Of a stretch of 64,000 nucleotides of DNA, positions 1 through 64,000 are shown piece after piece. Below the pieces are notes generated by a model. That model did no database searches and was not told where the DNA came from. It was given only the letters and a program-made list of their open reading frames with translations. The translations under genes were made by a program, and so were the position numbers. Each line of letters opens with the position of its first letter. Within the stretch, counting starts at the first letter, position 1. The stretch comes from Candidatus Didemnitutus sp. (lineage in GTDB: Bacteria > Verrucomicrobiota > Verrucomicrobiia > Opitutales > Opitutaceae). Location: the NCBI GenBank assembly GCA_019634575.1, contig JAHCAY010000001.1, forward strand, positions 248,001-312,000. Direction: 5' to 3'.

Positions 1-1179
1 CCGAATCACCCGACGAAGCCGGCCCTGCCGACCATCGTGCATCTGGATGCCGACGCATTCTTCGTGTCGTGCGAACTGGCGCTGCGGCCGGATCTGCGCG
101 GCAAGAAGACCGCGGTGGGCGGACGCGAGCGCGGCATCATTTCCTCGGCCAGCTACGAAGCGCGCGCGGCGGGTGTCTACACGCCGATGCCGACGAAGCT
201 CGCCCTGCGCGTCTGTCCGGATCTGATTTTGCTCCCGCACACTTCCGGCCTCTACGGCAAGAAGTCGCGCGCGATGTTCGACCTATGCGAAACGCTCACG
301 CCGATCGTGCAGCGCAATTCGATCGACGAAGGCTACCTCGATCTCGGCATGTGCGGCTTCAAGACCGTCGCGGAGACCGAGACGCGCGTCCGGGCGTTGC
401 AGCAGCGGATATGGGACGAACACCAAATCCCCACGTCGTTCGGCATCGCGGCGAACAAACTCGTCGCGGCCATCGCCAGCAAGGCGCGCAAGCCGCGCGG
501 CTTCACGGTCGTATTGCCGGGACAGGAAGCGGAGTTCCTTGCGCCGCTTTCCGTGGGCGTCCTGCCGGGCATCGGCAAAAAAACCGAGGAGCGGTTGAAG
601 GCCGTCGGACTCAAACTCGTGCGCGACATCCTCGCGTTGAGCGAGCGGGAGGTGGAGGAGACGTTCGGCAATTTTTCCGCCGAGATCGTGCGCATGGCGC
701 GCGGCGAGGACGACCGGGTGGTGCACGTCGACCACGAGGACGCGAAGTCGTATTCGCAGCAGGAGACGTTCGGCGAGGACATCTGGGACTTTGCCGAGAT
801 CGAACGCATCGCGAAGCGCATGATCGACGATCTCATGCCGTCCGTGCGCGGCGACGGAAAGCGGGCGCGGACCCTGACCGTGAAAGTGCGCTATCCAGGC
901 ATGGAGGACAGCTCGTGCGGCCGCAGTTTGGCGGTAGCCACCGATCTCGAGGCCCCGTTCTATCCGCTGGTCGGCCCGTTGCTGAAAGCGGCGTGGACCA
1001 AGCGCCGCCCGCTGCGGCTGGTCAGCGTGCGCTTTTCCGGCATCGAGGAACCGGCCGCACAGCTGGAAATGTTCGCGCAAGCCGACGAAAAGAAACGCCG
1101 GCTCGCCGCCGTGTTGGATAAAATGAACACCGGCAAGAAACCCACCGTGCAACGCGGCCACCAACTCGGCGACCGGTGA
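1..1179 (+). CDS. dinB: DNA polymerase IV (Y-family), 5' partial
   Basis: Translesion DNA polymerase of the Y family. The reading frame is open to the window edge, and the bases before the GTG at 37 continue in frame into the usual N-terminal strand, so the true start probably lies outside the window. Counting from the GTG at 37, the catalytic motifs are DADAFF (residues 4-9) and SIDE (95-98), which supply the metal-binding acidic residues. A helix-hairpin-helix motif (LPGIGKKT) follows near residue 178. The C-terminus ends with a QLEMF segment that resembles a beta-clamp binding motif. The downstream FmdB-like gene is on the same strand 130 bases away. Family identity is clear; only the start is uncertain. 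Confidence 0.95.
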   Translation, partial: PNHPTKPALPTIVHLDADAFFVSCELALRPDLRGKKTAVGGRERGIISSASYEARAAGVYTPMPTKLALRVCPDLILLPHTSGLYGKKSRAMFDLCETLTPIVQRNSIDEGYLDLGMCGFKTVAETETRVRALQQRIWDEHQIPTSFGIAANKLVAAIASKARKPRGFTVVLPGQEAEFLAPLSVGVLPGIGKKTEERLKAVGLKLVRDILALSEREVEETFGNFSAEIVRMARGEDDRVVHVDHEDAKSYSQQETFGEDIWDFAEIERIAKRMIDDLMPSVRGDGKRARTLTVKVRYPGMEDSSCGRSLAVATDLEAPFYPLVGPLLKAAWTKRRPLRLVSVRFSGIEEPAAQLEMFAQADEKKRRLAAVLDKMNTGKKPTVQRGHQLGDR

Positions 1180-1311
1180 CGGTGCGCCGCACATTTGCGC
1201 TCGGCGGACGGCGAGGCACGGGCAAGAGCGCTGCCGTCCTGGACGCAGAACGCCCGCGAATTTCGATTTGAAAACACGCGAGGCTCCGCAATCCGTGGGA
1301 GCCCGTCCGCC

Positions 1312-1857
1312 ATGCCAATCTACGAGTATTACAGTCCCGACACGAATCGCATCTACTCGTTCTTCGCGAAGACGCTCGCGCAGGGGAAACTCACGCCGCG
1401 CTGCCCGGACAATCCGAGGGCGCGCATGGTTAAGCTCGTCTCGAACTTCGCTGTCGGCGGCAACCGCAAGGAGCCGTCTGCGCCGGCCGCGCCTGCGGCG
1501 GGTGATCCGGCCGAGGATGCGCGCATAGAAGCGGCGATGGGAGCGATGGAGCGCGAGTTCGGCGGCGTCGACGAAAACGACCCGCGTGCCATGGCGCGCA
1601 TGATGCGGCGCATGGCGGAGCTCAGCGGCGAGAAACTCGACGAGCCGATGGAGGAAGCCGTGCGCAAACTCGAAGAGGGCGCCGATCCCGATTCGCTGGA
1701 GGAGCAGATGGGCGACGCGTTCGCGGGCGAGGGCGGGACGGAGGACGGCATGCCGGCGGATGCGGGGAAGAAGCCGGAACCGCAAGAAGGCAGGGCGAAG
1801 TTCAAGGTCCGTCGCCCTCCGCCCACGCGCGACCCGAAGCTTCACGACTACGATTGA
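1312..1857 (+). CDS. FmdB-like protein with most zinc cysteines lost
   Basis: A 181-residue protein beginning MPIYEY, the hallmark N-terminus of the FmdB/CxxC-CxxC-SSSS family of small zinc-ribbon proteins. The start at 1312 was chosen because it gives this motif. Family members normally carry two CxxC pairs in the first 40 residues. Here only one cysteine remains (C31 in TPRCPDNP), so zinc binding as usually described is unlikely. The rest is a long acidic, Met/Glu-rich region that looks helical or disordered (residues 65-145), then a basic tail. It lies between dinB and an IMPase-family gene on the same strand. Function is unknown; the family name is assigned from the N-terminus only. Confidence 0.7.
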   Translation: MPIYEYYSPDTNRIYSFFAKTLAQGKLTPRCPDNPRARMVKLVSNFAVGGNRKEPSAPAAPAAGDPAEDARIEAAMGAMEREFGGVDENDPRAMARMMRRMAELSGEKLDEPMEEAVRKLEEGADPDSLEEQMGDAFAGEGGTEDGMPADAGKKPEPQEGRAKFKVRRPPPTRDPKLHDYD

Positions 1858-1932
1858 GCGCTGCGGGTGCGCGCCTCGGTTGCACGCACTCTGCGCTTGG
1901 TTCTTGGCCGTTCTCGTGTTCCTTTGCGCGGA

Positions 1933-2727
1933 ATGTCTTCCGCCATCGACTCACGCATCGAAGCAGCCAAGGCCGCCGTGCTCGCCGAAACCGGGCGCCT
2001 CCATGCCGAATTCGGCCGCACGAAGGCGCAGATCAAATACGACGGCACGCGCGTGACGCCGGTCGACATCGCCATCTCGGAGTCGATCCAGGCGGCGATC
2101 GCCAAGCAGTTTCCGGAAGACCAGTTTTTCAGCGAGGAACTGGCGGTCACGGACCAGCCGGTGCCAGTGACATCGCGTTACTGCTGGGTGCTCGACCCAA
2201 TCGACGGGACGAACAACTACGCGAACGGCATCATCTATGTCTCCATCTCGCTCGCGTTGCTGGAAAACGGTGAGCCCATCTACGGCGTCATCTACGACAT
2301 GGCGCGCCGGACGTTGATGCACGGCGGTCGCGGTCGCGGCGTGTGGGACGACGGCAAGCCCGCGCGCGTGGCGCCCGAGGCGCCGCACGGACACAGCCTC
2401 ATCGGCTTCCATTCCCCGGTGGAGAAAAGCTACGCCGCCGAGGGCAAGCGCATCATCGAAGCCTTCAAGATCCGCGGCCTCGGCAGCAGCGCGCTGCACC
2501 TGGCCTATTGCGCGACCGGCCATCTCGACGGGGTGGTGGAGCACAACAACCGGCTCTGGGACATCGCCGCCGCGGCCGCGATGATCGAGGAGGGTGGCGG
2601 TCAGCTCGACTACCTCACGCCGACGCCGTTCCCATTAAAAGAATTCTGGCTCAAGAGCCCGCGCGTCCAATACCTCGCCGGCAACGCGGCGATGGTGGCG
2701 AAGCTGCACGAGACACTCGGCCGATAA
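1933..2727 (+). CDS. Inositol monophosphatase family protein
   Basis: A Mg2+-dependent phosphatase of the IMPase/SuhB/CysQ superfamily, 264 residues, probably cytoplasmic. The metal-site motifs are in order: the SEEL glutamates (residues 67-70), DPIDGT (88-93) and WDIAAA (209-214), the last taking the place of the usual WDxAAG. The ATG at 1933 was preferred over an in-frame GTG at 1867 because the extra 22 residues are arginine-rich and unlike the family. Substrate cannot be decided between inositol phosphates, PAP and sugar bisphosphates. It follows the FmdB-like gene closely on the same strand. Confidence 0.9.
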   Translation: MSSAIDSRIEAAKAAVLAETGRLHAEFGRTKAQIKYDGTRVTPVDIAISESIQAAIAKQFPEDQFFSEELAVTDQPVPVTSRYCWVLDPIDGTNNYANGIIYVSISLALLENGEPIYGVIYDMARRTLMHGGRGRGVWDDGKPARVAPEAPHGHSLIGFHSPVEKSYAAEGKRIIEAFKIRGLGSSALHLAYCATGHLDGVVEHNNRLWDIAAAAAMIEEGGGQLDYLTPTPFPLKEFWLKSPRVQYLAGNAAMVAKLHETLGR

Positions 2728-2889
2728 ACGCGGCGCAGATCTTGCGTTTAGGCATGCTTCTTACCGCGCGAGCGCGGCGGAATCCTTCAATCGCGCGCGC
2801 AACGTGACGTTGCAAGGAGCAAGAGCTCAACCTTTGCCCGATTGGACGAGGAGCATCGAGCGACCAGACCGAACAAGAAGGAGTGCATT

Positions 2890-3288
2890 ATGCTCGCTTG
2901 GAGCGAACAATTCGCCACCGGCGTGCCCCTCGTGGACACGCAACACAAAATGCTGATCGAAAAGATCAATCAGATGGAACAACTTCTCGTTGGTCCGCCG
3001 CCACCGAAAGCGAAGTGCGACGAGTTGTTGAACTTCCTCGGTTCCTACGTCGGCACGCATTTCAAATTCGAGGAAGGCTGCATGGAGAAGGCACATTGTC
3101 CGGCCCATGAAAAGAACAAGGCCGCGCACGCGGCGTTCCTGGATCTCTTCGCGAAATACAAGTCGCGCTACGCCGTTGAAGGACCAAAGCCGGAGCTGCT
3201 GAAAAGCCTGCACGGTGCGGCGGCGGACTGGATCAAGAATCACATTCTCTCGATCGATATTCAGCTCAAGGCCTGCGCGAAACACTGA
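2890..3288 (+). CDS. Bacteriohemerythrin with an altered iron ligand
   Basis: A single-domain hemerythrin of 132 residues, an O2-binding di-iron four-helix bundle. The start at 2890 has a good ribosome site, AAGGAG, at 2878-2883. Ligands line up with the family: H19, H57, E61, H80, H118 and D123, with the standard spacings. The position 15 residues after the helix-2 Glu, normally the first His of an HxxxH pair, is N76 instead (codon aac). Extra histidines at 69 and 73 are nearby and might substitute. It stands alone, so a role in oxygen storage, sensing or supply cannot be chosen from context. Confidence 0.92.
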   Translation: MLAWSEQFATGVPLVDTQHKMLIEKINQMEQLLVGPPPPKAKCDELLNFLGSYVGTHFKFEEGCMEKAHCPAHEKNKAAHAAFLDLFAKYKSRYAVEGPKPELLKSLHGAAADWIKNHILSIDIQLKACAKH

Positions 3289-3493
3289 GCGTGGGCGGCG
3301 GGAAGGAGCGTCGGTGCTCGTTGGTCGATCGGATCGCCGATACTGCGGCGGCGTATCCTCGGATGCGGTCTGAGCATAGTTCGGTGGAGCGCGTTCGGTG
3401 GAGTGCGTCCCGTGCTTGAAGTGCGGCGGCTTGAGCCCGCCGAGCGAATGGCTCTCGCCGCCGAGGTCTACGGAGCTCGACGCAAGCGCGCGA

Positions 3494-4432
3494 TCATGCG
3501 TCGATCGATTCCGGCATGAGCGCGGTTGTCGACGGGAATGAAATCGCCGGTGTGCCGGGCCGAGTGTTGGTCAGCTTCTGCAGGCGTCGATTGAGATCGG
3601 TGATCGAGGCGTTCACGGCGCTGACGCTCTCCGATTGCTCACGTGAACCGCAGGAAATCTCCGCGACGGCGGTGTCGAGCTCGCGGGCTTTGCCTGCGAC
3701 GTCTTGCAGCGTTTCGCTCAAGGCAATCTTGAGCATCTCGCATTGACTGATCCAATTCACGGCATCCTCGACTTTGCTGGACGTCTGTTGCGCGGCTTCA
3801 GAGGCGTCCTTTGCGAGCCGGCGGACCTCGTCGGCGACGATGGAAAAGCCGGCGCCCGCCTCGCCGGCACGCGCCGCTTCGACGGCGGCGTTGAGCGCGA
3901 GCAGATTGGTCTGGAAGGCGATTGCGTCGATCGTCTGCAAAATCTTCGAAATCTCGCCGCTGCTCTGGTTCAGCGCCTCGATCGCATCGCCGATGGCCTG
4001 CAACTCACGCACACCGCGGTCGGCGGTTTCGTGAGTCGCGCTGGCGAGAGAGGTCGTTTGTTTGGCCTGGTCGGCGTGCTGTTGGATCAGCGAAACCGCA
4101 GTGCTGAGTCGGTCGTTAGCACGCGCCACCGAGGCGGTTTCCTGCTGCAGCGTAACGGTTGACGCGGCTTGGGCTTGCCGAGCTTCGTCCACGGCGATGG
4201 CGAATTCGTGCGCGGCCGCATCGGATTCCGCGACGATGGCCGCGATCGCGTTCGAGGTGCTCCGGTAGGTCCAGATGGCCACAAGCAAGGCGACTCCTCC
4301 GCAGGCGAGCCCGATCCAAGTCTCACTGGGGCTCGCGTTTCCACGCGACAGCACGACCGCCGGTGTCCCCGCCAGAATTACGAGAACACCGAGGCCAATT
4401 GCGTATTTAGTCCGCGAGTGGCGAGGGTTCAT
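3494..4432 (-). CDS. Methyl-accepting chemotaxis protein, compact
   Basis: A 312-residue chemoreceptor-type signalling protein. From the ATG at 4432 it has two closely spaced hydrophobic segments (about residues 12-31 and 40-58), leaving almost no periplasmic loop. No HAMP domain is evident, and a coiled-coil methyl-accepting domain follows. The hairpin tip that binds CheA/CheW is well conserved ([20 protein letters not shown] region, then [13 protein letters not shown]). The absence of a sensor domain suggests it senses membrane or cytoplasmic cues, or a partner protein. An in-frame start 22 codons upstream is possible but adds a basic leader untypical of the family. No che genes are in the window. 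Confidence 0.93.
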
Positions 4433-4535
4433 GGCGCGAAGACCGGACGATGCGCTCGGCTTCATCCTGGTTATCGGCACGGCGCGCCGGCGATTCACCA
4501 GCGACGACGGCCTGCAGCGGCGCTGCTGGCGGTAA

Positions 4536-5894
4536 TTAGACGCGGTATTCGTGCAGCGGCACGGGATCGAGCAGCTTCGTGTGCGGCAGCTTCTCGGCGA
4601 GCTGCTGCATGAACCAGGCGCGCGCCGGCGGATCGCCGTGAGTGATCACGAGCGAACGGGGTTGGCAGTCGATGGCGAATTGCAGCAACTCCTCGCGGTC
4701 GGCGTGCCCGGAAAGGTCGAAGCGCTCGATCTGGCAGCGGATTTTCGTCTTCACGTTGACCGCGTCGAAAAGGAACTCGTCACCCTGGCGCGAAGCGAGC
4801 AGGCGGCCGCCGGCGGTGTCGGGGTCGCAATAGCCCACGAAACAGATCGCGTTCTTCGCATTGCCGGCGAGCGCCGAGGCGAGTGCGTAGGACGGCGTGT
4901 TGTCCACGACCATGCCGGAGCTGACGACGTAGATGCCTTGCTGCGGCGGCTGCTTGCCGGGCTGGAGATCGCGGGGCGTTTTGCGCACACCGAGGTCTTT
5001 CAGGATCGTGCGGGTGAAGTGCACCTGACCGGTCTTCTTGGCGATGTCGTCAAAGTAGTCGCACAGATCCATGCCGAGGCCGGACGCGAAGATCGGGGAC
5101 TCGACGAGTTTGCCGAACTTTTTCGCGTCGTGGAGCACGGCAAGGATTTCCTGCATGCGGCCGAGCGCAAAGACTGGAATCAGCACCGAGCCGTCGCGCT
5201 GGAGCGTCTCGTTGATGGTGTCGACGAGGCGCGTGACCTCGCGCAGGCGCGAATGGTCGGACGGGCGTTCGGTCGCGCCGCGCGTCGTTTCCATGACCAG
5301 CGTGTCGTAGCGGACGCGGGGAAATTTCGCGGGGTTGATCGTGCGCTGCGCCTCGAAGAGGACGTCGCCCGTGAAGAAGATGCGGCGGTGCTTGTGCACG
5401 ATCTCGACGCCGGCGGCGCCGACGATGTGGCCGGCGGGGAAGAAGGTGAATTCGATCTCGTCGCGCTGGCCGGAGAATTTCTTCGGGTTGTTGAAGCCGT
5501 GCGCGTGCAGGCGCGGCATGAGGCGATCGATCTCCTCGTGCGTGAAGAGCGGGTAATCCATCACGTTCTTTTCCGCGCGCTCGCGCACCATCACGTTGGC
5601 GGAGTTGTGCAGCATGCGATCGATGATCATGCGGCTCGGTTGGGTCATGACGACCGGCGTGTTCGGATGCTCCCTCATCAGAATCGGCAGCGAACCGATG
5701 TGATCGAGGTGGCAGTGCGTGATGATGATCAGGTCGAGCTCGACGTCGCGCAACGGCGTCAAATCCGGTGCGGCCTGGCGGCCGACTTGTTTCGGATGCA
5801 ACCCGCTATCGATGACGAAATGAAAATCGCCGAGCTGGCAGTATGTGGAATTGGCGCCGATGCCGCCGTCGCGATTGAGATCGATGAGCTTCAT
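4536..5894 (-). CDS. Metallo-beta-lactamase fold beta-CASP RNase-like protein
   Basis: A 452-residue member of the MBL-fold beta-CASP family, which includes RNA nucleases such as CPSF73/Ysh1. The zinc motif HCHLDH is at residues 60-65. Further motif residues include the FFTGD aspartate and LSGHAD, the latter in the C-terminal RNA-specificity (RMMBL) segment, with a closing SLVITHGD. The start at 5894 gives the family-like N-terminus [11 protein letters not shown]. An upstream ATG eight codons earlier is less likely. It is probably cytoplasmic and acts on RNA 3' ends or as an endonuclease; the exact substrate is unknown. It is separated from apaG on the same strand by 84 bases. Confidence 0.9.
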
Positions 5895-5978
5895 TGCGGG
5901 GCTGCCAAGGAGGCGCACCGCACCGGCAAGGGCAAGTTAAAGCGCTGTCCGGTTTCCGTCACGCGGGCAACGCGCGCG

Positions 5979-6365
5979 TCATGCCGGCGGGATTTCCAGA
6001 GCGAATTCCGGGATGCGCACGAAGATGTGCGCGCCGAACTCGTCGACGCCGTGAAAACTGCCGTGCACGCGCGCGTCAGTCGCGGTGACGTGATAGCTGT
6101 TGTAGGAAAAGTGTTCGCCCGGTGCGAGGCGCGGCGTCTCTCCGACGATGCGGTCGCCTTCGATGACGAGGCGCGTGCCGTCGCCGTGCACGACGACCCA
6201 TTTGCGACCGAGCAACGTCACGGTGCGGTCGGCATCGTTGTGGATCGTGAGGTAGTAGATGAAGGCGTGCGGTCGGTCCGGCGGGAGCTCATCACCGCCG
6301 TGGCGGTAGACGAGTTTATCTAATTCAACGCGAAGTCCGCGTAATTCCAGTGGAGCTGAGGGCAT
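5979..6365 (-). CDS. apaG: ApaG family protein
   Basis: A 128-residue ApaG (DUF525) protein, a single fibronectin-type III-like beta-sandwich. Recognisable family features are the YYLTIHN strand, the LLGRKWVV segment, and GETPRLAPGE followed by YNSYH. Full length matches the family. ApaG proteins are linked to Co2+/Mg2+ effects and to Ap4A metabolism in enterobacteria, but their molecular role is unsettled. It lies upstream of the beta-CASP gene on the same strand and is divergent from fhs, whose start is 54 bases away. Confidence 0.93.
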   Translation of the reverse strand: MPSAPLELRGLRVELDKLVYRHGGDELPPDRPHAFIYYLTIHNDADRTVTLLGRKWVVVHGDGTRLVIEGDRIVGETPRLAPGEHFSYNSYHVTATDARVHGSFHGVDEFGAHIFVRIPEFALEIPPA

Positions 6366-6419
6366 TAGACGTTGAGCGAATTTTCGCTGAGCGGTTGAAT
6401 GGATTTACCGGAGGACCCC

Positions 6420-8045
6420 ATGAAGAAAATCGCGGATGTCGCGAGGGAGATTGGAATCGCGGAAAAGCATCTGGTGCTTTTCGGCCAAGACAAGGCGAAG
6501 GTTGCGCTCGAGGCACTCGAGAACAAGCCGTCGCGTGGGAAGCTGATCTTGGTGTCGGCGATCACGCCGACGCCCGCCGGCGAAGGCAAGACGGTGACGT
6601 CGATCGGCCTCGCGCAGGGCATCGCCAAGCTCGGCAAGCGCGCCGCGCTGGCACTGCGCCAGCCGTCGATGGGGCCAGTCTTCGGTCGCAAGGGCGGAGC
6701 CACGGGCGGCGGTCGCAGCACGGTGCAGCCCGCGGTGGATATCAATCTCCACTTCAATGGCGACTTCCACGCGATCACCTCGGCGCACAACCTCCTCGCG
6801 TCGATAATCGACAACCAACTCCATCTGAAACAGTCACGGCTCACGCCGACGCAGGTGCTGTGGAAACGCGTCCTCGACGTGAACGATCGCGCGCTGCGCA
6901 ATGTCGTGCTCAACGCCGGCGGCAAGTCGGGCGAGCGCCGGAGCGGCTTCGATATCACCGCAGCATCCGAGATCATGGCGATCCTTTGCCTGAGCGAATC
7001 GATGCGCGATCTGCGCGCCCGCCTCGATCGCATCGTGATCGGCTTCACGACGGAGGGCGTGCCGGTGCGCGCGTCGGAATTCAAGGCTACCGGCGCCTTG
7101 CTGGCGCTCCTGCGCGATGCGTTGAAGCCGAACCTGGTGCAGACTTGCGAGGGCGTGCCGGCGTTCGTGCACGGCGGGCCTTTCGCGAATATCGCGCACG
7201 GTTGCAACTCGGTGCTGGCGACACGTCTGGCACTCGCGCACGCGGATTTCGTGGTGACGGAAGCGGGGTTTGCCTTCGACCTAGGCGGCGAGAAGTTCAT
7301 CGACATCAAATGCCGGCAGACGGGCCTCAATCCCGACGCCATCGTGCTCGTGGCGACGGTGCGCGCGCTGAAGTTGCACGGCGGCGCACCGGCCGACGCG
7401 CTCGCGCAACCGGACTTCGCGGCGCTCGAACGCGGACTCGCCAACCTCGAGGCGCATGTGACCGCGGCGCGGAATTTCAACCGCCCTGTGACGGTCGCGT
7501 TGAACAAATTCCCGAGCGACACGCCCGACGAACTCGTGCGGGTCCGCGCGTTCTGTCACGCGCTCGGTGTGGAGTGCGAGGTCTCGGAAGTCTTCGCGAA
7601 GGGCGGGGAGGGCGGACTCGCGCTCGCGGAAACCGTGCTGCACTCGATCTATTCCAGCACTCCGCCGCTGCAATACACCTACCGCGACGAACAGCCGATT
7701 CGCGAAAAGATGGAGGCGATCGCACACCGTTTCTACGGTGCCGACGGCGTCGACATCCTGCCCGAAGCCGAGATCAAGCTCGGGCTCTTCGAGATCGCCG
7801 GCTTCGGCAAGTTGCCCGTGTGCATGGCCAAGACGCAAAATTCGCTCACTGATGATCCGGAGAAGATCGGCCGTCCGCGCGGCTTCCGTGTCACGGTGCG
7901 CGATTTCGAACTGGCGGCGGGCGCGGGCTTCGTCGTCGCGCTGACCGGTCAGATGATGCGCATGCCGGCGCTGCCCAAGGTGCCGGCGGCCGAACATATC
8001 GATGTCGATGCCAGCGGCGACATCGTGGGAATTTCCGGCACCTGA
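6420..8045 (+). CDS. fhs: Formate--tetrahydrofolate ligase
   Basis: Makes 10-formyl-THF from formate, THF and ATP in the cytoplasm. It has 541 residues, slightly shorter than the usual 555-560. The P-loop-like motif [10 protein letters not shown] is at residues 49-58, and [14 protein letters not shown] and the NLGGEKF-type block are conserved. The ATG at 6420 has a strong GGAGGA at 6410-6415; an upstream in-frame ATG at 6399 is ignored for that reason. The next gene is purH, whose transformylase step uses 10-formyl-THF, so the pair is metabolically coherent although a terminator lies between them. Confidence 0.97.
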
Positions 8046-8068
8046 GCCGGGCCCTAACCCCGAGCAGG

Positions 8069-8103
8069 CGAGCGGTCGGCGCGAGTCGGCCGCTCGTTTT
8101 TTT
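8069..8103 (+). terminator. Rho-independent terminator after fhs
   Basis: A 7-bp perfect stem (8069-8075 with 8090-8096) is followed by a run of seven T at 8097-8103. It sits 24 bases after the fhs stop and ends 66 bases before purH, so purH likely has its own promoter. Confidence 0.8.
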
Positions 8104-8169
8104 GCCGACGCGCGTGTCACGGAGGTTTTCCCGCTTGCCAGCCTACGCGGCCGTCACGTCCTTAGATTG

Positions 8170-9726
8170 ATGGCTAAGCTCGCGCTCCTTTCCGTCTCCG
8201 ACAAACGCGGCCTGGTGGACTTCGCCACCGCCCTCGTCCGCTCGCACGGCTACAAGCTGTTGTCGACCGGCGGCACCGCCAAACTGCTCGCGGAAGCGGG
8301 TCTGCCCGTCACTGAAGTGAGCGCGCACACGGGTTTCCCGGAGATGATGGAGGGTCGCGTGAAAACGCTACATCCCAAGATCCATGGCGGCCTGCTCTGC
8401 CGGCGCGACAAGGCCGATCACCTCGCGGCCGCGGAACAGCATGGCATCGACCTGATCGACCTCGTGGTCGTGAATCTTTATCCGTTCGAGCAGACTGTCG
8501 CGAAGCCGCACGTCGAGTTCGAGGAGGCGATCGAGAACATCGATATCGGCGGCCCGTCGATGCTGCGCAGCGCGGCGAAGAACCACGAGAGCGTCAGCGT
8601 CGTGTGCGATCCGGCGGACTACACTGGCGTGCTCGCGGCGCTGGCGGCGGGCGAGGGGAGCGCGGAGTTGAAGGCGCTGCGTCGCAAGCTCGCGTTGAAG
8701 GTTTTCCAGCGCACCGGCGCCTACGACACGGCGATCGCGAAGTATCTCGAAACCCAGCAGGACGAGCCCGACCTCGAAGCGCTGAGCGGTTTTCCGGCGA
8801 CCTATTCGCTCTCGCTCAAGAAGGCGCAGAGCCTCCGCTACGGCGAGAACCCGCACCAAAAGGCGGCGCTCTACGGCACGTTTCACGAGCACTTCCAGCA
8901 ACTGCAAGGCAAGGAACTCTCGTATAACAACATTCTCGATATCACCTCCGCGACCTACCTGATCGGCGACTTCGAAAAACCGACCGTTGCGATCCTCAAG
9001 CACACGAATCCCTGCGGCGTCGCCAGTGCGGACACATTGCTCGGCGCGTGGGAAAAGGCCTATGCCACCGACCGTCAGGCACCGTTCGGCGGCATCATCG
9101 TCGTCAACCAGACGCTCGGCCAGGACGTCGCGGAGCAGATCAAGGACATCTTCACTGAGGTGATCATCGCGCCGCGTTTCAGCGACGAGGCGCTGGCGAT
9201 TTTCGCCAAGAAAAAGAACCTGCGCCTCATGATCGCAAAAGGCGGCATCGGTGCCGATGCGCTGCAGGAAGTGCGCTCGGTTGTCGGCGGCGTGCTCGTG
9301 CAGGACCGCGACCGCTCGATGGAGAAGATGGCTGGCTGCAAAGTCGTGACCAAGCGCCAGCCGACCGCGGAAGAGTGGGATTCGCTGCTCTTCGGCTGGA
9401 AGGTCTGCAAGCACGTCAAGTCGAACGCCATCGTCTATTGCCGCGGCGAACAGACCCTCGGCGTCGGAGCTGGCCAGATGGCGCGCGTCGACAGCTCGCG
9501 CATCGCGGTTTGGAAAGCCGGCGAGGCGAAACTCGATTTGCGCGGCTCTGTCGTGGCGAGCGAGGCGTTGTTTCCGTTTCCCGATGGCTTGCTGGCTGCC
9601 GCCGATGCCGGAGCGACGGCGGCGATCCAGCCGGGCGGTGCGATCCGCGACGAGGAAGTCATCAAGGCCGCCGACGAGCGCGGCATGGCGATGGTTTTCA
9701 CGGGCGTCCGCCACTTCAAACACTGA
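8170..9726 (+). CDS. purH: Bifunctional AICAR transformylase/IMP cyclohydrolase
   Basis: Catalyses the last two steps of IMP synthesis. The 518-residue protein has an N-terminal MGS-like cyclohydrolase domain (about 1-150) and a C-terminal AICAR transformylase domain. Typical signatures are LLSVSDKRG at the start, [34 protein letters not shown] and the C-terminal [11 protein letters not shown]. The ATG at 8170 gives the standard N-terminus; the longer open frame upstream runs through the fhs terminator and is not used. Confidence 0.97.
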
Positions 9727-9848
9727 GCTGGCGTGATCCGTGCACGCGCGATGCGCCCGCGAGCTGCGGCGCGCATCGGCGGACCTCGGCTGAGGCGGGA
9801 TGGAGGCGCAGGGCGAGACGGACGCTACTGCGCGAGGCCAAGGCGCTA

Positions 9849-9878
9849 CTAGTCGAACGGCCCGTGGATTTCGACTAG
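9849..9878. repeat. Inverted repeat upstream of the M20 peptidase gene
   Basis: A perfect 9-bp inverted repeat, CTAGTCGAA at 9849-9857 and its complement at 9870-9878, is separated by 12 bases and ends 32 bases before the next start codon. There is no T-run, so it is not a simple terminator. It could be an operator or a chance palindrome. The rest of the 184-base gap shows nothing recognisable. Confidence 0.4.
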
Positions 9879-9910
9879 CCGCCGCACGCGAGTGAGGGCA
9901 ACCTACGTGC

Positions 9911-11281
9911 ATGTTCGACCCCGTTGAGAAACTGAAGGAATACGTCCGTCACGCCAGCGTCTCCGCCGATCCGAAGTTCAAGGACGGCATGGTGGGCGCC
10001 CAGCAGTTCCTGACCTCGTTGTTCAAGGAGCTCGGCTTCAGCGTCGATGTCGTGCCGACGCAACTGCACCCGGTCATCGTCGCCAAGCGCATCGTCAACC
10101 AGACCTCGCCGCACGTGATCATCTACGGCCATTACGACGTGCAGCCGCCGGACCCGCTCAACCTCTGGACGACGCCGCCGTTCGAGGCGACGGTGAAGGG
10201 CAACCGCATCTACGGTCGCGGCACCGCCGACAACAAGGGCCCGCTGCTTGTGCACGTGGCCGCGGTCGGCCAGTTGCTCGAGGAGCAACCCGACCTGCCG
10301 CTCAACATCACCTTCGTCGTCGAGGGCGAGGAGGAGATCGGCTCGAAGAACTTCAAGGACTTCCTGAAGGCGAACCGCCACCGCTTCGACGGCGACTTCA
10401 TTTTCATGTCCGACACCGGCATCCCGTCGCCCGATCAAATGGTGATCACCGTCGGCCTGCGCGGCATGTTGGCGTTCGAGATCGAGCTCACCGGTCCGAA
10501 GATGGACCTGCACTCCGGCATGAATGGCGGCGTGTTGATGAATCCGCTCCAGGCGCTCGCCGAACTCTGCGCCTCGCTGCATACGCCGGACGGCCGCGTG
10601 AACATCCCGGGTTTCTACAAGAAGGTCATCGAACCCGAGCAGTGGGAACGCGTGCAATTGAAGAAGGCCGGCCTGAAGAAGGACGCTTACCAGAAATTTC
10701 TCGGCATCTCGAAATTCCACACGCCGCCCGGCTACAATCCGTTCGAGGCGATCCGCTTTCTGCCGACGCTCGAGTTCAACGGCTTTTCCGGCGGCTATCA
10801 GGGCGAGGGGACGAAGACGGTAATCCCGAGCAAGGCCTCGGCGAAGGTCACCTGCCGCCTCGTGCCGAATCAGACGCCGGAGAACGTGAAGAAGCTCATC
10901 TTCGACACCGTGAAGAAACGTTGCCCGAAGGGTGTCTCGATCAAGATCACCGAGCAGCACGTCGCGACGCCCTACGTCGTGATTCCGCCCGATCGCTCGA
11001 ACACGCCGAAGAACCAGTCGCCGAAACTCGCCGCGTGCTTCCGCGCGCTCGACAAGGCGGCGAGGGATGTTTGGGGTAAGGAGCCGCTCTATCTCCGCGA
11101 GGGCGGCAGCGTCGGTCTCATCGCCGACATCAAGGAAGTGCTCGGGCTCGATGCGGTGATGATGGGCCTGTTCCTCCCCGAGGACAACCTGCACGCGCCG
11201 AACGAAGGCTTCGATCTGCGCGTGATGAAAAAGGGCATCGCCACCAGCAAGAGCGTGCTCGCGCAGTTGGCGAAGAGCTGA
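9911..11281 (+). CDS. M20 family dipeptidase / metallopeptidase
   Basis: A zinc-dependent peptidase of the M20/M25/M40 family, 456 residues, with no signal peptide, so probably cytoplasmic. Metal and catalytic residues appear in the expected order: YGHYDVQPP (His and catalytic Asp), RGTADNKGP (bridging Asp), VEGEEEIGS (catalytic Glu and metal Glu), and a late H in DNLHAPNE. A lid/dimerisation domain is inserted in the middle. The closest recognisable subgroup is the CNDP-like dipeptidases. It is a single-gene unit with its own terminator. Confidence 0.93.
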   Translation: MFDPVEKLKEYVRHASVSADPKFKDGMVGAQQFLTSLFKELGFSVDVVPTQLHPVIVAKRIVNQTSPHVIIYGHYDVQPPDPLNLWTTPPFEATVKGNRIYGRGTADNKGPLLVHVAAVGQLLEEQPDLPLNITFVVEGEEEIGSKNFKDFLKANRHRFDGDFIFMSDTGIPSPDQMVITVGLRGMLAFEIELTGPKMDLHSGMNGGVLMNPLQALAELCASLHTPDGRVNIPGFYKKVIEPEQWERVQLKKAGLKKDAYQKFLGISKFHTPPGYNPFEAIRFLPTLEFNGFSGGYQGEGTKTVIPSKASAKVTCRLVPNQTPENVKKLIFDTVKKRCPKGVSIKITEQHVATPYVVIPPDRSNTPKNQSPKLAACFRALDKAARDVWGKEPLYLREGGSVGLIADIKEVLGLDAVMMGLFLPEDNLHAPNEGFDLRVMKKGIATSKSVLAQLAKS

Positions 11282-11320
11282 CGCGCGCAAGCAATCACGC
11301 GAATCGCAGGACGAAATTTC

Positions 11321-11353
11321 GAGCGGCGCTTCATGGCGCCGCTCTTTGTTTTT
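11321..11353 (+). terminator. Terminator after the M20 peptidase gene
   Basis: A perfect 9-bp stem GAGCGGCGC (11321-11329) with its complement (11336-11344), a 6-base loop, then TTTGTTTTT. It lies 39 bases after the stop codon. Confidence 0.88.
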
Positions 11354-11381
11354 CCGCGCCGTGTGCGAACGCCTTTGGCCG

Positions 11382-11412
11382 AAAATAAAAAAGCCGCGGC
11401 GAACCGCGGCTT
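11382..11412 (-). terminator. Terminator after pal
   Basis: Read on the minus strand, a 9-bp stem (11412-11404 with 11399-11391) with a 4-base loop is followed by TTTTATTTT. It serves the pal gene ending at 11437 and sits tail-to-tail with the plus-strand terminator next to it. Confidence 0.88.
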
Positions 11413-11436
11413 GAAGATCGGGAAGGCGAGGGCGCC

Positions 11437-11976
11437 TTACTTCGTCAGCTCGATGAAGTCGACGCGACGGTCCTTGGCCCACTCAGCGTCGGTGCCACCC
11501 TGCTTGGCTTCGGTCGAACCCTTCGAGAGGATCTCGAGTCGCTTCGAGTCGACGCCGAGATGCTCGAGGAAGCGGCGGACGGCGTTCGCACGACGGTCGC
11601 CGAGGCCGAGATTGTATTCGGCGGTGCCACGCCAGTCGCAGTGACCTTCGAGGACCATGCGCTTGTCGGCGTTGTCCTTGAGCCACTTGACGGCGGCTTC
11701 GAGCTTGGCGCGTTCGCGCTCCGGAACGGCGGCGCGATCGAAGTCGAAATAGACGGGCTCCACGACGCTCTTGCCGAAGGGAGTTTCAGCGGGACGATTC
11801 TCGAGACCGGTGCCGGGCGCCTGGTCTTGCGGGATGGCAACGCTGTTCGGATCGATGGTGTTGCCCATCTGATTCGCACCGGCGTTCGGGTCGCGCACGG
11901 GTTTCTTGGAGCAGGCCGCGAGCAACAGCACGGAGCCGGCGAGCGCGACGCTGAGGAACTTCTTAAGATGCTTCAT
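11437..11976 (-). CDS. pal: Peptidoglycan-associated lipoprotein Pal
   Basis: An outer-membrane lipoprotein that tethers the outer membrane to peptidoglycan. The 179-residue protein has a signal peptide with lipobox LLAAC (C22), a short linker, then an OmpA-like domain with VYFDFD, LEGHCDWRGTAEYN and the RRAxAV block, whose Asp and Arg bind diaminopimelate. The usual tolB/tolQRA neighbours are absent. It is evidence for a diderm envelope. Confidence 0.95.
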   Translation of the reverse strand: MKHLKKFLSVALAGSVLLLAACSKKPVRDPNAGANQMGNTIDPNSVAIPQDQAPGTGLENRPAETPFGKSVVEPVYFDFDRAAVPERERAKLEAAVKWLKDNADKRMVLEGHCDWRGTAEYNLGLGDRRANAVRRFLEHLGVDSKRLEILSKGSTEAKQGGTDAEWAKDRRVDFIELTK

Positions 11977-12054
11977 GGAAAAGAGGCGAGAATGGCGCGA
12001 GTTATCGGTAATCCCTTGGGGGCGGCAAGAACGAAAACCCTGCCGCTGCTGTCA

Positions 12055-12726
12055 TCACGCCCAAGCTTGGGAGCGATGGTCGATCAGGCCGATTTCGAGG
12101 GCGTAGCGGGTGAGGCTCGCGACGTCGTGGAGGTTGAGTTTCCGCATGAGGTTCGTGCGGTGGTTGTCGACCGTCTTGACGCTGATGCCGAGCTTCTGGG
12201 CGATCTCCTTCGTGCTGTGGCTTTCGGCCACGAGCTTGAGGATTTCGCGTTCGCGATCCGTGAGCAGGTCGGCACCGGAGGTGGGGGAGTTGTTCGCGAC
12301 GACGTTGCGCAGAAGCGCAGCGACGCCGGGGCCGAAATAGGTGCCGCCGTTCGCGACAGTCTCGAGGCCCTTCTTGAACTCGGTGAGGCCGGCCGTCTTT
12401 TCCACGAAGCCGTGGGCGCCGGCCTCGAGCATCTCGCGCACGAGCGCGGGGCTCTCGTAGCCGGAAAAAACCATGATGCGCGTCGTCTTGAGCTGCTTGG
12501 CGATGCGGCGGAGGATGTCGACTCCGCTGAGGCCTGGCAGGCGAGCATCGAGCACGATGACATCGGGTTTCAGATCGAGGCAGAGGTTGCAGGCGGCTTG
12601 GCCGTCGCCGGTCTCGCCGACGATTTTGTAGCTCGGGTCAATCCGGAGAATCTCCGCGAGCATCTCCCGGATGGCGGTCTGATCTTCGACGATTACGATG
12701 CGTTTGATTTGGGGGGACGTAGCCAC
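12055..12726 (-). CDS. NarL/FixJ-type response regulator
   Basis: A two-component transcription regulator of 223 residues. The receiver domain has the acidic pair E14/D15, phospho-acceptor D60 (VIVLDARLPG) and K110. A LuxR-type helix-turn-helix follows (LTDREREIL, then STKEIAQKLGISVKTVDNH). The start is taken as GTG at 12726; the open frame extends 38 codons upstream but these look like leader sequence. No histidine kinase is adjacent, so its partner is unknown. tRNA-Lys lies 124 bases upstream on the same strand. Confidence 0.92.
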   Translation of the reverse strand: MATSPQIKRIVIVEDQTAIREMLAEILRIDPSYKIVGETGDGQAACNLCLDLKPDVIVLDARLPGLSGVDILRRIAKQLKTTRIMVFSGYESPALVREMLEAGAHGFVEKTAGLTEFKKGLETVANGGTYFGPGVAALLRNVVANNSPTSGADLLTDREREILKLVAESHSTKEIAQKLGISVKTVDNHRTNLMRKLNLHDVASLTRYALEIGLIDHRSQAWA

Positions 12727-12850
12727 GTGGTATTGGGAAAAGGGCCCGAGGGCGGGTGAGGAACTTAGTGGCCGCAGGTAAGACAAACGGCCCGGAAAAC
12801 ACAACCCGGATGTTTGCGCAACCGGAGTGCCCGCACGCACTTGGAAGGGA

Positions 12851-12925
12851 TGGTGGGTCGACTGGGATTCGAACCCAGAACCAACGACTTAAAAGGACGC
12901 TGCTCTACCATTGAGCTATCGACCC
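12851..12925 (-). tRNA. tRNA-Lys (anticodon TTT)
   Basis: Read on the minus strand: acceptor GGGTCGA pairs with TCGACCC, the D-arm is GCTC/GAGC, the anticodon loop CTTTTAA gives TTT, and the T-arm has GGTTCGAATCC. CCA is encoded. One T-T mismatch occurs in the anticodon stem (positions 30/40), otherwise the cloverleaf is complete. Confidence 0.95.
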
Positions 12926-13066
12926 CAAATCCAAGTAAGCGGGCAGTTTATTTTTTCAGATGGCGGGCAAAGCAAGAATTATTTGGCACTTCGCGGCCCA
13001 ACGTTCAACGTCCATCCCCTCCGCCGGCCGGACTTCAACACCGATCGGCCCGGAGAATTTTCTGTG

Positions 13067-13095
13067 GGAACAATTCACGAATTTCCAAATCCAAA
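13067..13095 (+). promoter_or_regulatory. Possible RpoE-type promoter of the ECF sigma gene
   Basis: GGAACA at 13068-13073, inside GGGAACAATT, is followed after 16 bases by TCCAAA at 13090-13095. This resembles the classical RpoE pattern GGAACTT-N16-TCNAA and lies 14 bases before the start codon of the sigma gene, so it may be autoregulatory. Inferred from pattern only; the leader would be very short. Confidence 0.4.
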
Positions 13096-13108
13096 CGAGC
13101 CTGAGCAC

Positions 13109-13714
13109 ATGACAGCCAAGGCCCAGGAAGTCGCATTGGATCGCATGCTGGTGGAACGCTTCAAAGGCGGGGACTCCGCCGCGTTCGACCAGCTCGTCAC
13201 CCGTTACTGGGATCGCATCTACGCGATGGTCAACCAGCTCCTGCGCAACCAGCAGGACGCCGAGGAGGTCACGCAAGACGCCTTCATCCGCGCCCATCGC
13301 GGCCTGACGAATTTCCGCGGCGAGTCCGCGTTCTCCACGTGGCTTTACCAGATCGCCACGAATCTCGCACGCAACCGTTATTGGTATTGGTGGCGGCGCA
13401 AGCGCGACCAATCCATCTCGTTCGACGCCCCCCTTGGTGCCGATAACGACACCACGATCGCCGAACTCATCCCGTCCGAACAGGAGACTCCCGAGGACGC
13501 CACCGTCACGCAGGAATTCGTCAACCGCGTGGCCGAGTGCATGGAGGAGCTCAACGAGAAGCACCGGGAGATTCTGATCCTGCGCAACGTGCAGAATCTC
13601 TCTTACGAGGAGATCGCCGACATCCTCGGTATCAGCGTCGGCACCGTCAAAAGCCGCATCGCCCGCGCCCGCGAAAGCCTGCGCGAGAGACTGGGGGAGG
13701 AATTTCAGCAATGA
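13109..13714 (+). CDS. RNA polymerase sigma factor, ECF family
   Basis: A 201-residue ECF sigma factor. Region 2 contains NQQDAEEVTQDAFI and the STWLYQIATN helix. Region 4 contains LNEKHREILILR, SYEEIADILGI and VGTVKSRIARAR. The ATG at 13109 starts MTAKAQE; the longer upstream frame crosses the tRNA-side leader and is not used. It overlaps the next gene by ATGA, the usual arrangement for a sigma factor and its membrane-bound regulator. Confidence 0.95.
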   Translation: MTAKAQEVALDRMLVERFKGGDSAAFDQLVTRYWDRIYAMVNQLLRNQQDAEEVTQDAFIRAHRGLTNFRGESAFSTWLYQIATNLARNRYWYWWRRKRDQSISFDAPLGADNDTTIAELIPSEQETPEDATVTQEFVNRVAECMEELNEKHREILILRNVQNLSYEEIADILGISVGTVKSRIARARESLRERLGEEFQQ

Positions 13715-14400
13715 AGGACACACGTTTCACCGAACTGGTGAACCTCTACATCGACCGGCAGATTTCGCCGGACGAGGCTACCGAGCTCGAATTGGAAATT
13801 CAGTCCAATCCGCGCCGGCGCCAGGTTTACCTGCAATACTGCCGGATGCACCGCGCCACCAAGCTCGTCTATGAGAGCTTCCGCGCCCAGACCGAGCAGA
13901 CCGGCCAACCAGCCCGCCAGCCTGCGACGATCGCCCACATCCAAGGGCGGATTCGCCAGCGCCGCTTGCGGTGGGCCTACGCCGCCAGCGGCCTTGCTGC
14001 CGCCGCGTGCGTTGCCTTCGTGGTGATGCGTTCGAATTTCTCCGACGCCACGCCCGCGTCGACTGATCTCGCCGCCAAGCCTACGTCGACCGCTCCGGCC
14101 GTGGCGACGGTCGCTCAACCCGCACCGGTCGCCGTGGCCGCCGTGCCGCAAGCGCCTCGCGCCGAGACCACGCCGCGACAGGCCATCACCGCGGACTACG
14201 CAGCGATCTTCGCCTCGCTCCGCCAGGACGAAAGCCGCCTGCTCGGTCTTCCCAGCGGCACCGCGCCGCGCCTCAACTCGCTGTTCGACGACGGCGTGTT
14301 TGACGAACGCACAGCGCTCCAGAATCGCGCCAATCTGCTCCAGAAGACCAAGAACCCGCGCGCACAGACGGAGTTCACCGCCTTCCAGTTCCAGCGCTGA
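13711..14400 (+). CDS. Putative membrane anti-sigma factor
   Basis: A 229-residue single-pass membrane protein whose start codon overlaps the sigma-factor stop. The N-terminal 85 residues are cytoplasmic and helical (FTELVNLYIDRQISPDEATELE, split by short turns), one hydrophobic segment spans about residues 88-108, and a Pro/Ala/Thr-rich linker leads to a periplasmic tail. The HxxxCxxC zinc finger common in anti-sigma factors is missing; the only cysteines are near residue 47 and in the membrane segment. The role as anti-sigma is inferred from operon position and topology, not from a recognised domain. Confidence 0.7.
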   Translation: MKDTRFTELVNLYIDRQISPDEATELELEIQSNPRRRQVYLQYCRMHRATKLVYESFRAQTEQTGQPARQPATIAHIQGRIRQRRLRWAYAASGLAAAACVAFVVMRSNFSDATPASTDLAAKPTSTAPAVATVAQPAPVAVAAVPQAPRAETTPRQAITADYAAIFASLRQDESRLLGLPSGTAPRLNSLFDDGVFDERTALQNRANLLQKTKNPRAQTEFTAFQFQR

Positions 14401-14426
14401 GCGCTGTCCAAGTCCTTCGTTACCCG

Positions 14427-14456
14427 GCCCGCGTCGAATGACGCGGGCTCTTTTTT
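14427..14456 (+). terminator. Terminator after the sigma/anti-sigma operon
   Basis: A perfect 9-bp GC stem (14427-14435 with 14440-14448), tetraloop GAAT, then TCTTTTTT. It overlaps the stop codon of the convergent ruvA gene. Confidence 0.9.
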
Positions 14457-15057
14457 AGCCCAGCGCTTTCTTGATCAGCGCTTCGGTCGTCGCCGTGGGG
14501 CCGAGCGCGACCCAAGCTTGGCGCACTGCCTTGTCCGCGTCGGCAGCTTTGTAGCCGAGCGCGACGAGGGCCATGACGGCATCGCGGACTTTGTTGTCGG
14601 CCGGCGCCGGCGATTCGCCGCTCGCCGCAGACGCAGGCGCGACGACCGGCGCGGCTCCGAGCTTGTCGCGCAACTCGATCACGAGTCGCTCGGCCGTCTT
14701 CTTGCCGATGCCCGGACACTTTGCGAGCAATCCGACATCGCCAGCAGCGATGGCACCTTGCAGCACCGGCAACGACAGCTTGCTGAAAATACTGAGCGCC
14801 GTCTTCGGTCCGATACCGGAAACCTTTTCCACCAACAACCGGAAGAAGTCGCGTTCATCCTCGCCGGCGAAGCCATACATCGTCTGCGAGTCCTCGCGAT
14901 AAACCACGAGCGTATGCAGTCGCGCTTGCTGGCCAGGCTGGGGGAGGCGCTCGGCCGTCGTGACCGGAATGTGCACCTCGTAAGCGAGGCCACCGGTCTC
15001 GATGACGGCGTGGAGCGGAGTGGCGCTGACGAGCGTGCCGGTGATGCGCGTGATCAT
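14455..15057 (-). CDS. ruvA: Holliday junction DNA helicase subunit RuvA
   Basis: The Holliday-junction-binding subunit that loads RuvB. It has 200 residues with an OB-fold N-terminus (MITRITGTLV), tandem helix-hairpin-helix motifs (VSGIGPKTALSI and CPGIGKKTAERL) and a flexible linker to the RuvB-binding domain III (DAVMALVALGY). It is the last gene of a dapA-dapB-ruvA run and starts one base after the dapB stop. ruvB and ruvC are not in the window. Confidence 0.97.
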   Translation of the reverse strand: MITRITGTLVSATPLHAVIETGGLAYEVHIPVTTAERLPQPGQQARLHTLVVYREDSQTMYGFAGEDERDFFRLLVEKVSGIGPKTALSIFSKLSLPVLQGAIAAGDVGLLAKCPGIGKKTAERLVIELRDKLGAAPVVAPASAASGESPAPADNKVRDAVMALVALGYKAADADKAVRQAWVALGPTATTEALIKKALG

Positions 15058-15058
15058 T

Positions 15059-15799
15059 TCAATCCTTCAGGCCGAGCACGTCCTGCATGTCGTAGACGCC
15101 CGGCTTCTGGCTGACGACCCATTGCGCGGCACGCAGCGCGCCGCGCGCGAAAATCTGGCGGTCGCTCGCCTTGTGCGTGAGCTCCACGCGTTCGCCGAGC
15201 GCCGCGTAGATGACGGTGTGATCGCCGACGACGTCGCCGCCGCGCAGCGCATGCACACCGACTTCATTCGGCGAACGTTCGCCCGTGATGCCGGAGCGGC
15301 CGTGACGCAGGGCGTCAGCGGCGGCGAGCTTGCGCTCTTCGAGAATGATCTCGAGCAGGCGTGCGGCGGTGCCGCTGGGGGCGTCCTTCTTGAAGCGGTG
15401 GTGCATTTCCACGACCTCGGTGTCGTAGTCGGCGCCGAGGACGCGTGTCGCGCGACGGGTGAGCGCGAAGAGCAGATTAACGCCCACGGAAAAATTGCCG
15501 GCCCAGACTGTCGGCACCTGCGCGGCGAGCGCCGCGAACTTCTTCTTCTCCTCCGCGCCGTGACCAGTGGTGCCGATGACGAGCGCCTTTTTCTGCGCGA
15601 CCGCGAGTTCGATCGCGCGGTGCGTCGCGCTGTGCACGCTGAAGTCCACGAGCACGTCGCCCAGCGCGAGTGCGGCGGCGAGATCGTCGCTCGCATCGAC
15701 GGCTGCGGCGACGGGCAGCTGCAGATCCGCGGCGGCCGCGAGTAGTGCACGGCCCATACGCCCCTTGGCACCGTTGATGATGAGACGGGGAGCGCTCAC
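15059..15799 (-). CDS. dapB: 4-hydroxy-tetrahydrodipicolinate reductase
   Basis: NAD(P)H-dependent reductase of the lysine/diaminopimelate pathway, about 246 residues. It has the nucleotide-binding GAKGRMG near the N-terminus, the VIGTTGH block, the catalytic-region EMHHRFKKDAPSGTA and the C-terminal DVLGL. The start is a GTG at 15799 overlapping the dapA stop (GTGA). This choice is firm because the upstream frame is the antisense-like continuation of dapA. It acts directly on the DapA product. Confidence 0.96.
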   Translation of the reverse strand: MSAPRLIINGAKGRMGRALLAAAADLQLPVAAAVDASDDLAAALALGDVLVDFSVHSATHRAIELAVAQKKALVIGTTGHGAEEKKKFAALAAQVPTVWAGNFSVGVNLLFALTRRATRVLGADYDTEVVEMHHRFKKDAPSGTAARLLEIILEERKLAAADALRHGRSGITGERSPNEVGVHALRGGDVVGDHTVIYAALGERVELTHKASDRQIFARGALRAAQWVVSQKPGVYDMQDVLGLKD

Positions 15800-16692
15800 T
15801 TCTTGGCGGCGAGGGTGTCGAGCACGCCGAAGAGGGTTTTGCGATTCGCTTCGAGCAACGGGCAGAGCGGCGAGCGGACTTCGTCCGAAGCAATGTGTCC
15901 GGCACGGGCGAGCGCGGCCTTGATCGGCACCGGGTTGGCCTCGATGAAGATGGTCTTGAACATCGGGTAGAGCTTCCGGTGCAGTGCGCGGGCCTTGGCG
16001 AAGTCGCCGTCGAGCGCGAGGCGCACCATTTTGCCGGTCTCTTTGGGATAAAGGTTCGAGGCGACGGAAATCACGCCCTTCGCACCGACGGACATGAACG
16101 GCAACGTGAGCGAGTCGTCGCCGCTCAGCACGGTGACGGAGTCGCCGCACGCTTGGAGAATCTGGTCCACGCGATCGACGGAGCCGCCGGCTTCCTTCAC
16201 CCATGCGACGTGCGGGTAGCGCGCGCGAAGTTTCTCAATGATGCCGACGCTGATCTCCACGCCGCAACGGCCGGGAATGGAATAGAGGATGATCGGCTTG
16301 TCCGTCGCGTCAGCAATGGCGCAGAAATATTCGAAGATGCCCTGTTGCGTCGGCTTGTTGTAGTAAGGTGCGACCACGAGCATGGCGTCGACGCCGGCGC
16401 GGTCGGACTCCTTCGTGAGATGGATCGCCTCCTTCGTGGAGTTGGAGCCGGTGCCAGCGATGACTGGCGTGCGACCGCGCGCGGCAGCGATCGTCGCGCG
16501 GATCACCTCGAGATGCTCTTCGTGGTCGAGGGTGGGCGACTCGCCCGTCGTGCCGACCGAGACGATGCCGTCGATGCCGGATTTTATCTGGAAATTCACG
16601 AGCGTGCGCAGGTCGTCGTAGGCGACCGCGTCATTCTTGAACGGCGTGACGAGGGCAGTGATGGTCCCGGTGAAGGGGCGGCTGGACTTCAT
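15796..16692 (-). CDS. dapA: 4-hydroxy-tetrahydrodipicolinate synthase
   Basis: Condenses pyruvate with aspartate semialdehyde. The 298-residue TIM barrel has GTTGE (47-51), the tyrosine-containing ILYSIPGR (Y137) and the Schiff-base lysine K166 in VAWVKEAGG. The ATG at 16692 gives the family N-terminus; an upstream in-frame start overlaps the divergent ATPase gene promoter region. First gene of the dapA-dapB-ruvA operon. asd, which makes its substrate, is about 7 kb away. Confidence 0.97.
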   Translation of the reverse strand: MKSSRPFTGTITALVTPFKNDAVAYDDLRTLVNFQIKSGIDGIVSVGTTGESPTLDHEEHLEVIRATIAAARGRTPVIAGTGSNSTKEAIHLTKESDRAGVDAMLVVAPYYNKPTQQGIFEYFCAIADATDKPIILYSIPGRCGVEISVGIIEKLRARYPHVAWVKEAGGSVDRVDQILQACGDSVTVLSGDDSLTLPFMSVGAKGVISVASNLYPKETGKMVRLALDGDFAKARALHRKLYPMFKTIFIEANPVPIKAALARAGHIASDEVRSPLCPLLEANRKTLFGVLDTLAAKK

Positions 16693-16766
16693 GGAAAGTT
16701 GTCTCAACGATTCTGAGGTCCGTAGGCAAAACAAGCTTCGCTGCCGGTTCACGCCCAAAATTCCCC

Positions 16767-17861
16767 ATGAGCACAACGGTTCACACCGAAATCATGAAAG
16801 ATCTGCTGAAGCTCGCCGTCGAGAGCGGCGCGAGCGACATCGTGATCAAGTCGAACAAGCCCGGCTACCTGCGCATGGGCGGCCGGCTGCGCGCGGTGGA
16901 GATGGATCCGATTACCCACGAGCAGGCGGACGCTTGGGTCAGCGAGCACGTGCCGTCGGTCTTCCGACCGAATTGGGAAAAGGACGGCCAGGTGGACTTC
17001 GCGTATGCCGCGGCGGACGTCGGGCGCTTCCGCGTGAACGGTTTTCATCAGCGTGGCACGGTCTCGATCGTGTTGCGTCATATCAAGAGCCGCCCGCCGA
17101 CTTTCGAGGAGCTGAAGATCGAATCCGACGTGCTCGTGAAGCTCGCGCAGGCCAAGGACGGCATCCTGCTCGTGTGCGGCGCCACCGGCTCCGGCAAGAG
17201 CTCCACCATGGCGGCGATGATGAACTGGATTAACCAGAACCTCGACAAACACATCGTCACCATCGAGGACCCGATCGAATACACTTTCAGCGACGACAAG
17301 TCCGTCTTCCAGCAGCGCGAGATCGGCATCGACGTGCCGAATTTCGAAATGGCGATCAAATCCGTGCTGCGCCAAAATCCGGACATCATCCTCATCGGCG
17401 AAATGCGCGACAAGGAGACGTTCGAGACTGCGATCTCCGCGGCCGAGACGGGCCACTTGGTGTTCTCGACGATGCACGCCGCGACCGTCGCGCAATCGCT
17501 GACGCGCCTCTTTGAGTTTTTCCCGCCCGAGCAGATCGCGCAGGCGCGCCGTCAAATCGCTGGTTCGCTGCGCGGCTTCATCTGCCAGAAGCTCGTGCCC
17601 GCACTCGAAGGCGGCGGCCGCTTCGCGGCGCACGAAATCATGGTCGCCGATGCCACGATGCGAAACCTGATTCTCGAAGGACAGAACGACAAAATCCAAC
17701 AGTTGCTCGATGGTGGCGCCGATGGCATGTCGAAGTCCTTCAACAAGGACCTCTATCGTCTCATCAAGGAGGGCAAGATCAGCAAGGCCGACGGCCTGCG
17801 CTTCTCGCCCAATCCGCAGGCGCTGGAGATGAACCTCAAGGGCATCTTCTTCAAGACGTGA
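16767..17861 (+). CDS. pilT: PilT/PilU-family twitching motility ATPase
   Basis: A type IV pilus retraction ATPase, 364 residues, cytoplasmic hexamer. Walker A GATGSGKS (138-145), the Asp-box region IVTIEDPIEY, GEMRD and the His-box HLVFSTMHAATV are all present. The C-terminal motif reads TMRNLILEG and is followed by a region (MSKSFNKDLYRLI) that is more like PilU than PilT, so the symbol is approximate. It is divergent from dapA and overlaps the next gene by four bases. Confidence 0.93.
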   Translation: MSTTVHTEIMKDLLKLAVESGASDIVIKSNKPGYLRMGGRLRAVEMDPITHEQADAWVSEHVPSVFRPNWEKDGQVDFAYAAADVGRFRVNGFHQRGTVSIVLRHIKSRPPTFEELKIESDVLVKLAQAKDGILLVCGATGSGKSSTMAAMMNWINQNLDKHIVTIEDPIEYTFSDDKSVFQQREIGIDVPNFEMAIKSVLRQNPDIILIGEMRDKETFETAISAAETGHLVFSTMHAATVAQSLTRLFEFFPPEQIAQARRQIAGSLRGFICQKLVPALEGGGRFAAHEIMVADATMRNLILEGQNDKIQQLLDGGADGMSKSFNKDLYRLIKEGKISKADGLRFSPNPQALEMNLKGIFFKT

Positions 17862-18763
17862 GCCGCCGGCTCGCAGTCGCCGCACTTGTTACAGCGTTGG
17901 CATCGACCGCCGCCGCGGACGACCCGAATGCGCCGCTCGCAGAAGCCAAGCAACAGCTGCAATCGCTGCAAAGGGACGAGGCCGCACAAAAGGCCGGCAC
18001 TCCCAGCGGAGTGAAACTCGACCTCCCGTCGCTCAACACTCCCGAAACGAATGCGCCGCCGACGCCACCGCGGCGCGAAGAACGGGCGACGTCTGAGAAA
18101 GCCAAGGCGCGCCGCGACTGGCTGGTCGACGGTTTCAACAAACTCGAGCGGCGCAAGCCGAGCGCCGGTGGAATCGCGAAGGAATCCGACTTACGCGAGG
18201 ACGAGACCAAACCGCTCGATCCGGCCGATCCCGACTATTTTCTCCGGGTTTACGAGCGCCAACGCGCGCAGAGCGAAGCACGGCAACTCGACCCGAACGG
18301 CATCCCCGACACGAAACTGGCGAATTCCGTGACGGCCGACCCGTTTGCGCCGTTCCTGCAAGATTGGCTCGCGAACTCGCCGGTGCGCGACGCGTTGAAG
18401 GAGTCGTTGCCCGCCGACCCGGCGTCCGATCGCGCCACGACCGCGGACGGTGTGGGGCCAGGCCCTTCGGCACGAATTGTCACGAACGCGGGCTCCCCAT
18501 CGATTGACGCGAGCGCCGGAATGCATTCCGCGGCGGGCAATCCGTTCATTCAGGCGCTCGGCTTGCCATCTTTCGATCAGCCCCGCTCGGTCGATGCGCG
18601 CCCATCCGCCATCGATACGGGCATTTCATCGGCGACCTCGCCCGTGGCGGCGCCGAACACGGTCTACGACCTCCCGGAACGCGCCAAATCCGACCTGAAA
18701 CTCACGCTGCCGCCTCCGCCTTCGGAAGACAAAAAATACTTCCCACAGCTGAAAAAATTTTAG
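17858..18763 (+). CDS. Secreted protein of unknown function, coupled to the PilT-like ATPase
   Basis: A 301-residue protein starting with GTG at 17858 inside the ATPase stop. It has a short signal peptide (residues 1-20, ending ASTAAA), a charged helical region with a LAEAKQQLQSLQRDEA coiled-coil tendency, and then a long Pro/Ala/Ser-rich low-complexity stretch. No catalytic motif or known domain is recognised. The translational coupling suggests a role with the pilus machinery, perhaps periplasmic, but this is only context. A poorly conserved lineage-specific protein is likely. Confidence 0.75.
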   Translation: MSRRLAVAALVTALASTAAADDPNAPLAEAKQQLQSLQRDEAAQKAGTPSGVKLDLPSLNTPETNAPPTPPRREERATSEKAKARRDWLVDGFNKLERRKPSAGGIAKESDLREDETKPLDPADPDYFLRVYERQRAQSEARQLDPNGIPDTKLANSVTADPFAPFLQDWLANSPVRDALKESLPADPASDRATTADGVGPGPSARIVTNAGSPSIDASAGMHSAAGNPFIQALGLPSFDQPRSVDARPSAIDTGISSATSPVAAPNTVYDLPERAKSDLKLTLPPPPSEDKKYFPQLKKF

Positions 18764-18810
18764 GGCTTGGATTCAACGCGGCGGACCGGTTTAACCGGCC
18801 CCTTTCATCT

Positions 18811-19716
18811 ATGTCTCTGGCACTTCTTTTCGCAGGGCAGGGCGCCCAAAAGGTCGGCATGGGCAAGTCGCTTTACGACGGCTCGGTGGCGGCGCGCGCG
18901 CTTTACGATCAAGCCAACCAAGTGCTCGGCTGGGACTTGAAGCAAATCAGCTTCGAGGGCCCGGAGGCGGACCTCACGCAGACCAAGGTGTGCCAGCCGG
19001 CGCTGTTCGTGCACGGGCTCGCCGTCCTCGCCGCCCTGAAAGAGCGAGGCAAGTTGCCGGAAGTGACGTTCGCACTCGGCCTTAGCCTCGGCGAAGTGAC
19101 GGCGCTGACCGCGGCGGGCGTTTTTGATTTTGCGACCGGCTTGAAGGTCGTGGCGCGTCGCGGCGAACTCATGCAGCAGGCCTGCGAGAAAAGCGTCGGC
19201 GGCATGGCCGCGATCATCGGCGAGGAACGCGCGAAGGTCGCCGAACTCTGCCGCGAGTTCGACATCGAGGCGGCGAATTTCAACGCGCCCGGCCAAATCA
19301 TCGTTTCCGGCGAGAAGGCCAAGGTCGAAGCGCTCGTCGCGGCGGCGAAGGACAAAGGCCTCAAGCGCGTGATGCCGCTCAATGTGGCGGGAGCTTACCA
19401 CAGCCGCCTGATGGAGCCGGCGCGTGCGGAGTTTGCGCAGTTCCTCCAGAGCGTCACTTTCAACCGCCCGACGTTCACCGTTTTCACCAACACCACTGGC
19501 CAGGCCGTGAGCGAGCCGGCACAGATCCGCGAGGCGCTGGTCAAACAGGTGGTGTCGAGCGTCCTTTGGGAAGATTGTATGCGCAGCGCCGTCGCAGCGG
19601 GCGCCACGGAATTCTGGGAGTGCGGCCCGGGCGGCGTCCTCGCCGGCCTCGCGCGTCGCACCGAGAAGGCGTGGGTCGTGAAATCGTTCAGCGAACTCTC
19701 CGAACTCCCCGCCTAA
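18811..19716 (+). CDS. fabD: Malonyl-CoA-ACP transacylase
   Basis: Transfers malonyl from CoA to acyl carrier protein in fatty-acid synthesis. 301 residues, with the N-terminal FAGQGAQ loop, the active-site serine S92 in GLSLGE, and the histidine partner in the AGAYHSRLM segment. First of a three-gene run with lepA (TAATG overlap) and lepB. Other fab genes are not nearby. Confidence 0.96.
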   Translation: MSLALLFAGQGAQKVGMGKSLYDGSVAARALYDQANQVLGWDLKQISFEGPEADLTQTKVCQPALFVHGLAVLAALKERGKLPEVTFALGLSLGEVTALTAAGVFDFATGLKVVARRGELMQQACEKSVGGMAAIIGEERAKVAELCREFDIEAANFNAPGQIIVSGEKAKVEALVAAAKDKGLKRVMPLNVAGAYHSRLMEPARAEFAQFLQSVTFNRPTFTVFTNTTGQAVSEPAQIREALVKQVVSSVLWEDCMRSAVAAGATEFWECGPGGVLAGLARRTEKAWVVKSFSELSELPA

Positions 19717-21515
19717 TGGCCGATTTGCTCACTCGAAATTTCTGCATCATCGCACACGTCGATCACGGCAAGACGACGCTGTCCGACCGCCTGCTCGAAT
19801 ACACGAACACCGTGTCGCAGCGCGTGCTGACCGATCAGCACCTCGACGCGATGGACCTCGAGAAGGAGCGCGGCATCACGATCAAGATGCACCCGGTCGT
19901 GATGCATTACCCGGCGAAGGACGGCAAAACCTACAAACTGCACCTCACCGATACACCGGGACACGTGGACTTCTCCTACGAGGTCTCGCGCTCGCTCGCG
20001 GCGTGCGAAGGCGCGCTGTTGCTCATCGACGCCGCCCAGGGTGTCGAGGCGCAGACCGTCGCGAACGCGCACCTCGCCTTCAACCAAGGCCTCAAGGTCA
20101 TCCCGGTCATCAACAAGATCGACCTGCCGAGCGCGAATCTCGAACTCTGCATCAAGCAGCTTGAGGACATCCTCACGATTCCGGGTGAAGAGGCGATTCT
20201 CGCCAGCGGCAAGGCCGGCATTGGAATTCAGGACATTCTCGAGGCTGTCGTGACGCGCATCCCGGCGCCGCGTTGGACGGATTACCCGACACTGCGCGCA
20301 CTCGTGTTCGACTCGAAATACGATTCCTACCGCGGCGTGATTTCCTACGCGCGTGTCTTCTCCGGCACGATCAAGGCCGGCGAAATGATGATGCTGATGA
20401 GCACCGGCCAGCGCTCCGAAGTGAAGGAAGTCGGTGTGTTCCGCCCGGCGATGGAGAAGGTGAGCGAACTCGGCCCGGGCGACGTCGGCTACATCGTCTC
20501 GAACATCAAGAGCACCGACGAAATCAAGATCGGCGACACCGTCACGCATGCCAACAAGCCCGCGAGCGAGATGCTGCCCGGCTACAAGGAAGTCCGCCCG
20601 ATGGTCTACTGCGGCCTCTATCCGCTCGAGTCCGACGATTACGAGAAACTCAAGGTCGCGCTCGGCAAACTGCGCCTCAACGACTCCGCACTCGTCTATC
20701 AGACCGAGTCGTCCGTCGCGCTCGGCTTCGGCTTTCGCGCGGGCTTCCTCGGCCTGCTGCACATGGAAGTCATCCAGGAGCGCATCCGCCGCGAATACGA
20801 CGTCGACATCATCTCCACCTATCCGAGCGTCGTCTACAAGGTCACGAACCACGCGAAGGAAACGATCGAGGTCGATAACCCCGTCGATCTCCCGGATCCG
20901 GCCTCGATCCTCGAAATCGCCGAGCCGACGATCAAGGCGCAGATCCATATCCCGAACGAGTTCATGGGCGACATCATGAATCTCATCATGGAAAAGCGCG
21001 GTTCGCTCGACCACACCGACACGCTCGACGGCGCCCGCGTCATGCTCACCTGCGTGCTGCCGCTCAACGAGATCCTCGTCGATTTCAACGATCGCCTGAA
21101 GAGCATCACGCGCGGCTACGGCTCCATGGATTACGAGCTCGGCGAATATCGCGCGTCCGACCTCGTGAAGATGGACATCCTGGTAAACAGCGACCCGGTC
21201 GACGCATTCGCGAGCATCGTGCACCGCTCGAAAGCCGAGACCCAGGGCCGTGCGCTCTGCGAGAAATTGGCCGACATTATTCCGCCGCAGATGTTCAAGA
21301 TCGCCGTGCAGGCCGCCATCGGCGGCAAGATCATCGCGCGCGACAACGTCCGCGAGATGCGCAAGGACGTCACCGCGAAGTGCTACGGCGGCGACATCTC
21401 CCGCAAGCGCAAGCTCCTCGAAAAGCAGAAAGAGGGTAAGAAGAAGATGAAGCAGATCGGCAAAGTCTCCATCCCTCCGGACGCCTTCATTCAGGTTCTC
21501 AAAACCAACAACTGA
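19716..21515 (+). CDS. lepA: Elongation factor 4 (LepA)
   Basis: Ribosome-associated translational GTPase, 599 residues. G1 is AHVDHGKTT near residue 12, G3 is DTPGHVDF, G4 is NKIDLP, and the LepA-specific C-terminal domain ends with KQIGKVSIPPDAF. The ATG at 19716 overlaps the fabD stop; the longer frame upstream duplicates fabD sequence in another frame and is discarded. The lepA-lepB order is the classical one. Confidence 0.98.
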   Translation: MADLLTRNFCIIAHVDHGKTTLSDRLLEYTNTVSQRVLTDQHLDAMDLEKERGITIKMHPVVMHYPAKDGKTYKLHLTDTPGHVDFSYEVSRSLAACEGALLLIDAAQGVEAQTVANAHLAFNQGLKVIPVINKIDLPSANLELCIKQLEDILTIPGEEAILASGKAGIGIQDILEAVVTRIPAPRWTDYPTLRALVFDSKYDSYRGVISYARVFSGTIKAGEMMMLMSTGQRSEVKEVGVFRPAMEKVSELGPGDVGYIVSNIKSTDEIKIGDTVTHANKPASEMLPGYKEVRPMVYCGLYPLESDDYEKLKVALGKLRLNDSALVYQTESSVALGFGFRAGFLGLLHMEVIQERIRREYDVDIISTYPSVVYKVTNHAKETIEVDNPVDLPDPASILEIAEPTIKAQIHIPNEFMGDIMNLIMEKRGSLDHTDTLDGARVMLTCVLPLNEILVDFNDRLKSITRGYGSMDYELGEYRASDLVKMDILVNSDPVDAFASIVHRSKAETQGRALCEKLADIIPPQMFKIAVQAAIGGKIIARDNVREMRKDVTAKCYGGDISRKRKLLEKQKEGKKKMKQIGKVSIPPDAFIQVLKTNN

Positions 21516-21534
21516 GTTCGCCCCTTTTTCCGCC

Positions 21535-22899
21535 GTGTTCGACTTTCTCCTCTCCGAAGAAAAAAAGATGCGGCGCCATGCCGCGAACTGGCTCGAAGTC
21601 GCCGAGCGCATCTACAACTTCCGCCGCGACCAACTGCCTGCTGCGCAGGTCCAGCAACTCGTCGCCGCCAGCGGCGACCTCAAGCTGCGCCTCAAGGACA
21701 AGGCCGACGCCTCGAAGCTCAAGATGGCGATCGAGAAGCTCGAGGACGTCCTCCGCCAGACCGGCGGCCGCATTTATCCGACCTCGTCGCTGGTCGAGAA
21801 CGTCGAGTTCTTCCTCGTCGCCGCGATCGTGATTCTCGGCCTGCGCGCGTATTTCGTGCAGCCATTCAAGATCCCGACGAACTCGATGTGGCCGACCTAC
21901 TACGGCATGACGCACGAGCTCATCAAACCGGGCGAGGAGCCTGGTGTGCTCGGCCGCCTCGGCCGCCTGCTTGCATTCGGCGCGACGCACTACCAGGCCA
22001 CCGCTGCCGCCGATGGCGAAGTGCTCGTGCCCGCGTTGAAGTTTCAGGATGGTGAATTCCACGTGGTGTCGACCCAACGCGCTGGACGCGCGCTCGGCTT
22101 TTTCCCGACGACTTACCGCGTCTACACCTTCCTGGTGAACGGAACACCCACCGAACTGGAGGTGCCGGCGGACTTCGGCTTCGAGCGCGTGCTCGACGAG
22201 GCCTTCGGCGGCAAGAACCGTCCTTTCACCCGCGTGCTCCGGGAGCAGGCGCTGAGTAGCGGTCGCACGCCGGAGTCCTCGATTCTCACGATTTCCGCCG
22301 GCGGACGCACCTTTGACCAACGCGTCTACTGGATTCCCGTGGGCAAGCAGGTGAAGCGCGGCGAGCCGATCCTGTCGTTCGACATTTTGACGGGCGATCT
22401 GCTGTTCGTGGATCGCATCACCTACAATTTCTTCCCGCCGAAGGTGGGGCAGGGCTTCGTTTTCAAGACCGAGAACATCCACAGCGACGCGATGACCGGA
22501 CCAAACGGCGAGCAGTTGCGCCAATACTACATCAAGCGCCTCGTCGGCACTCCCGGCGACAAGATCGAGGTCCGCGCGCCCAAATTCGTCCGCGACGGCG
22601 GCGACAACTCGAACGATCCCGCCGCACAGCTTTTTCGCAACGGCGCGCCCATCGCCGGCGCCGACGCCTTCAAAGCAAATTCGGAGAAACGAGGACTCTA
22701 TCCGGGCTACACGAACGTCGGACTGCTCGGCATCGGAAACGTCGTCGAGGTGCCGGCGAATTCGTTCATGGCACTTGGCGACAACTCGCCGAACAGCGCA
22801 GACAGCCGCTACTGGGGTTTCATCCCGGACAAGGACGTCGTCGGCAAGCCGCTGTTCATCTACTATCCGCTCACGCGCCGCTGGGGCCTAGCGCGCTGA
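21535..22899 (+). CDS. lepB: Signal peptidase I, long form
   Basis: Membrane endopeptidase that removes Sec signal peptides. 454 residues from a GTG start. An unusually long, charged cytoplasmic N-terminal region (1-90) precedes one membrane segment (91-108). The catalytic serine is S117 in IPTNSMWPT, the lysine is in YIKRLVGTPGD, and GDNSPNSADSRYWG closes the fold. A roughly 200-residue insertion lies between the Ser and Lys boxes. Long forms of this sort are known in Verrucomicrobiota and relatives. Nineteen bases after lepA. Confidence 0.94.
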   Translation: MFDFLLSEEKKMRRHAANWLEVAERIYNFRRDQLPAAQVQQLVAASGDLKLRLKDKADASKLKMAIEKLEDVLRQTGGRIYPTSSLVENVEFFLVAAIVILGLRAYFVQPFKIPTNSMWPTYYGMTHELIKPGEEPGVLGRLGRLLAFGATHYQATAAADGEVLVPALKFQDGEFHVVSTQRAGRALGFFPTTYRVYTFLVNGTPTELEVPADFGFERVLDEAFGGKNRPFTRVLREQALSSGRTPESSILTISAGGRTFDQRVYWIPVGKQVKRGEPILSFDILTGDLLFVDRITYNFFPPKVGQGFVFKTENIHSDAMTGPNGEQLRQYYIKRLVGTPGDKIEVRAPKFVRDGGDNSNDPAAQLFRNGAPIAGADAFKANSEKRGLYPGYTNVGLLGIGNVVEVPANSFMALGDNSPNSADSRYWGFIPDKDVVGKPLFIYYPLTRRWGLAR

Positions 22900-23007
22900 C
22901 GCGCACGACTTGCCACGGTTGCGCCGCGTGCTGTTGGAGCTAGGGAAGCGCTGAATAGCTCTCGCCGGTCGGTTTTGGCGGCGGACGACCGACGGCGGCG
23001 ACCACCT

Positions 23008-23559
23008 TCAATCCTCGATCCAAACCAGATCGCCCACGCGCACCTCGTCGTAGAGTTCGATGATGTCGAGGTTGCGCATCTGGACGCAGCCGCTGCTGGC
23101 GGGCTTGCCGAGATGGTCCTCGTGATTCGTGCCGTGGATGTAGACGTAACGGCCGTGGGTGTCGACGGACTCGCCGGCGGCGTTCGTGCCGGCGTTCACG
23201 CCGGCTTCGAGGCCGCGCAGCCACAGAATGCGCGTCGTGATCAGGTTCTTGGCCTGCTCGTCGGCGTCGAACTCGGAGAAATGCCGGCCGGTGTTCACAC
23301 GGGCCTTGAAGACAATGCCCGGAGGTGCGCCCGCGCCGATGCGCTCGGCGATCTCGTGCAGGCCGCGCGGGGTGCCCATCGAATCCTTCACGTTGGATGG
23401 CGGGCGCAGCGAGGTGGATATGACGTAACTCTTCACCAGCTGCCCATCCCGATAGAAACCCATCAGCTGCTTGCTGATCGAAACGACAATAGAACGCGCT
23501 GACGGCTTGCGGCCGAGAGCGGCAGACTTTTTCGTGGCCCGTTCCAAGGAATTTTTCAC
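23008..23559 (-). CDS. L,D-transpeptidase (YkuD domain) without a visible signal peptide
   Basis: A 183-residue YkuD-fold protein. The catalytic motif is present: IHGTNHEDHLGKPASSGCVQM, written here as HGT then SSGCVQM, with the nucleophile Cys followed by the usual V-(Q/R)-M. Such enzymes cross-link peptidoglycan or attach proteins in the periplasm. The start is taken as GTG at 23559, which gives a basic N-terminus with no hydrophobic export signal. The frame stays open upstream across asd on the other strand but contains no signal peptide either. Its start codon abuts the asd start codon. Confidence 0.85.
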   Translation of the reverse strand: MKNSLERATKKSAALGRKPSARSIVVSISKQLMGFYRDGQLVKSYVISTSLRPPSNVKDSMGTPRGLHEIAERIGAGAPPGIVFKARVNTGRHFSEFDADEQAKNLITTRILWLRGLEAGVNAGTNAAGESVDTHGRYVYIHGTNHEDHLGKPASSGCVQMRNLDIIELYDEVRVGDLVWIED

Positions 23560-24594
23560 GTGAATACCAAGTCCTATCGAGTCGGCATCGTCGGTGCGAC
23601 GGGAGCGGTCGGTCAAGAGCTGATCGGTCTGCTCCAGTCGCGGCAGTTTCCGCTCGCGGAGCTGAGGCTCATGGCCTCCGCGCGCTCCGTGGGTCGCGTC
23701 GTCGAGTTCGCCGGGAAAAAACTCACGGTGATCGAGGCGAAGCCCGAGGCGTTCGAGGGACTCGATCTCGCGCTGTTCGCCGCCGAGGGCGCGATCGCGA
23801 AGGCGCTGGCGCCGGAAGCGGTGAAGCGCGGCTGCCTCGTGTTGGACAAGAGCTCGGCGTTCCGGATGCGCGAGGACGTCCCGCTGGTCGTGCCCGAGAT
23901 CAATCTCGCGGCGACGCGCGGACATCGCGGTATCATCGCGAGCCCGAACTGCTCGACGGCCATCGCACTCATGGGCCTTTACCCGCTGCACCGGCTCTTC
24001 GGCGTGAAGCGCGTGTTCTTCTCCACCTATCAATCCGTCTCCGGCACCGGAGCCGACGCTATCGATGAACTCGAGGCGCAGACGCAGGCCTACGCCAAGG
24101 GCCAGCCGCTCACGCGCTCGGTTTATCCGTATCAGATTTTCCAGAACCTCATCCCGCACATCGACTCGTTCGGTGTCGACGGCTACACGGGCGAGGAGAC
24201 GAAGATGCGCGAAGAGAGCCGCAAGATCATGGGCCTGCCGGCGCTGAAGGTCTCCGCGACCTGCGTGCGGGTGCCGGTCGTGCGCGCGCACTCCGTGGCG
24301 GTGAATGCGGAGTTCGAGAAGCCCGTCGACGTCACTGCCGCGCGCGCGGCGATTGCGCAATTCGAGGGCGCCGAGCTCGTCGACGACGTGACCAACAAGG
24401 TGTATCCGACGCCGTTGGATTTCAGCCGCAAGGTGAAGTGCGGCGTCGGTCGCATCCGCGTCGACACGACGTGGGACAACGGCCTCGCGCTCTGGGTCGC
24501 CGGCGACAACCTTTGGAAGGGCGCAGCGTTGAATTCGATCCAGATTGCGGAGGCGATGATTCGCGAAGGCATCCCGCTGCGGCCGTCGGCGTGA
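23560..24594 (+). CDS. asd: Aspartate-semialdehyde dehydrogenase
   Basis: Reduces aspartyl phosphate to aspartate semialdehyde for lysine, threonine and methionine. 344 residues from a GTG at 23560. It has the Rossmann motif GATGAVGQE (12-20), the catalytic cysteine C131 in ASPNCSTA and the later GxGRIRVDT block. An AAGGA ribosome site is at 23546-23550. The start codon abuts the divergent L,D-transpeptidase start within the palindrome CACGTG. Its product feeds DapA and hence cell-wall diaminopimelate. Confidence 0.97.
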   Translation: MNTKSYRVGIVGATGAVGQELIGLLQSRQFPLAELRLMASARSVGRVVEFAGKKLTVIEAKPEAFEGLDLALFAAEGAIAKALAPEAVKRGCLVLDKSSAFRMREDVPLVVPEINLAATRGHRGIIASPNCSTAIALMGLYPLHRLFGVKRVFFSTYQSVSGTGADAIDELEAQTQAYAKGQPLTRSVYPYQIFQNLIPHIDSFGVDGYTGEETKMREESRKIMGLPALKVSATCVRVPVVRAHSVAVNAEFEKPVDVTAARAAIAQFEGAELVDDVTNKVYPTPLDFSRKVKCGVGRIRVDTTWDNGLALWVAGDNLWKGAALNSIQIAEAMIREGIPLRPSA

Positions 24595-24610
24595 GCCGCG
24601 CCTAAGGTAG

Positions 24611-24741
24611 CCCGCGCCTCCGGGCGCGGGTGGCTGCGGTGGAGGGCGCGGCTACTGCCGCGCCGCGAACTTCTTGACGGCATCGAACGTCAACGGCGTG
24701 GCAGTAGCCACGCCCTTCACCAAACCGTCCTCCGAGAGGAC
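24611..24741. repeat. Cluster of four short hairpins between asd and tRNA-Val
   Basis: Four perfect palindromes in about 130 bases: 24611-24630 (8-bp stem), 24645-24664 (8-bp stem, loop TACT), 24695-24714 (8-bp stem, loop AGTA) and 24727-24741 (6-bp stem). The second and third are also near-inverted copies of each other (18 of 20 bases). None has a T-run. This looks like a REP/BIME-type intergenic element, possibly also ending asd transcription. The remaining 95 bases up to the tRNA show nothing else. Confidence 0.6.
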
Positions 24742-24835
24742 TGGCTACTCGGCAACGGGCGCAGTTTTACCAGCCGGCCCGCACCGGCTTTCTCCTTGCG
24801 AGAGGTAATCGGCTGCCGTTTCGTCTCCGGATTCC

Positions 24836-24912
24836 GGACGCTTAGCTCAGTTGGTTAGAGCATCTCGTTTACACCGAGAGGGTCGGGGGTTCGAGTCCCT
24901 CAGCGTCCACCA
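24836..24912 (+). tRNA. tRNA-Val (anticodon TAC)
   Basis: Acceptor GGACGCT pairs with AGCGTCC, D-arm GCTC/GAGC, anticodon stem CTCG/CGAG with loop TTTACAC giving TAC, T-arm GGGTTCGAGTCCC region, and CCA encoded. Only 15 bases separate its 3' end from the hemC start codon. Confidence 0.96.
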
Positions 24913-24927
24913 GTGCCAATTTTCCGC

Positions 24928-25773
24928 ATGAAACTCCTCCTCGCCACCCGCAAAAGCCCGCTCGCACTCGCGCAGACCAACATGGTCGCCGCGCGTTTCG
25001 CCGAGAAGCTGGGCGCCGAATGCGAACTGCTCAAGATCGTCACGACCGGCGATCGCCAGACCGACTGGTCGCTGATCAAGCAGGGCGGCAAGGGGCTCTT
25101 CACCGCGGAACTCGAGCAGGCGCTCCTGCGCGGCGACGCGCACGCCGCCGTGCACAGTTGCAAGGACTTGCCGGGCGAGAATCCAGCCGGCCTCACCGTT
25201 GCCGGCTTTCTGCCGCGCGAGCTCACACACGACGTGCTCGTGCTTCGCGAGGGTGTCACGACGCCCGCGACGATCGGGTCGAGCAGCCCGCGCCGGCAGT
25301 TGCAGGTCGCGAAGCTTTTCCCGGGCGTGAAGTTCACCGAGATTCGCGGCAACGTCGACACGCGCCTGAAGAAGATCGCGCAGGGCGACGCCGACGCGAC
25401 GATCCTCGCCGCCGCCGGCATGCGCCGCCTCGGCATCCACAGCTGGCCGGGCGTCACGTTCCGCCCGCTGAAGTTCGAGGAAAGCGTGCCCGCCGTCGGA
25501 CAGGGCGCCATCGCGATCCAATGCCGCACCGACCTCGCCGCGCAACTGGCGCCGGCGCTCGACGCGGCGACTTTCCGCAACGTGACGCTCGAGCGCGCGT
25601 TCCAGGCGCAGATCGGGGGCGGGTGTCAGGTGGCGTTCGCGGCGCACGCGACGGACGACACGCTGCATTTTTTCCACGAGCGCGCCGGCATCCGCCGCTT
25701 CCCGCTGACTGCGGCCGACTTTGCCGCGCCGCAGCAAACCGCCGCGCGCATCCTCAAGGAGCTCGGATTCTAA
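24928..25773 (+). CDS. hemC: Hydroxymethylbilane synthase
   Basis: Polymerises four porphobilinogens into hydroxymethylbilane. 281 residues, a little shorter than the usual 300-320 because the C-terminal domain is trimmed. Key features are the N-terminal ATRKSPLALAQ, HSCKDLP, SSSPRRQ and RGNVDTRL, and the cofactor-binding cysteine C233 in IGGGCQVAF. The ATG at 24928 is used; five more codons upstream would start inside the tRNA. It overlaps hemD by one base (TAATG). Confidence 0.97.
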   Translation: MKLLLATRKSPLALAQTNMVAARFAEKLGAECELLKIVTTGDRQTDWSLIKQGGKGLFTAELEQALLRGDAHAAVHSCKDLPGENPAGLTVAGFLPRELTHDVLVLREGVTTPATIGSSSPRRQLQVAKLFPGVKFTEIRGNVDTRLKKIAQGDADATILAAAGMRRLGIHSWPGVTFRPLKFEESVPAVGQGAIAIQCRTDLAAQLAPALDAATFRNVTLERAFQAQIGGGCQVAFAAHATDDTLHFFHERAGIRRFPLTAADFAAPQQTAARILKELGF

Positions 25774-26567
25774 TGGCTGCGAAATCCGCCTCCACCGCGC
25801 CGCTCGCCGGCCGCCGCATCGTCATCACCCGTCCGCGTGAGCAGGCCGCTGAATGGCGTGCGCAACTCGAGGCGCAGGGTGCCGACGTGATCGAGCTGCC
25901 CCTCATCCAGGTCACCAAGCACTACGACAAGCAGACGCTGGTCGAGATTTTCGCCGAGCTCACCCAATACGAGTGGCTGATCTTCACCAGCGCGAACGGC
26001 GCGCGGTTCTTCTTCGAGGAGTTCCTGAAGGGCTTCGACGACATTCGTGCGCTCGGTCTCGTGCGCATCGCATGCGTCGGCGAGGCCACGGCGGATGTGG
26101 TGCGCGGCCTGCATTTGCGTGTGGAGTTGCAGCCGAAGAAGGCCAACGCCGAGGAACTCGCACAGGCGATGCTCGAACGCGAATCGCTCGACAGCGCAAA
26201 GATCCTCGTCGTCACCGGCAACCTCAACCGTGACGTGCTCGTGGAAAAACTCCACGAAGCGCGCGCCATCGTCGACACGCTGCCGATCTACAAGACCGAG
26301 GAGACCGATCTCGCGAAGGATCCGGTCGCGGGCGATTTCCGGTCCAAGGGCGCGGACGCGATCCTCTTCGCCAGTCCGTCCGCCGTGCAGTCGTTCTTCG
26401 ACCAGGCCGCGGCGTTGAAACTCGCGGCCAAGGCGAAGCGTCCGCTCTCGGGCAGCATCGGCGCGACGACGACCGCGGCGATGAAGCAGCTCGGCCTGCC
26501 GGTGGATTTCGAGGCGGCGCAGGCCAATCTCGGTTCGTTTGTCGACGCGCTGCTCAAGAAGCTCTGA
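25773..26567 (+). CDS. hemD: Uroporphyrinogen-III synthase
   Basis: Cyclises hydroxymethylbilane with D-ring inversion. 264 residues forming two alpha/beta lobes; family marks are RRIVITRPREQA at the start, WLIFTSANGARFF, the LPIYKTEET hinge and ILFASPSAVQSF. The sequence family is weakly conserved, but position directly after hemC with a TAATG overlap makes the assignment secure. Confidence 0.94.
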   Translation: MAAKSASTAPLAGRRIVITRPREQAAEWRAQLEAQGADVIELPLIQVTKHYDKQTLVEIFAELTQYEWLIFTSANGARFFFEEFLKGFDDIRALGLVRIACVGEATADVVRGLHLRVELQPKKANAEELAQAMLERESLDSAKILVVTGNLNRDVLVEKLHEARAIVDTLPIYKTEETDLAKDPVAGDFRSKGADAILFASPSAVQSFFDQAAALKLAAKAKRPLSGSIGATTTAAMKQLGLPVDFEAAQANLGSFVDALLKKL

Positions 26568-26650
26568 TTCCGGCCGGCGGGATACCCGGCGCACCCGGAA
26601 TATGTCGGATTGAATTCCGCGCGTTCCGTGTGTTCCGTGGACGCTTCCTC

Positions 26651-27751
26651 ATGAAAGTCCCGTTCCTCGACCTGAAGCCTCAGCATCAGGCCATTCGCGA
26701 CGAAGTCCTCGCCGCGCTTGCCGCCACCTACGACGCCACGCGTTTCTGCCTCGGCAAGGATGTCGAGGATTTCGAAAAGGGGTTCAGCGCAAAGTTCGGC
26801 TACACCCGCACGCTCGGCATGAACAGCGGCACGTCGCCGCTGCACCTCGGCTCGCTTTGCGGCGGCTTCGGGCCGGGAGACGAGGTGATCACGACGCCGT
26901 TCACTTTCGCGTCGAGCTGCTGGGGCATCAGCTACGTCGGAGCGAAGCCGGTGTTCGTCGACATCGATCCGGACACCTGGTGCATCAGCCCCGAGGCGAT
27001 CGCGAAGGCGATCACGCCGCGCACGAAGGGCATCGTGGTCGTGCACATCTTCGGCCAGCCCGCGCGGATGGACGAGATCATGGCCATCGCGGCGGCGCAC
27101 CAGCTGTTCGTCGTCGAGGATTGCGCGCAGGCCGTCGGTGCGCGCTACAAGGGCGCGCCGGTCGGCGCCATCGGCGACTGCGGCACGTTCAGTTTCTATC
27201 CGACGAAGAACCTCGGAGCCTGCGGCGAGGGTGGGGCGTTCGTTTCGAAGCACGCCGCTGTGATGGACAAGGCGCAGCTGTTGCGCGTGCACGGTTCGCC
27301 GAAGCGTTACCTGCACACGGAGGTCGGCTTCAATTTCCGCATGGACGGCTTTCAGGGCGCGATCCTCAACATCAAGCTCAAGCACATCGAGGCTTACACC
27401 GCGCGCCGCCGGGCGATCGCCGCGCTATATCGTGCCGGCATCAGGAACCCTGCGGTCACGCTCCCGGTCGTGCCCGCCTATGGCGAGAGCGTGTGGCACC
27501 AGTTCACGATCCTGCACGAGCGCCGCGACGCACTGCGCGCGCACCTCGAACAGCAGGGCATCGGCACTGACATCATTTATCCGGGGCCGATGCACCTCCA
27601 GCCGTGCTACGCCGCGCTCGGCTACGCCAAGGGCAGCCTGCCGGTCGCGGAATACACCAGCGAGCGCTGTGTGAGCCTCCCGATTTTCCCGGAATTGACC
27701 GATGAGCAGGTGGCGCACGTGATCGCCGCGGTTAATTCCTTCGCCGGGTGA
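26651..27751 (+). CDS. DegT/DnrJ/EryC1/StrS family aminotransferase
   Basis: A PLP-dependent sugar aminotransferase of 366 residues from the ATG at 26651. The N-terminus MKVPFLDLKPQ, the cofactor Asp region VVEDCAQAVGA and the Schiff-base lysine K186 in SFYPTKNLGACGEGG are diagnostic. Such enzymes make amino sugars for surface polysaccharides, usually beside other nucleotide-sugar genes, none of which are here. It follows hemD on the same strand and precedes trpF by 19 bases. Substrate unknown. Confidence 0.94.
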   Translation: MKVPFLDLKPQHQAIRDEVLAALAATYDATRFCLGKDVEDFEKGFSAKFGYTRTLGMNSGTSPLHLGSLCGGFGPGDEVITTPFTFASSCWGISYVGAKPVFVDIDPDTWCISPEAIAKAITPRTKGIVVVHIFGQPARMDEIMAIAAAHQLFVVEDCAQAVGARYKGAPVGAIGDCGTFSFYPTKNLGACGEGGAFVSKHAAVMDKAQLLRVHGSPKRYLHTEVGFNFRMDGFQGAILNIKLKHIEAYTARRRAIAALYRAGIRNPAVTLPVVPAYGESVWHQFTILHERRDALRAHLEQQGIGTDIIYPGPMHLQPCYAALGYAKGSLPVAEYTSERCVSLPIFPELTDEQVAHVIAAVNSFAG

Positions 27752-27770
27752 CCGATAAGCAAGTTTTCGG

Positions 27771-28415
27771 ATGATCGGTTCCACGCACCTCAAAATCTGC
27801 GGCCTCACGACTGCGGCCGACGCCCATGCGGCGGTGGGCATCGGCGCGGACTATCTCGGCTTCGTGCTGCACCCGGCTTCGCCGCGGCACATCACGCTGG
27901 AGAAATTCGCGGCGCTCCGCCCCGAATTGCCCGCGCTGCCCAAGGTCGGCGTGCTGGTCTATTCCGACATGGCCGCGCTGGAGCAGGCGCGCGACGCAGG
28001 CTTCGACTACATCCAGCTGCATTTCCCGAATGAGACGCCGTTCTTCGAGGCAGCGCTGTGGACCGACATCATTTCACCGCAACAACTCTGGCTCGCGCCG
28101 CGCGTGCCGCCGGGACGCGAACTCGATTCGTGCTTCGTGCCGCTGGCCGACACCTTCTTGCTCGATGCCTACGATCCCAACCAGCATGGCGGCACCGGCA
28201 AGACCGGCGACTGGGCCGCTTTCGCGTGGCTGCAGGGCAAGTTCAAGAAAGTGCGCTGGGTCCTCGCCGGCGGCTTGAATCCCGGAAACGTCCGCGAGGC
28301 GCTCGCGAAGAGTCAGGCGAAATTCGTCGATGTGAACAGCGGCGTCGAGGCGTCACCCGGCGTGAAGGATCACGCGAAACTCGCCGCGCTGGCGGCGGCC
28401 TTGCGCGGCGATTGA
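27771..28415 (+). CDS. trpF: Phosphoribosylanthranilate isomerase
   Basis: Third step of tryptophan synthesis, a TIM-barrel isomerase of 214 residues. The catalytic cysteine is C10 in LKICGLT, the catalytic aspartate is in TFLLDAYD, and the C-terminal phosphate site reads VDVNSGVE. No other trp genes are present, so the pathway is scattered in this genome. Confidence 0.95.
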   Translation: MIGSTHLKICGLTTAADAHAAVGIGADYLGFVLHPASPRHITLEKFAALRPELPALPKVGVLVYSDMAALEQARDAGFDYIQLHFPNETPFFEAALWTDIISPQQLWLAPRVPPGRELDSCFVPLADTFLLDAYDPNQHGGTGKTGDWAAFAWLQGKFKKVRWVLAGGLNPGNVREALAKSQAKFVDVNSGVEASPGVKDHAKLAALAAALRGD

Positions 28416-28538
28416 GGCGTGGCGTGGGTCGCGCCCGCACTGCATTTGCAGGCTTGCGCGCGTTTTGTCGCTAAGAAAACTGCCGCGCGCACGTCGTCCC
28501 GTGATTCACATCCGTGCACCGTCCACCTCTCTCCCGTC

Positions 28539-29771
28539 ATGCTGATCCGTTTCTCACCGCTCCGTCCGACCGTTTGGCTGGTTTGCTGTGCCGCGCTGCT
28601 TTCGTTGCCGGCTCGCGCCGCTGACAACGAAGCGCTCGAGAAGCGCTATCGCGAAGCCAACGCGAAGGTCGACGCCGGCGAATTCCAACCGGCGCTCGAA
28701 ATCTACAACGAGATCCTCGAGACCGAGCCGAAGGCAGGCAATGTCTGGGTGATGCGCGGCATCGCGAAGTGGAAACTGAAAGACCTGAGCGGAGCGCGGG
28801 CCGATCTGGCCCAAGCCATCGCGCTCCATCCCGACAACCTCGACGCCTATCGCGTGCGCGGCCAGATGCGCTATGAAGCCGCCGACTACGCCAACAGCTT
28901 GGCCGATTTCACCAAGGCAATTGATACGCTGAAGAAAATTGTAGACCATGTCGACGAGAGCGTGCCCGGACAGGCGACTCAGGCACGCGAATTCCTGGCG
29001 GCGAACGCGGAGCTTTTCGGCATGCGGGCCGAGGTGGAAAACAAGCTCGGCGATCGCCCGTCGGCGATCCACGACCTGACGCGCGCGATCGAGTTGAAAC
29101 CGGACTACACGGCGGCGTATTTCCTGCGCGCGCAGCTCTACGAGGCGGACGGCGAAACCACGGCGGCGGCGGAAGATTACACGAAGGTCATCGCGTTGAA
29201 CCCGAAACACGCCGATGCGCTCAACAATCGGGCCTGGATTCGCTTCCACGAACGGAAGTGGGACGAAGCGATAGCGGATGCGAGGAAAGTGCTGGAATAC
29301 GCACCGAAAGCCGACGCGACGCTGCGCGTGCTCGGCTATACGCAATTCGCCAAGGGCGACTACATCGAGGCTGGTCAAACACTCGCGGCGGCAGCGGATG
29401 CCGATTCGAGCTCGGGGGCGGCCTACGCGCTTTTCGTGCGGCACTACGCGATGCTCCGCGCGGGTGGGGCGGACAAACGTGTGGCCACCTCCTGGGGCAA
29501 CTGGAAGGACGAGCCGTGGTTGCAGGCGCTGGCGAAATTCATCGCGGGGCAGATCGACGAAGACGCCCTTGAAACCGTAGCGAAGGACACGCGGGACGAC
29601 GGCGAACTCGCCGGCCGCGCGTGCGAGATGCACTTCTACGTCGGACTCGCGCGCAAACAGGCGGGCGACAAATCGACCGCGCGCCTGCGTTTTCAATCGG
29701 CGCTCCAGACCGAGCAAAAGACCTACGTCGAATACACGCTGGCGCAGGCGGAGTTGCCCCGGACGAAGTGA
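28539..29771 (+). CDS. Exported TPR-repeat protein
   Basis: A 410-residue protein with a signal peptide (MLIRFSPLRPTVW to ARAA, about residues 1-27) followed by tetratricopeptide repeats. Examples are the units around ALEIYNEILETEPKAG, ARADLAQAIALHPDN, AIHDLTRAIELKPD and AAEDYTKVIALNPKH. It has a non-repeat C-terminal part with a conserved-looking YVGLARKQAGD helix. Probably a periplasmic or outer-membrane-associated scaffold. The start at 28539 was chosen for the signal peptide; the open frame extends 40 codons upstream. Confidence 0.88.
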   Translation: MLIRFSPLRPTVWLVCCAALLSLPARAADNEALEKRYREANAKVDAGEFQPALEIYNEILETEPKAGNVWVMRGIAKWKLKDLSGARADLAQAIALHPDNLDAYRVRGQMRYEAADYANSLADFTKAIDTLKKIVDHVDESVPGQATQAREFLAANAELFGMRAEVENKLGDRPSAIHDLTRAIELKPDYTAAYFLRAQLYEADGETTAAAEDYTKVIALNPKHADALNNRAWIRFHERKWDEAIADARKVLEYAPKADATLRVLGYTQFAKGDYIEAGQTLAAAADADSSSGAAYALFVRHYAMLRAGGADKRVATSWGNWKDEPWLQALAKFIAGQIDEDALETVAKDTRDDGELAGRACEMHFYVGLARKQAGDKSTARLRFQSALQTEQKTYVEYTLAQAELPRTK

Positions 29772-29821
29772 CGCGAGCGAGTGATTGAGCCGCGCCGCAT
29801 TTCCGCCCAACTTCGCGCCGC

Positions 29822-30994
29822 ATGAAATGGCTGCGTCCCACGCTTGGCTGGTTGATCGGAGCGACCGTCGTGTTGGCTTTCATCGGCTGCAGCGCTCCTC
29901 CGCGCCCGACGGCGATGCAGAGCACGCCACCGCCACCGCCACCACCTCCTCCTCCGCCACCGATGGCAATGCCCCAAGCGGGCAATCCGAACGTCGCGCG
30001 CGGCTTCGAATTCGATCAGGTGCGCGTGTTCTTCGCGACCGATCGCCGGGCGAACGGGGTCGGTGAATTCGGTGGCGAGCGCGGCAGCGAGATCGCTTAC
30101 GGCAACGTCTTTGTGAGCATTCCGCGGCAGCACCGGATCGGAGGCATCGAGCAGCCGTCCATCTGGCGGCTCGAATTCTCCGAGGATCCGCGCAAGCACA
30201 TGACCATCGTCCGCCGGGCGACTTATCCGCGCGACGACTTCGTCGCCGCGATTCGCGAAACCCTCGCGCGCGGTGGCAGTGAGGCGTCGTTCGTGTTCGT
30301 GCACGGCTACAACGTGGCGTTCGACGACGCTGCGCGCCGCACGGCGCAGATCGCCTACGATCTCGATTTCCGCGGTGCACCGGTTTTCTACAGCTGGCCC
30401 TCGCAGGCGTCGCTCGAAGGCTACACGGTGGACGAGGCGAACGTCGAGTGGAGCATGCTCAACCTGAAAAACTTCCTGCTCGATTACGCGCAGCATTGCG
30501 GCGCGAAGGACATCTACCTCATCGCCCATTCGATGGGAAACCGCGCACTCACCCGCGCGGTTTCGACGCTGTTCACGGAACACCCGGAACTGCGCGGACG
30601 CTTCAAGGAAATCATTCTCACCGCGCCGGACGTCGATGCGGACGTCTTCAAGCGCGAGCTCGCGCCGAAGCTCGTGGCCGGCTGCGACAAGATCACGCTC
30701 TACGTCTCGGACGGCGACAAGGCATTGCTCGCCTCGAAGAAAGTTCACGGCTACCCGCGCCTCGGTGACGCGGCGGCCGGGATCGCAGTGATGCCGGGCG
30801 TGGAAACCGTCGACGCTTCCGGTCTCGATACCAGTTTTCTCGAGCATTCATATTTCGCGACCAGTGGTTCCGTGCTGCAGGACATCCGTCGGCTCGTGCT
30901 GGAAGGCCTGCGCGCCGCACAGCGCGGTCTAGCCGAGAAAGGCGACACGGCAGACCGGCGGTATTGGAAGTTTCTTCTGCCCACGGCGCATTGA
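29822..30994 (+). CDS. DUF900-type alpha/beta hydrolase lipoprotein
   Basis: A 390-residue lipoprotein: signal peptide with lipobox FIGC (C23), then a run of 12 prolines (residues 36-47) as a spacer, then an alpha/beta-hydrolase domain. The fold is marked by FVFVHGYNV (160-165) and the nucleophile elbow AHSMGN with S237. An Asp in VDADVFK and a His in FLEHSYF are possible remaining catalytic residues. Related DUF900 proteins are predicted esterases of unknown substrate. The proline run is encoded by an imperfect CCN repeat at about 29925-29962, prone to length change. Confidence 0.88.
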   Translation: MKWLRPTLGWLIGATVVLAFIGCSAPPRPTAMQSTPPPPPPPPPPPPMAMPQAGNPNVARGFEFDQVRVFFATDRRANGVGEFGGERGSEIAYGNVFVSIPRQHRIGGIEQPSIWRLEFSEDPRKHMTIVRRATYPRDDFVAAIRETLARGGSEASFVFVHGYNVAFDDAARRTAQIAYDLDFRGAPVFYSWPSQASLEGYTVDEANVEWSMLNLKNFLLDYAQHCGAKDIYLIAHSMGNRALTRAVSTLFTEHPELRGRFKEIILTAPDVDADVFKRELAPKLVAGCDKITLYVSDGDKALLASKKVHGYPRLGDAAAGIAVMPGVETVDASGLDTSFLEHSYFATSGSVLQDIRRLVLEGLRAAQRGLAEKGDTADRRYWKFLLPTAH

Positions 30995-31019
30995 GCCGGT
31001 GCGTGGGCGCGGGAGAATC

Positions 31020-31409
31020 TCAGTCGAGCGTCCGCAGGTAGGCGATCAGGGCGGCGACTTCCTCCGGTGAGTGCTTTTTCGCGAATGACGGCATCTCGCC
31101 GGGAATGCCCCGGAGCACGACGTTCGCGATGCGGCGATCGCTGACTTGCAGCGCGTGGAGGTCGGGCCCTTCGTCGCCGCGCGCGTCGGCGCCATGGCAA
31201 TGGGCGCAACTGTTCAGGTAGAGATCGTGGCCGGTGCGGGTGAGCGTATCCAGCGTCGCCCTGGCCGGCGTCGGCAAACCGGTCCAAGGCGGCAGTTCGT
31301 GCGAATCGCGCCGGGCACGGGCTTCGAGGAGTCTGCCGAGGGCCACGGAGCTGCCGAGCACGATCGCGGCGGCGGTCGCGCTGAAAACCAGGGCTCGATA
31401 CGGGGTCAT
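31020..31409 (-). CDS. Membrane-anchored mono-haem cytochrome c
   Basis: A 129-residue class I cytochrome c. The uncleaved-looking N-terminal hydrophobic segment (6-27) is followed by the haem site CAHCH (68-72) and the axial methionine in GEMPSF (M106). It closes with the AALIAYLRTL helix typical of these domains. It acts in the periplasm as an electron carrier. Its ATG overlaps the stop of the DUF2231 gene (ATGA), so the two are translated together, downstream of the phosphoesterase. Confidence 0.93.
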   Translation of the reverse strand: MTPYRALVFSATAAAIVLGSSVALGRLLEARARRDSHELPPWTGLPTPARATLDTLTRTGHDLYLNSCAHCHGADARGDEGPDLHALQVSDRRIANVVLRGIPGEMPSFAKKHSPEEVAALIAYLRTLD

Positions 31410-31831
31410 GGGAGCGATTGGGAAAGTTGGCCGCCCCAATGGCCGGTCGCAGCGACCAATCCTGCGATGGCGAGCAACAGGACGAGGTGACCGAGATGCG
31501 CGCGCCGTGAGACCGGCAGGGGCCGGCATTGCCGCCAGACCGCCAGTCCGGTCAGCAGCGCGACCATGGGCCAGAGGAACAGGTGGTGCCAACGCAGGGC
31601 GCCGTGGCCCCACAGGTTGCCGCGCGTGAGCCAGAGACCCGATACGAGCGGCGGCCAGCAGCTCACGGCGGCGGCGATGACGGTGTAGCGGGCCATGTTA
31701 AGCCAGGTGCCGGACGACGGCCGGCGCCACGTGAGCTGCGCCAGCGAGTCGCCGAACAACGCGAAGAAAACCAGGGCGATCGGGAAGTGCACGGTGGCGC
31801 CGTGCACTTGGGCCCAAAGCGGTGCGGACAT
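31406..31831 (-). CDS. DUF2231-like four-helix membrane protein
   Basis: A 141-residue membrane protein with four predicted helices (about 12-35, 46-68, 82-98, 110-130). The N-terminal HGATVHFPIAL matches the VHFPIA signature of the DUF2231 family, and several histidines in the helices (WHHLFLWP, HLGHLVL) could bind haem. It sits between a Tat phosphoesterase (6 bases upstream) and a cytochrome c. Inference: a membrane redox partner for that cytochrome. Confidence 0.82.
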   Translation of the reverse strand: MSAPLWAQVHGATVHFPIALVFFALFGDSLAQLTWRRPSSGTWLNMARYTVIAAAVSCWPPLVSGLWLTRGNLWGHGALRWHHLFLWPMVALLTGLAVWRQCRPLPVSRRAHLGHLVLLLAIAGLVAATGHWGGQLSQSLP

Positions 31832-31837
31832 GTCGGC

Positions 31838-32806
31838 TTACTTCTCGGCGAGGGTGTGATCGACGACGGCGAGCGGCTTGTCGTGCTCGAGGAAGGTCAC
31901 CTCGGTCAAACCGAGCGTGGAACGCAGGCGCGGCGCCTCGACGACCATGGGGCCGGGCTTGGGTGCGGCACCGGGCGCGGGTTGCGGAAACGCGGTCGAG
32001 CAAGCGGTGTGGAAGGTGACGTTGCCTTCGATTTTTTGCAGGGTCTGGTGAATGTGTCCGTTCAGAACCGTGACGGATCCGAAGCGCTTCAGCAGCGTGA
32101 GCGCCTTCTCGGCGTCGCTCGTGCCCCAGCCCCATTGCGGGTAGACGGACCAAAGCGGAATGTGCGCGTAGACCACGATGGGCGTCTCGGCCGAGAGCGG
32201 CGCGAGGTCGCGCGCCAGCCAGTCGAGCTGCTCGGCGCCCAGCACGCCGAGGCCGCCTTCGGCGATCGCCGCGACGTTGACCAGGCCGATGAAATGCACG
32301 CCCTTCTGGTCGAAGCTGTGCCAGCCGGCGCCGAAGGTGTTGCGGCCGAAACGGGCGCGGTATTGGGCGCCGTTGTCGTTGAGGATGTCGTGCTCGCCGG
32401 GCACGTAGAAGACCTGCTTGGTGCGGCAGTCCTTCAGCAGTTGTTCGAGCGTGTCGAACTCGGCCGCTTCGGACAGGTGCGTGAGGTCGCCGGTGTGCAG
32501 GATGAAGTCCGGTGCATGCTGGAGCGCGTTGATGCGTGCAATCGACTCGCGGAAGGTCCCGACGACATCCTGATTCGCCGGCTTGTGAAAGCCGATGTGG
32601 CTGTCGCTGATTTGAACGAAGTGCAGGGCATTGCCGCCCGCCAAGGGGAGATCGCCGAGCCCGGTCGTCTGGCCCAGCACCTTGGACGTGAGGACGCCGC
32701 TGCTGAGGGTCCACAGCACGCCGGTGCCTGCCCAGGCCATGCACTTGAGGAAGCCACGGCGGTCGATGCCGTCGTGATGATGATCGTCGAGGATGAAGTC
32801 GCTCAT
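31838..32806 (-). CDS. Tat-exported metallophosphoesterase
   Basis: A 322-residue calcineurin-like phosphoesterase. The N-terminus carries a twin-arginine signal (DRRGFLK, R16/R17, then a hydrophobic stretch), so it is exported folded. Metal motifs are in order: QISDSHIG, HTGDLTH, VPGEHD, a YAHIPLW histidine and NGHIH. It is first in a three-gene run with the DUF2231 protein and cytochrome c, and is divergent from an ECF sigma gene. The phosphoester substrate is not predictable from sequence. Confidence 0.92.
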   Translation of the reverse strand: MSDFILDDHHHDGIDRRGFLKCMAWAGTGVLWTLSSGVLTSKVLGQTTGLGDLPLAGGNALHFVQISDSHIGFHKPANQDVVGTFRESIARINALQHAPDFILHTGDLTHLSEAAEFDTLEQLLKDCRTKQVFYVPGEHDILNDNGAQYRARFGRNTFGAGWHSFDQKGVHFIGLVNVAAIAEGGLGVLGAEQLDWLARDLAPLSAETPIVVYAHIPLWSVYPQWGWGTSDAEKALTLLKRFGSVTVLNGHIHQTLQKIEGNVTFHTACSTAFPQPAPGAAPKPGPMVVEAPRLRSTLGLTEVTFLEHDKPLAVVDHTLAEK

Positions 32807-32821
32807 AAGGTTTCATCTCCC

Positions 32822-32849
32822 GTTACGCCGAGGCCGGGCGGTTTATTCG
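32822..32849 (-). promoter_or_regulatory. Putative ECF-sigma promoter for the phosphoesterase operon
   Basis: On the minus strand CGAATAA (32849-32843) is separated by 15 bases from CGTAAC (32827-32822). The 27-base stretch from GAATAAAC to CGTAAC matches the plus-strand copy at 32875-32901 at 21 positions. It lies 16 bases before the start codon. Assigned as a -35/-10 pair by pattern and symmetry; it could instead be half of a dyad operator. Confidence 0.55.
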
Positions 32850-32873
32850 CCGGAAAAGAAAAAAGCTGCGCCG

Positions 32874-32901
32874 GGAATAAACGGCCCGGGCGCCGCGTAT
32901 A
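32874..32901 (+). promoter_or_regulatory. Putative autoregulated ECF-sigma promoter
   Basis: GGAATAA at 32874-32880, a 15-base spacer and CGTATA at 32896-32901, 21 bases before the sigma start codon. The GGAA-type -35 and CGT-type -10 are characteristic of ECF promoters, and the same motif points the other way toward the phosphoesterase gene. Confidence 0.6.
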
Positions 32902-32922
32902 TGTAATCAGGCCCTCGCCGCC

Positions 32923-33441
32923 ATGACCTCTCCCTTCGAGCAAACGATGCTGCCGCACCTGGATGCCGCCTACAACCTGGCGCACTGGCTGTTGCGCAAC
33001 GAGCAGGATGCACGGGATTCCGTGCAGGAGGCCTATCTGCGCGCGTTCAAGGCCTTTCACGGCTTCCGCGGCGGAGACGGACGCGCCTGGCTGCTGACGA
33101 TCGTGCGCAACGTCTGCTACACGCATCTGCGGCGGATGCAGCGCCAGCTGCCCACCGAGCCGTTCGACGAAAGCCAGCACGGGCGGGTCAACGAGCCGGC
33201 GGAACTGGCGGTGCTCGACCGGCAGGAGATCGATCACGCGCGCTTGGATGCGGCGCTGACGGCGCTGCCGGTCGATCTTCGCGAGGTGTTGGTGCTGCAC
33301 GAAATCGAGGGACTCGCCTATAAGGAGATCGCGGCCGTCGTGGGCATCCCGCTCGGCACCGTGATGTCGCGTCTCTCCCGCGCGCGTCTGCGTCTGAACC
33401 GCGCCCTGCTCGGTCCCGCCCAATCGGAGGAACGTCCATGA
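32923..33441 (+). CDS. ECF RNA polymerase sigma factor
   Basis: A 172-residue ECF sigma factor with region 2 (NEQDARDSVQEAYLRAF, AWLLTIVRN) and region 4 (LPVDLREVLVLHEIEGLAYKEIAAVVGIPLGTVMSRLSRAR). It overlaps the anti-sigma gene by ATGA. The upstream region carries an ECF-like promoter motif also found in mirror image in front of the phosphoesterase operon. The simplest reading is that this factor switches on both itself and that operon. Confidence 0.95.
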   Translation: MTSPFEQTMLPHLDAAYNLAHWLLRNEQDARDSVQEAYLRAFKAFHGFRGGDGRAWLLTIVRNVCYTHLRRMQRQLPTEPFDESQHGRVNEPAELAVLDRQEIDHARLDAALTALPVDLREVLVLHEIEGLAYKEIAAVVGIPLGTVMSRLSRARLRLNRALLGPAQSEERP

Positions 33442-34211
33442 CCTGCGAACAAATCCGCCCGCTGCTCGGCTCGCATCTCGACGAGGAGCTCGACGTCGTG
33501 CACGATGCCACCGTCGTCGCGCATCTCGACACTTGCCCGCATTGCACCCGCGAGTTGCAGGCGCTGACCGAGCTACGCCGGACGTTGCAACGCAGTCCAC
33601 TGCGCCGCGCTGCGCCGGTCGACTTGGCGGCGCAGATTCGCCGGCAACTCGCGGCCGAGCCGGCGGCGCACGCGGGACGCGTCGTGCGTTTTCCACGGCG
33701 CTGGTCGCAAGCGTTCGCGCTCGCCGCCTCGATTGCGCTCGCGGGGGCGATCGGTTTTCAGTGGGGCCGCATGCGGAGCGAACGGATCGGATTCACGGAC
33801 GATGCCACCGCCAGCTTTGTCCGGGCGCGCGCGACGGGACGGCTTTACGAAGTCGCGTCGTCGAGTCAGCACACGGTGAAGCCGTGGTTCGCGGGGCGCG
33901 TGGACTTTTCGCCGGCAGTGCCGGACTTGGCGGCGCAGGGATTTCCGCTGCTGGGCGGACGAGTCGAGCGCTTCGGAACGCGTCCGGCGGCTGCTTTGGT
34001 CTACGGACGGCGGCAGCACACGATCGACGTTTACGTCTGGCGTGACGGTCCGGCCGCGAGCGAGGCTCCGGTGCGCGAAGCCGGTTTCACGCTGCTGGGT
34101 TGGAAAGGGGAGGACGGGCTCTTCTATGTGGCCGTCTCGGATCTCGCGGCGCCTGAGCTGATGGAATTCCGGCGGCAGTTCACCGGAGTGGACGCGTCGC
34201 TTCCGCAATAG
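33438..34211 (+). CDS. Zinc-finger anti-sigma factor
   Basis: A 257-residue single-pass membrane regulator. The N-terminal domain has H29-x3-C33-x2-C36 (HLDTCPHC) plus C3, the zinc-binding anti-sigma (ZAS) layout. A hydrophobic segment lies at about 89-108, then a periplasmic domain of about 145 residues containing SQHTVKPWF and repeated short strands (RQHTIDVYVW). The C-terminal domain presumably senses the stimulus, which is unknown. Overlap with the sigma gene supports the pairing. Confidence 0.92.
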   Translation: MTCEQIRPLLGSHLDEELDVVHDATVVAHLDTCPHCTRELQALTELRRTLQRSPLRRAAPVDLAAQIRRQLAAEPAAHAGRVVRFPRRWSQAFALAASIALAGAIGFQWGRMRSERIGFTDDATASFVRARATGRLYEVASSSQHTVKPWFAGRVDFSPAVPDLAAQGFPLLGGRVERFGTRPAAALVYGRRQHTIDVYVWRDGPAASEAPVREAGFTLLGWKGEDGLFYVAVSDLAAPELMEFRRQFTGVDASLPQ

Positions 34212-34263
34212 CTCTGCTGCCGGATACGGACACCGCGCGCCAAGTGCGCGCGCGCCGCCGCGC

Positions 34264-34400
34264 TCAGAAGCCCGGCATGCCGCCGCCTTTGCGCATAGCT
34301 TCCATCTGGCGCATCAGCTTCTTCTGATTCCCGCCCTTCATCATCTACCTGAGCTGATTCACTTCGACGACTTTCACGTCCGAGCCGGCTGGCACACGCC
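34264..34400 (-). pseudogene. Decayed copy of the ffh 3' end (SRP54 M domain)
   Basis: The plus-strand sequence from 34264 to about 34378 matches the ffh 3' end at 36409-36552, including the stop codon. A 59-base block differs at only about four positions. Relative to ffh it lacks 9 and 30 bases, both multiples of three, and has an in-frame TAG (minus frame NQLR-stop). Weaker protein-level similarity ([16 protein letters not shown] versus [16 protein letters not shown]) continues to about 34400. It cannot encode a functional protein. It lies in the same orientation as ffh, on the far side of the BNR gene. Confidence 0.88.
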
Positions 34401-34506
34401 CGGGAGCGTCGTGATTCTTGCGGCTTACGAAGTGTTCGCGGCGACTGGCTTCGCCCGTTCCACACTCAGTCGCGAATAGTCCGGATCGCGCCTGACTGAC
34501 CGAACC

Positions 34507-36195
34507 TCAGTCGGCCGTCTCGACGAAGCCGACGGCTTCGAGGTTGTAATCAGCGTAGGATCTGAAGACGCCGCGAGTCCACAGGACGACGCGCTGCGCT
34601 CCATCGCGGACGATGATCGGGCGGAGGTTGGCGACGGACGAATCGTGCGTGACGGGCTCCCATTTCACCGTCTGGAGATTGTCGTGCGGCCCGATTTTCG
34701 CGCGGTAGATTTCGTGCCGCCCGCCGGAATCGATGCCCGTGCTCGGATTCACGTTGGTGGAGATGAAAACCTGGGTCGGATCGACGGGGTCGAGGGTGAC
34801 GAGTCCGGTGTAACTGGCTTCCTTCGCGTAGAGACAGCGGCCGCCGTAGGCGATCTCGCGGTCGATCCACTTCTTTCCGTCCCACGAGGCGAGACGGTAG
34901 CGGTGGTCGTCGTTCGAGAGGTAGAGCGTGTAGGCGATGTGCGGGCGGCCCTGCGTGTCGAGGGCGATGGACGAAGTCCACGCGGCGGATGGAGCATTTC
35001 CGAGCGTGGCGCCGTCGGTCTTCACGCCGCTGCCGCGGAAAATCCGCTCGGCGGCGGAGGGCTTCAGCGGTCCGTCGGCGAGATCGGAAATCTTCGTGCC
35101 GTCGGCGCGGTAGAAAGCGCGGCCGCGAAACGCGGTGTAGTAAATGCTGTTTCCGAAGTCGCGGGGGTGCGCGTCGGTGAACGTCACGAGGACGGTGTCG
35201 CGGCCGTTGCCGGCATAGCGCGCATACGGACGTTGGTAACCGGGGACCTCGCTTTTGATGAAGTGCGTATCCTCGCTCCAAGTCAGGCCGTCGTCGGTGG
35301 AGGTCACGAAGCTGGGGTTGAACTCGAAGCCGCGGTAGAAATTGTAGAGCTTACCCTCGGCCGAGAGCGGTAGGAGATTCATGTAAGTCACGCGGTCGCG
35401 CTCGGGGAGCGTCGCGGTGTGGTCGATGCGTTTCTCCTCGGACCAACGCGTGCAGTCCTGCGGATCGCTGACGCGGTAATAGTGGAATTTCTCGCGACTG
35501 TGTCGCGCATACATCGCGAGCACCGAGCCGTCGGGTCGCGCGTAGAACACGGGAGAGTTATGGTCGTCGCAGTCGAATTTCTCGTGCAGGACGAACGGGC
35601 CGAGCGATTTTTCCGCGCGCAGATCGTAGATGCCGACCAGCGCCTCGCCGTCGCCGTTTCCCTTAACGGCACCGATGAAGAGTTTACCCTGATGTAGGAT
35701 GACGCGCGGATCCTGATACCAGCACCAACCCGCGTCCCGCATGAACGTGGTCAACCTCACGCGTGCCGCTGTGTCTGCGGTCGGCGTCGGAGCCGCGCTG
35801 ACGGACGCAGCAAGGCGAGCGGGCGTCTGATCGTCGGCGAGTCTGAACACTCCTGCGGTCGCCGCGACAAACAGCCCGGAACCGTAAACCTCGGGGTAGT
35901 TCGCAAACGAGACCCCCGGCGCGTCGCACACCGGTTGCACCCAGCCCACCATGCCCGCGTAAAGCGCGCCACGGTGCCAGACGAGTTCGTGGGATTTACG
36001 GCGATTCTCGGGCTTGTCGCGCGAATCGGGCAGAGCGCAATAGGTGCCCACGTCCTCGAACGTCGCGATTTGCCGATCGGCAACATTGCGGTCGAGCGTG
36101 TAGACCTCCGGCGCGTCGACCGGTCCAGTGGGCGCGGCGAACAACCAAGTCGGAATCAGAACACAGAGAAGCAGCAAGCGGGAGTGGGTCGTCAT
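34507..36195 (-). CDS. Secreted BNR-repeat protein (BNR_4 / ulvan-lyase-like fold)
   Basis: A 562-residue protein with a Sec signal peptide (MTTHSRLLLL to LFAAP) and a beta-propeller-like body. It has the sequence style of the BNR_4 family, which includes PL24/PL25 ulvan lyases and sialidase-like proteins. Examples are WYQDPRVILHQGKLFIG, CDDHNSPVF with DGSVLAMYARHS, and FNPSFVTSTDDGLTW. The Asp/His-rich DDHNSP block is typical of the putative active site. Likely acts on an external polysaccharide; substrate unproven. The ATG at 36195 is used rather than one 35 codons upstream. It stands alone, flanked by intact ffh and the ffh remnant. Confidence 0.85.
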   Translation of the reverse strand: MTTHSRLLLLCVLIPTWLFAAPTGPVDAPEVYTLDRNVADRQIATFEDVGTYCALPDSRDKPENRRKSHELVWHRGALYAGMVGWVQPVCDAPGVSFANYPEVYGSGLFVAATAGVFRLADDQTPARLAASVSAAPTPTADTAARVRLTTFMRDAGWCWYQDPRVILHQGKLFIGAVKGNGDGEALVGIYDLRAEKSLGPFVLHEKFDCDDHNSPVFYARPDGSVLAMYARHSREKFHYYRVSDPQDCTRWSEEKRIDHTATLPERDRVTYMNLLPLSAEGKLYNFYRGFEFNPSFVTSTDDGLTWSEDTHFIKSEVPGYQRPYARYAGNGRDTVLVTFTDAHPRDFGNSIYYTAFRGRAFYRADGTKISDLADGPLKPSAAERIFRGSGVKTDGATLGNAPSAAWTSSIALDTQGRPHIAYTLYLSNDDHRYRLASWDGKKWIDREIAYGGRCLYAKEASYTGLVTLDPVDPTQVFISTNVNPSTGIDSGGRHEIYRAKIGPHDNLQTVKWEPVTHDSSVANLRPIIVRDGAQRVVLWTRGVFRSYADYNLEAVGFVETAD

Positions 36196-36408
36196 GCGCG
36201 GTTGGGGACAATTGTTGAGCCGACGGGGTCTGCGGCTGCGCTCAGGTCGTGAGCGCAGCATCCGGCGGCAAAAACCGGGCTCAAGCCGGATAGTCCGCAA
36301 ACTGTGTCAAGAGAAGCGGCGAGCCACCGGCCGACGCGATCCCCGTGGGGCCGGCGTTGCCGGGGCAGCGCGCGTTACACTGACGGTGTCAGCCGAGGTG
36401 GCGCGCGC

Positions 36409-37761
36409 TCAGAAACCCGGCATGCCGCCCATGCCACCGCCTTTGCGCATGGCTTCCATCTGGCGCATCAGCTTCTTCTGGTTTCCGCCCTTCATCATCT
36501 TCATGAGCTTCTGCATCTGTTCGAACTGCTTCATGAGCTGATTCACTTCGACGACCTTCACGCCGGCGCCGTTGGCGATACGGATGCGGCGGTTGCCATT
36601 GAGAATTTGCGGCTTCCGGCGCTCCTGCACGGTCATCGAGAGGATGATGGCTTCGGTGCGCTTCATCTGCTTGTCGGCGTCGCCGGGCAATTCGACGCCG
36701 CTCATGCCGGGCATCATGCCGAGGATGGACTGCATCGAGCCCATCTTCTTCACCTGCTGCATCTGCGAGAGGAAGTCTTCGAGGTTGAAGTCCGCCTTGC
36801 GCATCTTCTCCGCCATGCGCTCGGCTTCCTTCTGATCGATGGTCTCCTGCGCCTTCTCGACGAGCGACACGACGTCGCCCATGCCGAGGATGCGCGAGGC
36901 GAGGCGGTCCGGGTGAAACACCTCGAAGTCCGCCGTCTTTTCGCCGGTGCCGACGAATTTGATCGGCACGCCGGTGACGCTCTTGATCGACAGCGCGGCG
37001 CCGCCGCGGGCGTCGCCATCCATCTTCGTGAGGATGAGGCCGGTGAGCGAGAGGGCGTCGTGGAAGGTCTTGGCGACGTTCACGGCCTCCTGGCCGAGGG
37101 CGCCGTCGGCGACGAGGATGATCTCGTCGGGTTGCACACGCGCGCTGAGTTTCTTCACTTCCTCGACCAACTCGGTGTCGATCTGGAGTCGGCCGGCGGT
37201 GTCGAAGAGGATGATGTCGGCGTTGGCGGCGGTCGCGGCGTCCAGCGCCTGGGCGCCGATGGCGGGCACGTCCTTGGAGGCGCGGTCGCAGTAGAAGCCG
37301 AGTTCTTCCTGCTTCGCGAGAATCTCGAGCTGGTCGATGGCGGCGGGGCGATAGACGTCGCACGCGACGACGAAGGGGCGAGCACCCTTTTTCTTGAGCA
37401 ATTTGCCGAGCTTCGCGGTCGAGGTGGTTTTGCCCGAGCCGTGCAGACCGACCATCAGGATGCGCAACGGGCGCTTGGCGGAGAGTTCGGTCGTGCCTTC
37501 GCCGAGCAGCTTCACGAGCTCGTCGTGGATGATCTTGATGACCATCTGGCCCGGCGTGACCGATTTCAGGACTTCCTGACCGACGACGGCTGTCTGCACG
37601 CGCTCGATGAATTCGCGCGCGACCTTGAAGTGCACGTCGGCGGCGAGGAGGGCGGCGCGCACTTCCTTGAGCGCGTCGGCCATGTTTTCCTCGGACAGCT
37701 TGCCGACGCCGCGGAGGTTGCGCAGCGCGTTGGTCAGTTTGTCGGTCAGGGATTCGAACAT
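36409..37761 (-). CDS. ffh: Signal recognition particle protein Ffh (SRP54)
   Basis: Targets nascent membrane proteins to the translocon with 4.5S RNA. 450 residues: N domain, GTPase G domain with [27 protein letters not shown] and [11 protein letters not shown], then the Met-rich M domain ([27 protein letters not shown]) ending MGGMPGF. The ATG at 37761 gives the standard MFESL start; 13 upstream codons are not used. A second, broken copy of its 3' end lies 2.1 kb downstream. Confidence 0.98.
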
Positions 37762-37874
37762 CGGAAGGGGCAGGGAAACCAAAGCGGCGCGCGAGGCCAC
37801 CCAAATTTTTATGCCACATGCCCTTTGGATTAAAGTCGCGTGCGACGCGGGCGATTTGCCACCTTCCCGCTCCC

Positions 37875-38360
37875 ATGAACCCTGTTCTCAAGCTGTTGCT
37901 CGACGGCGGCCAACTCACCACTGCCCAAATGGCGCAAGTGGCGGGCGTCTCCGAATCCGAAGTCAATCAGCACCTGGAACAGTTGAAGAAGGAAAAAATC
38001 TTCCTCGGCTGGCGTCCGGTGCTCGATCTCTCGCGCGACGCCGCAGCAGCTACCGTGCGGGCCGTCATCGAGGTCCGCATCACTCCGGAACGGGGCGGCG
38101 GTTTCAACCGCTTGGCCGAGCGCATCAGCCGGTTCGACGAGGTTGAGTCGTGCTTCCTCATGTCGGGCGGCTACGACCTGCTCCTTTTCGTCAAGGGCAC
38201 CACGCTCCAACGCGTCGCGGCTTTCGTCTCCGAAAAGCTGTCCACGATCGAGGGCGTGCTCTCGACCTCCACGCATTTCCAACTCCGCTGCTATAAGGAC
38301 CAGGGCTTCATCCTCGATCAAGCCGAGTCCTCGGGCGAGCGGTTGAACGTCGCGCCGTAA
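37875..38360 (+). CDS. Lrp/AsnC family transcription regulator
   Basis: A 161-residue regulator with an N-terminal winged helix ([36 protein letters not shown], read in pieces) and a C-terminal RAM/AsnC ligand-binding domain (VEIRITPERG-like strand, [13 protein letters not shown]). It is followed 16 bases later by an aminotransferase on the same strand, so it probably controls that gene or amino-acid metabolism. Short N-terminus compared with typical Lrp. Start ATG at 37875. Confidence 0.88.
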
Positions 38361-38376
38361 CCGGGAGGACAACTCA

Positions 38377-39564
38377 ATGAGCACCGACCCGAAACGCTGG
38401 GTGGCGGGCCATGTGGCCGCGTTGCCCAAGAGCGGTATCCGCGACTTCTTCGAACTCGTCGCCCAAATGAAAAATGAGGGCGGCGTGATCTCCCTCGGCG
38501 TGGGCGAGCCCGACTTCGTCACGCCGTGGCACATCCGCGAGGCCGCGATCTACGCGATCGAAAAGGGCAAGACCTACTACACGTCCAACCTCGGCATGAT
38601 CGAACTGCGCCGCGCGATCGCCGACTACGTCGCGCAGCACTTCAACGTCAGTTACCGGCCCGAGGATCAAATTCTCGTGGCCGTCGGCGTGTCCGAGGCG
38701 CTCGACCTCGCTTGTCGCGCGTTCCTCAATCCCGGCGACAAGGTGCTGTTTCACCAGCCGTGCTACGTCTCGTATTCGCCGAGCATCGCGCTCACGCACG
38801 CGATCCCCGTCGCGGTGCCGACGTATGCGAAGGACAACTTCGCTCTCACCGCCGAATCGCTCCGCGCCGCCTGGCAGCCCGGTTGCCGCATGTTGATGCT
38901 CAACCTGCCGTGCAATCCGACTGGCGGCACCTGCACGCGCGAGCAGTTGACCGAGATCGCGGAGTTCTGCCGCGAAAAGGACCTGCTCGTGCTCTCCGAC
39001 GAGATCTACTCGGAGCTCACGTTCGACGGCACGCACACCAGCATCGCCAGCCTGCCCGGCATGGCGGAGCGCACGATCTTCCTGCACGGTTTCTCGAAGG
39101 CATTCGCGATGACCGGCTGGCGCATCGGCTACGCGTGCGGCCCGGCCGTGTTGATCGATGCGATGATGAAGGTGCACCAATACTCGATGCTTTGCGCCTC
39201 GATCATCGCGCAGGAAGCGGCGCTTGAGGCGCTGCGCAACGGCTGGGATTCCGTCGTGAAAATGCGCGACCAATATCACCGCCGCCGCGACCTCGTCGTC
39301 CGCCGTTTCAACGAGATTGGCCTCAAGTGCCACTCGCCGCGCGGTTCGTTCTACGCATTCCCCGACGTGAAGAGCACCGGCATGACCGAGAAGGATTTCG
39401 CCGTCGGCCTGCTCAAGGAGCACAAGGTCGCCGTCGTCCCCGGCACGGCCTTCGGCGACAACGGCCACGGTCACGTCCGCGCCTGCTTCGCCACCAGCTA
39501 CGAGCAGCTGATCGATGCCTGCGACCGGATGGAGAAGTTCGTGGCGGCTGGCGGTAAGCGATAA
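38377..39564 (+). CDS. Class I/II pyridoxal-phosphate aminotransferase
   Basis: A fold-type I aminotransferase of 395 residues, with a strong GGGAGGA ribosome site at 38362-38369. Landmarks are SLGVGEPDF, the YYTSNLG substrate loop, NLPCNPTGG, DEIYSELTF and the PLP lysine in GFSKAFAMTGWR. The conserved arginine for the substrate carboxylate is in RACFATS. It resembles the PatA/AspC-like aromatic or branched-chain group; specificity is not resolved. Paired with the Lrp-like regulator. Confidence 0.94.
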   Translation: MSTDPKRWVAGHVAALPKSGIRDFFELVAQMKNEGGVISLGVGEPDFVTPWHIREAAIYAIEKGKTYYTSNLGMIELRRAIADYVAQHFNVSYRPEDQILVAVGVSEALDLACRAFLNPGDKVLFHQPCYVSYSPSIALTHAIPVAVPTYAKDNFALTAESLRAAWQPGCRMLMLNLPCNPTGGTCTREQLTEIAEFCREKDLLVLSDEIYSELTFDGTHTSIASLPGMAERTIFLHGFSKAFAMTGWRIGYACGPAVLIDAMMKVHQYSMLCASIIAQEAALEALRNGWDSVVKMRDQYHRRRDLVVRRFNEIGLKCHSPRGSFYAFPDVKSTGMTEKDFAVGLLKEHKVAVVPGTAFGDNGHGHVRACFATSYEQLIDACDRMEKFVAAGGKR

Positions 39565-39570
39565 GCTCTA

Positions 39571-39676
39571 AGCGGTAAGCTGCGGCGATCGCCACCGGGC
39601 GCCGTCCATCGCGGTTGGTCGCCGGTCGCGATTTAGCTGGCTTGAGCTTACCGCTTCCTGCTTACAGCTTACCGCT
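39571..39676. repeat. Three copies of an 11-base repeat forming the der leader
   Basis: AGCGGTAAGCT at 39571-39581 is repeated as its complement, AGCTTACCGCT, at 39645-39655 and again at 39666-39676. A related GCGGTAAGCG at 39551-39560 ends the preceding gene. The last copy ends one base before the der ATG, where a ribosome site would be expected, and no Shine-Dalgarno sequence is visible. The arms can form two alternative hairpins. Confidence 0.75.
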
Positions 39677-39677
39677 T

Positions 39678-41165
39678 ATGAGCCGCACCGTCGCCATCGT
39701 TGGCCGCCCCAATGTGGGCAAAAGCCGCCTGTTTAACCGACTGGCGAAGCGCCGCGTTTCCATTGTCCACGATCAACCCGGCGTCACGCGCGACATCGTC
39801 TCTGTCGAGGTCAAGGACGGCGGCTACACGCTTATGGACACCGGTGGCCTCGGCCTGCAGGACGCCAATACGCCGTCGAAGCTGATCAAGGCCTCCGAGG
39901 CGCAGGTCGAATTCGCGATCCGCGCGGCCAGCGTGATCTGCTTCGTCGTCGACGCCAAGGAGGGCCTGACCTCGCTCGACGAGCGCGTCGGCCAGATGCT
40001 CCGCAAGGCGAAGAAGCACGTCATCCTCGTCGCCAACAAGGCCGACCACGGTGAGGAAAAGGTTGGCGAAGTCGGCGAGTTATTCCGCCTCGGGTTTGGC
40101 GAGCCGATCTTCGTTTCCGCCGAGCACGGCAACGGTGAAGCGATCCTCCGCGAGAAGATACTCGAGAAACTTCCCGCGGCCGAACCCGAGCCCGAAGACC
40201 ACGACAAGAAGCGCCTCACGCTCTGCTTCGTCGGGCGTCCGAACGTCGGCAAATCCTCGCTCTCGAACCGCCTCCTCAAGCACGAGCGGCTCATCGTCTC
40301 CGACGTGCCCGGCACGACGCGCGATTCCGTGGAACTCGACTTCGACTACAAGTCGCGCGACGGCAAGGTCTGGCCGTTCCGTCTCATCGACACCGCCGGC
40401 ATCCGCCCCGCGACGAAGCTCTCTTCCTCGGTCGAATATTTCTCCCGCGTCCGCTCCATCGACGCCATCCACACCGCCGACGTCGTTTTCATGGTGCTCG
40501 ACGCGATGGAAGGCGTGACGCAGCAGGACAAGGCCATCGCCGGCGAGATCGTCAGCGCCGGACGCCCGATCGTCGTCATCGTCAACAAGTGGGATCTCGT
40601 CTTCGCCGCCATCCGCCGCGGCGACCTGAAAAAATACGACAACGAGCGCGATTTCCGCGAAAAGTTCGAGAAGGCGCTCTACGACCGCCTGTTCTTCACC
40701 CCCGGCGCGCCCGTGATGTTCGTCTCCGCCCTGACCGGCCACGATATCGAGCGCATGCTCAAGTCCGCGCGCGCCCTCGACGAACGCCTCGGCCGCAAGA
40801 TTCCGACCGCGAAACTCAACGCCGCCATCGTCGAGCTCACCGACCGCACTCCGCCGCCCGCGGTCGGTGGCCAGCGCTTCCGCGCCTACTACGCCACGCA
40901 GACCGGCAACCGTCCGTTTCGTATCAAGATTTTCTGCAACCGTGAGGAGAAGCTCACCGAAAGCTATCGCCGCTACCTCGAAGGCGGACTCGTCGAGGAG
41001 TTCCACCTCGACGGTTGCCCGATCCACTTCGATCTCGTGGGCAAGAAGAAGATCTCGATCGACGAGCGCCTCTCGCGGCGCGGCCAAAAGCGCAACGAAG
41101 CCGCCGCGGCTGACGAGGACATCGACACGGATTTCGCGGGCGAGCCGATCGTGTTGGATGACTGA
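39678..41165 (+). CDS. der: Ribosome-associated GTPase Der (EngA)
   Basis: Essential GTPase for 50S ribosome assembly, 495 residues. Two G domains in tandem each have GRPNVGKS (near residues 9 and 192) with DTGG/DTAG G3 motifs and NKAD/NKWD G4 motifs. A C-terminal KH-like domain has IKIFCNREEKLTESY and a lysine/arginine-rich end with an acidic tail. The start at 39678 gives MSRTVAIVG; upstream codons are inside the repeat leader. Confidence 0.97.
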   Translation: MSRTVAIVGRPNVGKSRLFNRLAKRRVSIVHDQPGVTRDIVSVEVKDGGYTLMDTGGLGLQDANTPSKLIKASEAQVEFAIRAASVICFVVDAKEGLTSLDERVGQMLRKAKKHVILVANKADHGEEKVGEVGELFRLGFGEPIFVSAEHGNGEAILREKILEKLPAAEPEPEDHDKKRLTLCFVGRPNVGKSSLSNRLLKHERLIVSDVPGTTRDSVELDFDYKSRDGKVWPFRLIDTAGIRPATKLSSSVEYFSRVRSIDAIHTADVVFMVLDAMEGVTQQDKAIAGEIVSAGRPIVVIVNKWDLVFAAIRRGDLKKYDNERDFREKFEKALYDRLFFTPGAPVMFVSALTGHDIERMLKSARALDERLGRKIPTAKLNAAIVELTDRTPPPAVGGQRFRAYYATQTGNRPFRIKIFCNREEKLTESYRRYLEGGLVEEFHLDGCPIHFDLVGKKKISIDERLSRRGQKRNEAAAADEDIDTDFAGEPIVLDD

Positions 41166-41205
41166 GGCACCACACTACGCCGAATTAGCATTGAGCCTCT
41201 CGGAG

Positions 41206-41277
41206 GGCCTGCGTCTCCGCGGGCCACGAGCGGAAATTAGGCCAGTCTCTGAAAATCGGCCCGCGAGGACGCGGGCC
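41206..41277. repeat. BIME-like pair of inverted hairpins upstream of fmt
   Basis: Two hairpins with 8-bp stems and 4-base loops, 41206-41225 (one G-T pair) and 41258-41277 (GGCCCGCG/CGCGGGCC), sit 32 bases apart. The second is close to the reverse complement of the first (about 23 of 26 bases including flanks), the layout of a BIME. They occupy most of the 129-base gap between der and fmt. Confidence 0.6.
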
Positions 41278-41294
41278 CTCCGCGGATCCCTCAG

Positions 41295-42290
41295 ATGCTG
41301 AAAATTGTCTTCATGGGCTCGGACGCGATCGCCTTGCCGATGCTGAACTGGCTGGCAGGCGAGGGGAGCGGCGCGCACATCGTCGCGGTCTTCACGCAGC
41401 CCGACCGGCCGGTCGGCCGCGGTCAAAAGGTGCAGCCCAACGCGATCAAGCTCTGGGCCCACGAACGCGGCATCCCCGTCCACCAGCCGGAGAGATTGCG
41501 CGAAGCCGAACTTGCCACGCTCGCGAGCTGCAACGCGGACCTCGCGCTCGTCATGGCCTACGGCCACATCCTGCGCGACGCGTTCATCAACGCGCCGCGT
41601 CTCGGCACGCTGAATTTCCACACCTCGCTGCTGCCGAAATACCGCGGCGCCTCGCCGATCCAGACCGCCGTCGCCAGCGGCGAGAGCACGACCGGCGTCA
41701 CGCTCATGCGCATCGTCGCCGCGCTCGACGCCGGCCCGGTGGCCGATGTGGAACGCGTCGAGATCGGGCCGCGCGACACTGCCCTCAGCGTCGAAACGAA
41801 GCTGGCCGCCGCCTGCGTCCCGCTCATCGCGCGCGCGCTGCCCAAGCTCGCCGCCGGCACGCAGGAGTTTCGCGAGCAGGACCACGCGGGCGCCACGTTT
41901 TGCCGCAAGCTCGAGAAGGCGGACGGCGCGCTCGATTTCACGCGCCCTGCCGCCGCCCTCGCCGCGCGCATCAACGGACTCTTTCCCTGGCCGGCGACGA
42001 CCGTCGAGATCGCCGGCCAGCCGATCAAGTTCGGTTCCGCGGAGGTTTGTAACCTATTAGGTTACAAATCCGGCGAGCCCGGTTGCGTTCTCGGGGCCGA
42101 CCGCGAGGGGCTTCTGGTCGCGACGGGCGCCGGAGCGCTGCGCGTGCTCCGTCTGCAACGACCCGGCGGCAAAATGCTCGAAGCAGGCGAATTTCTCCGC
42201 GGCTTCCCCATCGTGGCGGGCACGCTGCTGCCGTCGCAGCCGATGCCGGAGTTGGTCGGAGCGAAGCCTTTCCCGCGTCCGCCGCGCTGA
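41295..42290 (+). CDS. fmt: Methionyl-tRNA formyltransferase
   Basis: Formylates initiator Met-tRNA using 10-formyl-THF. 331 residues with GSDAIALPML at the start, the active-site motif FHTSLLPKYRGASPI, and the oligonucleotide-binding C-terminal domain (NGLFPWPAT). A perfect AT-rich palindrome interrupts the GC-rich sequence of the C-terminal domain at 42044-42070. The usual partner def is not in the window. Confidence 0.96.
   Translation: MLKIVFMGSDAIALPMLNWLAGEGSGAHIVAVFTQPDRPVGRGQKVQPNAIKLWAHERGIPVHQPERLREAELATLASCNADLALVMAYGHILRDAFINAPRLGTLNFHTSLLPKYRGASPIQTAVASGESTTGVTLMRIVAALDAGPVADVERVEIGPRDTALSVETKLAAACVPLIARALPKLAAGTQEFREQDHAGATFCRKLEKADGALDFTRPAAALAARINGLFPWPATTVEIAGQPIKFGSAEVCNLLGYKSGEPGCVLGADREGLLVATGAGALRVLRLQRPGGKMLEAGEFLRGFPIVAGTLLPSQPMPELVGAKPFPRPPR
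42044..42070. repeat. AT-rich perfect palindrome inside fmt
   Basis: TTTGTAACCT (42046-42055), loop ATT, then its exact complement (42059-42068); a G-T and a G-C pair extend the stem to 12. Base composition is about 30% GC in a gene near 65% GC. It encodes residues VCNLLGYKS without breaking the frame. Confidence 0.75.
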
Positions 42291-42335
42291 CGGGTCTTCG
42301 CTTGTTTTCGACCGGCTTTTTTCCAAGCTGCCGAT

Positions 42336-42899
42336 ATGCGAACGTGGTTTCTACTCGGGAGTCTCGCGACCGTCACCGTCCTGGCCCAGCCGGCCAATAA
42401 CGCGGCGTTCGAGCTGGCGAGTGTGCGGGAGGATGTCCGCGAGCTGAAGCAGCGCATCGGCGAACTGTCGCTGACCATCGAGCAACTCTCGCGCGAAAAC
42501 GCCACGCTGCAGTCCAGGGCGAACCAGAGCTACGCGACCGTCGAGCAACTCAACAAGGCGATCGCCGAGCTCAATCGCGCGGTGCAAGGCGACCTCGCGG
42601 AGCAGAAACGCGAAGTGCTCGCGCAAGTCGCCGGGCAGCTCGAGCGCCTGGGAAAACAAACGAACGCTGCGCTCGAGGCGCTCGCCAAGAACCAAGCCGC
42701 GCGCCCGGCGGTGCAGACGAGTTTCTCCGAGGATTTTCCGAAACAAGGCGTCAACTACACGGTGCAAACCGGCGACACGCTCTCCTCGATCGCGCAGAAG
42801 AACGGCGCACGCCTCCAGGATATCATCAACGCAAACAAAGTCAGCGACCCGACGAAGATCCGCGTCGGCCAGACGCTATTCATCCCTCTCGCCAAATAA
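42336..42899 (+). CDS. Secreted LysM-domain protein with coiled coil
   Basis: A 187-residue protein: signal peptide (MRTWFLLGSLATVTVLA), a long coiled coil (about 25-115, heptads such as LKQRIGELSLTIEQLSRENATL), a short linker, and a C-terminal LysM domain (YTVQTGDTLSSIAQ to VGQTLFIPLAK). LysM binds peptidoglycan glycan chains, so a periplasmic scaffold or adaptor is likely. One base separates its stop from parB. Confidence 0.9.
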   Translation: MRTWFLLGSLATVTVLAQPANNAAFELASVREDVRELKQRIGELSLTIEQLSRENATLQSRANQSYATVEQLNKAIAELNRAVQGDLAEQKREVLAQVAGQLERLGKQTNAALEALAKNQAARPAVQTSFSEDFPKQGVNYTVQTGDTLSSIAQKNGARLQDIINANKVSDPTKIRVGQTLFIPLAK

Positions 42900-42900
42900 C

Positions 42901-43842
42901 ATGGCCAAACCGCCCCCCTCCCGCCTCGGTCGCGGCCTCGGTGCGCTCATCGCGAGCGGCACCCCGGCCAAACCCGCTCTCCTAGCCGCCGCCGCCCCTG
43001 CGGGCCACGCGCCTGCCGCCGCTCCTGCCGCTCCGGTGCACGACGGCTTGCCCGGCTACCGGGAAGTCCCGGTCGCGCAGGTGGAGCCGAACCCGTATCA
43101 ACCCCGCAAGGAGTTCGATCCCGCAGCGCTTGCCGACCTCGTCGAGAGCATCCGCGCCGAAGGCTTGCTCCAACCCATCGTGGTCCGGCAGGTCGGGGAG
43201 AAGTTCCAGCTCATCGCCGGCGAACGTCGTTGGCGCGCGTTTCAGCAGCTGAAGCTGAAGACCGTTCCGGCTCGCGTCATGACCTCGAGCGACGCCTCGT
43301 CGGCCTCGCTCGCTCTGATCGAGAATTTGCAGCGCGCGGACCTGAACCCGATCGAGGAGGCGCATGGTTACGCCAGTCTCATTCGCGATTTCGATCTCAC
43401 GCAGGACGCCGCGGCACAGCGCGTCGGCCGTGGTCGCGCGACGGTAGCCAACTCCCTCCGCCTGCTCGCGCTGGAGCCCGAAATCCAGAGCTATCTCGGC
43501 AAGGCGATGCTCAGCGTGGGGCACGCGAAAGTCCTGCTCGGCTTGGACAACGGCCCCGAGCGCCTCGTGCTGGCGCGGCGCGCCATCGAAAGCGGCCTCA
43601 GCGTCCGCGCACTCGAGGAGATCGTGCAGGGAAGGCGCGGCAGTGCGACCGGCCCCGGAAAGAAGCGCAGCGCTCCGGCGGCGGAAACGACGGCGCTCGC
43701 CGACGTGCAGAAGAAACTCACCAGCCATCTCGGTGCGCGCGTCACACTGCGCCATGCGCCGAAGCACGGGCGCATCATCGTGGAGTATCACGGCAACGAC
43801 GATCTCGCGCGCGTGCTGGAACGCATGGGCGTCACGCTCTGA
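42901..43842 (+). CDS. parB: Chromosome partitioning protein ParB
   Basis: Binds parS sites and, as a CTPase clamp, loads partition complexes near the origin. 313 residues: N-terminal SRLGRGLGALI, the CTP-binding ParB/Srx domain with PNPYQPRKEFD and GERRWRAFQ, the helix-turn-helix region (DAAAQRVGRGRATVANSLRLL) and a C-terminal dimerisation domain. No parA is adjacent, which is unusual, and no parS site was recognised. Confidence 0.96.
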   Translation: MAKPPPSRLGRGLGALIASGTPAKPALLAAAAPAGHAPAAAPAAPVHDGLPGYREVPVAQVEPNPYQPRKEFDPAALADLVESIRAEGLLQPIVVRQVGEKFQLIAGERRWRAFQQLKLKTVPARVMTSSDASSASLALIENLQRADLNPIEEAHGYASLIRDFDLTQDAAAQRVGRGRATVANSLRLLALEPEIQSYLGKAMLSVGHAKVLLGLDNGPERLVLARRAIESGLSVRALEEIVQGRRGSATGPGKKRSAPAAETTALADVQKKLTSHLGARVTLRHAPKHGRIIVEYHGNDDLARVLERMGVTL

Positions 43843-43922
43843 CGCGCTGATGAGTCGGGGAGGCCCGACTCGTCGGTCGAATAATGTGGCTCGCCGGTGC
43901 CGCGCGCCGTGCGGTGGCCGGA

Positions 43923-44492
43923 CTATTTCTTGGGCTTAGGCGGCGGGAAACCCTGCACCAGACCGGTTTCGTCCACGCGCTTGTAGAGGTCGCGCACGGC
44001 GGCGGTCGCAGCGTCCTCGAGTGCATTGGCGACCTCGAAGCCGCGAAGACCGTAGCGGCCCCGCTCCTGAATCCATGTGATCTGCGTCTGCGTGACGATG
44101 CCGAGATCGCGTTTCTCTCCGCCGGACGCGGAAAGCCCCGCGGAGAGGGTGCACTCGGCGTTGCCCACGTGGTCGATGCGCCAAGTCAGCAGGTTGAGCG
44201 TGAGCAGCGGGAGCTCGGGTTTGGGGGCGCGCTCGGCGTCGGGGATGAAGTCGATCACACCGGTGAAGCCGCGGCGCTTGAACGTGTCGGTGAGGATCCC
44301 GGCCAGCGAGTCCGCGATGCGGTCGTCGAGAAAGGGCCGCCATGTCGGAGGGACATTGATCTGGAGCTGAAGGTCGGCGGGCTTGGCCGCGGGATCGGTC
44401 TTATCGGCCTTGCCCGCAGCGACGGCCACCAGGGTGGCGCTGCAAACGGCGGCGGCCAGCAGGCCGCGGAGCGAAAGCGTGGAGATTTTCAT
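43923..44492 (-). CDS. Conserved exported protein of unknown function
   Basis: A 189-residue protein with a signal peptide (MKISTLSLRGLLAAAVCSATL to VAA). The mature part has alternating strands (LQINVPPTWRPFL, LTLNLLTWRIDHVG, TQTQITWIQE) and a closing helix with AVRDLYKRVDETGLVQGF. The pattern resembles small lipocalin-like or assembly-factor proteins with a DP-x-FxxxI-type N-terminus, but no family is firmly recognised. It is divergent from secG across a 121-base gap. Start ATG at 44492. Confidence 0.78.
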   Translation of the reverse strand: MKISTLSLRGLLAAAVCSATLVAVAAGKADKTDPAAKPADLQLQINVPPTWRPFLDDRIADSLAGILTDTFKRRGFTGVIDFIPDAERAPKPELPLLTLNLLTWRIDHVGNAECTLSAGLSASGGEKRDLGIVTQTQITWIQERGRYGLRGFEVANALEDAATAAVRDLYKRVDETGLVQGFPPPKPKK

Positions 44493-44613
44493 GGGAGTAG
44501 GGTGGGGAATTGAGACGTTCGCTCGGCCCGGCGGTTCCCGAGTGGCGCGGCGGGCGAAGCGGTCAGAACTTTGGTTGACAAAGCGGGTCGGAATCCGTTC
44601 GTTCGGCCCTTTC

Positions 44614-44958
44614 ATGAACTTGCTCATCAATATTTTCACGGTGGTTCTGATCCTCGTGTCGCTGTTTCTGGTCCTCGTTGTCCTGATGCAGAAGGCCAAA
44701 TCGGACGGCGGCGTGGCGGCCATGGGCGGCGGTGCCGCTGAGTCCGCGTTCGGTGCCGAAACCGGTAACGTGTTGAGCAAGGCCACGATCAACGCGGCGA
44801 TTCTTTTCTTCGTGCTCAGCTTCGGCCTCTATCTGGCGCACATCTACCAGTCGAAGCACCAGACGGCCGCCGATGCGAAACTTCCGACCGTCACCGCTCC
44901 GGCCGCCCAGCCGGCCACGACGCCTGCGCCAACGACGCCCGGTGAGCCCAAGAAGTAA
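44614..44958 (+). CDS. secG: Protein-export membrane protein SecG
   Basis: Auxiliary subunit of the SecYEG translocon. 114 residues with two membrane helices (about 4-24 and 57-77) joined by the characteristic loop QKAKSDGGVAAMGGGAAESAFG, and a Pro/Thr/Ala-rich tail. A TTGACA hexamer is at 44575-44580 but no convincing -10 follows. A terminator begins 13 bases after the stop. Confidence 0.95.
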   Translation: MNLLINIFTVVLILVSLFLVLVVLMQKAKSDGGVAAMGGGAAESAFGAETGNVLSKATINAAILFFVLSFGLYLAHIYQSKHQTAADAKLPTVTAPAAQPATTPAPTTPGEPKK

Positions 44959-45847
44959 CAAGTTTCTTCGAAACCCGGTTCGCCGGGTTTTGTTTTTTGC
45001 AGCCCTCGTTGGGGCGGCCCTTGTGCTTCCGGGTGCTGCGCTGGCGGCGCGACCGGCTCCGAAATTCATCGGCAAGCCCGACCAAGCGGAGGGCGCGCAA
45101 ATCCTCGCCGGCTTCCGCAACGTCGGCATTCGCGGCGGCTACTGGTTGAAGTTCGAGCTGACCGTGATTCCGCGCCAAGGCGACGAGCGCGCGCTGAGTG
45201 GCGAGATGCTCGGGATGCCGGGCTCCGACGGCCCGCTGACGCGACTCGTTGTCGTCGATCCTTCGAGTCAGGCCGGCAACCACGAGCAGCGTTATCTCCT
45301 GCACGGCGGCGCGCAGGCGGAAGTCTGGGCCTGGAACGCCGGTGAACAGAGCGCGACCGCGCATCTGTTGCCCGTCGAACAGTGGTTGGCACCCGTGCAA
45401 GGCACCGATCTCACGCTGTTCGACTTGCAGATGCCGTTTATGCGCTGGAGCGATTTCGTCTACGAAGGCGTGGCCAACGTGCGCGGCCGCCCGGCGCACG
45501 CGTTCCTGCTTTATCCGCCGGCTTCGTTCGTGGCGCCCGCCGATACGCTGGCGCCTGCCGCGGTCCGGGTGTTTCTCGATACGCAGTTTGCCGCGATGAC
45601 GCAGGCCGAGTGGATCGACACGGACGGCAAGCCGCTCAAGACCGTCACGGTGCTCGACCTCAAGAAGGTCGGCGACCAGTGGCTGGTGAAGTCGATCGAC
45701 CTGCGGAATCATCGGACGCGGGCGAAGACCCGGTTCGCCGTCGCCGCGGTGGCGCTCGACCTGCCGTTGACGCCCGAGGCGTTCGCGCCAGAGACGCTGG
45801 CGCGGCCGGCAATGGAAGTTCCGGGCGGAAAGATCGAGCGATTCTAG
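44942..45847 (+). CDS. LolA-like outer-membrane lipoprotein-sorting protein
   Basis: A 301-residue secreted protein of the LolA-like type (PF17131 style). A signal peptide (KFLRNPVRRVLFFAALVGAA, ending AALA) precedes a beta-rich body with MRWSDFVYEG, AHAFLLYPP, FLDTQFAAMTQAEWID and a VLDLKKVGDQWLVKSIDLRNHRT block typical of the fold. The start is placed at GTG 44942, overlapping secG by 17 bases; a TTG at 44990 is the alternative. A terminator hairpin lies inside the N-terminal coding region. Confidence 0.78.
   Translation: MSPRSNKFLRNPVRRVLFFAALVGAALVLPGAALAARPAPKFIGKPDQAEGAQILAGFRNVGIRGGYWLKFELTVIPRQGDERALSGEMLGMPGSDGPLTRLVVVDPSSQAGNHEQRYLLHGGAQAEVWAWNAGEQSATAHLLPVEQWLAPVQGTDLTLFDLQMPFMRWSDFVYEGVANVRGRPAHAFLLYPPASFVAPADTLAPAAVRVFLDTQFAAMTQAEWIDTDGKPLKTVTVLDLKKVGDQWLVKSIDLRNHRTRAKTRFAVAAVALDLPLTPEAFAPETLARPAMEVPGGKIERF
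44971..44998 (+). terminator. Terminator after secG, inside the next coding region
   Basis: A perfect 8-bp stem AAACCCGG (44971-44978) with CCGGGTTT (44983-44990) closes a TTCG tetraloop and is followed by TGTTTTTT. It overlaps the signal-peptide codons of the LolA-like gene, so that gene is either attenuated or begins at the TTG at 44990. Confidence 0.85.
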
Positions 45848-45850
45848 CCC

Positions 45851-46345
45851 ATGGACGTCCCGACTGGCATCCAACTCGAGGCCGAATTCCTCGATCGCTT
45901 GAACGAGTCCGTGCGCGAGAGGAAGGCGAAATCGGTCAGCGAAATCATCCGCGCGGCATTGGAGTGCTTCGATTTCGAGGACGTCGCGGTGCCGCGCCCG
46001 GCGCATGTGAGCATGAGCGTGCGTCTGCCGATCGAGGTGCGTCGCGATCTGAAGCGCATCGCGCGTGCGAAGCAGACAAGCATCGGCCAACTGGTGCGCC
46101 TCGCCGTCGATTCGTATTTGCCGCACCTCGACCAAGCTGCCGCCGGCCAGTTGGAGATCGAGATGCCGAGTGCGGTGCCGCACGAGCCGGAACCTTCGCC
46201 GCGCGCGAAATCGCGTCCCGCCTCCACGCGTCCCGCCGCCGAGACTGCCCGCAAGAACTCTCAGCCACCGAAGCGCGCGGCGAAACGCACGCCCAAGACT
46301 CCCCGGAAGACCACGCCGCGAACGAAGAAGGCGCGTTCGCGTTAA
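45851..46345 (+). CDS. Double ribbon-helix-helix protein with basic tail
   Basis: A 164-residue protein with two ribbon-helix-helix-like units in one chain: residues 4-40 (QLEAEFLDRLNESV, SVSEIIRAALE) and 53-92 (SMSVRLPIEVRRDLKRIA, SIGQLVRLAVDSYL). The second is the better match to CopG/Arc-type folds. A Lys/Arg/Pro-rich tail (about 110-164) of histone-H1-like composition follows. Probably a DNA-binding protein; the chain may fold as a pseudo-dimer. It follows the LolA-like gene by three bases. No toxin gene is adjacent. Confidence 0.8.
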   Translation: MDVPTGIQLEAEFLDRLNESVRERKAKSVSEIIRAALECFDFEDVAVPRPAHVSMSVRLPIEVRRDLKRIARAKQTSIGQLVRLAVDSYLPHLDQAAAGQLEIEMPSAVPHEPEPSPRAKSRPASTRPAAETARKNSQPPKRAAKRTPKTPRKTTPRTKKARSR

Positions 46346-46423
46346 GCGCCTTCACCTATGACCGAAGTTGCCGACGCGTGACTTGCGTTGGCCAACGGCG
46401 CGCCCTTAAGTCGGGCTCCGATT

Positions 46424-47614
46424 ATGAGCCAACCGCCTCCGCTCTCCGTCTGGGCCCGCAATGTCTCGCCTTCGCCGACGCTCGCGATCGATGCGAAAGC
46501 GAAAGCCATGATCGCCGCGGGCGAGGACGTGTGCTCCTTCGCCGCGGGCGAGCCGGATTTCGACACGCCGGAGTTCATCAAGGAGGCCGCCATCGCCGCG
46601 CTGAAAAGCGGCAAGACCAAGTATGCGCCCACGCCCGGCATCGAGCCGCTGCGAGCCGCCATCGCCGAACGCTACGCGGTCGAATACGGCTACAAGATTA
46701 CGCCCGCGCAGGTCGTCGTCTCGCCGGGCGGCAAGTATTCCTGCTACCTCGCGGTCCTCGCCACCTGCAACCCGGGCGACGAGGCCATCGTCCCCGCACC
46801 GTATTGGGTGAGTTATCCGGAAATGGTGAAGCTCGCCGGCGCGACGCCGAAGTTCGTCGTGTGCGACGACAAGGTTGGTTTCAAACTCACGCCTGCTGTC
46901 CTCGAGGCCGCCATCACGCCAAAGACGAAGCTGCTCATCCTCAACTCGCCCTCGAATCCGACCGGCGCCGTCTACACCCGCGCTGAACTCGCTGCGCTCG
47001 CCGACGTCTGCGTGCGACACAATCTCTACGTGCTCGCGGACGAGATGTATGAGCACCTGATCTACGACGGTAACGAGCCGGTGAACTTCGCCATGCTCGG
47101 TGCCGAGGTCGAGAAGCGCACGATCACGGTCGCCGGTTTCTCCAAGACCTATTCGATGACCGGTTGGCGTCTCGGCACGCTCGTCGCGCCCGCGCCCATC
47201 GCAAAAGCGTGCGGCGAACTCCAGAGCCAGATGTCTTCCAACGCCACGACCTTCGCCCAATACGGCGCGCTCGCCGCGTTGAAGGAAAAGGCCAAGGCCG
47301 ACGCCGCGATCAAGGAGATGAAGTCCGCCTTCGACCGCCGCCGCAAATGGCTGCACGCGGAGCTGAACAAGATCCCCGGCGTCTCGTGCCTGCTCGCCGG
47401 CGGTGCGTTCTACCTTTTCCCGAACATCTCGAGCTTCGGCCTCAAGGATTCCGAGTTCTGCGCCAAGCTGCTCGAACAGGAAAAGGTCGCCGCGGTCCCT
47501 GGCTCGTCGTTCGGCGCCGAAGGCTATCTGCGACTGAGCTACGCGACGTCCGATGAGATCCTGCGCAAGGGCGTCGAGCGCCTCACGCGCTTTTGCGCCG
47601 GCTTGAAAAAGTAG
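46424..47614 (+). CDS. Aspartate-type aminotransferase (class I)
   Basis: A 396-residue aminotransferase of the AspC/1-beta subgroup. Features are [42 protein letters not shown], the PLP lysine in [14 protein letters not shown] and a substrate arginine in LRLSYATS. Start ATG at 46424. It is the second aminotransferase in the window; the first (38377) shares only family-level similarity. Likely uses aspartate or related donors. Confidence 0.94.
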
Positions 47615-47668
47615 GCGCGGAGCCGAGCGCGACTGCAACCGCCGCGGCCGAGCGCGCGTCATCCCGAC

Positions 47669-48463
47669 ATGCGCTGGCCCACCGGTCTCATTCTCGCCGC
47701 TCTGACGTTAGCGACGGTATCGCCCGTCCTGGCGCGCGAGCCGGTTCATCGCACGTGGGAGGTCGCGGGGGTGAATCGCGAAGCACAGATTTGGTTGCCG
47801 GAGAAAGCTGCGCCTGACGGCGCGCCGGTGGTCTTCCTCTTCCACGGGCACGGCGGCAACGCCGCGCAAATCGCGCGCGCGATGCCGATTCCGCATCTGT
47901 GGCCCGAAGCGATGGTCGTGTGCCTGCAAGGCTTGCCGACGCCCGGTCAGTTGACCGACCGCGACGGAAAGCTGAACGGCTGGCAGGCGGGGCCGGGTGA
48001 TCAGGGCGACCGCGATTTGGCTTTTTTCGACGCAGTGTTGGCGACGTTGCGTCACGACTACGCGGTCGATGTGCGCCGCATCTACGCCACCGGCCATTCG
48101 AATGGCGGGGGATTCACGTATTTGCTGTGGGCGATGCGACGCGATGTGTTCGCGGCCTTCGCGCCCTCGTCCGCCGTGGCGGGCCGATTCGCTCGCCGTC
48201 TGACTCCCGCGCCGGTGCTGCACCTCGCCGGCCGGAACGACGAACTCGTGAAGTTCGCGTGGCAGGAGCGCATGATCGCACATCTGCGCGAACTGAACGC
48301 CTGCACCGGCGACGGCGTGCGCGCGGACGGATTCGTCACGCGCTACGCGTCGGCGAGCCGCAACTTCACCGCGACTTTCATTCACGACGGCGGACACCAG
48401 TTGCCTGCGGCAGCCGCTCCGGCGGTGGTCGAGTTTTTGCGCGCTCAGGTTCGGCCGGAATAG
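47669..48463 (+). CDS. Secreted alpha/beta hydrolase (PHB-depolymerase/LpqC-like esterase)
   Basis: A 264-residue exported esterase. A signal peptide (MRWPTGLILAALTLATVSPVLA) is followed by an alpha/beta-hydrolase with FLFHGHGGN (oxyanion loop) and the nucleophile elbow GHSNGGG. An Asp in LAGRNDELV and a His in HDGGHQLP complete a plausible Ser-Asp-His triad. The GHSNGG motif and size match the feruloyl-esterase/polyhydroxybutyrate-depolymerase-like family. Substrate unknown. Confidence 0.9.
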   Translation: MRWPTGLILAALTLATVSPVLAREPVHRTWEVAGVNREAQIWLPEKAAPDGAPVVFLFHGHGGNAAQIARAMPIPHLWPEAMVVCLQGLPTPGQLTDRDGKLNGWQAGPGDQGDRDLAFFDAVLATLRHDYAVDVRRIYATGHSNGGGFTYLLWAMRRDVFAAFAPSSAVAGRFARRLTPAPVLHLAGRNDELVKFAWQERMIAHLRELNACTGDGVRADGFVTRYASASRNFTATFIHDGGHQLPAAAAPAVVEFLRAQVRPE

Positions 48464-48566
48464 TCGGTCCGCGCGAAGCATCCGCACTGGTCATCAAGGC
48501 CTGCCAGTCAAAGTCAGCGGCTGTGTCCGAAGCCGACACTCTCGTCCGTCGAGAATTCAGACCGTC

Positions 48567-48638
48567 ATGCTTTTCACCGCCCTCATTCTTGCCGCGCTGG
48601 TCGTCCTCACCGGTTGGGACGCCGGCGAGGCGTCATGA
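48567..48638 (+). CDS. Possible 23-residue hydrophobic peptide
   Basis: A short frame, MLFTALILAALVVLTGWDAG plus three residues, would encode one membrane helix. It overlaps the end of the convergent ArsC-like gene by six bases. No ribosome site is evident, so it is reported as a possibility only; the rest of the 169-base gap shows nothing recognisable. Confidence 0.2.
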   Translation: MLFTALILAALVVLTGWDAGEAS

Positions 48639-49004
48639 ACGCGGGAACGCCGCGGCCCACGCCTGCGCATCGAAACCGAGCAGGCCGACGTCGGTGCCGA
48701 GCACGAACGGGCGTTTCACCAGCCGGCCATCGGAGCCGAGCAGCGCGAGGGCATCGGCCTCGGACATCGTGGGGAGCTTCGCGGCGAGACCGCGCTCGCG
48801 GTATTGGATGCCCGAGGTGTTGAAGAGCCGCCGCAGCTGGCCGTCCTGATGCCGCAACATCGCGCGCAGTTCCGCGGGCGTCGGCGGCTGCTCGTAGATC
48901 GGGCGCTCGACGAATTCCACGCCGCGCTCGCGCAGCCAGCGGGTGGCGTCGCGGCAGGTGCTGCATTTGGCGTAGGCGTAGACGATGACGGGAGAGCGAG
49001 CCAT
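48633..49004 (-). CDS. ArsC/Spx-family thioredoxin-fold protein
   Basis: A 123-residue protein of the arsenate reductase/Spx family. The N-terminal CSTC motif (C14, C17; YAKCSTCRDA) is followed by ERPIYEQPPT, the NTSGIQYRE block and the KRPFVLG segment containing the conserved Arg and Pro. The CxxC layout is more like Spx/MgsR/YffB proteins than classical ArsC, which uses one N-terminal cysteine. Redox or arsenate role undecided. Start ATG at 49004. Confidence 0.85.
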   Translation of the reverse strand: MARSPVIVYAYAKCSTCRDATRWLRERGVEFVERPIYEQPPTPAELRAMLRHQDGQLRRLFNTSGIQYRERGLAAKLPTMSEADALALLGSDGRLVKRPFVLGTDVGLLGFDAQAWAAAFPRS

Positions 49005-49104
49005 GGCGGGCGGCATTCAACGCGTCGCGCGACGCGGCTCAAGTGCACTTTGGCCGGAGCAGGATTCGCGTTGTATCGCGAGCTCCGGTCGCAACGCTGG
49101 CGCG

Positions 49105-49401
49105 ATGAAGAAGACTTTCCCGCTCCAGCAAGCCGGTCGCGACGACGCCCGCGTGCGTGACAAGATCCGCCACGAGGTGAACAAGTTTCTGCGTCGCGCC
49201 CGGCAGCGTCCGCCGCAGGAGGGTTTCCGCGGGTGGGATTTCGCGTGCAAGATGGGCCCGAGCGAGAGCGAGGCCCGGCCGTGCGCGTTGACCGAGGTGG
49301 CGACGGGGATCGACGCGATCGCGCAAGGCGGCGCGACGCACGTCTACCTCGAGTTGATTCCTGTGCCGACGCGACCGGCGCCCGTGACCGACATCGGCTG
49401 A
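49105..49401 (+). CDS. DUF6172-type small protein
   Basis: A 98-residue protein starting MKKTFPLQ, with RVRDKIRHEVNKFLRRARQR, FRGWDFACKMG and a C-terminal HVYLELIPVPTRP. This matches the pattern of the DUF6172 family (MKKTFPLQ...WDFDCKVG). Cytoplasmic, function unknown. The start at 49105 gives the family N-terminus. It is convergent with the PhnA-like gene, whose stop is 9 bases away. Confidence 0.82.
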   Translation: MKKTFPLQQAGRDDARVRDKIRHEVNKFLRRARQRPPQEGFRGWDFACKMGPSESEARPCALTEVATGIDAIAQGGATHVYLELIPVPTRPAPVTDIG

Positions 49402-49409
49402 GCCGCGCG

Positions 49410-49733
49410 TCAGGCTTTCTTCACGAAACACGCCTTCAGTGCGAGGGCGATGCCGTCGATCTTGCAATCGATCTCGTGGTCGCCGTCGACGAGGCGGATG
49501 TTCTTCGCCTTGGAGCCGGCCTTGAGCACCTGCGCGCCGCCGAGCTTGAGGTCCTTGATCGTGATGATCGTGTCGCCCTCGACGAGGACGTTGCCGTGCG
49601 CGTCCTTCACGACTCGCGCGGCTTCGGGTGCCTCTTCCTTGGGCCATTCGTGACCGCAGGTGGCGCATTCCCACTTGTCGGGATGCTCAAGGACGTCTTC
49701 GAGCGTGCAGGCTGGGCAGGTGGGTTTCGACAT
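49410..49733 (-). CDS. phnA: PhnA/YjdM-like zinc-ribbon protein
   Basis: A 107-residue PhnA-family protein. It has a zinc ribbon with CPAC (residues 6-9) and CATC (23-26), then the compact SH3-like domain (VVKDAHGNVLVEGDTIITIKDL, LKAGSKAKNIRLV). Despite the name, these proteins do not process phosphonates by themselves and their function is unknown. Single-gene unit with a hairpin pair just upstream. Confidence 0.92.
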   Translation of the reverse strand: MSKPTCPACTLEDVLEHPDKWECATCGHEWPKEEAPEAARVVKDAHGNVLVEGDTIITIKDLKLGGAQVLKAGSKAKNIRLVDGDHEIDCKIDGIALALKACFVKKA

Positions 49734-49749
49734 AAGGGACGACGTTGCA

Positions 49750-49803
49750 GCCGCGCCTGCTGGCGCGGCAAGGCTTTTTCGGACAGGCGCGCGCGAGCGC
49801 GCC
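49750..49803. repeat. Two GC-rich hairpins upstream of the PhnA-like gene
   Basis: GCCGCGCC-TGCT-GGCGCGGC at 49750-49769 and a 7-bp stem GGCGCGC/GCGCGCC with loop GCGA at 49786-49803, separated by a TTTTT run. The first has the same stem sequence as the hairpin at 24645-24664. Likely another copy of a REP-like family. Confidence 0.55.
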
Positions 49804-49825
49804 GCCTACCTGGACCGGGTGTGGC

Positions 49826-51532
49826 TCAGTGCTCGTCGACGCGCGCCATCTTGGCGTCGATGACCGGGGCGCCGACGCCGTTGATGACGTGCGCGATGCC
49901 GCTGCCCGGCTGCCGGTTGAGGCGCAGCGTGATGAGGTGGTGAAACTTTACGCCCGGCGCCGCGGGCGCTTCGACGGCGTTGTCGAGGATCACGGGCGTG
50001 TGGTGGAATACCGAATAGACGCCGAGGCCCCAGGCTTCGTGAGTGCGGACGTTGTCGGCGACTTTGTAGGAGGCGAAACCGCGTGTCTTGCCGTTCATCC
50101 AGGCGGCTTGATTCGGCGGGTCGTAGGGCAGCTCCGACTGATAGAGATAAACGCGTCCGCCGTCGGCGTTCCACCGCGTCTGGTAATCTTGGGTGTGTTC
50201 GACGAAGAGCCCGTAGGCCGTGACGTCGCGTCCGTTGACGACGAGGCCGAATGCGTTGCGGTTCTTCTCCCAGCCGGCGCCGGGACCATGGTCGGCGCGC
50301 CAGAGCCAGAGATTATCGAGAAGCGTGTGCGCGCTGTTCACTTCGACGAAGCAGCGTGTGCGTCCGGCGACGCTCGATCCGGCGCGGGCGAAGATGTCGT
50401 GGAGCGCGATTGGGCGTTCAGCGTGCGTCGCGTTGCTGCCGCTGGGGCCGACTTCCAGCAGGAGTGGAGATTCGTGTTCGCCCGCTTCCAGGAGCAGGCC
50501 GCAGGCGACGATGCCGTCGGCGTCGGCGAGGCGCAGCACCGGTTGGCCGGTCGTCGAGATGAGCGTTGGAAAGCCGAGGCCGAACACGATCGTTTCCGGC
50601 CGCTGGACTTCGAGCGGAGCTGTGAGCGAGTAGTTGCCGGGCGTAAACAGGAGATGTTTTCCGGCGGTGAGCGCGGCGTTGAGTGTGGCCGCGGTGTCGC
50701 GCTCGGGACGCGCGATGTAGAACTCACTCAACGGAATCGCGCGACCGGGCGTCGGCCGGCCCGTGCTCCAAGTGGTGCCTTGCGACTCGCGCGCGTAGTC
50801 GGGCACGAACACGAAAAAGTCGCCGTGTTCATCAGTGAAGAGATACGGCTTCTCACGACTCACCGGCGTGCGATCGACCACGGTGTAGGCGGGATCGGGC
50901 CAGCGTCCGTCGGGCGCACGGTCGACACCGACGAAGACCATGTTCCAACTGGAGCCGATCCAGCGTCCCCACGTATCGTTGCGCGAGAGCCACTGTTGCT
51001 GGGTGCCGGAGTTCACCGTGCCGTCGATGCGGCAATCGGCCATGAAGCCGCCGCTGGCCCAACCGCCGTCCCAGAGGTGGACGTCGCCGCGCACATGCAT
51101 GCGCCGGAAGGAAGTGCCCTGCGAGACGGCCCAGACGTTGACCTTGCCTTCGACGGTGGGAGTGACGCTGAGATTCTCCGCGACGCGCCAAAAATTGATC
51201 GTGGCGTTGTTGCCTTTCATCCAGCTCGCTTTCGAGCGGACCGCACCGGTGATATGCACGTCGTCGGGCGAGCGCCCCAATCCAGCCACGTGCATGTAGT
51301 AGCCGACGCGCACGTCGGCGTGGTATTCGCCGGGGCGGAAGAGCAGCGCGAAGCGGCCGGGGCCGAACTCGCTGCGCTCCTGCTGTGCGTAGACGGCGTC
51401 GAGGCGCGCCTGGATGTCGCGATCACCGGGGCCGAAGATCAGCACCGATGGGCCGAAATCCGGCGCGGCGCCGGACGCGAGGGTGAACATGAGGGCAAGG
51501 CCCGGAGGGAGTCGCAACAGCAGCGATTTCAT
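49826..51532 (-). CDS. Secreted right-handed beta-helix protein (GH55-like)
   Basis: A 568-residue exported protein with a signal peptide (MKSLLLRLPPGLALMFTLAS). The body resembles secreted proteins often labelled adenylyl-cyclase-like or GH55-like in actinomycetes. Examples are FGPSVLIFGPGD, FGPGRFALLFRPGEY, a GYYMHVAGLG turn, VNVWAVSQGTSFRR, DGGWASGGFMADC, TPVSREKPYLF, ELPYDPPNQAAWM and HVINGVG. The repeated short strands fit a parallel beta-helix. Probably binds or cleaves a polysaccharide, but no catalytic pair can be named from sequence. No sugar transport genes adjoin it. Confidence 0.82.
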   Translation of the reverse strand: MKSLLLRLPPGLALMFTLASGAAPDFGPSVLIFGPGDRDIQARLDAVYAQQERSEFGPGRFALLFRPGEYHADVRVGYYMHVAGLGRSPDDVHITGAVRSKASWMKGNNATINFWRVAENLSVTPTVEGKVNVWAVSQGTSFRRMHVRGDVHLWDGGWASGGFMADCRIDGTVNSGTQQQWLSRNDTWGRWIGSSWNMVFVGVDRAPDGRWPDPAYTVVDRTPVSREKPYLFTDEHGDFFVFVPDYARESQGTTWSTGRPTPGRAIPLSEFYIARPERDTAATLNAALTAGKHLLFTPGNYSLTAPLEVQRPETIVFGLGFPTLISTTGQPVLRLADADGIVACGLLLEAGEHESPLLLEVGPSGSNATHAERPIALHDIFARAGSSVAGRTRCFVEVNSAHTLLDNLWLWRADHGPGAGWEKNRNAFGLVVNGRDVTAYGLFVEHTQDYQTRWNADGGRVYLYQSELPYDPPNQAAWMNGKTRGFASYKVADNVRTHEAWGLGVYSVFHHTPVILDNAVEAPAAPGVKFHHLITLRLNRQPGSGIAHVINGVGAPVIDAKMARVDEH

Positions 51533-51683
51533 CGAGCGAGCGGCGAAGATAGTTGTGCGCAACGCCGTCCGGCAATCGGCGAGCGCGTTCGGTGCACAGA
51601 AATTTGGGAAAGGTGCACGCACCACCGGCGACCGACGGCCGAAGCGGTGGGGCGGTAGAAATCCGAGCAACGCGCGCGCCTCG

Positions 51684-54107
51684 CTACTCCGTGCGCAGCG
51701 CCTCCATCGGATCGATCCGAGCGGCGCGCCGGGCGGGAATCCAGAGGGCGAAAAGACCGACGGCCGACGTCAGCAACGCGACGGCGAGGTAGATGAGGGG
51801 ATTGTTCATCGCGCCGGCACCGAAAATACTGCCGACCGGGCGCGTGAGCAGGAGACCGCCCACCAACCCGATGGCGAGTCCGAGCGTGATCTGCCGGCCA
51901 CCTTGCCAGAGCACGAGACGGAGAATTTCGCCGACGGTGGAGCCGAGTGCCATGCGGACGCCGAACTCTCGCGTGCGCCGGCTGACGGCGAGCGAGGTGA
52001 CGCCATAGACGCCGATGGAGCCGAGGAAGAGCGTCACGAGCGCAAACGTGGCGGACATGACGCCCGCGACGCTGAAGCCGTGCAGCGCGCGCCGCGTGCG
52101 CTCTTGCAGCGTGGAGAGCGAGTGCACGGGCTGATCGGGGTCGAGCGCGATGATGGCGCGGCGCAGCGGAGCGATCACCTGGACCGGGTCGCCCTTGGTG
52201 CGGACGAAGAGGTTGAGCCAGCCCCAACCCATCTGGTCCTGCACGAGGTAAAAGCCTTCGCCGTTCTGGCCTTCGGGCAGGAAAAGTCCCTGCATCTTCA
52301 GATCGGGCACGACGCCGACGACTTGCACCCAGTTGTCGTCGGTCTGGCCGTTTTTGAAGCGACGGCCGATGGCGTCCTGTCCCGGCCAAAAGCGGTGGGC
52401 GAAGGATTCGTTGACCACGGCCACGCGCGGAGCGCCGGATTGATCGTGGCTGTCGAAAAGGCGGCCGTGCACGGGCGTGACACCGACGAGGCGAAAGTAG
52501 TCGGTGGAGACGACTTCGAGCCAGACGTTCGGCCGGTCGTTCGGGTGCTTGAAGACGACGCCCTCCGGCGCGACGGGTGTGGGCACTCCGGGGCCAATGA
52601 AGTCGCGGCTGGTGACGGCGACGGCTTCGACACCGGGCTCGGCGCTGAGGCGCGCCATCATCTCGCGGAAAAAGCGCGCGCGGAGCTCGGGAGTGGCCTG
52701 CGTCTGCTCCTGCAACTCGATGCGTCCGAACAACAGCTGTTCCGGGTGGTAGCCGAGATTGGCGGAGCGCAGTGTGTAGATCGTCCAGCCCAGCACGCAG
52801 GCCGCGACGAGCAGCGCGGAGGTGAAGGCGATCTGCGCCGTGACGAGCCAGCGGCCGATGCGGCCCACGCCGATGCTGGAGGCGGCGCGGTGATCGTCCT
52901 TGAGCGCTGTGTTCATGTCGAGGCGCGAGGCTTGCCATGCGGGCAGGAGACCGGCGAGGAGACCGGCGATCGCTGTGCAACCGATGGCCGCGCCGACGAC
53001 GCGGGCGTCGAGTCGGAACTCGAACCAGCCCGGAATCTCCATGGCGGATTGCAGGTAGCTTTGCAGCCACTCGATGCCGAAGTAGGCGAGTAGCACGCCG
53101 CCGGCGGCGCCGAGTGCAGCGAGCACACTGGATTCGCCGAGCATGAGGCGCACGATGCGCGCGCGGCTGGCGCCGACCGCGGTGCGCACGGCCAGCTCGC
53201 GTGTGCGCTGCGCCGCGCGACCGAGGAGCATGTTGGCGACATTCACGCAGGCGAGAGCGAGGATGAGGCCGGTCATCGCGAGCATCAGATAGAGAATCGG
53301 CTGCGTGCCGCCGCCGGCGTAGGCGAACTGCAAGGGTTGCACCTGGACGTGATCGATGCCGGTGTTGGTTTCGGGCCACAGGGCTTGGAGCGAGGCCTGG
53401 AGCGAAGACAGTTCTGCGACGGCTTGCGCGCGTGCGACACCGGGCCGCAGCTTGCCGAAAAGCTCGGCGCGCTCGACGCGATACACGCGCGGGTCATTTG
53501 CCGCGGGGCGCATGTTGATCCAGAGACGCTGATTTACCGGGAAGACGAATTTCGGCGGCATCACGCCGATGATCGTGCCGGCGTCGCCGTTGACGGTGAG
53601 TGCACGACCGAGGACTGACGCGTCGGCGCCGAACTCCTCCACCCACAGGGCGTGGGACAGAACGATGAGCAGGGGTTGCCCGGGCCGATCTTCCTCCGCC
53701 GAAAACCAACGGCCGATTTCGGGACCGACTCCCAGGGTGGTGAGGAGATTGGCCGTCGCGAACGCGCCCGGCTCGTGCGTGGGCACGCGGCCCTTGCCGC
53801 TCAGGTTGAACCCGCCGGCGGTGATGCCTGCGAGCGACTCGAAGGTGGTCTGGCGTTCGCGCAGTTGCAGGAAGTCGCGATAGGGGAACGCGGTCCACTC
53901 GTCGCTGGCCTCCGCGCCAGGCGGGCGCAGGGAGATGTGCATTAGGCGCTCTGCGCCGGGCACGGGCAGGCCGCGCAGGAGGATGCCGTCGATGAGGCTG
54001 AACTGGGTCGCGACCAACCCGACGCCGAGGGCCAGCGAGAAGGCCGCCATGAAGGTGAAACCGGGGCGCTGCCTCACCTGCCGGAAGGCGATTTTTAAGA
54101 ACTGCAT
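51684..54107 (-). CDS. ABC transporter permease, ADOP/MacB type
   Basis: An 807-residue permease built of two FtsX/MacB-PCD units. Each unit has an N-terminal membrane helix, a large extracytoplasmic domain and three C-terminal helices. Landmarks are MQFLKIAFRQVRQRPGFTF, NVANMLLGRAAQRTRELAVRTAVGA and the second-copy VSRRTREFGVRMALGSTVGEI, with the closing ARRAARIDPMEALR. This is the long ADOP form, common in Acidobacteria and Verrucomicrobia. It lies 36 bases after an ATPase gene of the matching family. No periplasmic adaptor or TolC gene is nearby. Confidence 0.94.
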   Translation of the reverse strand: MQFLKIAFRQVRQRPGFTFMAAFSLALGVGLVATQFSLIDGILLRGLPVPGAERLMHISLRPPGAEASDEWTAFPYRDFLQLRERQTTFESLAGITAGGFNLSGKGRVPTHEPGAFATANLLTTLGVGPEIGRWFSAEEDRPGQPLLIVLSHALWVEEFGADASVLGRALTVNGDAGTIIGVMPPKFVFPVNQRLWINMRPAANDPRVYRVERAELFGKLRPGVARAQAVAELSSLQASLQALWPETNTGIDHVQVQPLQFAYAGGGTQPILYLMLAMTGLILALACVNVANMLLGRAAQRTRELAVRTAVGASRARIVRLMLGESSVLAALGAAGGVLLAYFGIEWLQSYLQSAMEIPGWFEFRLDARVVGAAIGCTAIAGLLAGLLPAWQASRLDMNTALKDDHRAASSIGVGRIGRWLVTAQIAFTSALLVAACVLGWTIYTLRSANLGYHPEQLLFGRIELQEQTQATPELRARFFREMMARLSAEPGVEAVAVTSRDFIGPGVPTPVAPEGVVFKHPNDRPNVWLEVVSTDYFRLVGVTPVHGRLFDSHDQSGAPRVAVVNESFAHRFWPGQDAIGRRFKNGQTDDNWVQVVGVVPDLKMQGLFLPEGQNGEGFYLVQDQMGWGWLNLFVRTKGDPVQVIAPLRRAIIALDPDQPVHSLSTLQERTRRALHGFSVAGVMSATFALVTLFLGSIGVYGVTSLAVSRRTREFGVRMALGSTVGEILRLVLWQGGRQITLGLAIGLVGGLLLTRPVGSIFGAGAMNNPLIYLAVALLTSAVGLFALWIPARRAARIDPMEALRTE

Positions 54108-54143
54108 GGGGTATCGGCTGGCCGAGCGCGCCGGTGGCGCGGT

Positions 54144-54809
<666 letters not shown>

Positions 54810-54851
54810 GCAGGATAAAATGGAGAAAACGCGGCGTGCGGCCAAGCTCGC

Positions 54852-55184
54852 TCACGAAATCAACTCGGGCGGCGGCGGCCACGCGGGGCGTTGCTTGGTC
54901 TGCCGCACGGGCTTCGCGGCATCGCGCGCGGGCGAAGCGGCATTCGGGGAAGCTGTGGGCGGCGCAGGAGGCGTCGGTGCGGGTTCGGCGACGGTGCTGT
55001 TGCCGGCGTCGTCCGCCGGCGGCATGGCGGGGGAGTTGACGTTTTTCGCTGGCTCGCCGGCCTTGCCGTTTGCCCTGGCGGATTCGGTGTATTGCTCGTC
55101 GGCGGCGAGGGCCGACGCACCGGTCAGCACTGCTGCGGCGAAGAGCAGAGCGAGCGACGAGTGCAGCCGGAGGCGGAGCGTCAT
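54852..55184 (-). CDS. Small exported proline-rich protein
   Basis: A 110-residue protein with a clear signal peptide (MTLRLRLHSSLALLFAAAVLTGASALA) and a mature region rich in Pro, Ala and Asp with no fold-forming pattern. It ends 42 bases before the ABC ATPase on the same strand, so it may be the first gene of that operon. Unrecognised; the only support is the signal peptide and position. Confidence 0.6.
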   Translation of the reverse strand: MTLRLRLHSSLALLFAAAVLTGASALAADEQYTESARANGKAGEPAKNVNSPAMPPADDAGNSTVAEPAPTPPAPPTASPNAASPARDAAKPVRQTKQRPAWPPPPELIS

Positions 55185-55351
55185 GGGAGGGGCGCGCGGT
55201 TAAGCGGCGCCTCATTCTTTCGCACGCGATGTGCCATGGGTGAATCGAATTTGGACCGCTGATACGCAGTGCTTTGCGCAAAGCGACTGGCGGCGCGGGT
55301 CGCGCCAACGCTCGGATTCGAAATTAGACCGTCCCAAACTCGGGACGAATT

Positions 55352-56344
55352 TCAGGGGAGGAGGCGAGTGGCGGCGTCGATGCGGTCGCCGACGCGCGAC
55401 CAGCGATAGACGAGCGGCCCGCTGGCGCGTTTGAGCGACTTGAACAGCTCCTTGTCAGCGCGTTGCTGGAGCATGAGTTCCTCCATCCCGACGGCGGAAC
55501 AGTTGAAAATTTTGGCGTAGCCCTTGTAGACGCGCGGTTCGCCGAGGATGCGCGAGGCGTCGGTCGGCTGCGGCCACGATCGCCGGTCGAGCACGAGAAA
55601 ACTGTAGGGCAACGAGCGCAGGTCGATGCCGGCGCGCTGGCCGAATTTGACCCACTCGGAGCTGGCGAAAATTTCCGACGGCGGCGCGGCGAAGAAGTGG
55701 CACCAGTCGCGTTCGCGGCCCGCGGCGAGGAGACCGCAGGCGGCGGCGTGCGGGCAGGGCGCGACGGCGTTGAAGCCGTCGGCGCGCGCCTGCTCCCGCC
55801 AAGCGATGATCGCGCGTCCGACTTCATGTGTGCCGGGCTCGACCCAGAGGACCGTTTGCGCGCGGGCGAGGAGGCTGCGGAGCTCGGCCCGACCGTTGTC
55901 ATCGAGCTCGTTCAGCACATGACTGACCACGAGGACGTCGATGGCGCCTTCTTGCAGGAACCGGTAGTTCGCGCGCTCGACGGCGAGATCAGGAAACGCC
56001 GTGCGCGCGCGGTGCTCGGCGAATTCCACGGCGAGGGGCGAGTGATCGTGCAGAACGAGTCGGGCGACGTTGGTCGCGCCGAGAAGGTCCGCGACGCGCC
56101 GACCGGCCACGCCGCTGCCGCAGCCCCAATCGAATACCGTGGCGTTGGCCGGTGCGGTCCAGTTGCGCAGGCGCAACTCGCGGAGCACTGCGTCCCATTT
56201 CCAGCCGATGCGTTCAGCGTAGGTGAGGTCGTAGGCCTCAAGGTCGGTGATCGTGTGCCAATACGGTCCCTCGGTGCGGGCGTCCGTAAGGAACGTCTCG
56301 CGGAGGCGATCGAGCACTTCCCAGTCCAGCGAGGTCAGGTCCAT
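55352..56344 (-). CDS. Rsm22-family SAM methyltransferase with Fe-S cysteines
   Basis: A 330-residue class I methyltransferase. The SAM motif FDWGCGSGVAG is at 71-81, followed by LHDHSPLA and SHVLNEL. The C-terminal half has the Rsm22/METTL17 signature: C197 and C203 (PCPHAAAC), C215 (RDWCHF) and C282 (KIFNC), which in METTL17 bind a 4Fe-4S cluster. Relatives act in small ribosomal subunit assembly or rRNA methylation. Its ATG overlaps the SLBB gene stop (TGATG), so the two are coupled. Confidence 0.88.
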   Translation of the reverse strand: MDLTSLDWEVLDRLRETFLTDARTEGPYWHTITDLEAYDLTYAERIGWKWDAVLRELRLRNWTAPANATVFDWGCGSGVAGRRVADLLGATNVARLVLHDHSPLAVEFAEHRARTAFPDLAVERANYRFLQEGAIDVLVVSHVLNELDDNGRAELRSLLARAQTVLWVEPGTHEVGRAIIAWREQARADGFNAVAPCPHAAACGLLAAGRERDWCHFFAAPPSEIFASSEWVKFGQRAGIDLRSLPYSFLVLDRRSWPQPTDASRILGEPRVYKGYAKIFNCSAVGMEELMLQQRADKELFKSLKRASGPLVYRWSRVGDRIDAATRLLP

Positions 56345-56718
56345 CAGCGCAGGGCGAGATCGAGTCGTTCCGGAACGAAAAGGCGGTCCCCAGCTCGCGG
56401 CGACGGGACAGTGAACTCGCGGGTCATGTCGAGCGGTTGGGCGCGCCGGTGGGTCGTGCCCGAGTCACGGACGAGATAGACGGCACTCATCTTCGCGTAA
56501 GGCTGCGGTCCGCCGGCGTGCTCGATGGCGCGGGCGAAGGTTTCTCCGGGAGCGAGTTGGACGACGCCGGGGCGAACCACGCTGCCGGTGATCGTAACGG
56601 GAGTGGTCCGCGTCGCCGCGGGCGCTGCGTGCGGCGACGCGCGATTCGTTTCTTCATGGCCGAGCCAAGCGAGGCCGGTGAGAACTACGACGGCGCCGAT
56701 CAGGGTAAGCTTTCTCAT
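56344..56718 (-). CDS. Membrane-anchored SLBB-domain protein
   Basis: A 124-residue protein with an N-terminal hydrophobic anchor (about 5-19), a short linker, and an SLBB beta-grasp domain (VTITGSVVRPGVVQLAPGETF, AIEHAGGPQPYAKMSAVYLV in parts, AGDRLFVPERL). SLBB domains are found in capsule export (Wza) and in DNA-uptake proteins and bind extracellular polymers. It is coupled to the downstream methyltransferase gene, an unusual pairing. Confidence 0.82.
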   Translation of the reverse strand: MRKLTLIGAVVVLTGLAWLGHEETNRASPHAAPAATRTTPVTITGSVVRPGVVQLAPGETFARAIEHAGGPQPYAKMSAVYLVRDSGTTHRRAQPLDMTREFTVPSPRAGDRLFVPERLDLALR

Positions 56719-56748
56719 CGGCGCGAGCCCGCGCGGTGGGCGCGGGGC

Positions 56749-57663
56749 TTACTTCGTCACCGTCACCGGCACGCTGCTTTCGCCGGCGCTGCTCTTGAAG
56801 AAGAGCGAGCCGGTGCCGGGTTTGCCGCCTTGGACGGCGATCGTGACGCTGGTCTGGCCGGCGGGCACGATCACTTCGGGCATCACGATGCTCTCGGGCA
56901 CGTCGGTCTGGACGTCGATGAGCATGCCGCCGGCGGGAGCCGGTTGCGGAATGGTGAAGGTCATCGCCTGTTGTTCGCCGGCACGAAGGTTGAGCGCGGT
57001 GGGCGAGACGGTGAAGTTGATGGCGTCGACGCGGAACGAGCCGACGGCGAGGGCGGTGCCGCCGCCAGCGAGGCGCAGGGTGTAGCTGCGGCCGGTTTCC
57101 ACGGCCGGGACGAAGAAGCTGATCGAGCTGGGCGACTCGAAGACGGTGCGGGTCGGGCTGTTGTCGAAATAGACGACGTCGTTCGGCGTGAAGCCGGCGC
57201 CGAGCACGCTGACACGAGCGCCGATGGGGGCGCGGCTCGCTTCCGGGCGGAGAACGTAGCGGCCGGCGATGTTCAGGTGTTGGAGCTCGGAGTGCATTTC
57301 GCTCGCGAGGGCGCCGGCGGGGGCGTCTTTGCCGAGGTAGGCGACGATGAAATAATACGAGGCGTTCGTGCGGCCGGCGGGCAGTTGGTAGTCGAATTCC
57401 CAGATGTCGGCCTGAGCGCTCTTGGTCATCGGGTAGATTTGGCCGTCGATGACGATGCGCGGCTTGATGCTGGACTCATCGATGGTGTAGCTCGCCGGCT
57501 TGAAGTTCGCGGTGATCGTGTAGATCTGCGACGGATTGGCCGGCACGTTGTCCGGCGTCATGTTGGTGATCGTCAGCGACTGGCAGCCGGCCAGGAAGCC
57601 GAGCGCGATGATCGCGCTGACGAGCGCCGTGTTGCGGCGGAAACGGGAAGAGAAGGGTTGCAT
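56749..57663 (-). CDS. IPT/TIG-domain lipoprotein
   Basis: A 304-residue lipoprotein with lipobox FLAGC (C27). The mature part looks like three or more Ig-like beta-sandwich units: an N-terminal one with SYTIDESSIKPRIVIDGQIY, a TIG-like one (GARVSVLGAGFTPNDVVYFD), and a C-terminal unit with SVTIAVQGGKPG. Probably an outer-membrane or surface adhesion/scaffold protein. Divergent from hemW across a 60-base gap. Confidence 0.85.
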   Translation of the reverse strand: MQPFSSRFRRNTALVSAIIALGFLAGCQSLTITNMTPDNVPANPSQIYTITANFKPASYTIDESSIKPRIVIDGQIYPMTKSAQADIWEFDYQLPAGRTNASYYFIVAYLGKDAPAGALASEMHSELQHLNIAGRYVLRPEASRAPIGARVSVLGAGFTPNDVVYFDNSPTRTVFESPSSISFFVPAVETGRSYTLRLAGGGTALAVGSFRVDAINFTVSPTALNLRAGEQQAMTFTIPQPAPAGGMLIDVQTDVPESIVMPEVIVPAGQTSVTIAVQGGKPGTGSLFFKSSAGESSVPVTVTK

Positions 57664-57723
57664 GGGAAAAGGTTGCGCCGGGCCTCGCAGGCCGTTGGCT
57701 GATCGGAAATTGACGCACTTCTA

Positions 57724-58950
57724 ATGGCCGGGTTCCCCCTAGCGCAAGAAAAGTCTCGGAACGGAGCTGTCGCGGCGCCCGGCGATGCCGCGTCGGCGCT
57801 CGGTGTCTACGTGCATGTGCCGTTTTGCGCGACGACGTGCGACTTTTGCGCGTTCTACCAGACCGTGCCGAAGGCCGATGCCGTGCCGCGCTACCTCGTG
57901 GCGATCCGCGACGAGGCGGCGCTCGTGGCGCGGGGCGATCGGCGCGTGGACACCGCTTTCTGGGGCGGCGGCACGCCGGGGTTGTTGCGCGCCGGCGAGC
58001 TCGAACAGCTCGGTCGTGCGATGGTGGATTTTTGCGGCGGTGCGCCAGCCGAGTGGAGTGTCGAGATGGCCCCGGCGACCGTCACGGCGGAGCGACTCAA
58101 GGTGCTGCGCGAGCTCGGCGTGACGCGGATTTCGCTCGGCGTGCAGAGTTTCAACGAGGCGCTGCTCGACGCGCTCGGACGCCAGCACAATCCAAAGCAA
58201 ATCTATCGCGCCTACGACCTGATCCGCGCGGCGGGTTTTCCGAGCGTGAATCTCGACCTGATGTTTGCGTTGCCGAATCAGGACGAGGCGCAATGGCGCG
58301 CGGATTTGACGGAGGTCGTGCGGCTCGCGCCGGACCATTTGTCGACGTATTGCCTCACCTTCGAGGAGGACACGGCGCTGTGGGTGAAACTCTCGCAGGG
58401 CAAGGTGAAGCTCGACCCGGAGAAGGAGGCGGCGTTCTACCTGCGCACCTGGGAGTTCCTCGACGGTGTCGGCTTCGCGCAATACGAGGTGTCGAACTTC
58501 GCGCGGCCGGGCCACGTTTGCCGGCACAATCTCAACACGTGGCGGATGAACGAGTGGATCGGCTTCGGACCGTCGGGCGCATCGCAGTTCGCCGGTTGGC
58601 GCGCGAGCAACCCGCCGGACCTGACGCAGTGGCACGCGGATGTCGCCGCGGGGCGGCGTGCGACGACAGATCGCACGCCGCTCACACCGGACTTGCTCGC
58701 GGCGGACAGCGTGATCTTCGGCTTGCGCATGAACGCCGGCGTTTCGCTGCCGGAGTTGCGCGCGAAATACCCGACGGCACCGTGGGAAAGTCTGCACGAC
58801 TTCCTGCCGAAGCTGCTGCTCGACGGATTGCTCACGCACTCGCCGGAAGGGCGCATTCAGCTCACGTCGCGCGGCCGGTTGCTGGCCGACGCCGTCGGCG
58901 CGGAAGTGCTTGAAGCCTTCTCGGCCGCCCCGAAAACTCCCGGCCAATGA
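57724..58950 (+). CDS. hemW: HemW, radical-SAM haem chaperone
   Basis: A 408-residue radical-SAM protein of the HemW group (formerly called oxygen-independent coproporphyrinogen III oxidase-like). The cluster motif CATTCDFC is CxxxCxxC and is preceded by YVHVPFC. WGGGTPGLL, LGVQSFNEALL and LDLMFALPNQ follow. HemW lacks the second SAM site of HemN and delivers haem to respiratory enzymes. It overlaps the next gene by ATGA. Confidence 0.93.
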   Translation: MAGFPLAQEKSRNGAVAAPGDAASALGVYVHVPFCATTCDFCAFYQTVPKADAVPRYLVAIRDEAALVARGDRRVDTAFWGGGTPGLLRAGELEQLGRAMVDFCGGAPAEWSVEMAPATVTAERLKVLRELGVTRISLGVQSFNEALLDALGRQHNPKQIYRAYDLIRAAGFPSVNLDLMFALPNQDEAQWRADLTEVVRLAPDHLSTYCLTFEEDTALWVKLSQGKVKLDPEKEAAFYLRTWEFLDGVGFAQYEVSNFARPGHVCRHNLNTWRMNEWIGFGPSGASQFAGWRASNPPDLTQWHADVAAGRRATTDRTPLTPDLLAADSVIFGLRMNAGVSLPELRAKYPTAPWESLHDFLPKLLLDGLLTHSPEGRIQLTSRGRLLADAVGAEVLEAFSAAPKTPGQ

Positions 58951-59450
58951 CGTCGCTGCGCTTCGCTTTCCTCGCTCTTGCCGCGCTCGCGTTGGCTGGT
59001 TGCCAGAGCACGGCACCGGACAAGCCGAAGGACTACGAGCCGCTCGTGGCGCGCTTCTACCTCGAAGCCAAACCGAGCGAGGCGGGAGTGGCGGTGACGC
59101 TGCCGCAGAGCGGCGTCACGATCGCCGTCGCGCCGAAACCAGTCGTCGTCGAATACGACATCGCGAACGCCGAGGTGGCGCAGGTGGATCTCGGGCGCTG
59201 CCTGCTGGTGCAGCTGAATCCCGCCGCGTCGCGTGATTTGTATCGGTTGAGCGTCGGCGCCATCGGCCGGCGGCTCGCGCTGGCCTTGAACGACCAGTTC
59301 GTCGGCGCGCGCCGGATCGATCAGGCGATCGCGGATGGCGCGGTGTTGATTTTCCTCGAGACGTCCGAGGCCGAGTTGCCGGGGCAGGTCGAGCGACTGA
59401 AGCGCACTTCCGCCGATCTGGCGGAAGCGGCGCGCAAAGCCCGGCGATGA
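58947..59450 (+). CDS. Lipoprotein with a SecD-P1-head-like domain
   Basis: A 167-residue lipoprotein with lipobox LAGC (C19). The mature part resembles the P1 head subdomain of SecDF: VARFYLEAKP, VTLPQSGVTIAV, DLGRCLLVQLNPAASRDLYRLS and RLALALNDQFVGARRI then ADGAVLIFLE. SecD proper is not in the window. Free-standing lipoproteins of this type are of unknown role. Coupled by ATGA overlaps to hemW upstream and the M23 peptidase downstream. Confidence 0.78.
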   Translation: MTSLRFAFLALAALALAGCQSTAPDKPKDYEPLVARFYLEAKPSEAGVAVTLPQSGVTIAVAPKPVVVEYDIANAEVAQVDLGRCLLVQLNPAASRDLYRLSVGAIGRRLALALNDQFVGARRIDQAIADGAVLIFLETSEAELPGQVERLKRTSADLAEAARKARR

Positions 59451-60457
59451 GGCGGCTGCTTTCCACGCTCGTCTTTGGTTTGCTTGCGCTCGCGCCGGTC
59501 GCGCGCGCGAAGATCGATCTCGTTTTCCCAACCCCGCAGAAGGCGTGGACGACGGGACGCATTGACGAGTTCATCCAACCCACAGTGTCGGGGGATCCGG
59601 AGTCGGGGCTGTTCGGTTGTGTGCGCAGTGGCGGCACGCAGTTCCACGAAGGTCTGGACATCAAGCCGACCGCGCGAGACCGCCGCGGCGAGCCGGCGGA
59701 CCCGGTTTTCGCAGCGATGGACGGGGTGGTGAAACACGTCAGCACCTCGCCGGGCTCGAGCAACTACGGGCGCTACATCGTCATCGAGCATCCCGAGCAG
59801 AAACCGGCCGTCTACACGCTCTACGCGCATCTCGCGGCGATCCAGTCGGGCATCCGGCCGGGCGTGCGCGTCGAAAAGGGGCAGACACTCGGCGTGATGG
59901 GACGCAGTTCGAGCGGCGGAGGAATCCCGAAGGAGCGCGGACACCTGCATTTCGAAATCGGGCTGCGCATGACCGACCGTTTTGAAAACTGGTATGCGAT
60001 GCGGCGCTTCGGCAATCGGAACGAGCACGGCGACTTCAACGGGATGAACCTGATGGGTATCGACCCGTTGGATTTTCTTCGTCTGTGGCGCACGGGGCGC
60101 GTCGATTCGTTCGCGGAGTATTTCGACCGGCTCCGTCCGGTCGTCACGTTGCGCATCGCGACGACGCGTGTGCCGGACTTCATCCAGCGCTATCCGGCGC
60201 TGTTGCGGAAGCCGATCGACGGACTCGTGGCCGGCTGGGAGGTCGCGTGCAACGGCACCGGGCTGCCGTTCGCCTGGACGCCGTTGTCGGCGAGCGAAGT
60301 GGTCGGTCTGCGCAGCGGGGAAGTGCGGATCGTTTCGGCCGACTCCGCGGCGTTGCGCGCACGCCGTTGCAAGGATCTCGTGCGCGTGCGCGGCGGCGGA
60401 TACGCACCCGGTGGCGACTTGCGCACGATGATCGAGCAGGTTTTCGGGATCAGGTGA
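59447..60457 (+). CDS. M23-family peptidase (LytM/DNA-K-like zinc endopeptidase)
   Basis: A 336-residue exported metallopeptidase with a signal peptide (MRRLLSTLVFGLLALAPVARA). Zinc motifs HEGLDI (HxxxD) and GHLHFEI (HxH) with YTLYAHL between them define the LytM fold. A C-terminal region of about 130 residues is not recognised. It likely cleaves peptidoglycan peptides. Last gene of the hemW operon. Confidence 0.93.
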   Translation: MRRLLSTLVFGLLALAPVARAKIDLVFPTPQKAWTTGRIDEFIQPTVSGDPESGLFGCVRSGGTQFHEGLDIKPTARDRRGEPADPVFAAMDGVVKHVSTSPGSSNYGRYIVIEHPEQKPAVYTLYAHLAAIQSGIRPGVRVEKGQTLGVMGRSSSGGGIPKERGHLHFEIGLRMTDRFENWYAMRRFGNRNEHGDFNGMNLMGIDPLDFLRLWRTGRVDSFAEYFDRLRPVVTLRIATTRVPDFIQRYPALLRKPIDGLVAGWEVACNGTGLPFAWTPLSASEVVGLRSGEVRIVSADSAALRARRCKDLVRVRGGGYAPGGDLRTMIEQVFGIR

Positions 60458-60501
60458 AACAGGCGACTGAATCCGCTGGAGACCGGTGCAGTCAAAATTG
60501 A

Positions 60502-60555
60502 GGGAGCGAGCTTGCTCGCGAAGGTTCCCCACGGGTCGCGAGCAAGCTCGCTCCC
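60502..60555. repeat. 20-bp perfect inverted repeat
   Basis: 60502-60521 and its exact complement at 60536-60555 with a 14-base loop. Each arm is itself nearly palindromic (GCGAGCTTGCTCGC core). No T-run follows. It lies between the M23 peptidase gene and a convergent TPR gene, as REP-like elements commonly do; the rest of the 216-base gap shows nothing else. Confidence 0.7.
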
Positions 60556-60673
60556 ACAACGGGGCGGCGCGGTGGCTACTGCCGCAACGCAGCAATCAGC
60601 GGTTTCTCTGTCTGGATCGCCCAACTCAACGCCGCTGGACTTGCGCTGACAGGCAGGGTTTGAAGCACGCCCC

Positions 60674-61072
60674 TTAACGGCGCTTTGACTTTCCGCCCTT
60701 TGCCGCGCTTTTGACCTCGGCGAGTATGCTCAGGAATTCCGGATCGACCTTGAGACTCACGAGATCGGGGTCTTGGCGCATCCACTCATGGTCGGTGTAG
60801 CCGAGCTTGAGCGCGACGCGGAGCGCATCGAGCGCGTCGAGCGGGCGGTTGCTGAGCGCGAAGCTGCACGCCAAGTTGTAGTGCGCCGTGGCGTTGGTCG
60901 GCTGGAGTTTGACCAGCTTGCGGTCCATACGCAGGCCGTCGGCGATGCGCCCGGTCTTGGTGTAGAGGCCGCCGAGGAGTTCGATGACGTCGGCGTAGCG
61001 CGGACAGCGGCGGTAGACGGATTCGAAGAAGGTGATTTCGAAGGCCGGGTCGCTCTTCGGCGGGCGGGACAT
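60674..61072 (-). CDS. Small TPR-like cytoplasmic protein
   Basis: A 132-residue helical protein with tetratricopeptide-like repeats (ELLGGLYTKTGRIADGL, LVKLQPTNATAHYNLACSFALSNRPLDAL, ALKLGY in sequence), a VDPEFLSILAEV end and a basic tail. No signal peptide. It lies directly downstream of the Fur-family gene on the same strand, three bases away, so probably cotranscribed. Function unknown. Confidence 0.85.
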   Translation of the reverse strand: MSRPPKSDPAFEITFFESVYRRCPRYADVIELLGGLYTKTGRIADGLRMDRKLVKLQPTNATAHYNLACSFALSNRPLDALDALRVALKLGYTDHEWMRQDPDLVSLKVDPEFLSILAEVKSAAKGGKSKRR

Positions 61073-61075
61073 GGA

Positions 61076-61537
61076 TTACTTGGCGTGGTTCGGGCACGCG
61101 TGCTTTTCGCGGAAGGCGATGCACTGCGCGCTGACTTGGAGGCGTTGGGAGATCGGCTTGAGGCCGAGCTTCGAGGAGACCGTGCTGCCATACCATTCCA
61201 TGAACGGGGCGCTGATCTCGAAAATCTTGTCGCAATCCACGCAGACGACCTGCGCGACCTGCGTGTTGCCGGAGGAGGGGAAGTAAAATTTCTCGCCCTT
61301 GCCGATATCCACTTCGCGCAGAAGGGCGCTCTCGGTCATGATCGGCAGCGTGCGATAGACGGTGGCGCGGGACACGGAGTCGTCGATGGCGCGTGCATGA
61401 TCGAGCAGCTCCTCGGCGGTGAAGTGCTCCTTTTGCGCGAACGCCGCGTCGAAGATCGCGAGGCGCTGGCTGGTCACGCGGAGACCTTTTTCGGTCAGGT
61501 AGGATTGGAATTTTTCGCGGGCAGCCTCGACGCTCAC
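61076..61537 (-). CDS. Fur-family metalloregulator
   Basis: A 153-residue repressor of the Fur/PerR/Zur family. It has a winged-helix N-terminus ([46 protein letters not shown]), a C-terminal dimerisation domain, and structural cysteines CVDC and [13 protein letters not shown]. Which metal or peroxide it senses cannot be decided. The start is taken as GTG at 61537; a TTG at 61573 is less likely. Divergent from priA. Confidence 0.92.
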
Positions 61538-61645
61538 ATCCGGAGCATCGGGGACGGCGTTTCCGAGTGTCAACGCGGAAGGCGACGCGTCCTTTGTCGG
61601 CGGAAACGCATTGCCTCACGCGGTGCGCGGGCATCGTCTCAGGCG

Positions 61646-63877
61646 ATGATCGTGGCCGTCCAGCCGCTCGCGGGTTTCGAGAAGCTCCTGCACTACAAGG
61701 TGCCGGCCTCGCTCGTGGACGCCGTCGGCGCGGGCTCGCTCGTGCGCATCTCGATCGGCCACCGGCATGGCATCGGGCTGGTGCTCGAGACCGATGCGCT
61801 GCCCGATGTGCCGTTGGAAAAGCTCAAGCCGATCGCCGAGGTGCTGCACGAATTCCCGGCGCTGACCTCGGACCTGCTCGAACTGGCGCGCTGGATGAGC
61901 AGCTACTACGCGGCGCGCATGGACTCCGTGCTTGAAACGATGATTCCCGGCGCGGTGCGCGCAGGCGCGCGGCTCAAGCACGACAAATACCTCGCGATCG
62001 CGCGCGAGCTCACGCCCGACGAGCATGCGGCGCTCACGCGCAAGGCCCCGAAGCAGGCCAAACTCTACGATTTCCTGAAGCAGCAGTTTCGCCCGGTGAA
62101 GAAATCGCTCGTGCTGCAACGCCTCGGTGCGACGGCTGCCGTCGCGAATGCGTTGCTCAGGCACGGCGTCGTGCGCGAGGAGCTGCGGCACGTCGAGCGC
62201 GTTGCCTACGCGGACAACTGGAGCGGCGGCGAAGTCGTGGCGAGCAAGCCGCCTGAGCTCAATCCCGAGCAGGCCGCCGTGGTCGCCTCGGTCGGTGCGA
62301 GTCTCGACAAGCGCAAGTTTGCGGTGCACCTGCTCAACGGCGTCACCGGCTCCGGCAAGACCGAGGTCTACCTTCGCGCGGTCGAGGCGGTGCTCGCGGC
62401 CGGCGGCAGCGCGATCTACCTCGTCCCCGAAGTTGCGCTCACGCCGCAGACGGTCGCACGGTTGCGCGGTCGCTTCGAAGCGGCGGGGCAGAAAACCGTC
62501 GTCTGGCACAGTCATCTCAGCGAAGGCGAGCGGCTCGACGGCTGGACGGCGCTCGCGTCGGGACAGGCGAGGGTGGTGGTCGGCGCGCGCTCGGCGGTCT
62601 TTGCGCCGGTGCGCGACTTGCGGCTCATCGTCGTCGATGAAGAACACGAGCCGGCCTACAAGCAGGACGAGACGCCGCGCTACCACGGACGCGACGTGGC
62701 GGTTTACCGCGCGAAACTCGCACAGGCGGTCTGTCTCCTCGGTTCGGCTACGCCGTCGCTCGAGTCGGTCGCGAACGTGCGCGCCGGCAAATACGTGCAG
62801 GATCGTCTGACAAAGCGCGTCGACGACAAGAAACTGCCGGACATCCAGATCGTCGACATGCGCATCGAGGTGATGCGCTCGCGCGGGTTGGTGACGCTCT
62901 CGCGGCTGCTCGTCGACCACATGCACCAGCGTTTCGCGCGCAAGGAGCAGACCATATTGTTCATCAACCGCCGCGGTTACTCGTCGTCGATGCAGTGCCG
63001 CAAATGCGGTCACGTCGAGGAGTGTCCGCATTGCAGCGTGTCGATGACGTATCATCGCGCGGACGAAACGCTGAAATGCCACCTCTGCGGCCACGAACGC
63101 GGGGCGCCCGCCGTGTGCCCATCGTGCGCCTCGCCGGAAATACGCTGGCGCGGCCTCGGCACGCAGCGCGTCGAGGAAGCAGTTCGCCGCGTGCTGCCGC
63201 GCGCGCGGCTCGAGCGCATGGACACGGACACGATGTCCAAGAAACACCGGTTTCGCGAAATCCTCGGCGACTTCCGCGCGGGCAAGATCGATATCCTCAT
63301 CGGCACGCAGATGATCGGCAAGGGGCTCGATTTTCCGAATGTGACGCTGGTCGGGCTGATCGATGCGGACATCTCGATGCACGTGCCGGATTTCCGCGCG
63401 AACGAACGGACTTTCCAGTTGCTCGTGCAAGTCGCCGGTCGCGCCGGTCGCGGCGATCGCGCGGGCGAAGTCGTCGTGCAGACCTTCACTCCGCAGGCGG
63501 AGGCGATCCAATTCGCGAAGAAGTCGGACTTCGAGGGCTTCGCCGAAGCGGAGCTGACGATGCGCAAGAACTTCGCCTATCCGCCGTATCGCCACCTGAT
63601 CCATCACCTATTCCGCGGTCCGAATCCGGAGAAGATCATGTTCTTCGCGCAGCAATGGGCGAAAAAGGTCGAGGCCGAGCTCGGCACCGAGATCGAGATC
63701 CGCGGCCCGTCCCCCGCGCCGATCGAGAAGGTGAAGGACGAATATCGCTTCCAGATCTGGTATTTCACCTACCGCACCGCGAAGGTCGTGGCCGCGCTGG
63801 TGAAGTTGCAGCAAACAATCGAGTGGCCGGCGGACGTAACCCAGGTGCTCGACGTTGATCCGATGAGCCTGGTGTGA
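61646..63877 (+). CDS. priA: Primosomal replication protein PriA
   Basis: DNA helicase that restarts stalled replication forks. 743 residues: N-terminal 3'-DNA-binding domain, helicase core with NGVTGSGKTEVY (Walker A), VVDEEHEP (DEEH) and GSATPSLES, and the zinc-binding cysteines CRKCGHVEECPHC...CHLCG...CPSC. Motif VI region VAGRAGRGDRAG. The ATG at 61646 is used; the frame stays open for 873 bases upstream, antisense to the Fur gene, but has no family similarity there. Confidence 0.97.
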   Translation: MIVAVQPLAGFEKLLHYKVPASLVDAVGAGSLVRISIGHRHGIGLVLETDALPDVPLEKLKPIAEVLHEFPALTSDLLELARWMSSYYAARMDSVLETMIPGAVRAGARLKHDKYLAIARELTPDEHAALTRKAPKQAKLYDFLKQQFRPVKKSLVLQRLGATAAVANALLRHGVVREELRHVERVAYADNWSGGEVVASKPPELNPEQAAVVASVGASLDKRKFAVHLLNGVTGSGKTEVYLRAVEAVLAAGGSAIYLVPEVALTPQTVARLRGRFEAAGQKTVVWHSHLSEGERLDGWTALASGQARVVVGARSAVFAPVRDLRLIVVDEEHEPAYKQDETPRYHGRDVAVYRAKLAQAVCLLGSATPSLESVANVRAGKYVQDRLTKRVDDKKLPDIQIVDMRIEVMRSRGLVTLSRLLVDHMHQRFARKEQTILFINRRGYSSSMQCRKCGHVEECPHCSVSMTYHRADETLKCHLCGHERGAPAVCPSCASPEIRWRGLGTQRVEEAVRRVLPRARLERMDTDTMSKKHRFREILGDFRAGKIDILIGTQMIGKGLDFPNVTLVGLIDADISMHVPDFRANERTFQLLVQVAGRAGRGDRAGEVVVQTFTPQAEAIQFAKKSDFEGFAEAELTMRKNFAYPPYRHLIHHLFRGPNPEKIMFFAQQWAKKVEAELGTEIEIRGPSPAPIEKVKDEYRFQIWYFTYRTAKVVAALVKLQQTIEWPADVTQVLDVDPMSLV

Positions 63878-64000
63878 GCGCCCCGGTGTGGTTGCGCGGA
63901 TGAGCTGACGCCGTGGGGCACGGTTTTCGCGCACGGCAGTGCTGCGGCAAGCGCACACACGGAGTTGCGAGCGTGGGGACTTGCGTGTCGGGGGATTTCC

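Follow-up and report, generated by a model that had tools for sequence, protein, structure and literature searches.

Mirror-image candidate ECF promoters between a sigma/anti-sigma operon and a phosphoesterase operon in a verrucomicrobial genome

Promoters of the ECF26 group of sigma factors have a consensus that extends across species, with GGAATA at -35 and GT at -10 (PMC6180224). In S. meliloti the elements of ECF26-type promoters are given as -35 GGAAT and -10 CGTC (PMC6527743), the mapped rpoE4 promoter reads GGAATAA-N15-CGTC, and the mapped start of sorT is 34 bases downstream of the G that begins GGAATT (PMC6180224). The S. meliloti factors RpoE1 and RpoE4, which cross-activate each other's promoters (PMC3511301, PMC6180224), control a sulfite oxidase together with a cytochrome c and a pseudoazurin (PMC3511301). 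We found elements of this kind on both strands of a 116-base gap (32807-32922) between two divergent start codons in the 64,000-nucleotide stretch of DNA analysed here (the window, G000:C1:248001-312000, from a genome of 5.25 Mb), and we consider it very probable that these are two divergent promoters, both read by a single ECF holoenzyme, which would drive the operons on both sides.

To the right of the gap, on the plus strand, lies the gene for an ECF sigma factor of 172 residues (32923-33441) with matches to PF04542 (residues 12-74) and PF08281 (residues 106-158), that is, with sigma regions 2 and 4 and no region 3. Its stop codon overlaps (ATGA) the start of an anti-sigma factor gene (33438-34211, plus strand), whose product has a PF13490 zinc-finger anti-sigma domain, one predicted transmembrane helix and an RseB-like C-terminal domain; the pair thus has the traits of ECF (group 4) systems, namely regions 2 and 4 without region 3 and an anti-sigma gene in the same operon. 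On the minus strand, the divergent operon begins with a gene for a calcineurin-like phosphoesterase (31838-32806; PF00149) that has a twin-arginine (RRGFLKC) N-terminus and GEHD instead of GNHD. Six bases downstream follows a gene for a DUF2231 membrane protein (31406-31831; PF09990), the stop codon of which overlaps (ATGA) the start of the third gene, for a cbb3-type cytochrome c of 129 residues (31020-31409; PF13442). A longer cytochrome c reading frame, from 31613, is not the likely start. Past both outer ends come convergent reading frames, one for a DUF900 hydrolase (29822-30994) and one for a BNR-repeat protein (34507-36300), and because of these both operons look complete. The gene linkage seen directly here agrees with the first-pass annotation, which had named a sigma factor encoded at 32923, its anti-sigma, and exported phosphoesterase, DUF2231 and cytochrome c genes; the anti-sigma is of the zf-HC2 type.

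Within the gap a 27-base sequence occurs twice in inverted orientation, at 32875-32901 on the plus strand and at 32848-32822 on the minus strand, with 21 of 27 positions identical. Over all registers of the gap the best copy-to-copy identity was 22, and none of 200 shuffles that preserved its dinucleotides exceeded 19 matches in any register. The inverted pair described in the first reading of this DNA is real. A general repeat finder did not pick it up, its exact seeds and extension rule being unsuited to such a pair. Each copy carries, as had also been claimed, a -35-type element 15 bases from CGTA. The predicted promoter of the sigma/anti-sigma operon (32874-32899, plus strand) has -35 GGAATAA at 32874-32880 and -10 CGTA at 32896-32899; its mirror image, the predicted promoter of the phosphoesterase operon (32824-32849, minus strand), has -35 CGAATAA at 32849-32843 and -10 CGTA at 32827-32824. 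Between the back-to-back -35 elements are 24 bases (32850-32873) with the A-tract GGAAAAGAAAAAAG, and a sigma-70-type site was looked for in the region and not found. By analogy with sorT (PMC6180224), transcription would start near 32908 on the sigma side and near 32815 on the phosphoesterase side, giving short predicted leaders of about 15 and about 9 bases, and GGGAG at 32821-32817, in the region 32806-32821, would fall upstream of the predicted phosphoesterase transcript. The short leaders and the position of GGGAG outside the transcript, both dependent on this analogy, weigh against the two-promoter explanation.

A search of the whole 5.25-Mb genome with GAATAAAC-N12..14-CGTA returned exactly two matches, both in this gap; the reversed control pattern had no match in the whole genome. 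A sequence-only profile built from 18 sites gave the two gap sites E-values of 0.004 and 0.016 and the next site 0.68; both gap sites belong to the 18 training sites, and the informative result is therefore the absence of other good scores. A larger regulon was also considered, but the other genomic matches to GGAATAA-N14..16-CGT were unconvincing as promoters: the near match at C1:1238848 lies within a 718-residue reading frame and that at C2:406343 overlaps reading frames. As the profile gives only two good sites in the genome, the regulon probably comprises just these two operons at the sensitivity of the profile, with weaker targets possible. The first-pass annotation had predicted a self-contained regulon and proposed a genome-wide motif search for further members; that search, with no other strong site, fits its prediction.

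A contig scan and several whole-genome scans gave orthologs from Verrucomicrobiota, Acidobacteria, Planctomycetes and Proteobacteria; the sigma/anti-sigma pair was also present in isolated records with the labels Nitrospirae and Herpetosiphonaceae. We collected 40 gaps in which the sigma and phosphoesterase genes are divergent; among these, L039 and L126, and L041 and L131, are possible same-species duplicates. By a rule fixed for all gaps (a GAAT core, GT in the -10 element and a spacer of 14-16), we found an element on the sigma side in 38 gaps and on the phosphoesterase side in 37. When each gap was shuffled, as good a score came up in at most 4 of 300 trials on the sigma side and at most 14 of 300 on the phosphoesterase side. 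Both strands carry a GGAATAA-N14/15-NGT-like element in 35 of the 40, the outcome that the first reading had led us to look for in orthologous gaps. In the 384 genomes sampled from the class, the sigma factor occurred in 23, the phosphoesterase in 24 and both in 22 (Fisher p about 2e-32, relatedness uncontrolled). In Variovorax the divergent gene encodes a YncE-like beta-propeller with a cupredoxin domain, which replaces the phosphoesterase, and the gap keeps both promoters, each with CGTCATGC. This comparison of gaps and genomes strongly supports a role for the sigma factor as the predicted driver of both operons. The family of the window also includes G187, in which the sigma factor has exactly the sequence found in Opitutaceae bacterium EW11 (L041), so that an origin of the window in Opitutaceae is most likely. 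A short spacing before the phosphoesterase start codon is also found in the nearest relatives of the window. In the verrucomicrobial family f30 there are many sigma/anti-sigma copies without a divergent phosphoesterase (L198, L204-L206, L209, L211, L213, L214), and at these loci mirrored sites about 70-82 bases apart face another gene.

A tree of 141 sigma factors groups that of the window with its orthologs in a supported clade (98), and RpoE6, the one ECF26 member in the tree (RpoE1 and RpoE4 being absent from it), falls in another supported clade (97). Because its clade stands apart from RpoE6, we do not at present file this sigma factor under ECF26. Both sites of the gap and the ortholog sites conform to the ECF26 promoter consensus, the minus-strand site reading CGAATA; an ECF26-like promoter is a shared feature and no proof of ECF26 membership. 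The -10 tetramers of paired sites agree within a gap in 16 of 34 gaps, against 3.9 expected under plain permutation. Co-evolution of the two -10 boxes was considered and not retained: the supported branches of the sigma tree offer three independent pairs, which go in the same direction or show no difference, and with three pairs only the agreement cannot reach significance on the tree. We also observed, in a different ECF clade of the genus (L006-L026, e.g., L016:2500-2530), the sequence TTTTGAATAA-N14/15-CGTCYYAAG, with a related -35 and a distinct -10 element. This site lies upstream of a gene for a small secreted protein; that gene is flanked by the sigma gene and by one for a putative anti-sigma factor, and the relative of that clade in the genome of the window is probably G000:C1:582707-583216.

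Other readings of the gap bear on different parts of this evidence. The first-pass annotation had noted that conservation of the spacers also allows a dyad operator for another regulator; in this reading an activator or a repressor would act on the inverted repeat and control both operons. The spacers of the window are indeed identical at 11 of 15 positions, which 0.27% of cross-gap spacer pairs reach, and they share GCCCGG as it had stated; across 34 gaps, however, mean spacer identity is 5.6/15 within a gap against 5.3/15 between gaps, a single value of 11/15 is unsurprising among so many, and GCCCGG is no conserved feature of the orthologous gaps. What is conserved is the pair of -35 and -10 elements in promoter spacing and promoter orientation, and the distance between the arms ranges over the gaps from 4 to more than 400 bases, unlike that of a single operator. 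As the likeness of spacers within a gap is no more than chance, we reject the dyad operator as the main reading and judge it very improbable. A further idea is that only the sigma-side site is a promoter, the one on the phosphoesterase side having arisen by accident or being a decayed copy. It draws on the C in place of G that begins the minus-strand -35 element (CGAATAA) and on the greater variability of phosphoesterase-side elements in relatives (GGAATAT, GGAATTT), and it is at odds with the finding of a phosphoesterase-side element by the fixed rule in 37 of the 40 gaps and with the GGAATAA-N14-CATA on that side in L039; we think it highly unlikely.

Both sites might also be ECF promoters that are read by a different ECF sigma factor of the genome, or by several, the local one acting within a larger network. 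There are 25 matches to this sigma factor in the genome, itself included, so another ECF sigma factor could read the same elements; a similar -35, in TTTTGAATAA-N14/15-CGTC, stands by the operon of the other ECF clade mentioned above, and cross-activation is on record for RpoE1 and RpoE4 of S. meliloti (PMC3511301, PMC6180224). Nevertheless, the sites and this sigma gene occur together across phyla, the listed genomes of the same genus lack the sigma ortholog and the phosphoesterase alike, and the genome is without any other strong site; we think it very unlikely that a different sigma factor, or several, read the two promoters.

In most gaps the two -35 elements are 22-26 or 31-36 bases apart, and in a smaller number 42-47. 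With close kin collapsed to leave 24 values, these distances show a periodicity of about 10.9 bases (R 0.56; after a scan of periods 9.5-12.5 and against smoothed and uniform nulls, p is about 0.002), a periodicity that was sought after the distances had been seen and in which deeper relatedness is not fully controlled. The clustering of these distances in the compared gaps, mostly at about 24 or 35, suggests helical phasing, and if the periodicity is real both polymerases would be on the same face of the DNA. Further phosphoesterase gaps had distances of 4, 25, 25, 26, 35, 35 and 47; these gaps seem closely related to those of the first set and are therefore no independent test of phasing. 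An UP element common to both promoters was considered and rejected: A/T tracts are visible, but the A+T content of 0.51 does not differ significantly from the 0.46 of the flanks (Wilcoxon p 0.10).

The anti-sigma factor contains HLDTCPHC, the H-x3-C-x2-C of the ZAS motif (H29, C33 and C36), kept in >90% of orthologs and missing in L062, and a long helix that we take as a predicted membrane span. Its structure model is good (mean pLDDT 87.5), with an N-terminal fold like those of RsiW and MucA (Z about 7.5). The C-terminal domain, in which the ortholog alignment shows an invariant H145-x-V-K-P-W and H194, has its closest, though modest, match in the small domain of RseB and MucB (Foldseek E 0.002, Z 8.2); it may sense an envelope signal.

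The phosphoesterase, which has a conserved Cys five residues past the twin arginines of its N-terminus, has a calcineurin-like fold, nearest to GpdQ (Foldseek E 1.6e-10, Z 18.8) and Rv0805 (Z 16.7) in a structure model of middling confidence (mean pLDDT 67.6). Its GEHD aligns to the GNHD of these two enzymes and departs from the canonical GNH[DE] with its Asn metal ligand; GEHD is present in all 39 orthologs scored and in proteins of 35-40% identity (27-sequence alignment). The genes that accompany the phosphoesterase gene are for a cytochrome c with DUF2231 in Verrucomicrobiota, a cupredoxin in acidobacterium L047, Caballeronia and the Methylobacteriaceae record L062, and a cupredoxin plus a cytochrome c in Oxalobacteraceae. 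This company of cytochrome c and cupredoxin genes suggests a redox role for the phosphoesterase module. SoxB, which acts in sulfur oxidation, also has a calcineurin-like phosphoesterase fold. One could picture, as a possible though doubtful extension, an as yet unrecognised periplasmic redox system in which a Glu-for-Asn phosphoesterase of changed chemistry is paired with cytochrome c or cupredoxin (cf. SoxB, and SorT-SorU-azurin in sulfur oxidation), under a sigma group distinct from ECF26 and two helically phased, co-acting promoters. A full-text literature search combining genes of this subfamily with sigma factors found no paper.

If a single ECF holoenzyme reads both divergent promoters, the circuit could work as follows. 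The membrane-anchored anti-sigma factor, its RseB-like domain outside, would keep the sigma factor bound, to be released by a signal from the periplasm or the envelope; the freed sigma factor with RNA polymerase would then recognise GGAATAA-N15-CGTA on both strands, with rightward transcription of the sigma/anti-sigma operon and leftward transcription of the phosphoesterase-DUF2231-cytochrome c operon. This one step would give positive feedback, negative feedback through the anti-sigma factor, and output. A mirrored-promoter sigma circuit is another version of a well-known type of switch; the new points are GEHD, the company of cytochrome c and cupredoxin genes, the RseB-like end of the anti-sigma factor and the clustering of -35 distances. 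The whole ECF circuit occupies about 3 kb with two promoters, and since the genome has no other strong site, the sigma factor, promoter and output could be tested without a surrounding network. The retention of the mirrored promoters across several phyla, together with the swap of the output gene, offers a natural series for following co-change of sigma factor and promoter, and a likely regulator can now be assigned to a phosphoesterase subfamily that is widespread and in which the metal site is altered.

Set beside known systems, the locus resembles S. meliloti RpoE1-EcfR1 and RpoE4-EcfR4 in its promoter elements (-35 GGAATA(A) and -10 GT/CGTC, with a 15-base spacer in rpoE4; PMC3511301, PMC6180224, PMC6527743), and it resembles these pairs in the co-transcribed membrane anti-sigma factor, in the predicted autoregulation and in the small regulon. 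As with sorT-sorU-azu2, the output enzyme is encoded with a redox carrier, the carriers in S. meliloti being a cytochrome c and a cupredoxin; the output, however, is a phosphoesterase-fold protein here and a sulfite oxidase there. S. meliloti RpoE1 and RpoE4 respond to sulfite. With AlgU-MucA, SigW-RsiW and SigH/SigR-RsrA the locus has in common a sigma factor of regions 2 and 4 only and a two-gene operon, but it differs from them in promoter sequence and output and in having an RseB/MucB-like C-terminal domain on the same chain as the anti-sigma factor. The phosphoesterase, finally, shares its fold and its metal-binding motifs, bar one position, with GpdQ of Enterobacter aerogenes and Rv0805 of M. 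tuberculosis; unlike these, it has an invariant Glu where GNHD has its Asn (N97 in Rv0805), a twin-arginine N-terminus and a redox carrier encoded alongside.

What the first reader, a model, noticed from the sequence alone, without database searches (positions are those of the whole stretch)
34264..36552. Duplicated ffh 3' end brackets a secreted BNR-repeat gene
The last roughly 140 bases of ffh (36409-36552) recur in the same orientation at 34264-34378 as a degraded copy with an in-frame stop. The only gene between them is the BNR-repeat protein. Regenerated 3' ends with a displaced remnant are what integration into the end of an essential gene leaves behind, usually at tRNA genes, and ffh would be an unusual target. 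The two gaps in the remnant (9 and 30 bases) are multiples of three, and weaker similarity (RVPAGSDVK) extends further. The remnant may therefore come from a divergent ffh allele rather than a fresh duplicate. No integrase is visible.
Basis: partly seen in the sequence, partly recalled or inferred. Interest (0 to 1): 0.75.

Follow-up and report, generated by a model that had tools for sequence, protein, structure and literature searches.

The report
Second ffh tail marks gene rearrangement
A broken second copy of the end of an essential gene (ffh) next to a newly acquired secreted-enzyme gene is real, and it looks like the scar of an ordinary DNA rearrangement rather than a mobile element's docking site, although a related genus does carry series of small gene cassettes docked at exactly that gene end.

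Summary
In detail: the ffh 3' end (36404-36571) recurs in the same orientation at 34259-34387, far above chance, in only this one of 13 congeneric genomes. The decisive new fact is what touches the remnant. Bases 34389-34479 are the in-frame C-terminal tail, with stop codon, of a ceramidase-like membrane-protein gene. In the two closest congeners examined (G001, G007) that gene lies immediately after ffh, convergent with it. "ffh end | neighbour tail ... ffh" is the joint expected from a short tandem duplication (or a one-sided homologous/illegitimate recombination) across the two convergent 3' ends. It is not what a displaced attachment end looks like. BNR (34507-36198) then lies in the inner interval. 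A five-gene cassette (31020-34211) replaced the rest of the neighbour gene. Both gaps in the remnant match slippage deletions between direct repeats.

In another genus of the same family, 0.9-14-kb units rich in toxin genes are docked at one fixed site in ffh, each with a regenerated ffh tail and a conserved ~90-bp end, with two empty/occupied species pairs. This locus fails all three hallmarks of that system (breakpoint, end sequence, empty-site match).

The parts
36409..37761 (-). intact ffh (SRP54 homologue, 450 aa)
   Evidence: SRP54_N, SRP54 and SRP_SPB Pfam domains; 97% identical to congener G001
36404..36571 (-). part of the functional ffh 3' end that is duplicated
   Evidence: direct-repeat families D1, D3, D9
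34259..34387 (-). second, degraded ffh 3' end with in-frame TAG, a 30-bp and a 9-bp deletion
34380..34390 (.). joint between the ffh fragment and the neighbour-gene tail (short overlap around GCCGGC)
   Evidence: similarity to ffh ends and similarity to the ceramidase-like gene begins here
34389..34479 (+). C-terminal tail with stop codon of a ceramidase-like gene that lies next to ffh in G001 and G007 (WHTPGSVVILAAYEVFAATGFARSTLSRE*)
   Evidence: alignment score 41 to the G007 gene and 32 to the G001 gene, against random-piece maxima of 20 and 26; gene order in G001/G007; PF05875
34507..36198 (-). BNR_4 gene with an apparent signal peptide (563 aa), inserted between ffh and the neighbour tail
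   Evidence: PF15892 E 3e-25; absent from all 12 congeners; patchy in the order, 26 of 372 genomes
31020..34211 (.). five-gene cassette: cytochrome c, DUF2231, metallophosphoesterase (all -), ECF sigma factor, anti-sigma factor (both +)
   Evidence: Pfam; same five genes in the same order in G029 and G052 at unrelated places; anti-sigma gene not clearly matched in congeners
29822..30994 (+). DUF900 alpha/beta-hydrolase gene, shared left boundary of the variable interval with G001/G007
34494..34512 (.). small hairpin sequence just outside the BNR stop codon (possible terminator; function untested)
36378..36394 (.). small hairpin sequence just after ffh (possible terminator; function untested)

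Best explanation
The second ffh end is the new joint of a short tandem duplication across two convergent genes. In the ancestor, ffh and a ceramidase-like gene faced each other with their 3' ends almost touching, as they still do in G001 and G007. A segment made of the last roughly 75-90 bp of the ceramidase-like gene, the intergenic gap and the last roughly 150-165 bp of ffh was duplicated head to tail. This leaves both outer genes whole and creates an internal 'ffh end | ceramidase tail' joint. Freed from selection, the inner ffh end lost 30 bp and probably 9 bp by slippage between direct repeats and gained a stop codon. The interval is variable in this genus, and two acquisitions followed: BNR entered the inner intergenic gap, and a five-gene sigma/anti-sigma cassette replaced the outer ceramidase-like gene. 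Shown: the repeat, the joint, the neighbour's identity and position in relatives, both acquisitions. Inferred: that the joint arose by tandem duplication, and the order of events.
For: The tail of ffh's native convergent neighbour abuts the ffh fragment, which is the novel joint a tandem duplication must make. Both copies share TGAGCGCG at and after the stop, unlike G001 and G007. The remnant is as close to its own ffh and to G001 as those are to each other: 5, 4 and 3 differences in 102. The 30-bp gap lies between 11-bp repeats that are themselves 30 bp apart in ffh. The ffh-trpF interval varies from about 50 bp to 8 kb in the genus with different genes in each species, so separate insertions there are expected.
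Against: It needs three events. No genome with the duplication but without BNR or the cassette is available, so the order is not observed. All six variable clean sites are synonymous third positions, which is more than neutral decay requires, although the remnant also carries a stop and a missense change. Sequence after the two stops agrees for only about 7 bases. The fragment and the genes left of it could have arrived together, since the segment 28.4-29.75 kb has a different history from its flanks.
Confidence: 0.5

Rival explanations
1. Homology-facilitated illegitimate recombination: a DNA fragment from a congener, carrying an ffh 3' end together with the cassette (or an ffh 3' end with BNR), recombined by homology at one end and was joined illegitimately between the ffh end and the ceramidase-like tail at the other. 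One event then explains the second ffh end, the truncation of the neighbour exactly at the joint, and one of the acquisitions.
For: Fewer events. The neighbour gene is cut exactly at the joint. Substitutions in clean sites are all synonymous, as if the fragment came from a functional allele. The TPR segment 28420-29752 shows star-like site patterns (44/45/40) while flanking genes group this genome with G001 (163/45/37 and 42/13/10), a sign of recombination in this interval. The process is described for Vibrio T6SS clusters with displaced 3' ends (PMC5361080).
Against: No genome with the proposed donor arrangement was found: anti-sigma homologues in G029, G036 and G052 are not next to ffh. The remnant groups with this genome and G001 rather than with an outside lineage.
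Confidence: 0.32
2. Site-specific integration of a BNR-carrying element at the ffh 3' end, with a regenerated tail and a displaced remnant.
For: The same family contains genuine elements of this kind: fixed breakpoint, conserved end, up to four displaced tails in one genome, two empty/occupied species pairs. In G483 a single NUDIX gene lies between two ffh tails, a similar picture to BNR here.
Against: The breakpoint is at least about 39 bp upstream of the site used in the other genus, so the remnant carried both sides of that core. The conserved end is absent from this genome. The sequence before the remnant is the native neighbour's tail. The remnant is not followed by the neighbour gene as in G001 and G007. 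No integrase within about 71 kb.
Confidence: 0.1
3. Chance similarity or assembly artefact.
For: None beyond the fragment being short.
Against: Score 74 against a null maximum of 22; the copies differ by substitutions and two deletions, so they are not a collapsed or duplicated read; both lie inside one 3.6-Mb contig.
Confidence: 0.01

Closest known systems
Insertion with long target duplication (Helicobacter pylori restriction-modification genes; Nobusato et al. 2000, as cited in PMC1643837)
   Same: An acquired gene lies between two long direct repeats made of the end of a resident gene.
   Different: Here a native neighbour's tail sits inside the repeat pair next to one copy, which a simple target duplication does not give, and the cargo is not a restriction-modification system.
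Homology-facilitated illegitimate recombination with displaced gene ends (Vibrio cholerae T6SS effector clusters, PMC5361080)
   Same: A new gene is placed behind a conserved gene while an old 3' end remains further downstream.
   Different: No donor or intermediate arrangement was found here, and ffh is a single-copy housekeeping gene.
Integrative elements that dock at the 3' end of protein genes (for example SGI1 at trmE, PMC8409611)
   Same: Regenerated gene end plus displaced tail in general appearance; genuinely so in the related genus described in the report.
   Different: At this locus breakpoint, end sequence and empty-site tests fail and there is no integrase.

Membership tests
Site-specific integrative element at a gene 3' end | displaced tail begins at a fixed core shared by independent insertions | tested here: not met
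   remnant begins at least ~39 bp upstream of the core used in the other genus; only one insertion in this genus
Site-specific integrative element at a gene 3' end | conserved element end next to the displaced tail | tested here: not met
   conserved end absent from this genome; native neighbour tail present instead
Site-specific integrative element at a gene 3' end | sequence after the displaced tail equals sequence after the gene in empty-site relatives | tested here: not met
   G001/G007 have the ceramidase-like gene after ffh; here the anti-sigma gene follows the remnant
Site-specific integrative element at a gene 3' end | integrase in or near the element | tested here: not met
   nearest PF00589 match about 71 kb away; serine recombinases not searched
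Short tandem duplication | novel joint between the downstream end and the upstream end of one ancestral segment | tested here: met
   ceramidase tail joined to ffh end; the two are adjacent in ancestral order in G001 and G007
Short tandem duplication | both outer genes left intact | tested here: inconclusive
   ffh intact; the outer ceramidase-like gene has since been lost
Homology-facilitated illegitimate recombination | one end joined by homology, other end without homology | tested here: inconclusive
   non-homologous joint shown; a history change at ~28.4 kb suggests recombination but no donor found
Insertion with long target duplication | uninterrupted target duplication directly bounding the insert on both sides | tested here: not met
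   91-bp neighbour tail lies between BNR and the remnant

The most novel reading that the evidence does not exclude
The 3' end of ffh is a docking site for small gene cassettes across this bacterial family, used by more than one recombination system, and the BNR gene here is one such cassette inserted at a second, more upstream crossover point.
Probability: 0.1. Interest if true: 0.75.

Novelty: new member of a known kind. Interest (0 to 1): 0.42.

Why it matters
For this window, it shows how a duplicated gene end can imitate the footprint of an integrative element, and that the sequence touching the joint decides between the two. Following it up exposed something more interesting: in another genus of the family, toxin-rich gene cassettes without their own integrase accumulate at one fixed site in ffh, each restoring the essential gene's end. 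I found no description of ffh as such a target in the open-access papers searched, which do not cover most subscription journals.

Tried and rejected
Further degenerate ffh tails in the window or downstream of ffh in nine congeners: none above background. Cassette ends as integron-like attC hairpins: single-strand folding z-scores run from -1.7 to +2.1, no signal. Hairpins on either side of BNR as element ends: each occurs once in the window, no repeats. Known RNA families at the locus: none. BNR on plasmids: only distant homologues under 30% identity among those listed. Composition: the BNR gene is not unusual in G+C. A BNR_4 gene next to ffh in another family (G129) is only about 27% identical and oppositely oriented, taken as coincidence. 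A first ffh query in the wrong frame was discarded and repeated correctly.

Full report
Observation. The last part of ffh (36404-36571, minus strand) is repeated in the same orientation at 34259-34387. A search of the whole genome finds the remnant and the true ffh end and nothing else. The alignment score, 74, compares with a maximum of 22 for random pieces of the window. Among 57 related genomes only this one shows an extra ffh C-terminal match. The intact ffh has all SRP54 domains, so the remnant is the dispensable copy: it has an in-frame TAG and two deletions. The 30-bp deletion runs between two 11-bp direct repeats (AGCTCATGAAG) that lie exactly 30 bp apart in ffh, and the 9-bp one fits two GGCATG repeats 9 bp apart. 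Slippage explains both, and explains why both are multiples of three.

What touches the remnant. The closest congener examined, G001 (ffh 97% identical), and G007 lack BNR and have a ceramidase-like gene (PF05875) immediately after ffh and convergent with it, then a DUF900 hydrolase gene. In the window, 34389-34479 is the C-terminal tail of that gene, in frame and with its stop codon: WHTPGSVVILAAYEVFAATGFARSTLSRE*. Its score to the G007 gene is 41, against at most 20 for about 2000 random pieces. The ffh fragment starts where this tail stops.

What surrounds it. BNR (34507-36198) has a BNR_4 domain, is absent from the 12 congeners, is patchy in the order (26 of 372 genomes) and has relatives in other phyla. 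On the other side, 31020-34211 holds cytochrome c, DUF2231, metallophosphoesterase, ECF sigma and anti-sigma genes; the same five genes in the same order occur in G029 and G052 at unrelated places, so they were acquired as a block. The interval between ffh and trpF ranges from about 50 bp (G012) to 8 kb (this genome), with different genes in nearly every congener. It is a generally variable interval.

Reading. In the ancestral order (ceramidase-like gene facing ffh), joining an ffh end to a ceramidase tail in the order seen is what a tandem duplication of the two facing 3' ends produces. Both outer genes stay whole at first, so it would be nearly neutral. BNR then occupies the inner gap and the five-gene block replaced the outer ceramidase-like gene. 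The main rival is a single event in which foreign DNA carrying an ffh end was joined by homology on one side and illegitimately on the other. Two observations lean that way: all six variable positions among 102 clean sites are synonymous third positions, and the TPR gene at 28420-29752 does not share the history of its flanks. The remnant itself, however, sits in an unresolved trio with its own ffh and G001 (5, 4 and 3 differences; G007 is 10 away), so a distant donor is unlikely. I give 0.5 to duplication and 0.32 to the rival. Which came first, the joint or BNR, is not shown.

The integration hypothesis. I tested it by looking for ffh tails across the family (252 genomes; 12 genomes in detail). 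It holds in another genus (g55 in the tool's numbering). G499 has four displaced ffh tails downstream of ffh, G489 three, and G354, G498 and G495 at least one each; G494 and G492 also carry one. All well-preserved ones start at the same place in ffh, CAGCAGATGCAGAA, about 104 bp before the stop. Each is preceded by a conserved end of about 90 bp, TGCCAnnannTGCCAYnATAAnnnnnnnTGCCn(8-9)TCTCAATAg and a further ~45 bases. A pattern for this end has 8 matches in 252 genomes, all in this genus and all next to ffh tails, with none for the reversed control. Two species pairs show empty and occupied sites: G491 against G495 (a unit of about 1.3 kb with a Fic gene) and G490 against G354 (about 0.96 kb with a PIN-domain gene). 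In each, homology between the empty site and the right side of the insert starts at the core and continues into the downstream gene. Cargo includes PIN, PemK/MazF-like, ParE and Fic proteins, a TIR-TPR protein, an acetyltransferase, a CAAX protease and a polysaccharide lyase, but no integrase among the genes tested. The tyrosine recombinase found about 14 kb upstream of ffh in G499, G489, G354 and G498 also occurs in G491, which has no array, so it is probably a conserved resident gene. The recombinase is unknown. Single-strand folding gives no attC-like signal. In G483, of a third genus, one NUDIX gene lies between two ffh tails with nearly the same breakpoint.

Applying those hallmarks here. 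The window's remnant starts at least about 39 bp upstream of that core, so it originally carried both sides of it. It has no such end, and the genome has none. It is not followed by what follows ffh in relatives. The likeness to the other genus's arrays is therefore taken as convergence in appearance, with 0.1 left for a second type of integration.

Limits. Genomes are one per species and unnamed, so within-species variation was not seen. Serine recombinases were not searched. Literature coverage is open-access only: prophage integration into the SRP RNA gene is reported (PMC8637289), but I found nothing on ffh.

Noticed in passing
L151 (G499 C9:20501-40500), L152-L153 (G489), L154 (G354), L155 (G498), L156 (G495), L157 (G494), L210 (G492): Arrays of small, toxin-gene-rich units without an integrase, docked at a fixed site in ffh; each unit carries a regenerated ffh tail and a conserved ~90-bp end (TGCCA repeats, TCTCAATA). 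Two empty/occupied species pairs support precise integration. Deserves its own study.
   Followed up: partly
L158 (G483), 4897-5801 on the minus strand: A single NUDIX gene between two ffh tails (94% identical over 147 bp) in another genus, with nearly the same breakpoint as the arrays.
   Followed up: partly
L161 (G539) and L162 (G446): Isolated ffh tails on contigs other than that of ffh, starting close to the same core; may be ends of fragmented arrays.
   Followed up: no
window 28420-29752: The TPR-type gene shows star-like site patterns among G000, G001, G007 and G008, while flanking genes group G000 with G001, suggesting recombination in this interval.
   Followed up: partly
window 31020-34211: Conserved five-gene unit: cytochrome c, DUF2231, metallophosphoesterase, ECF sigma, anti-sigma; same order in G029 and G052.
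   Followed up: partly
L118 (G129 C226) 5605-8471: A distant BNR_4 gene lies next to ffh in another family, convergent; about 27% identical, probably coincidence.
   Followed up: partly
L046 (G008) 3402-5751: Two tandem DUF900-type hydrolase genes after ffh in one congener, another sign that the ffh-trpF interval is variable.
   Followed up: no
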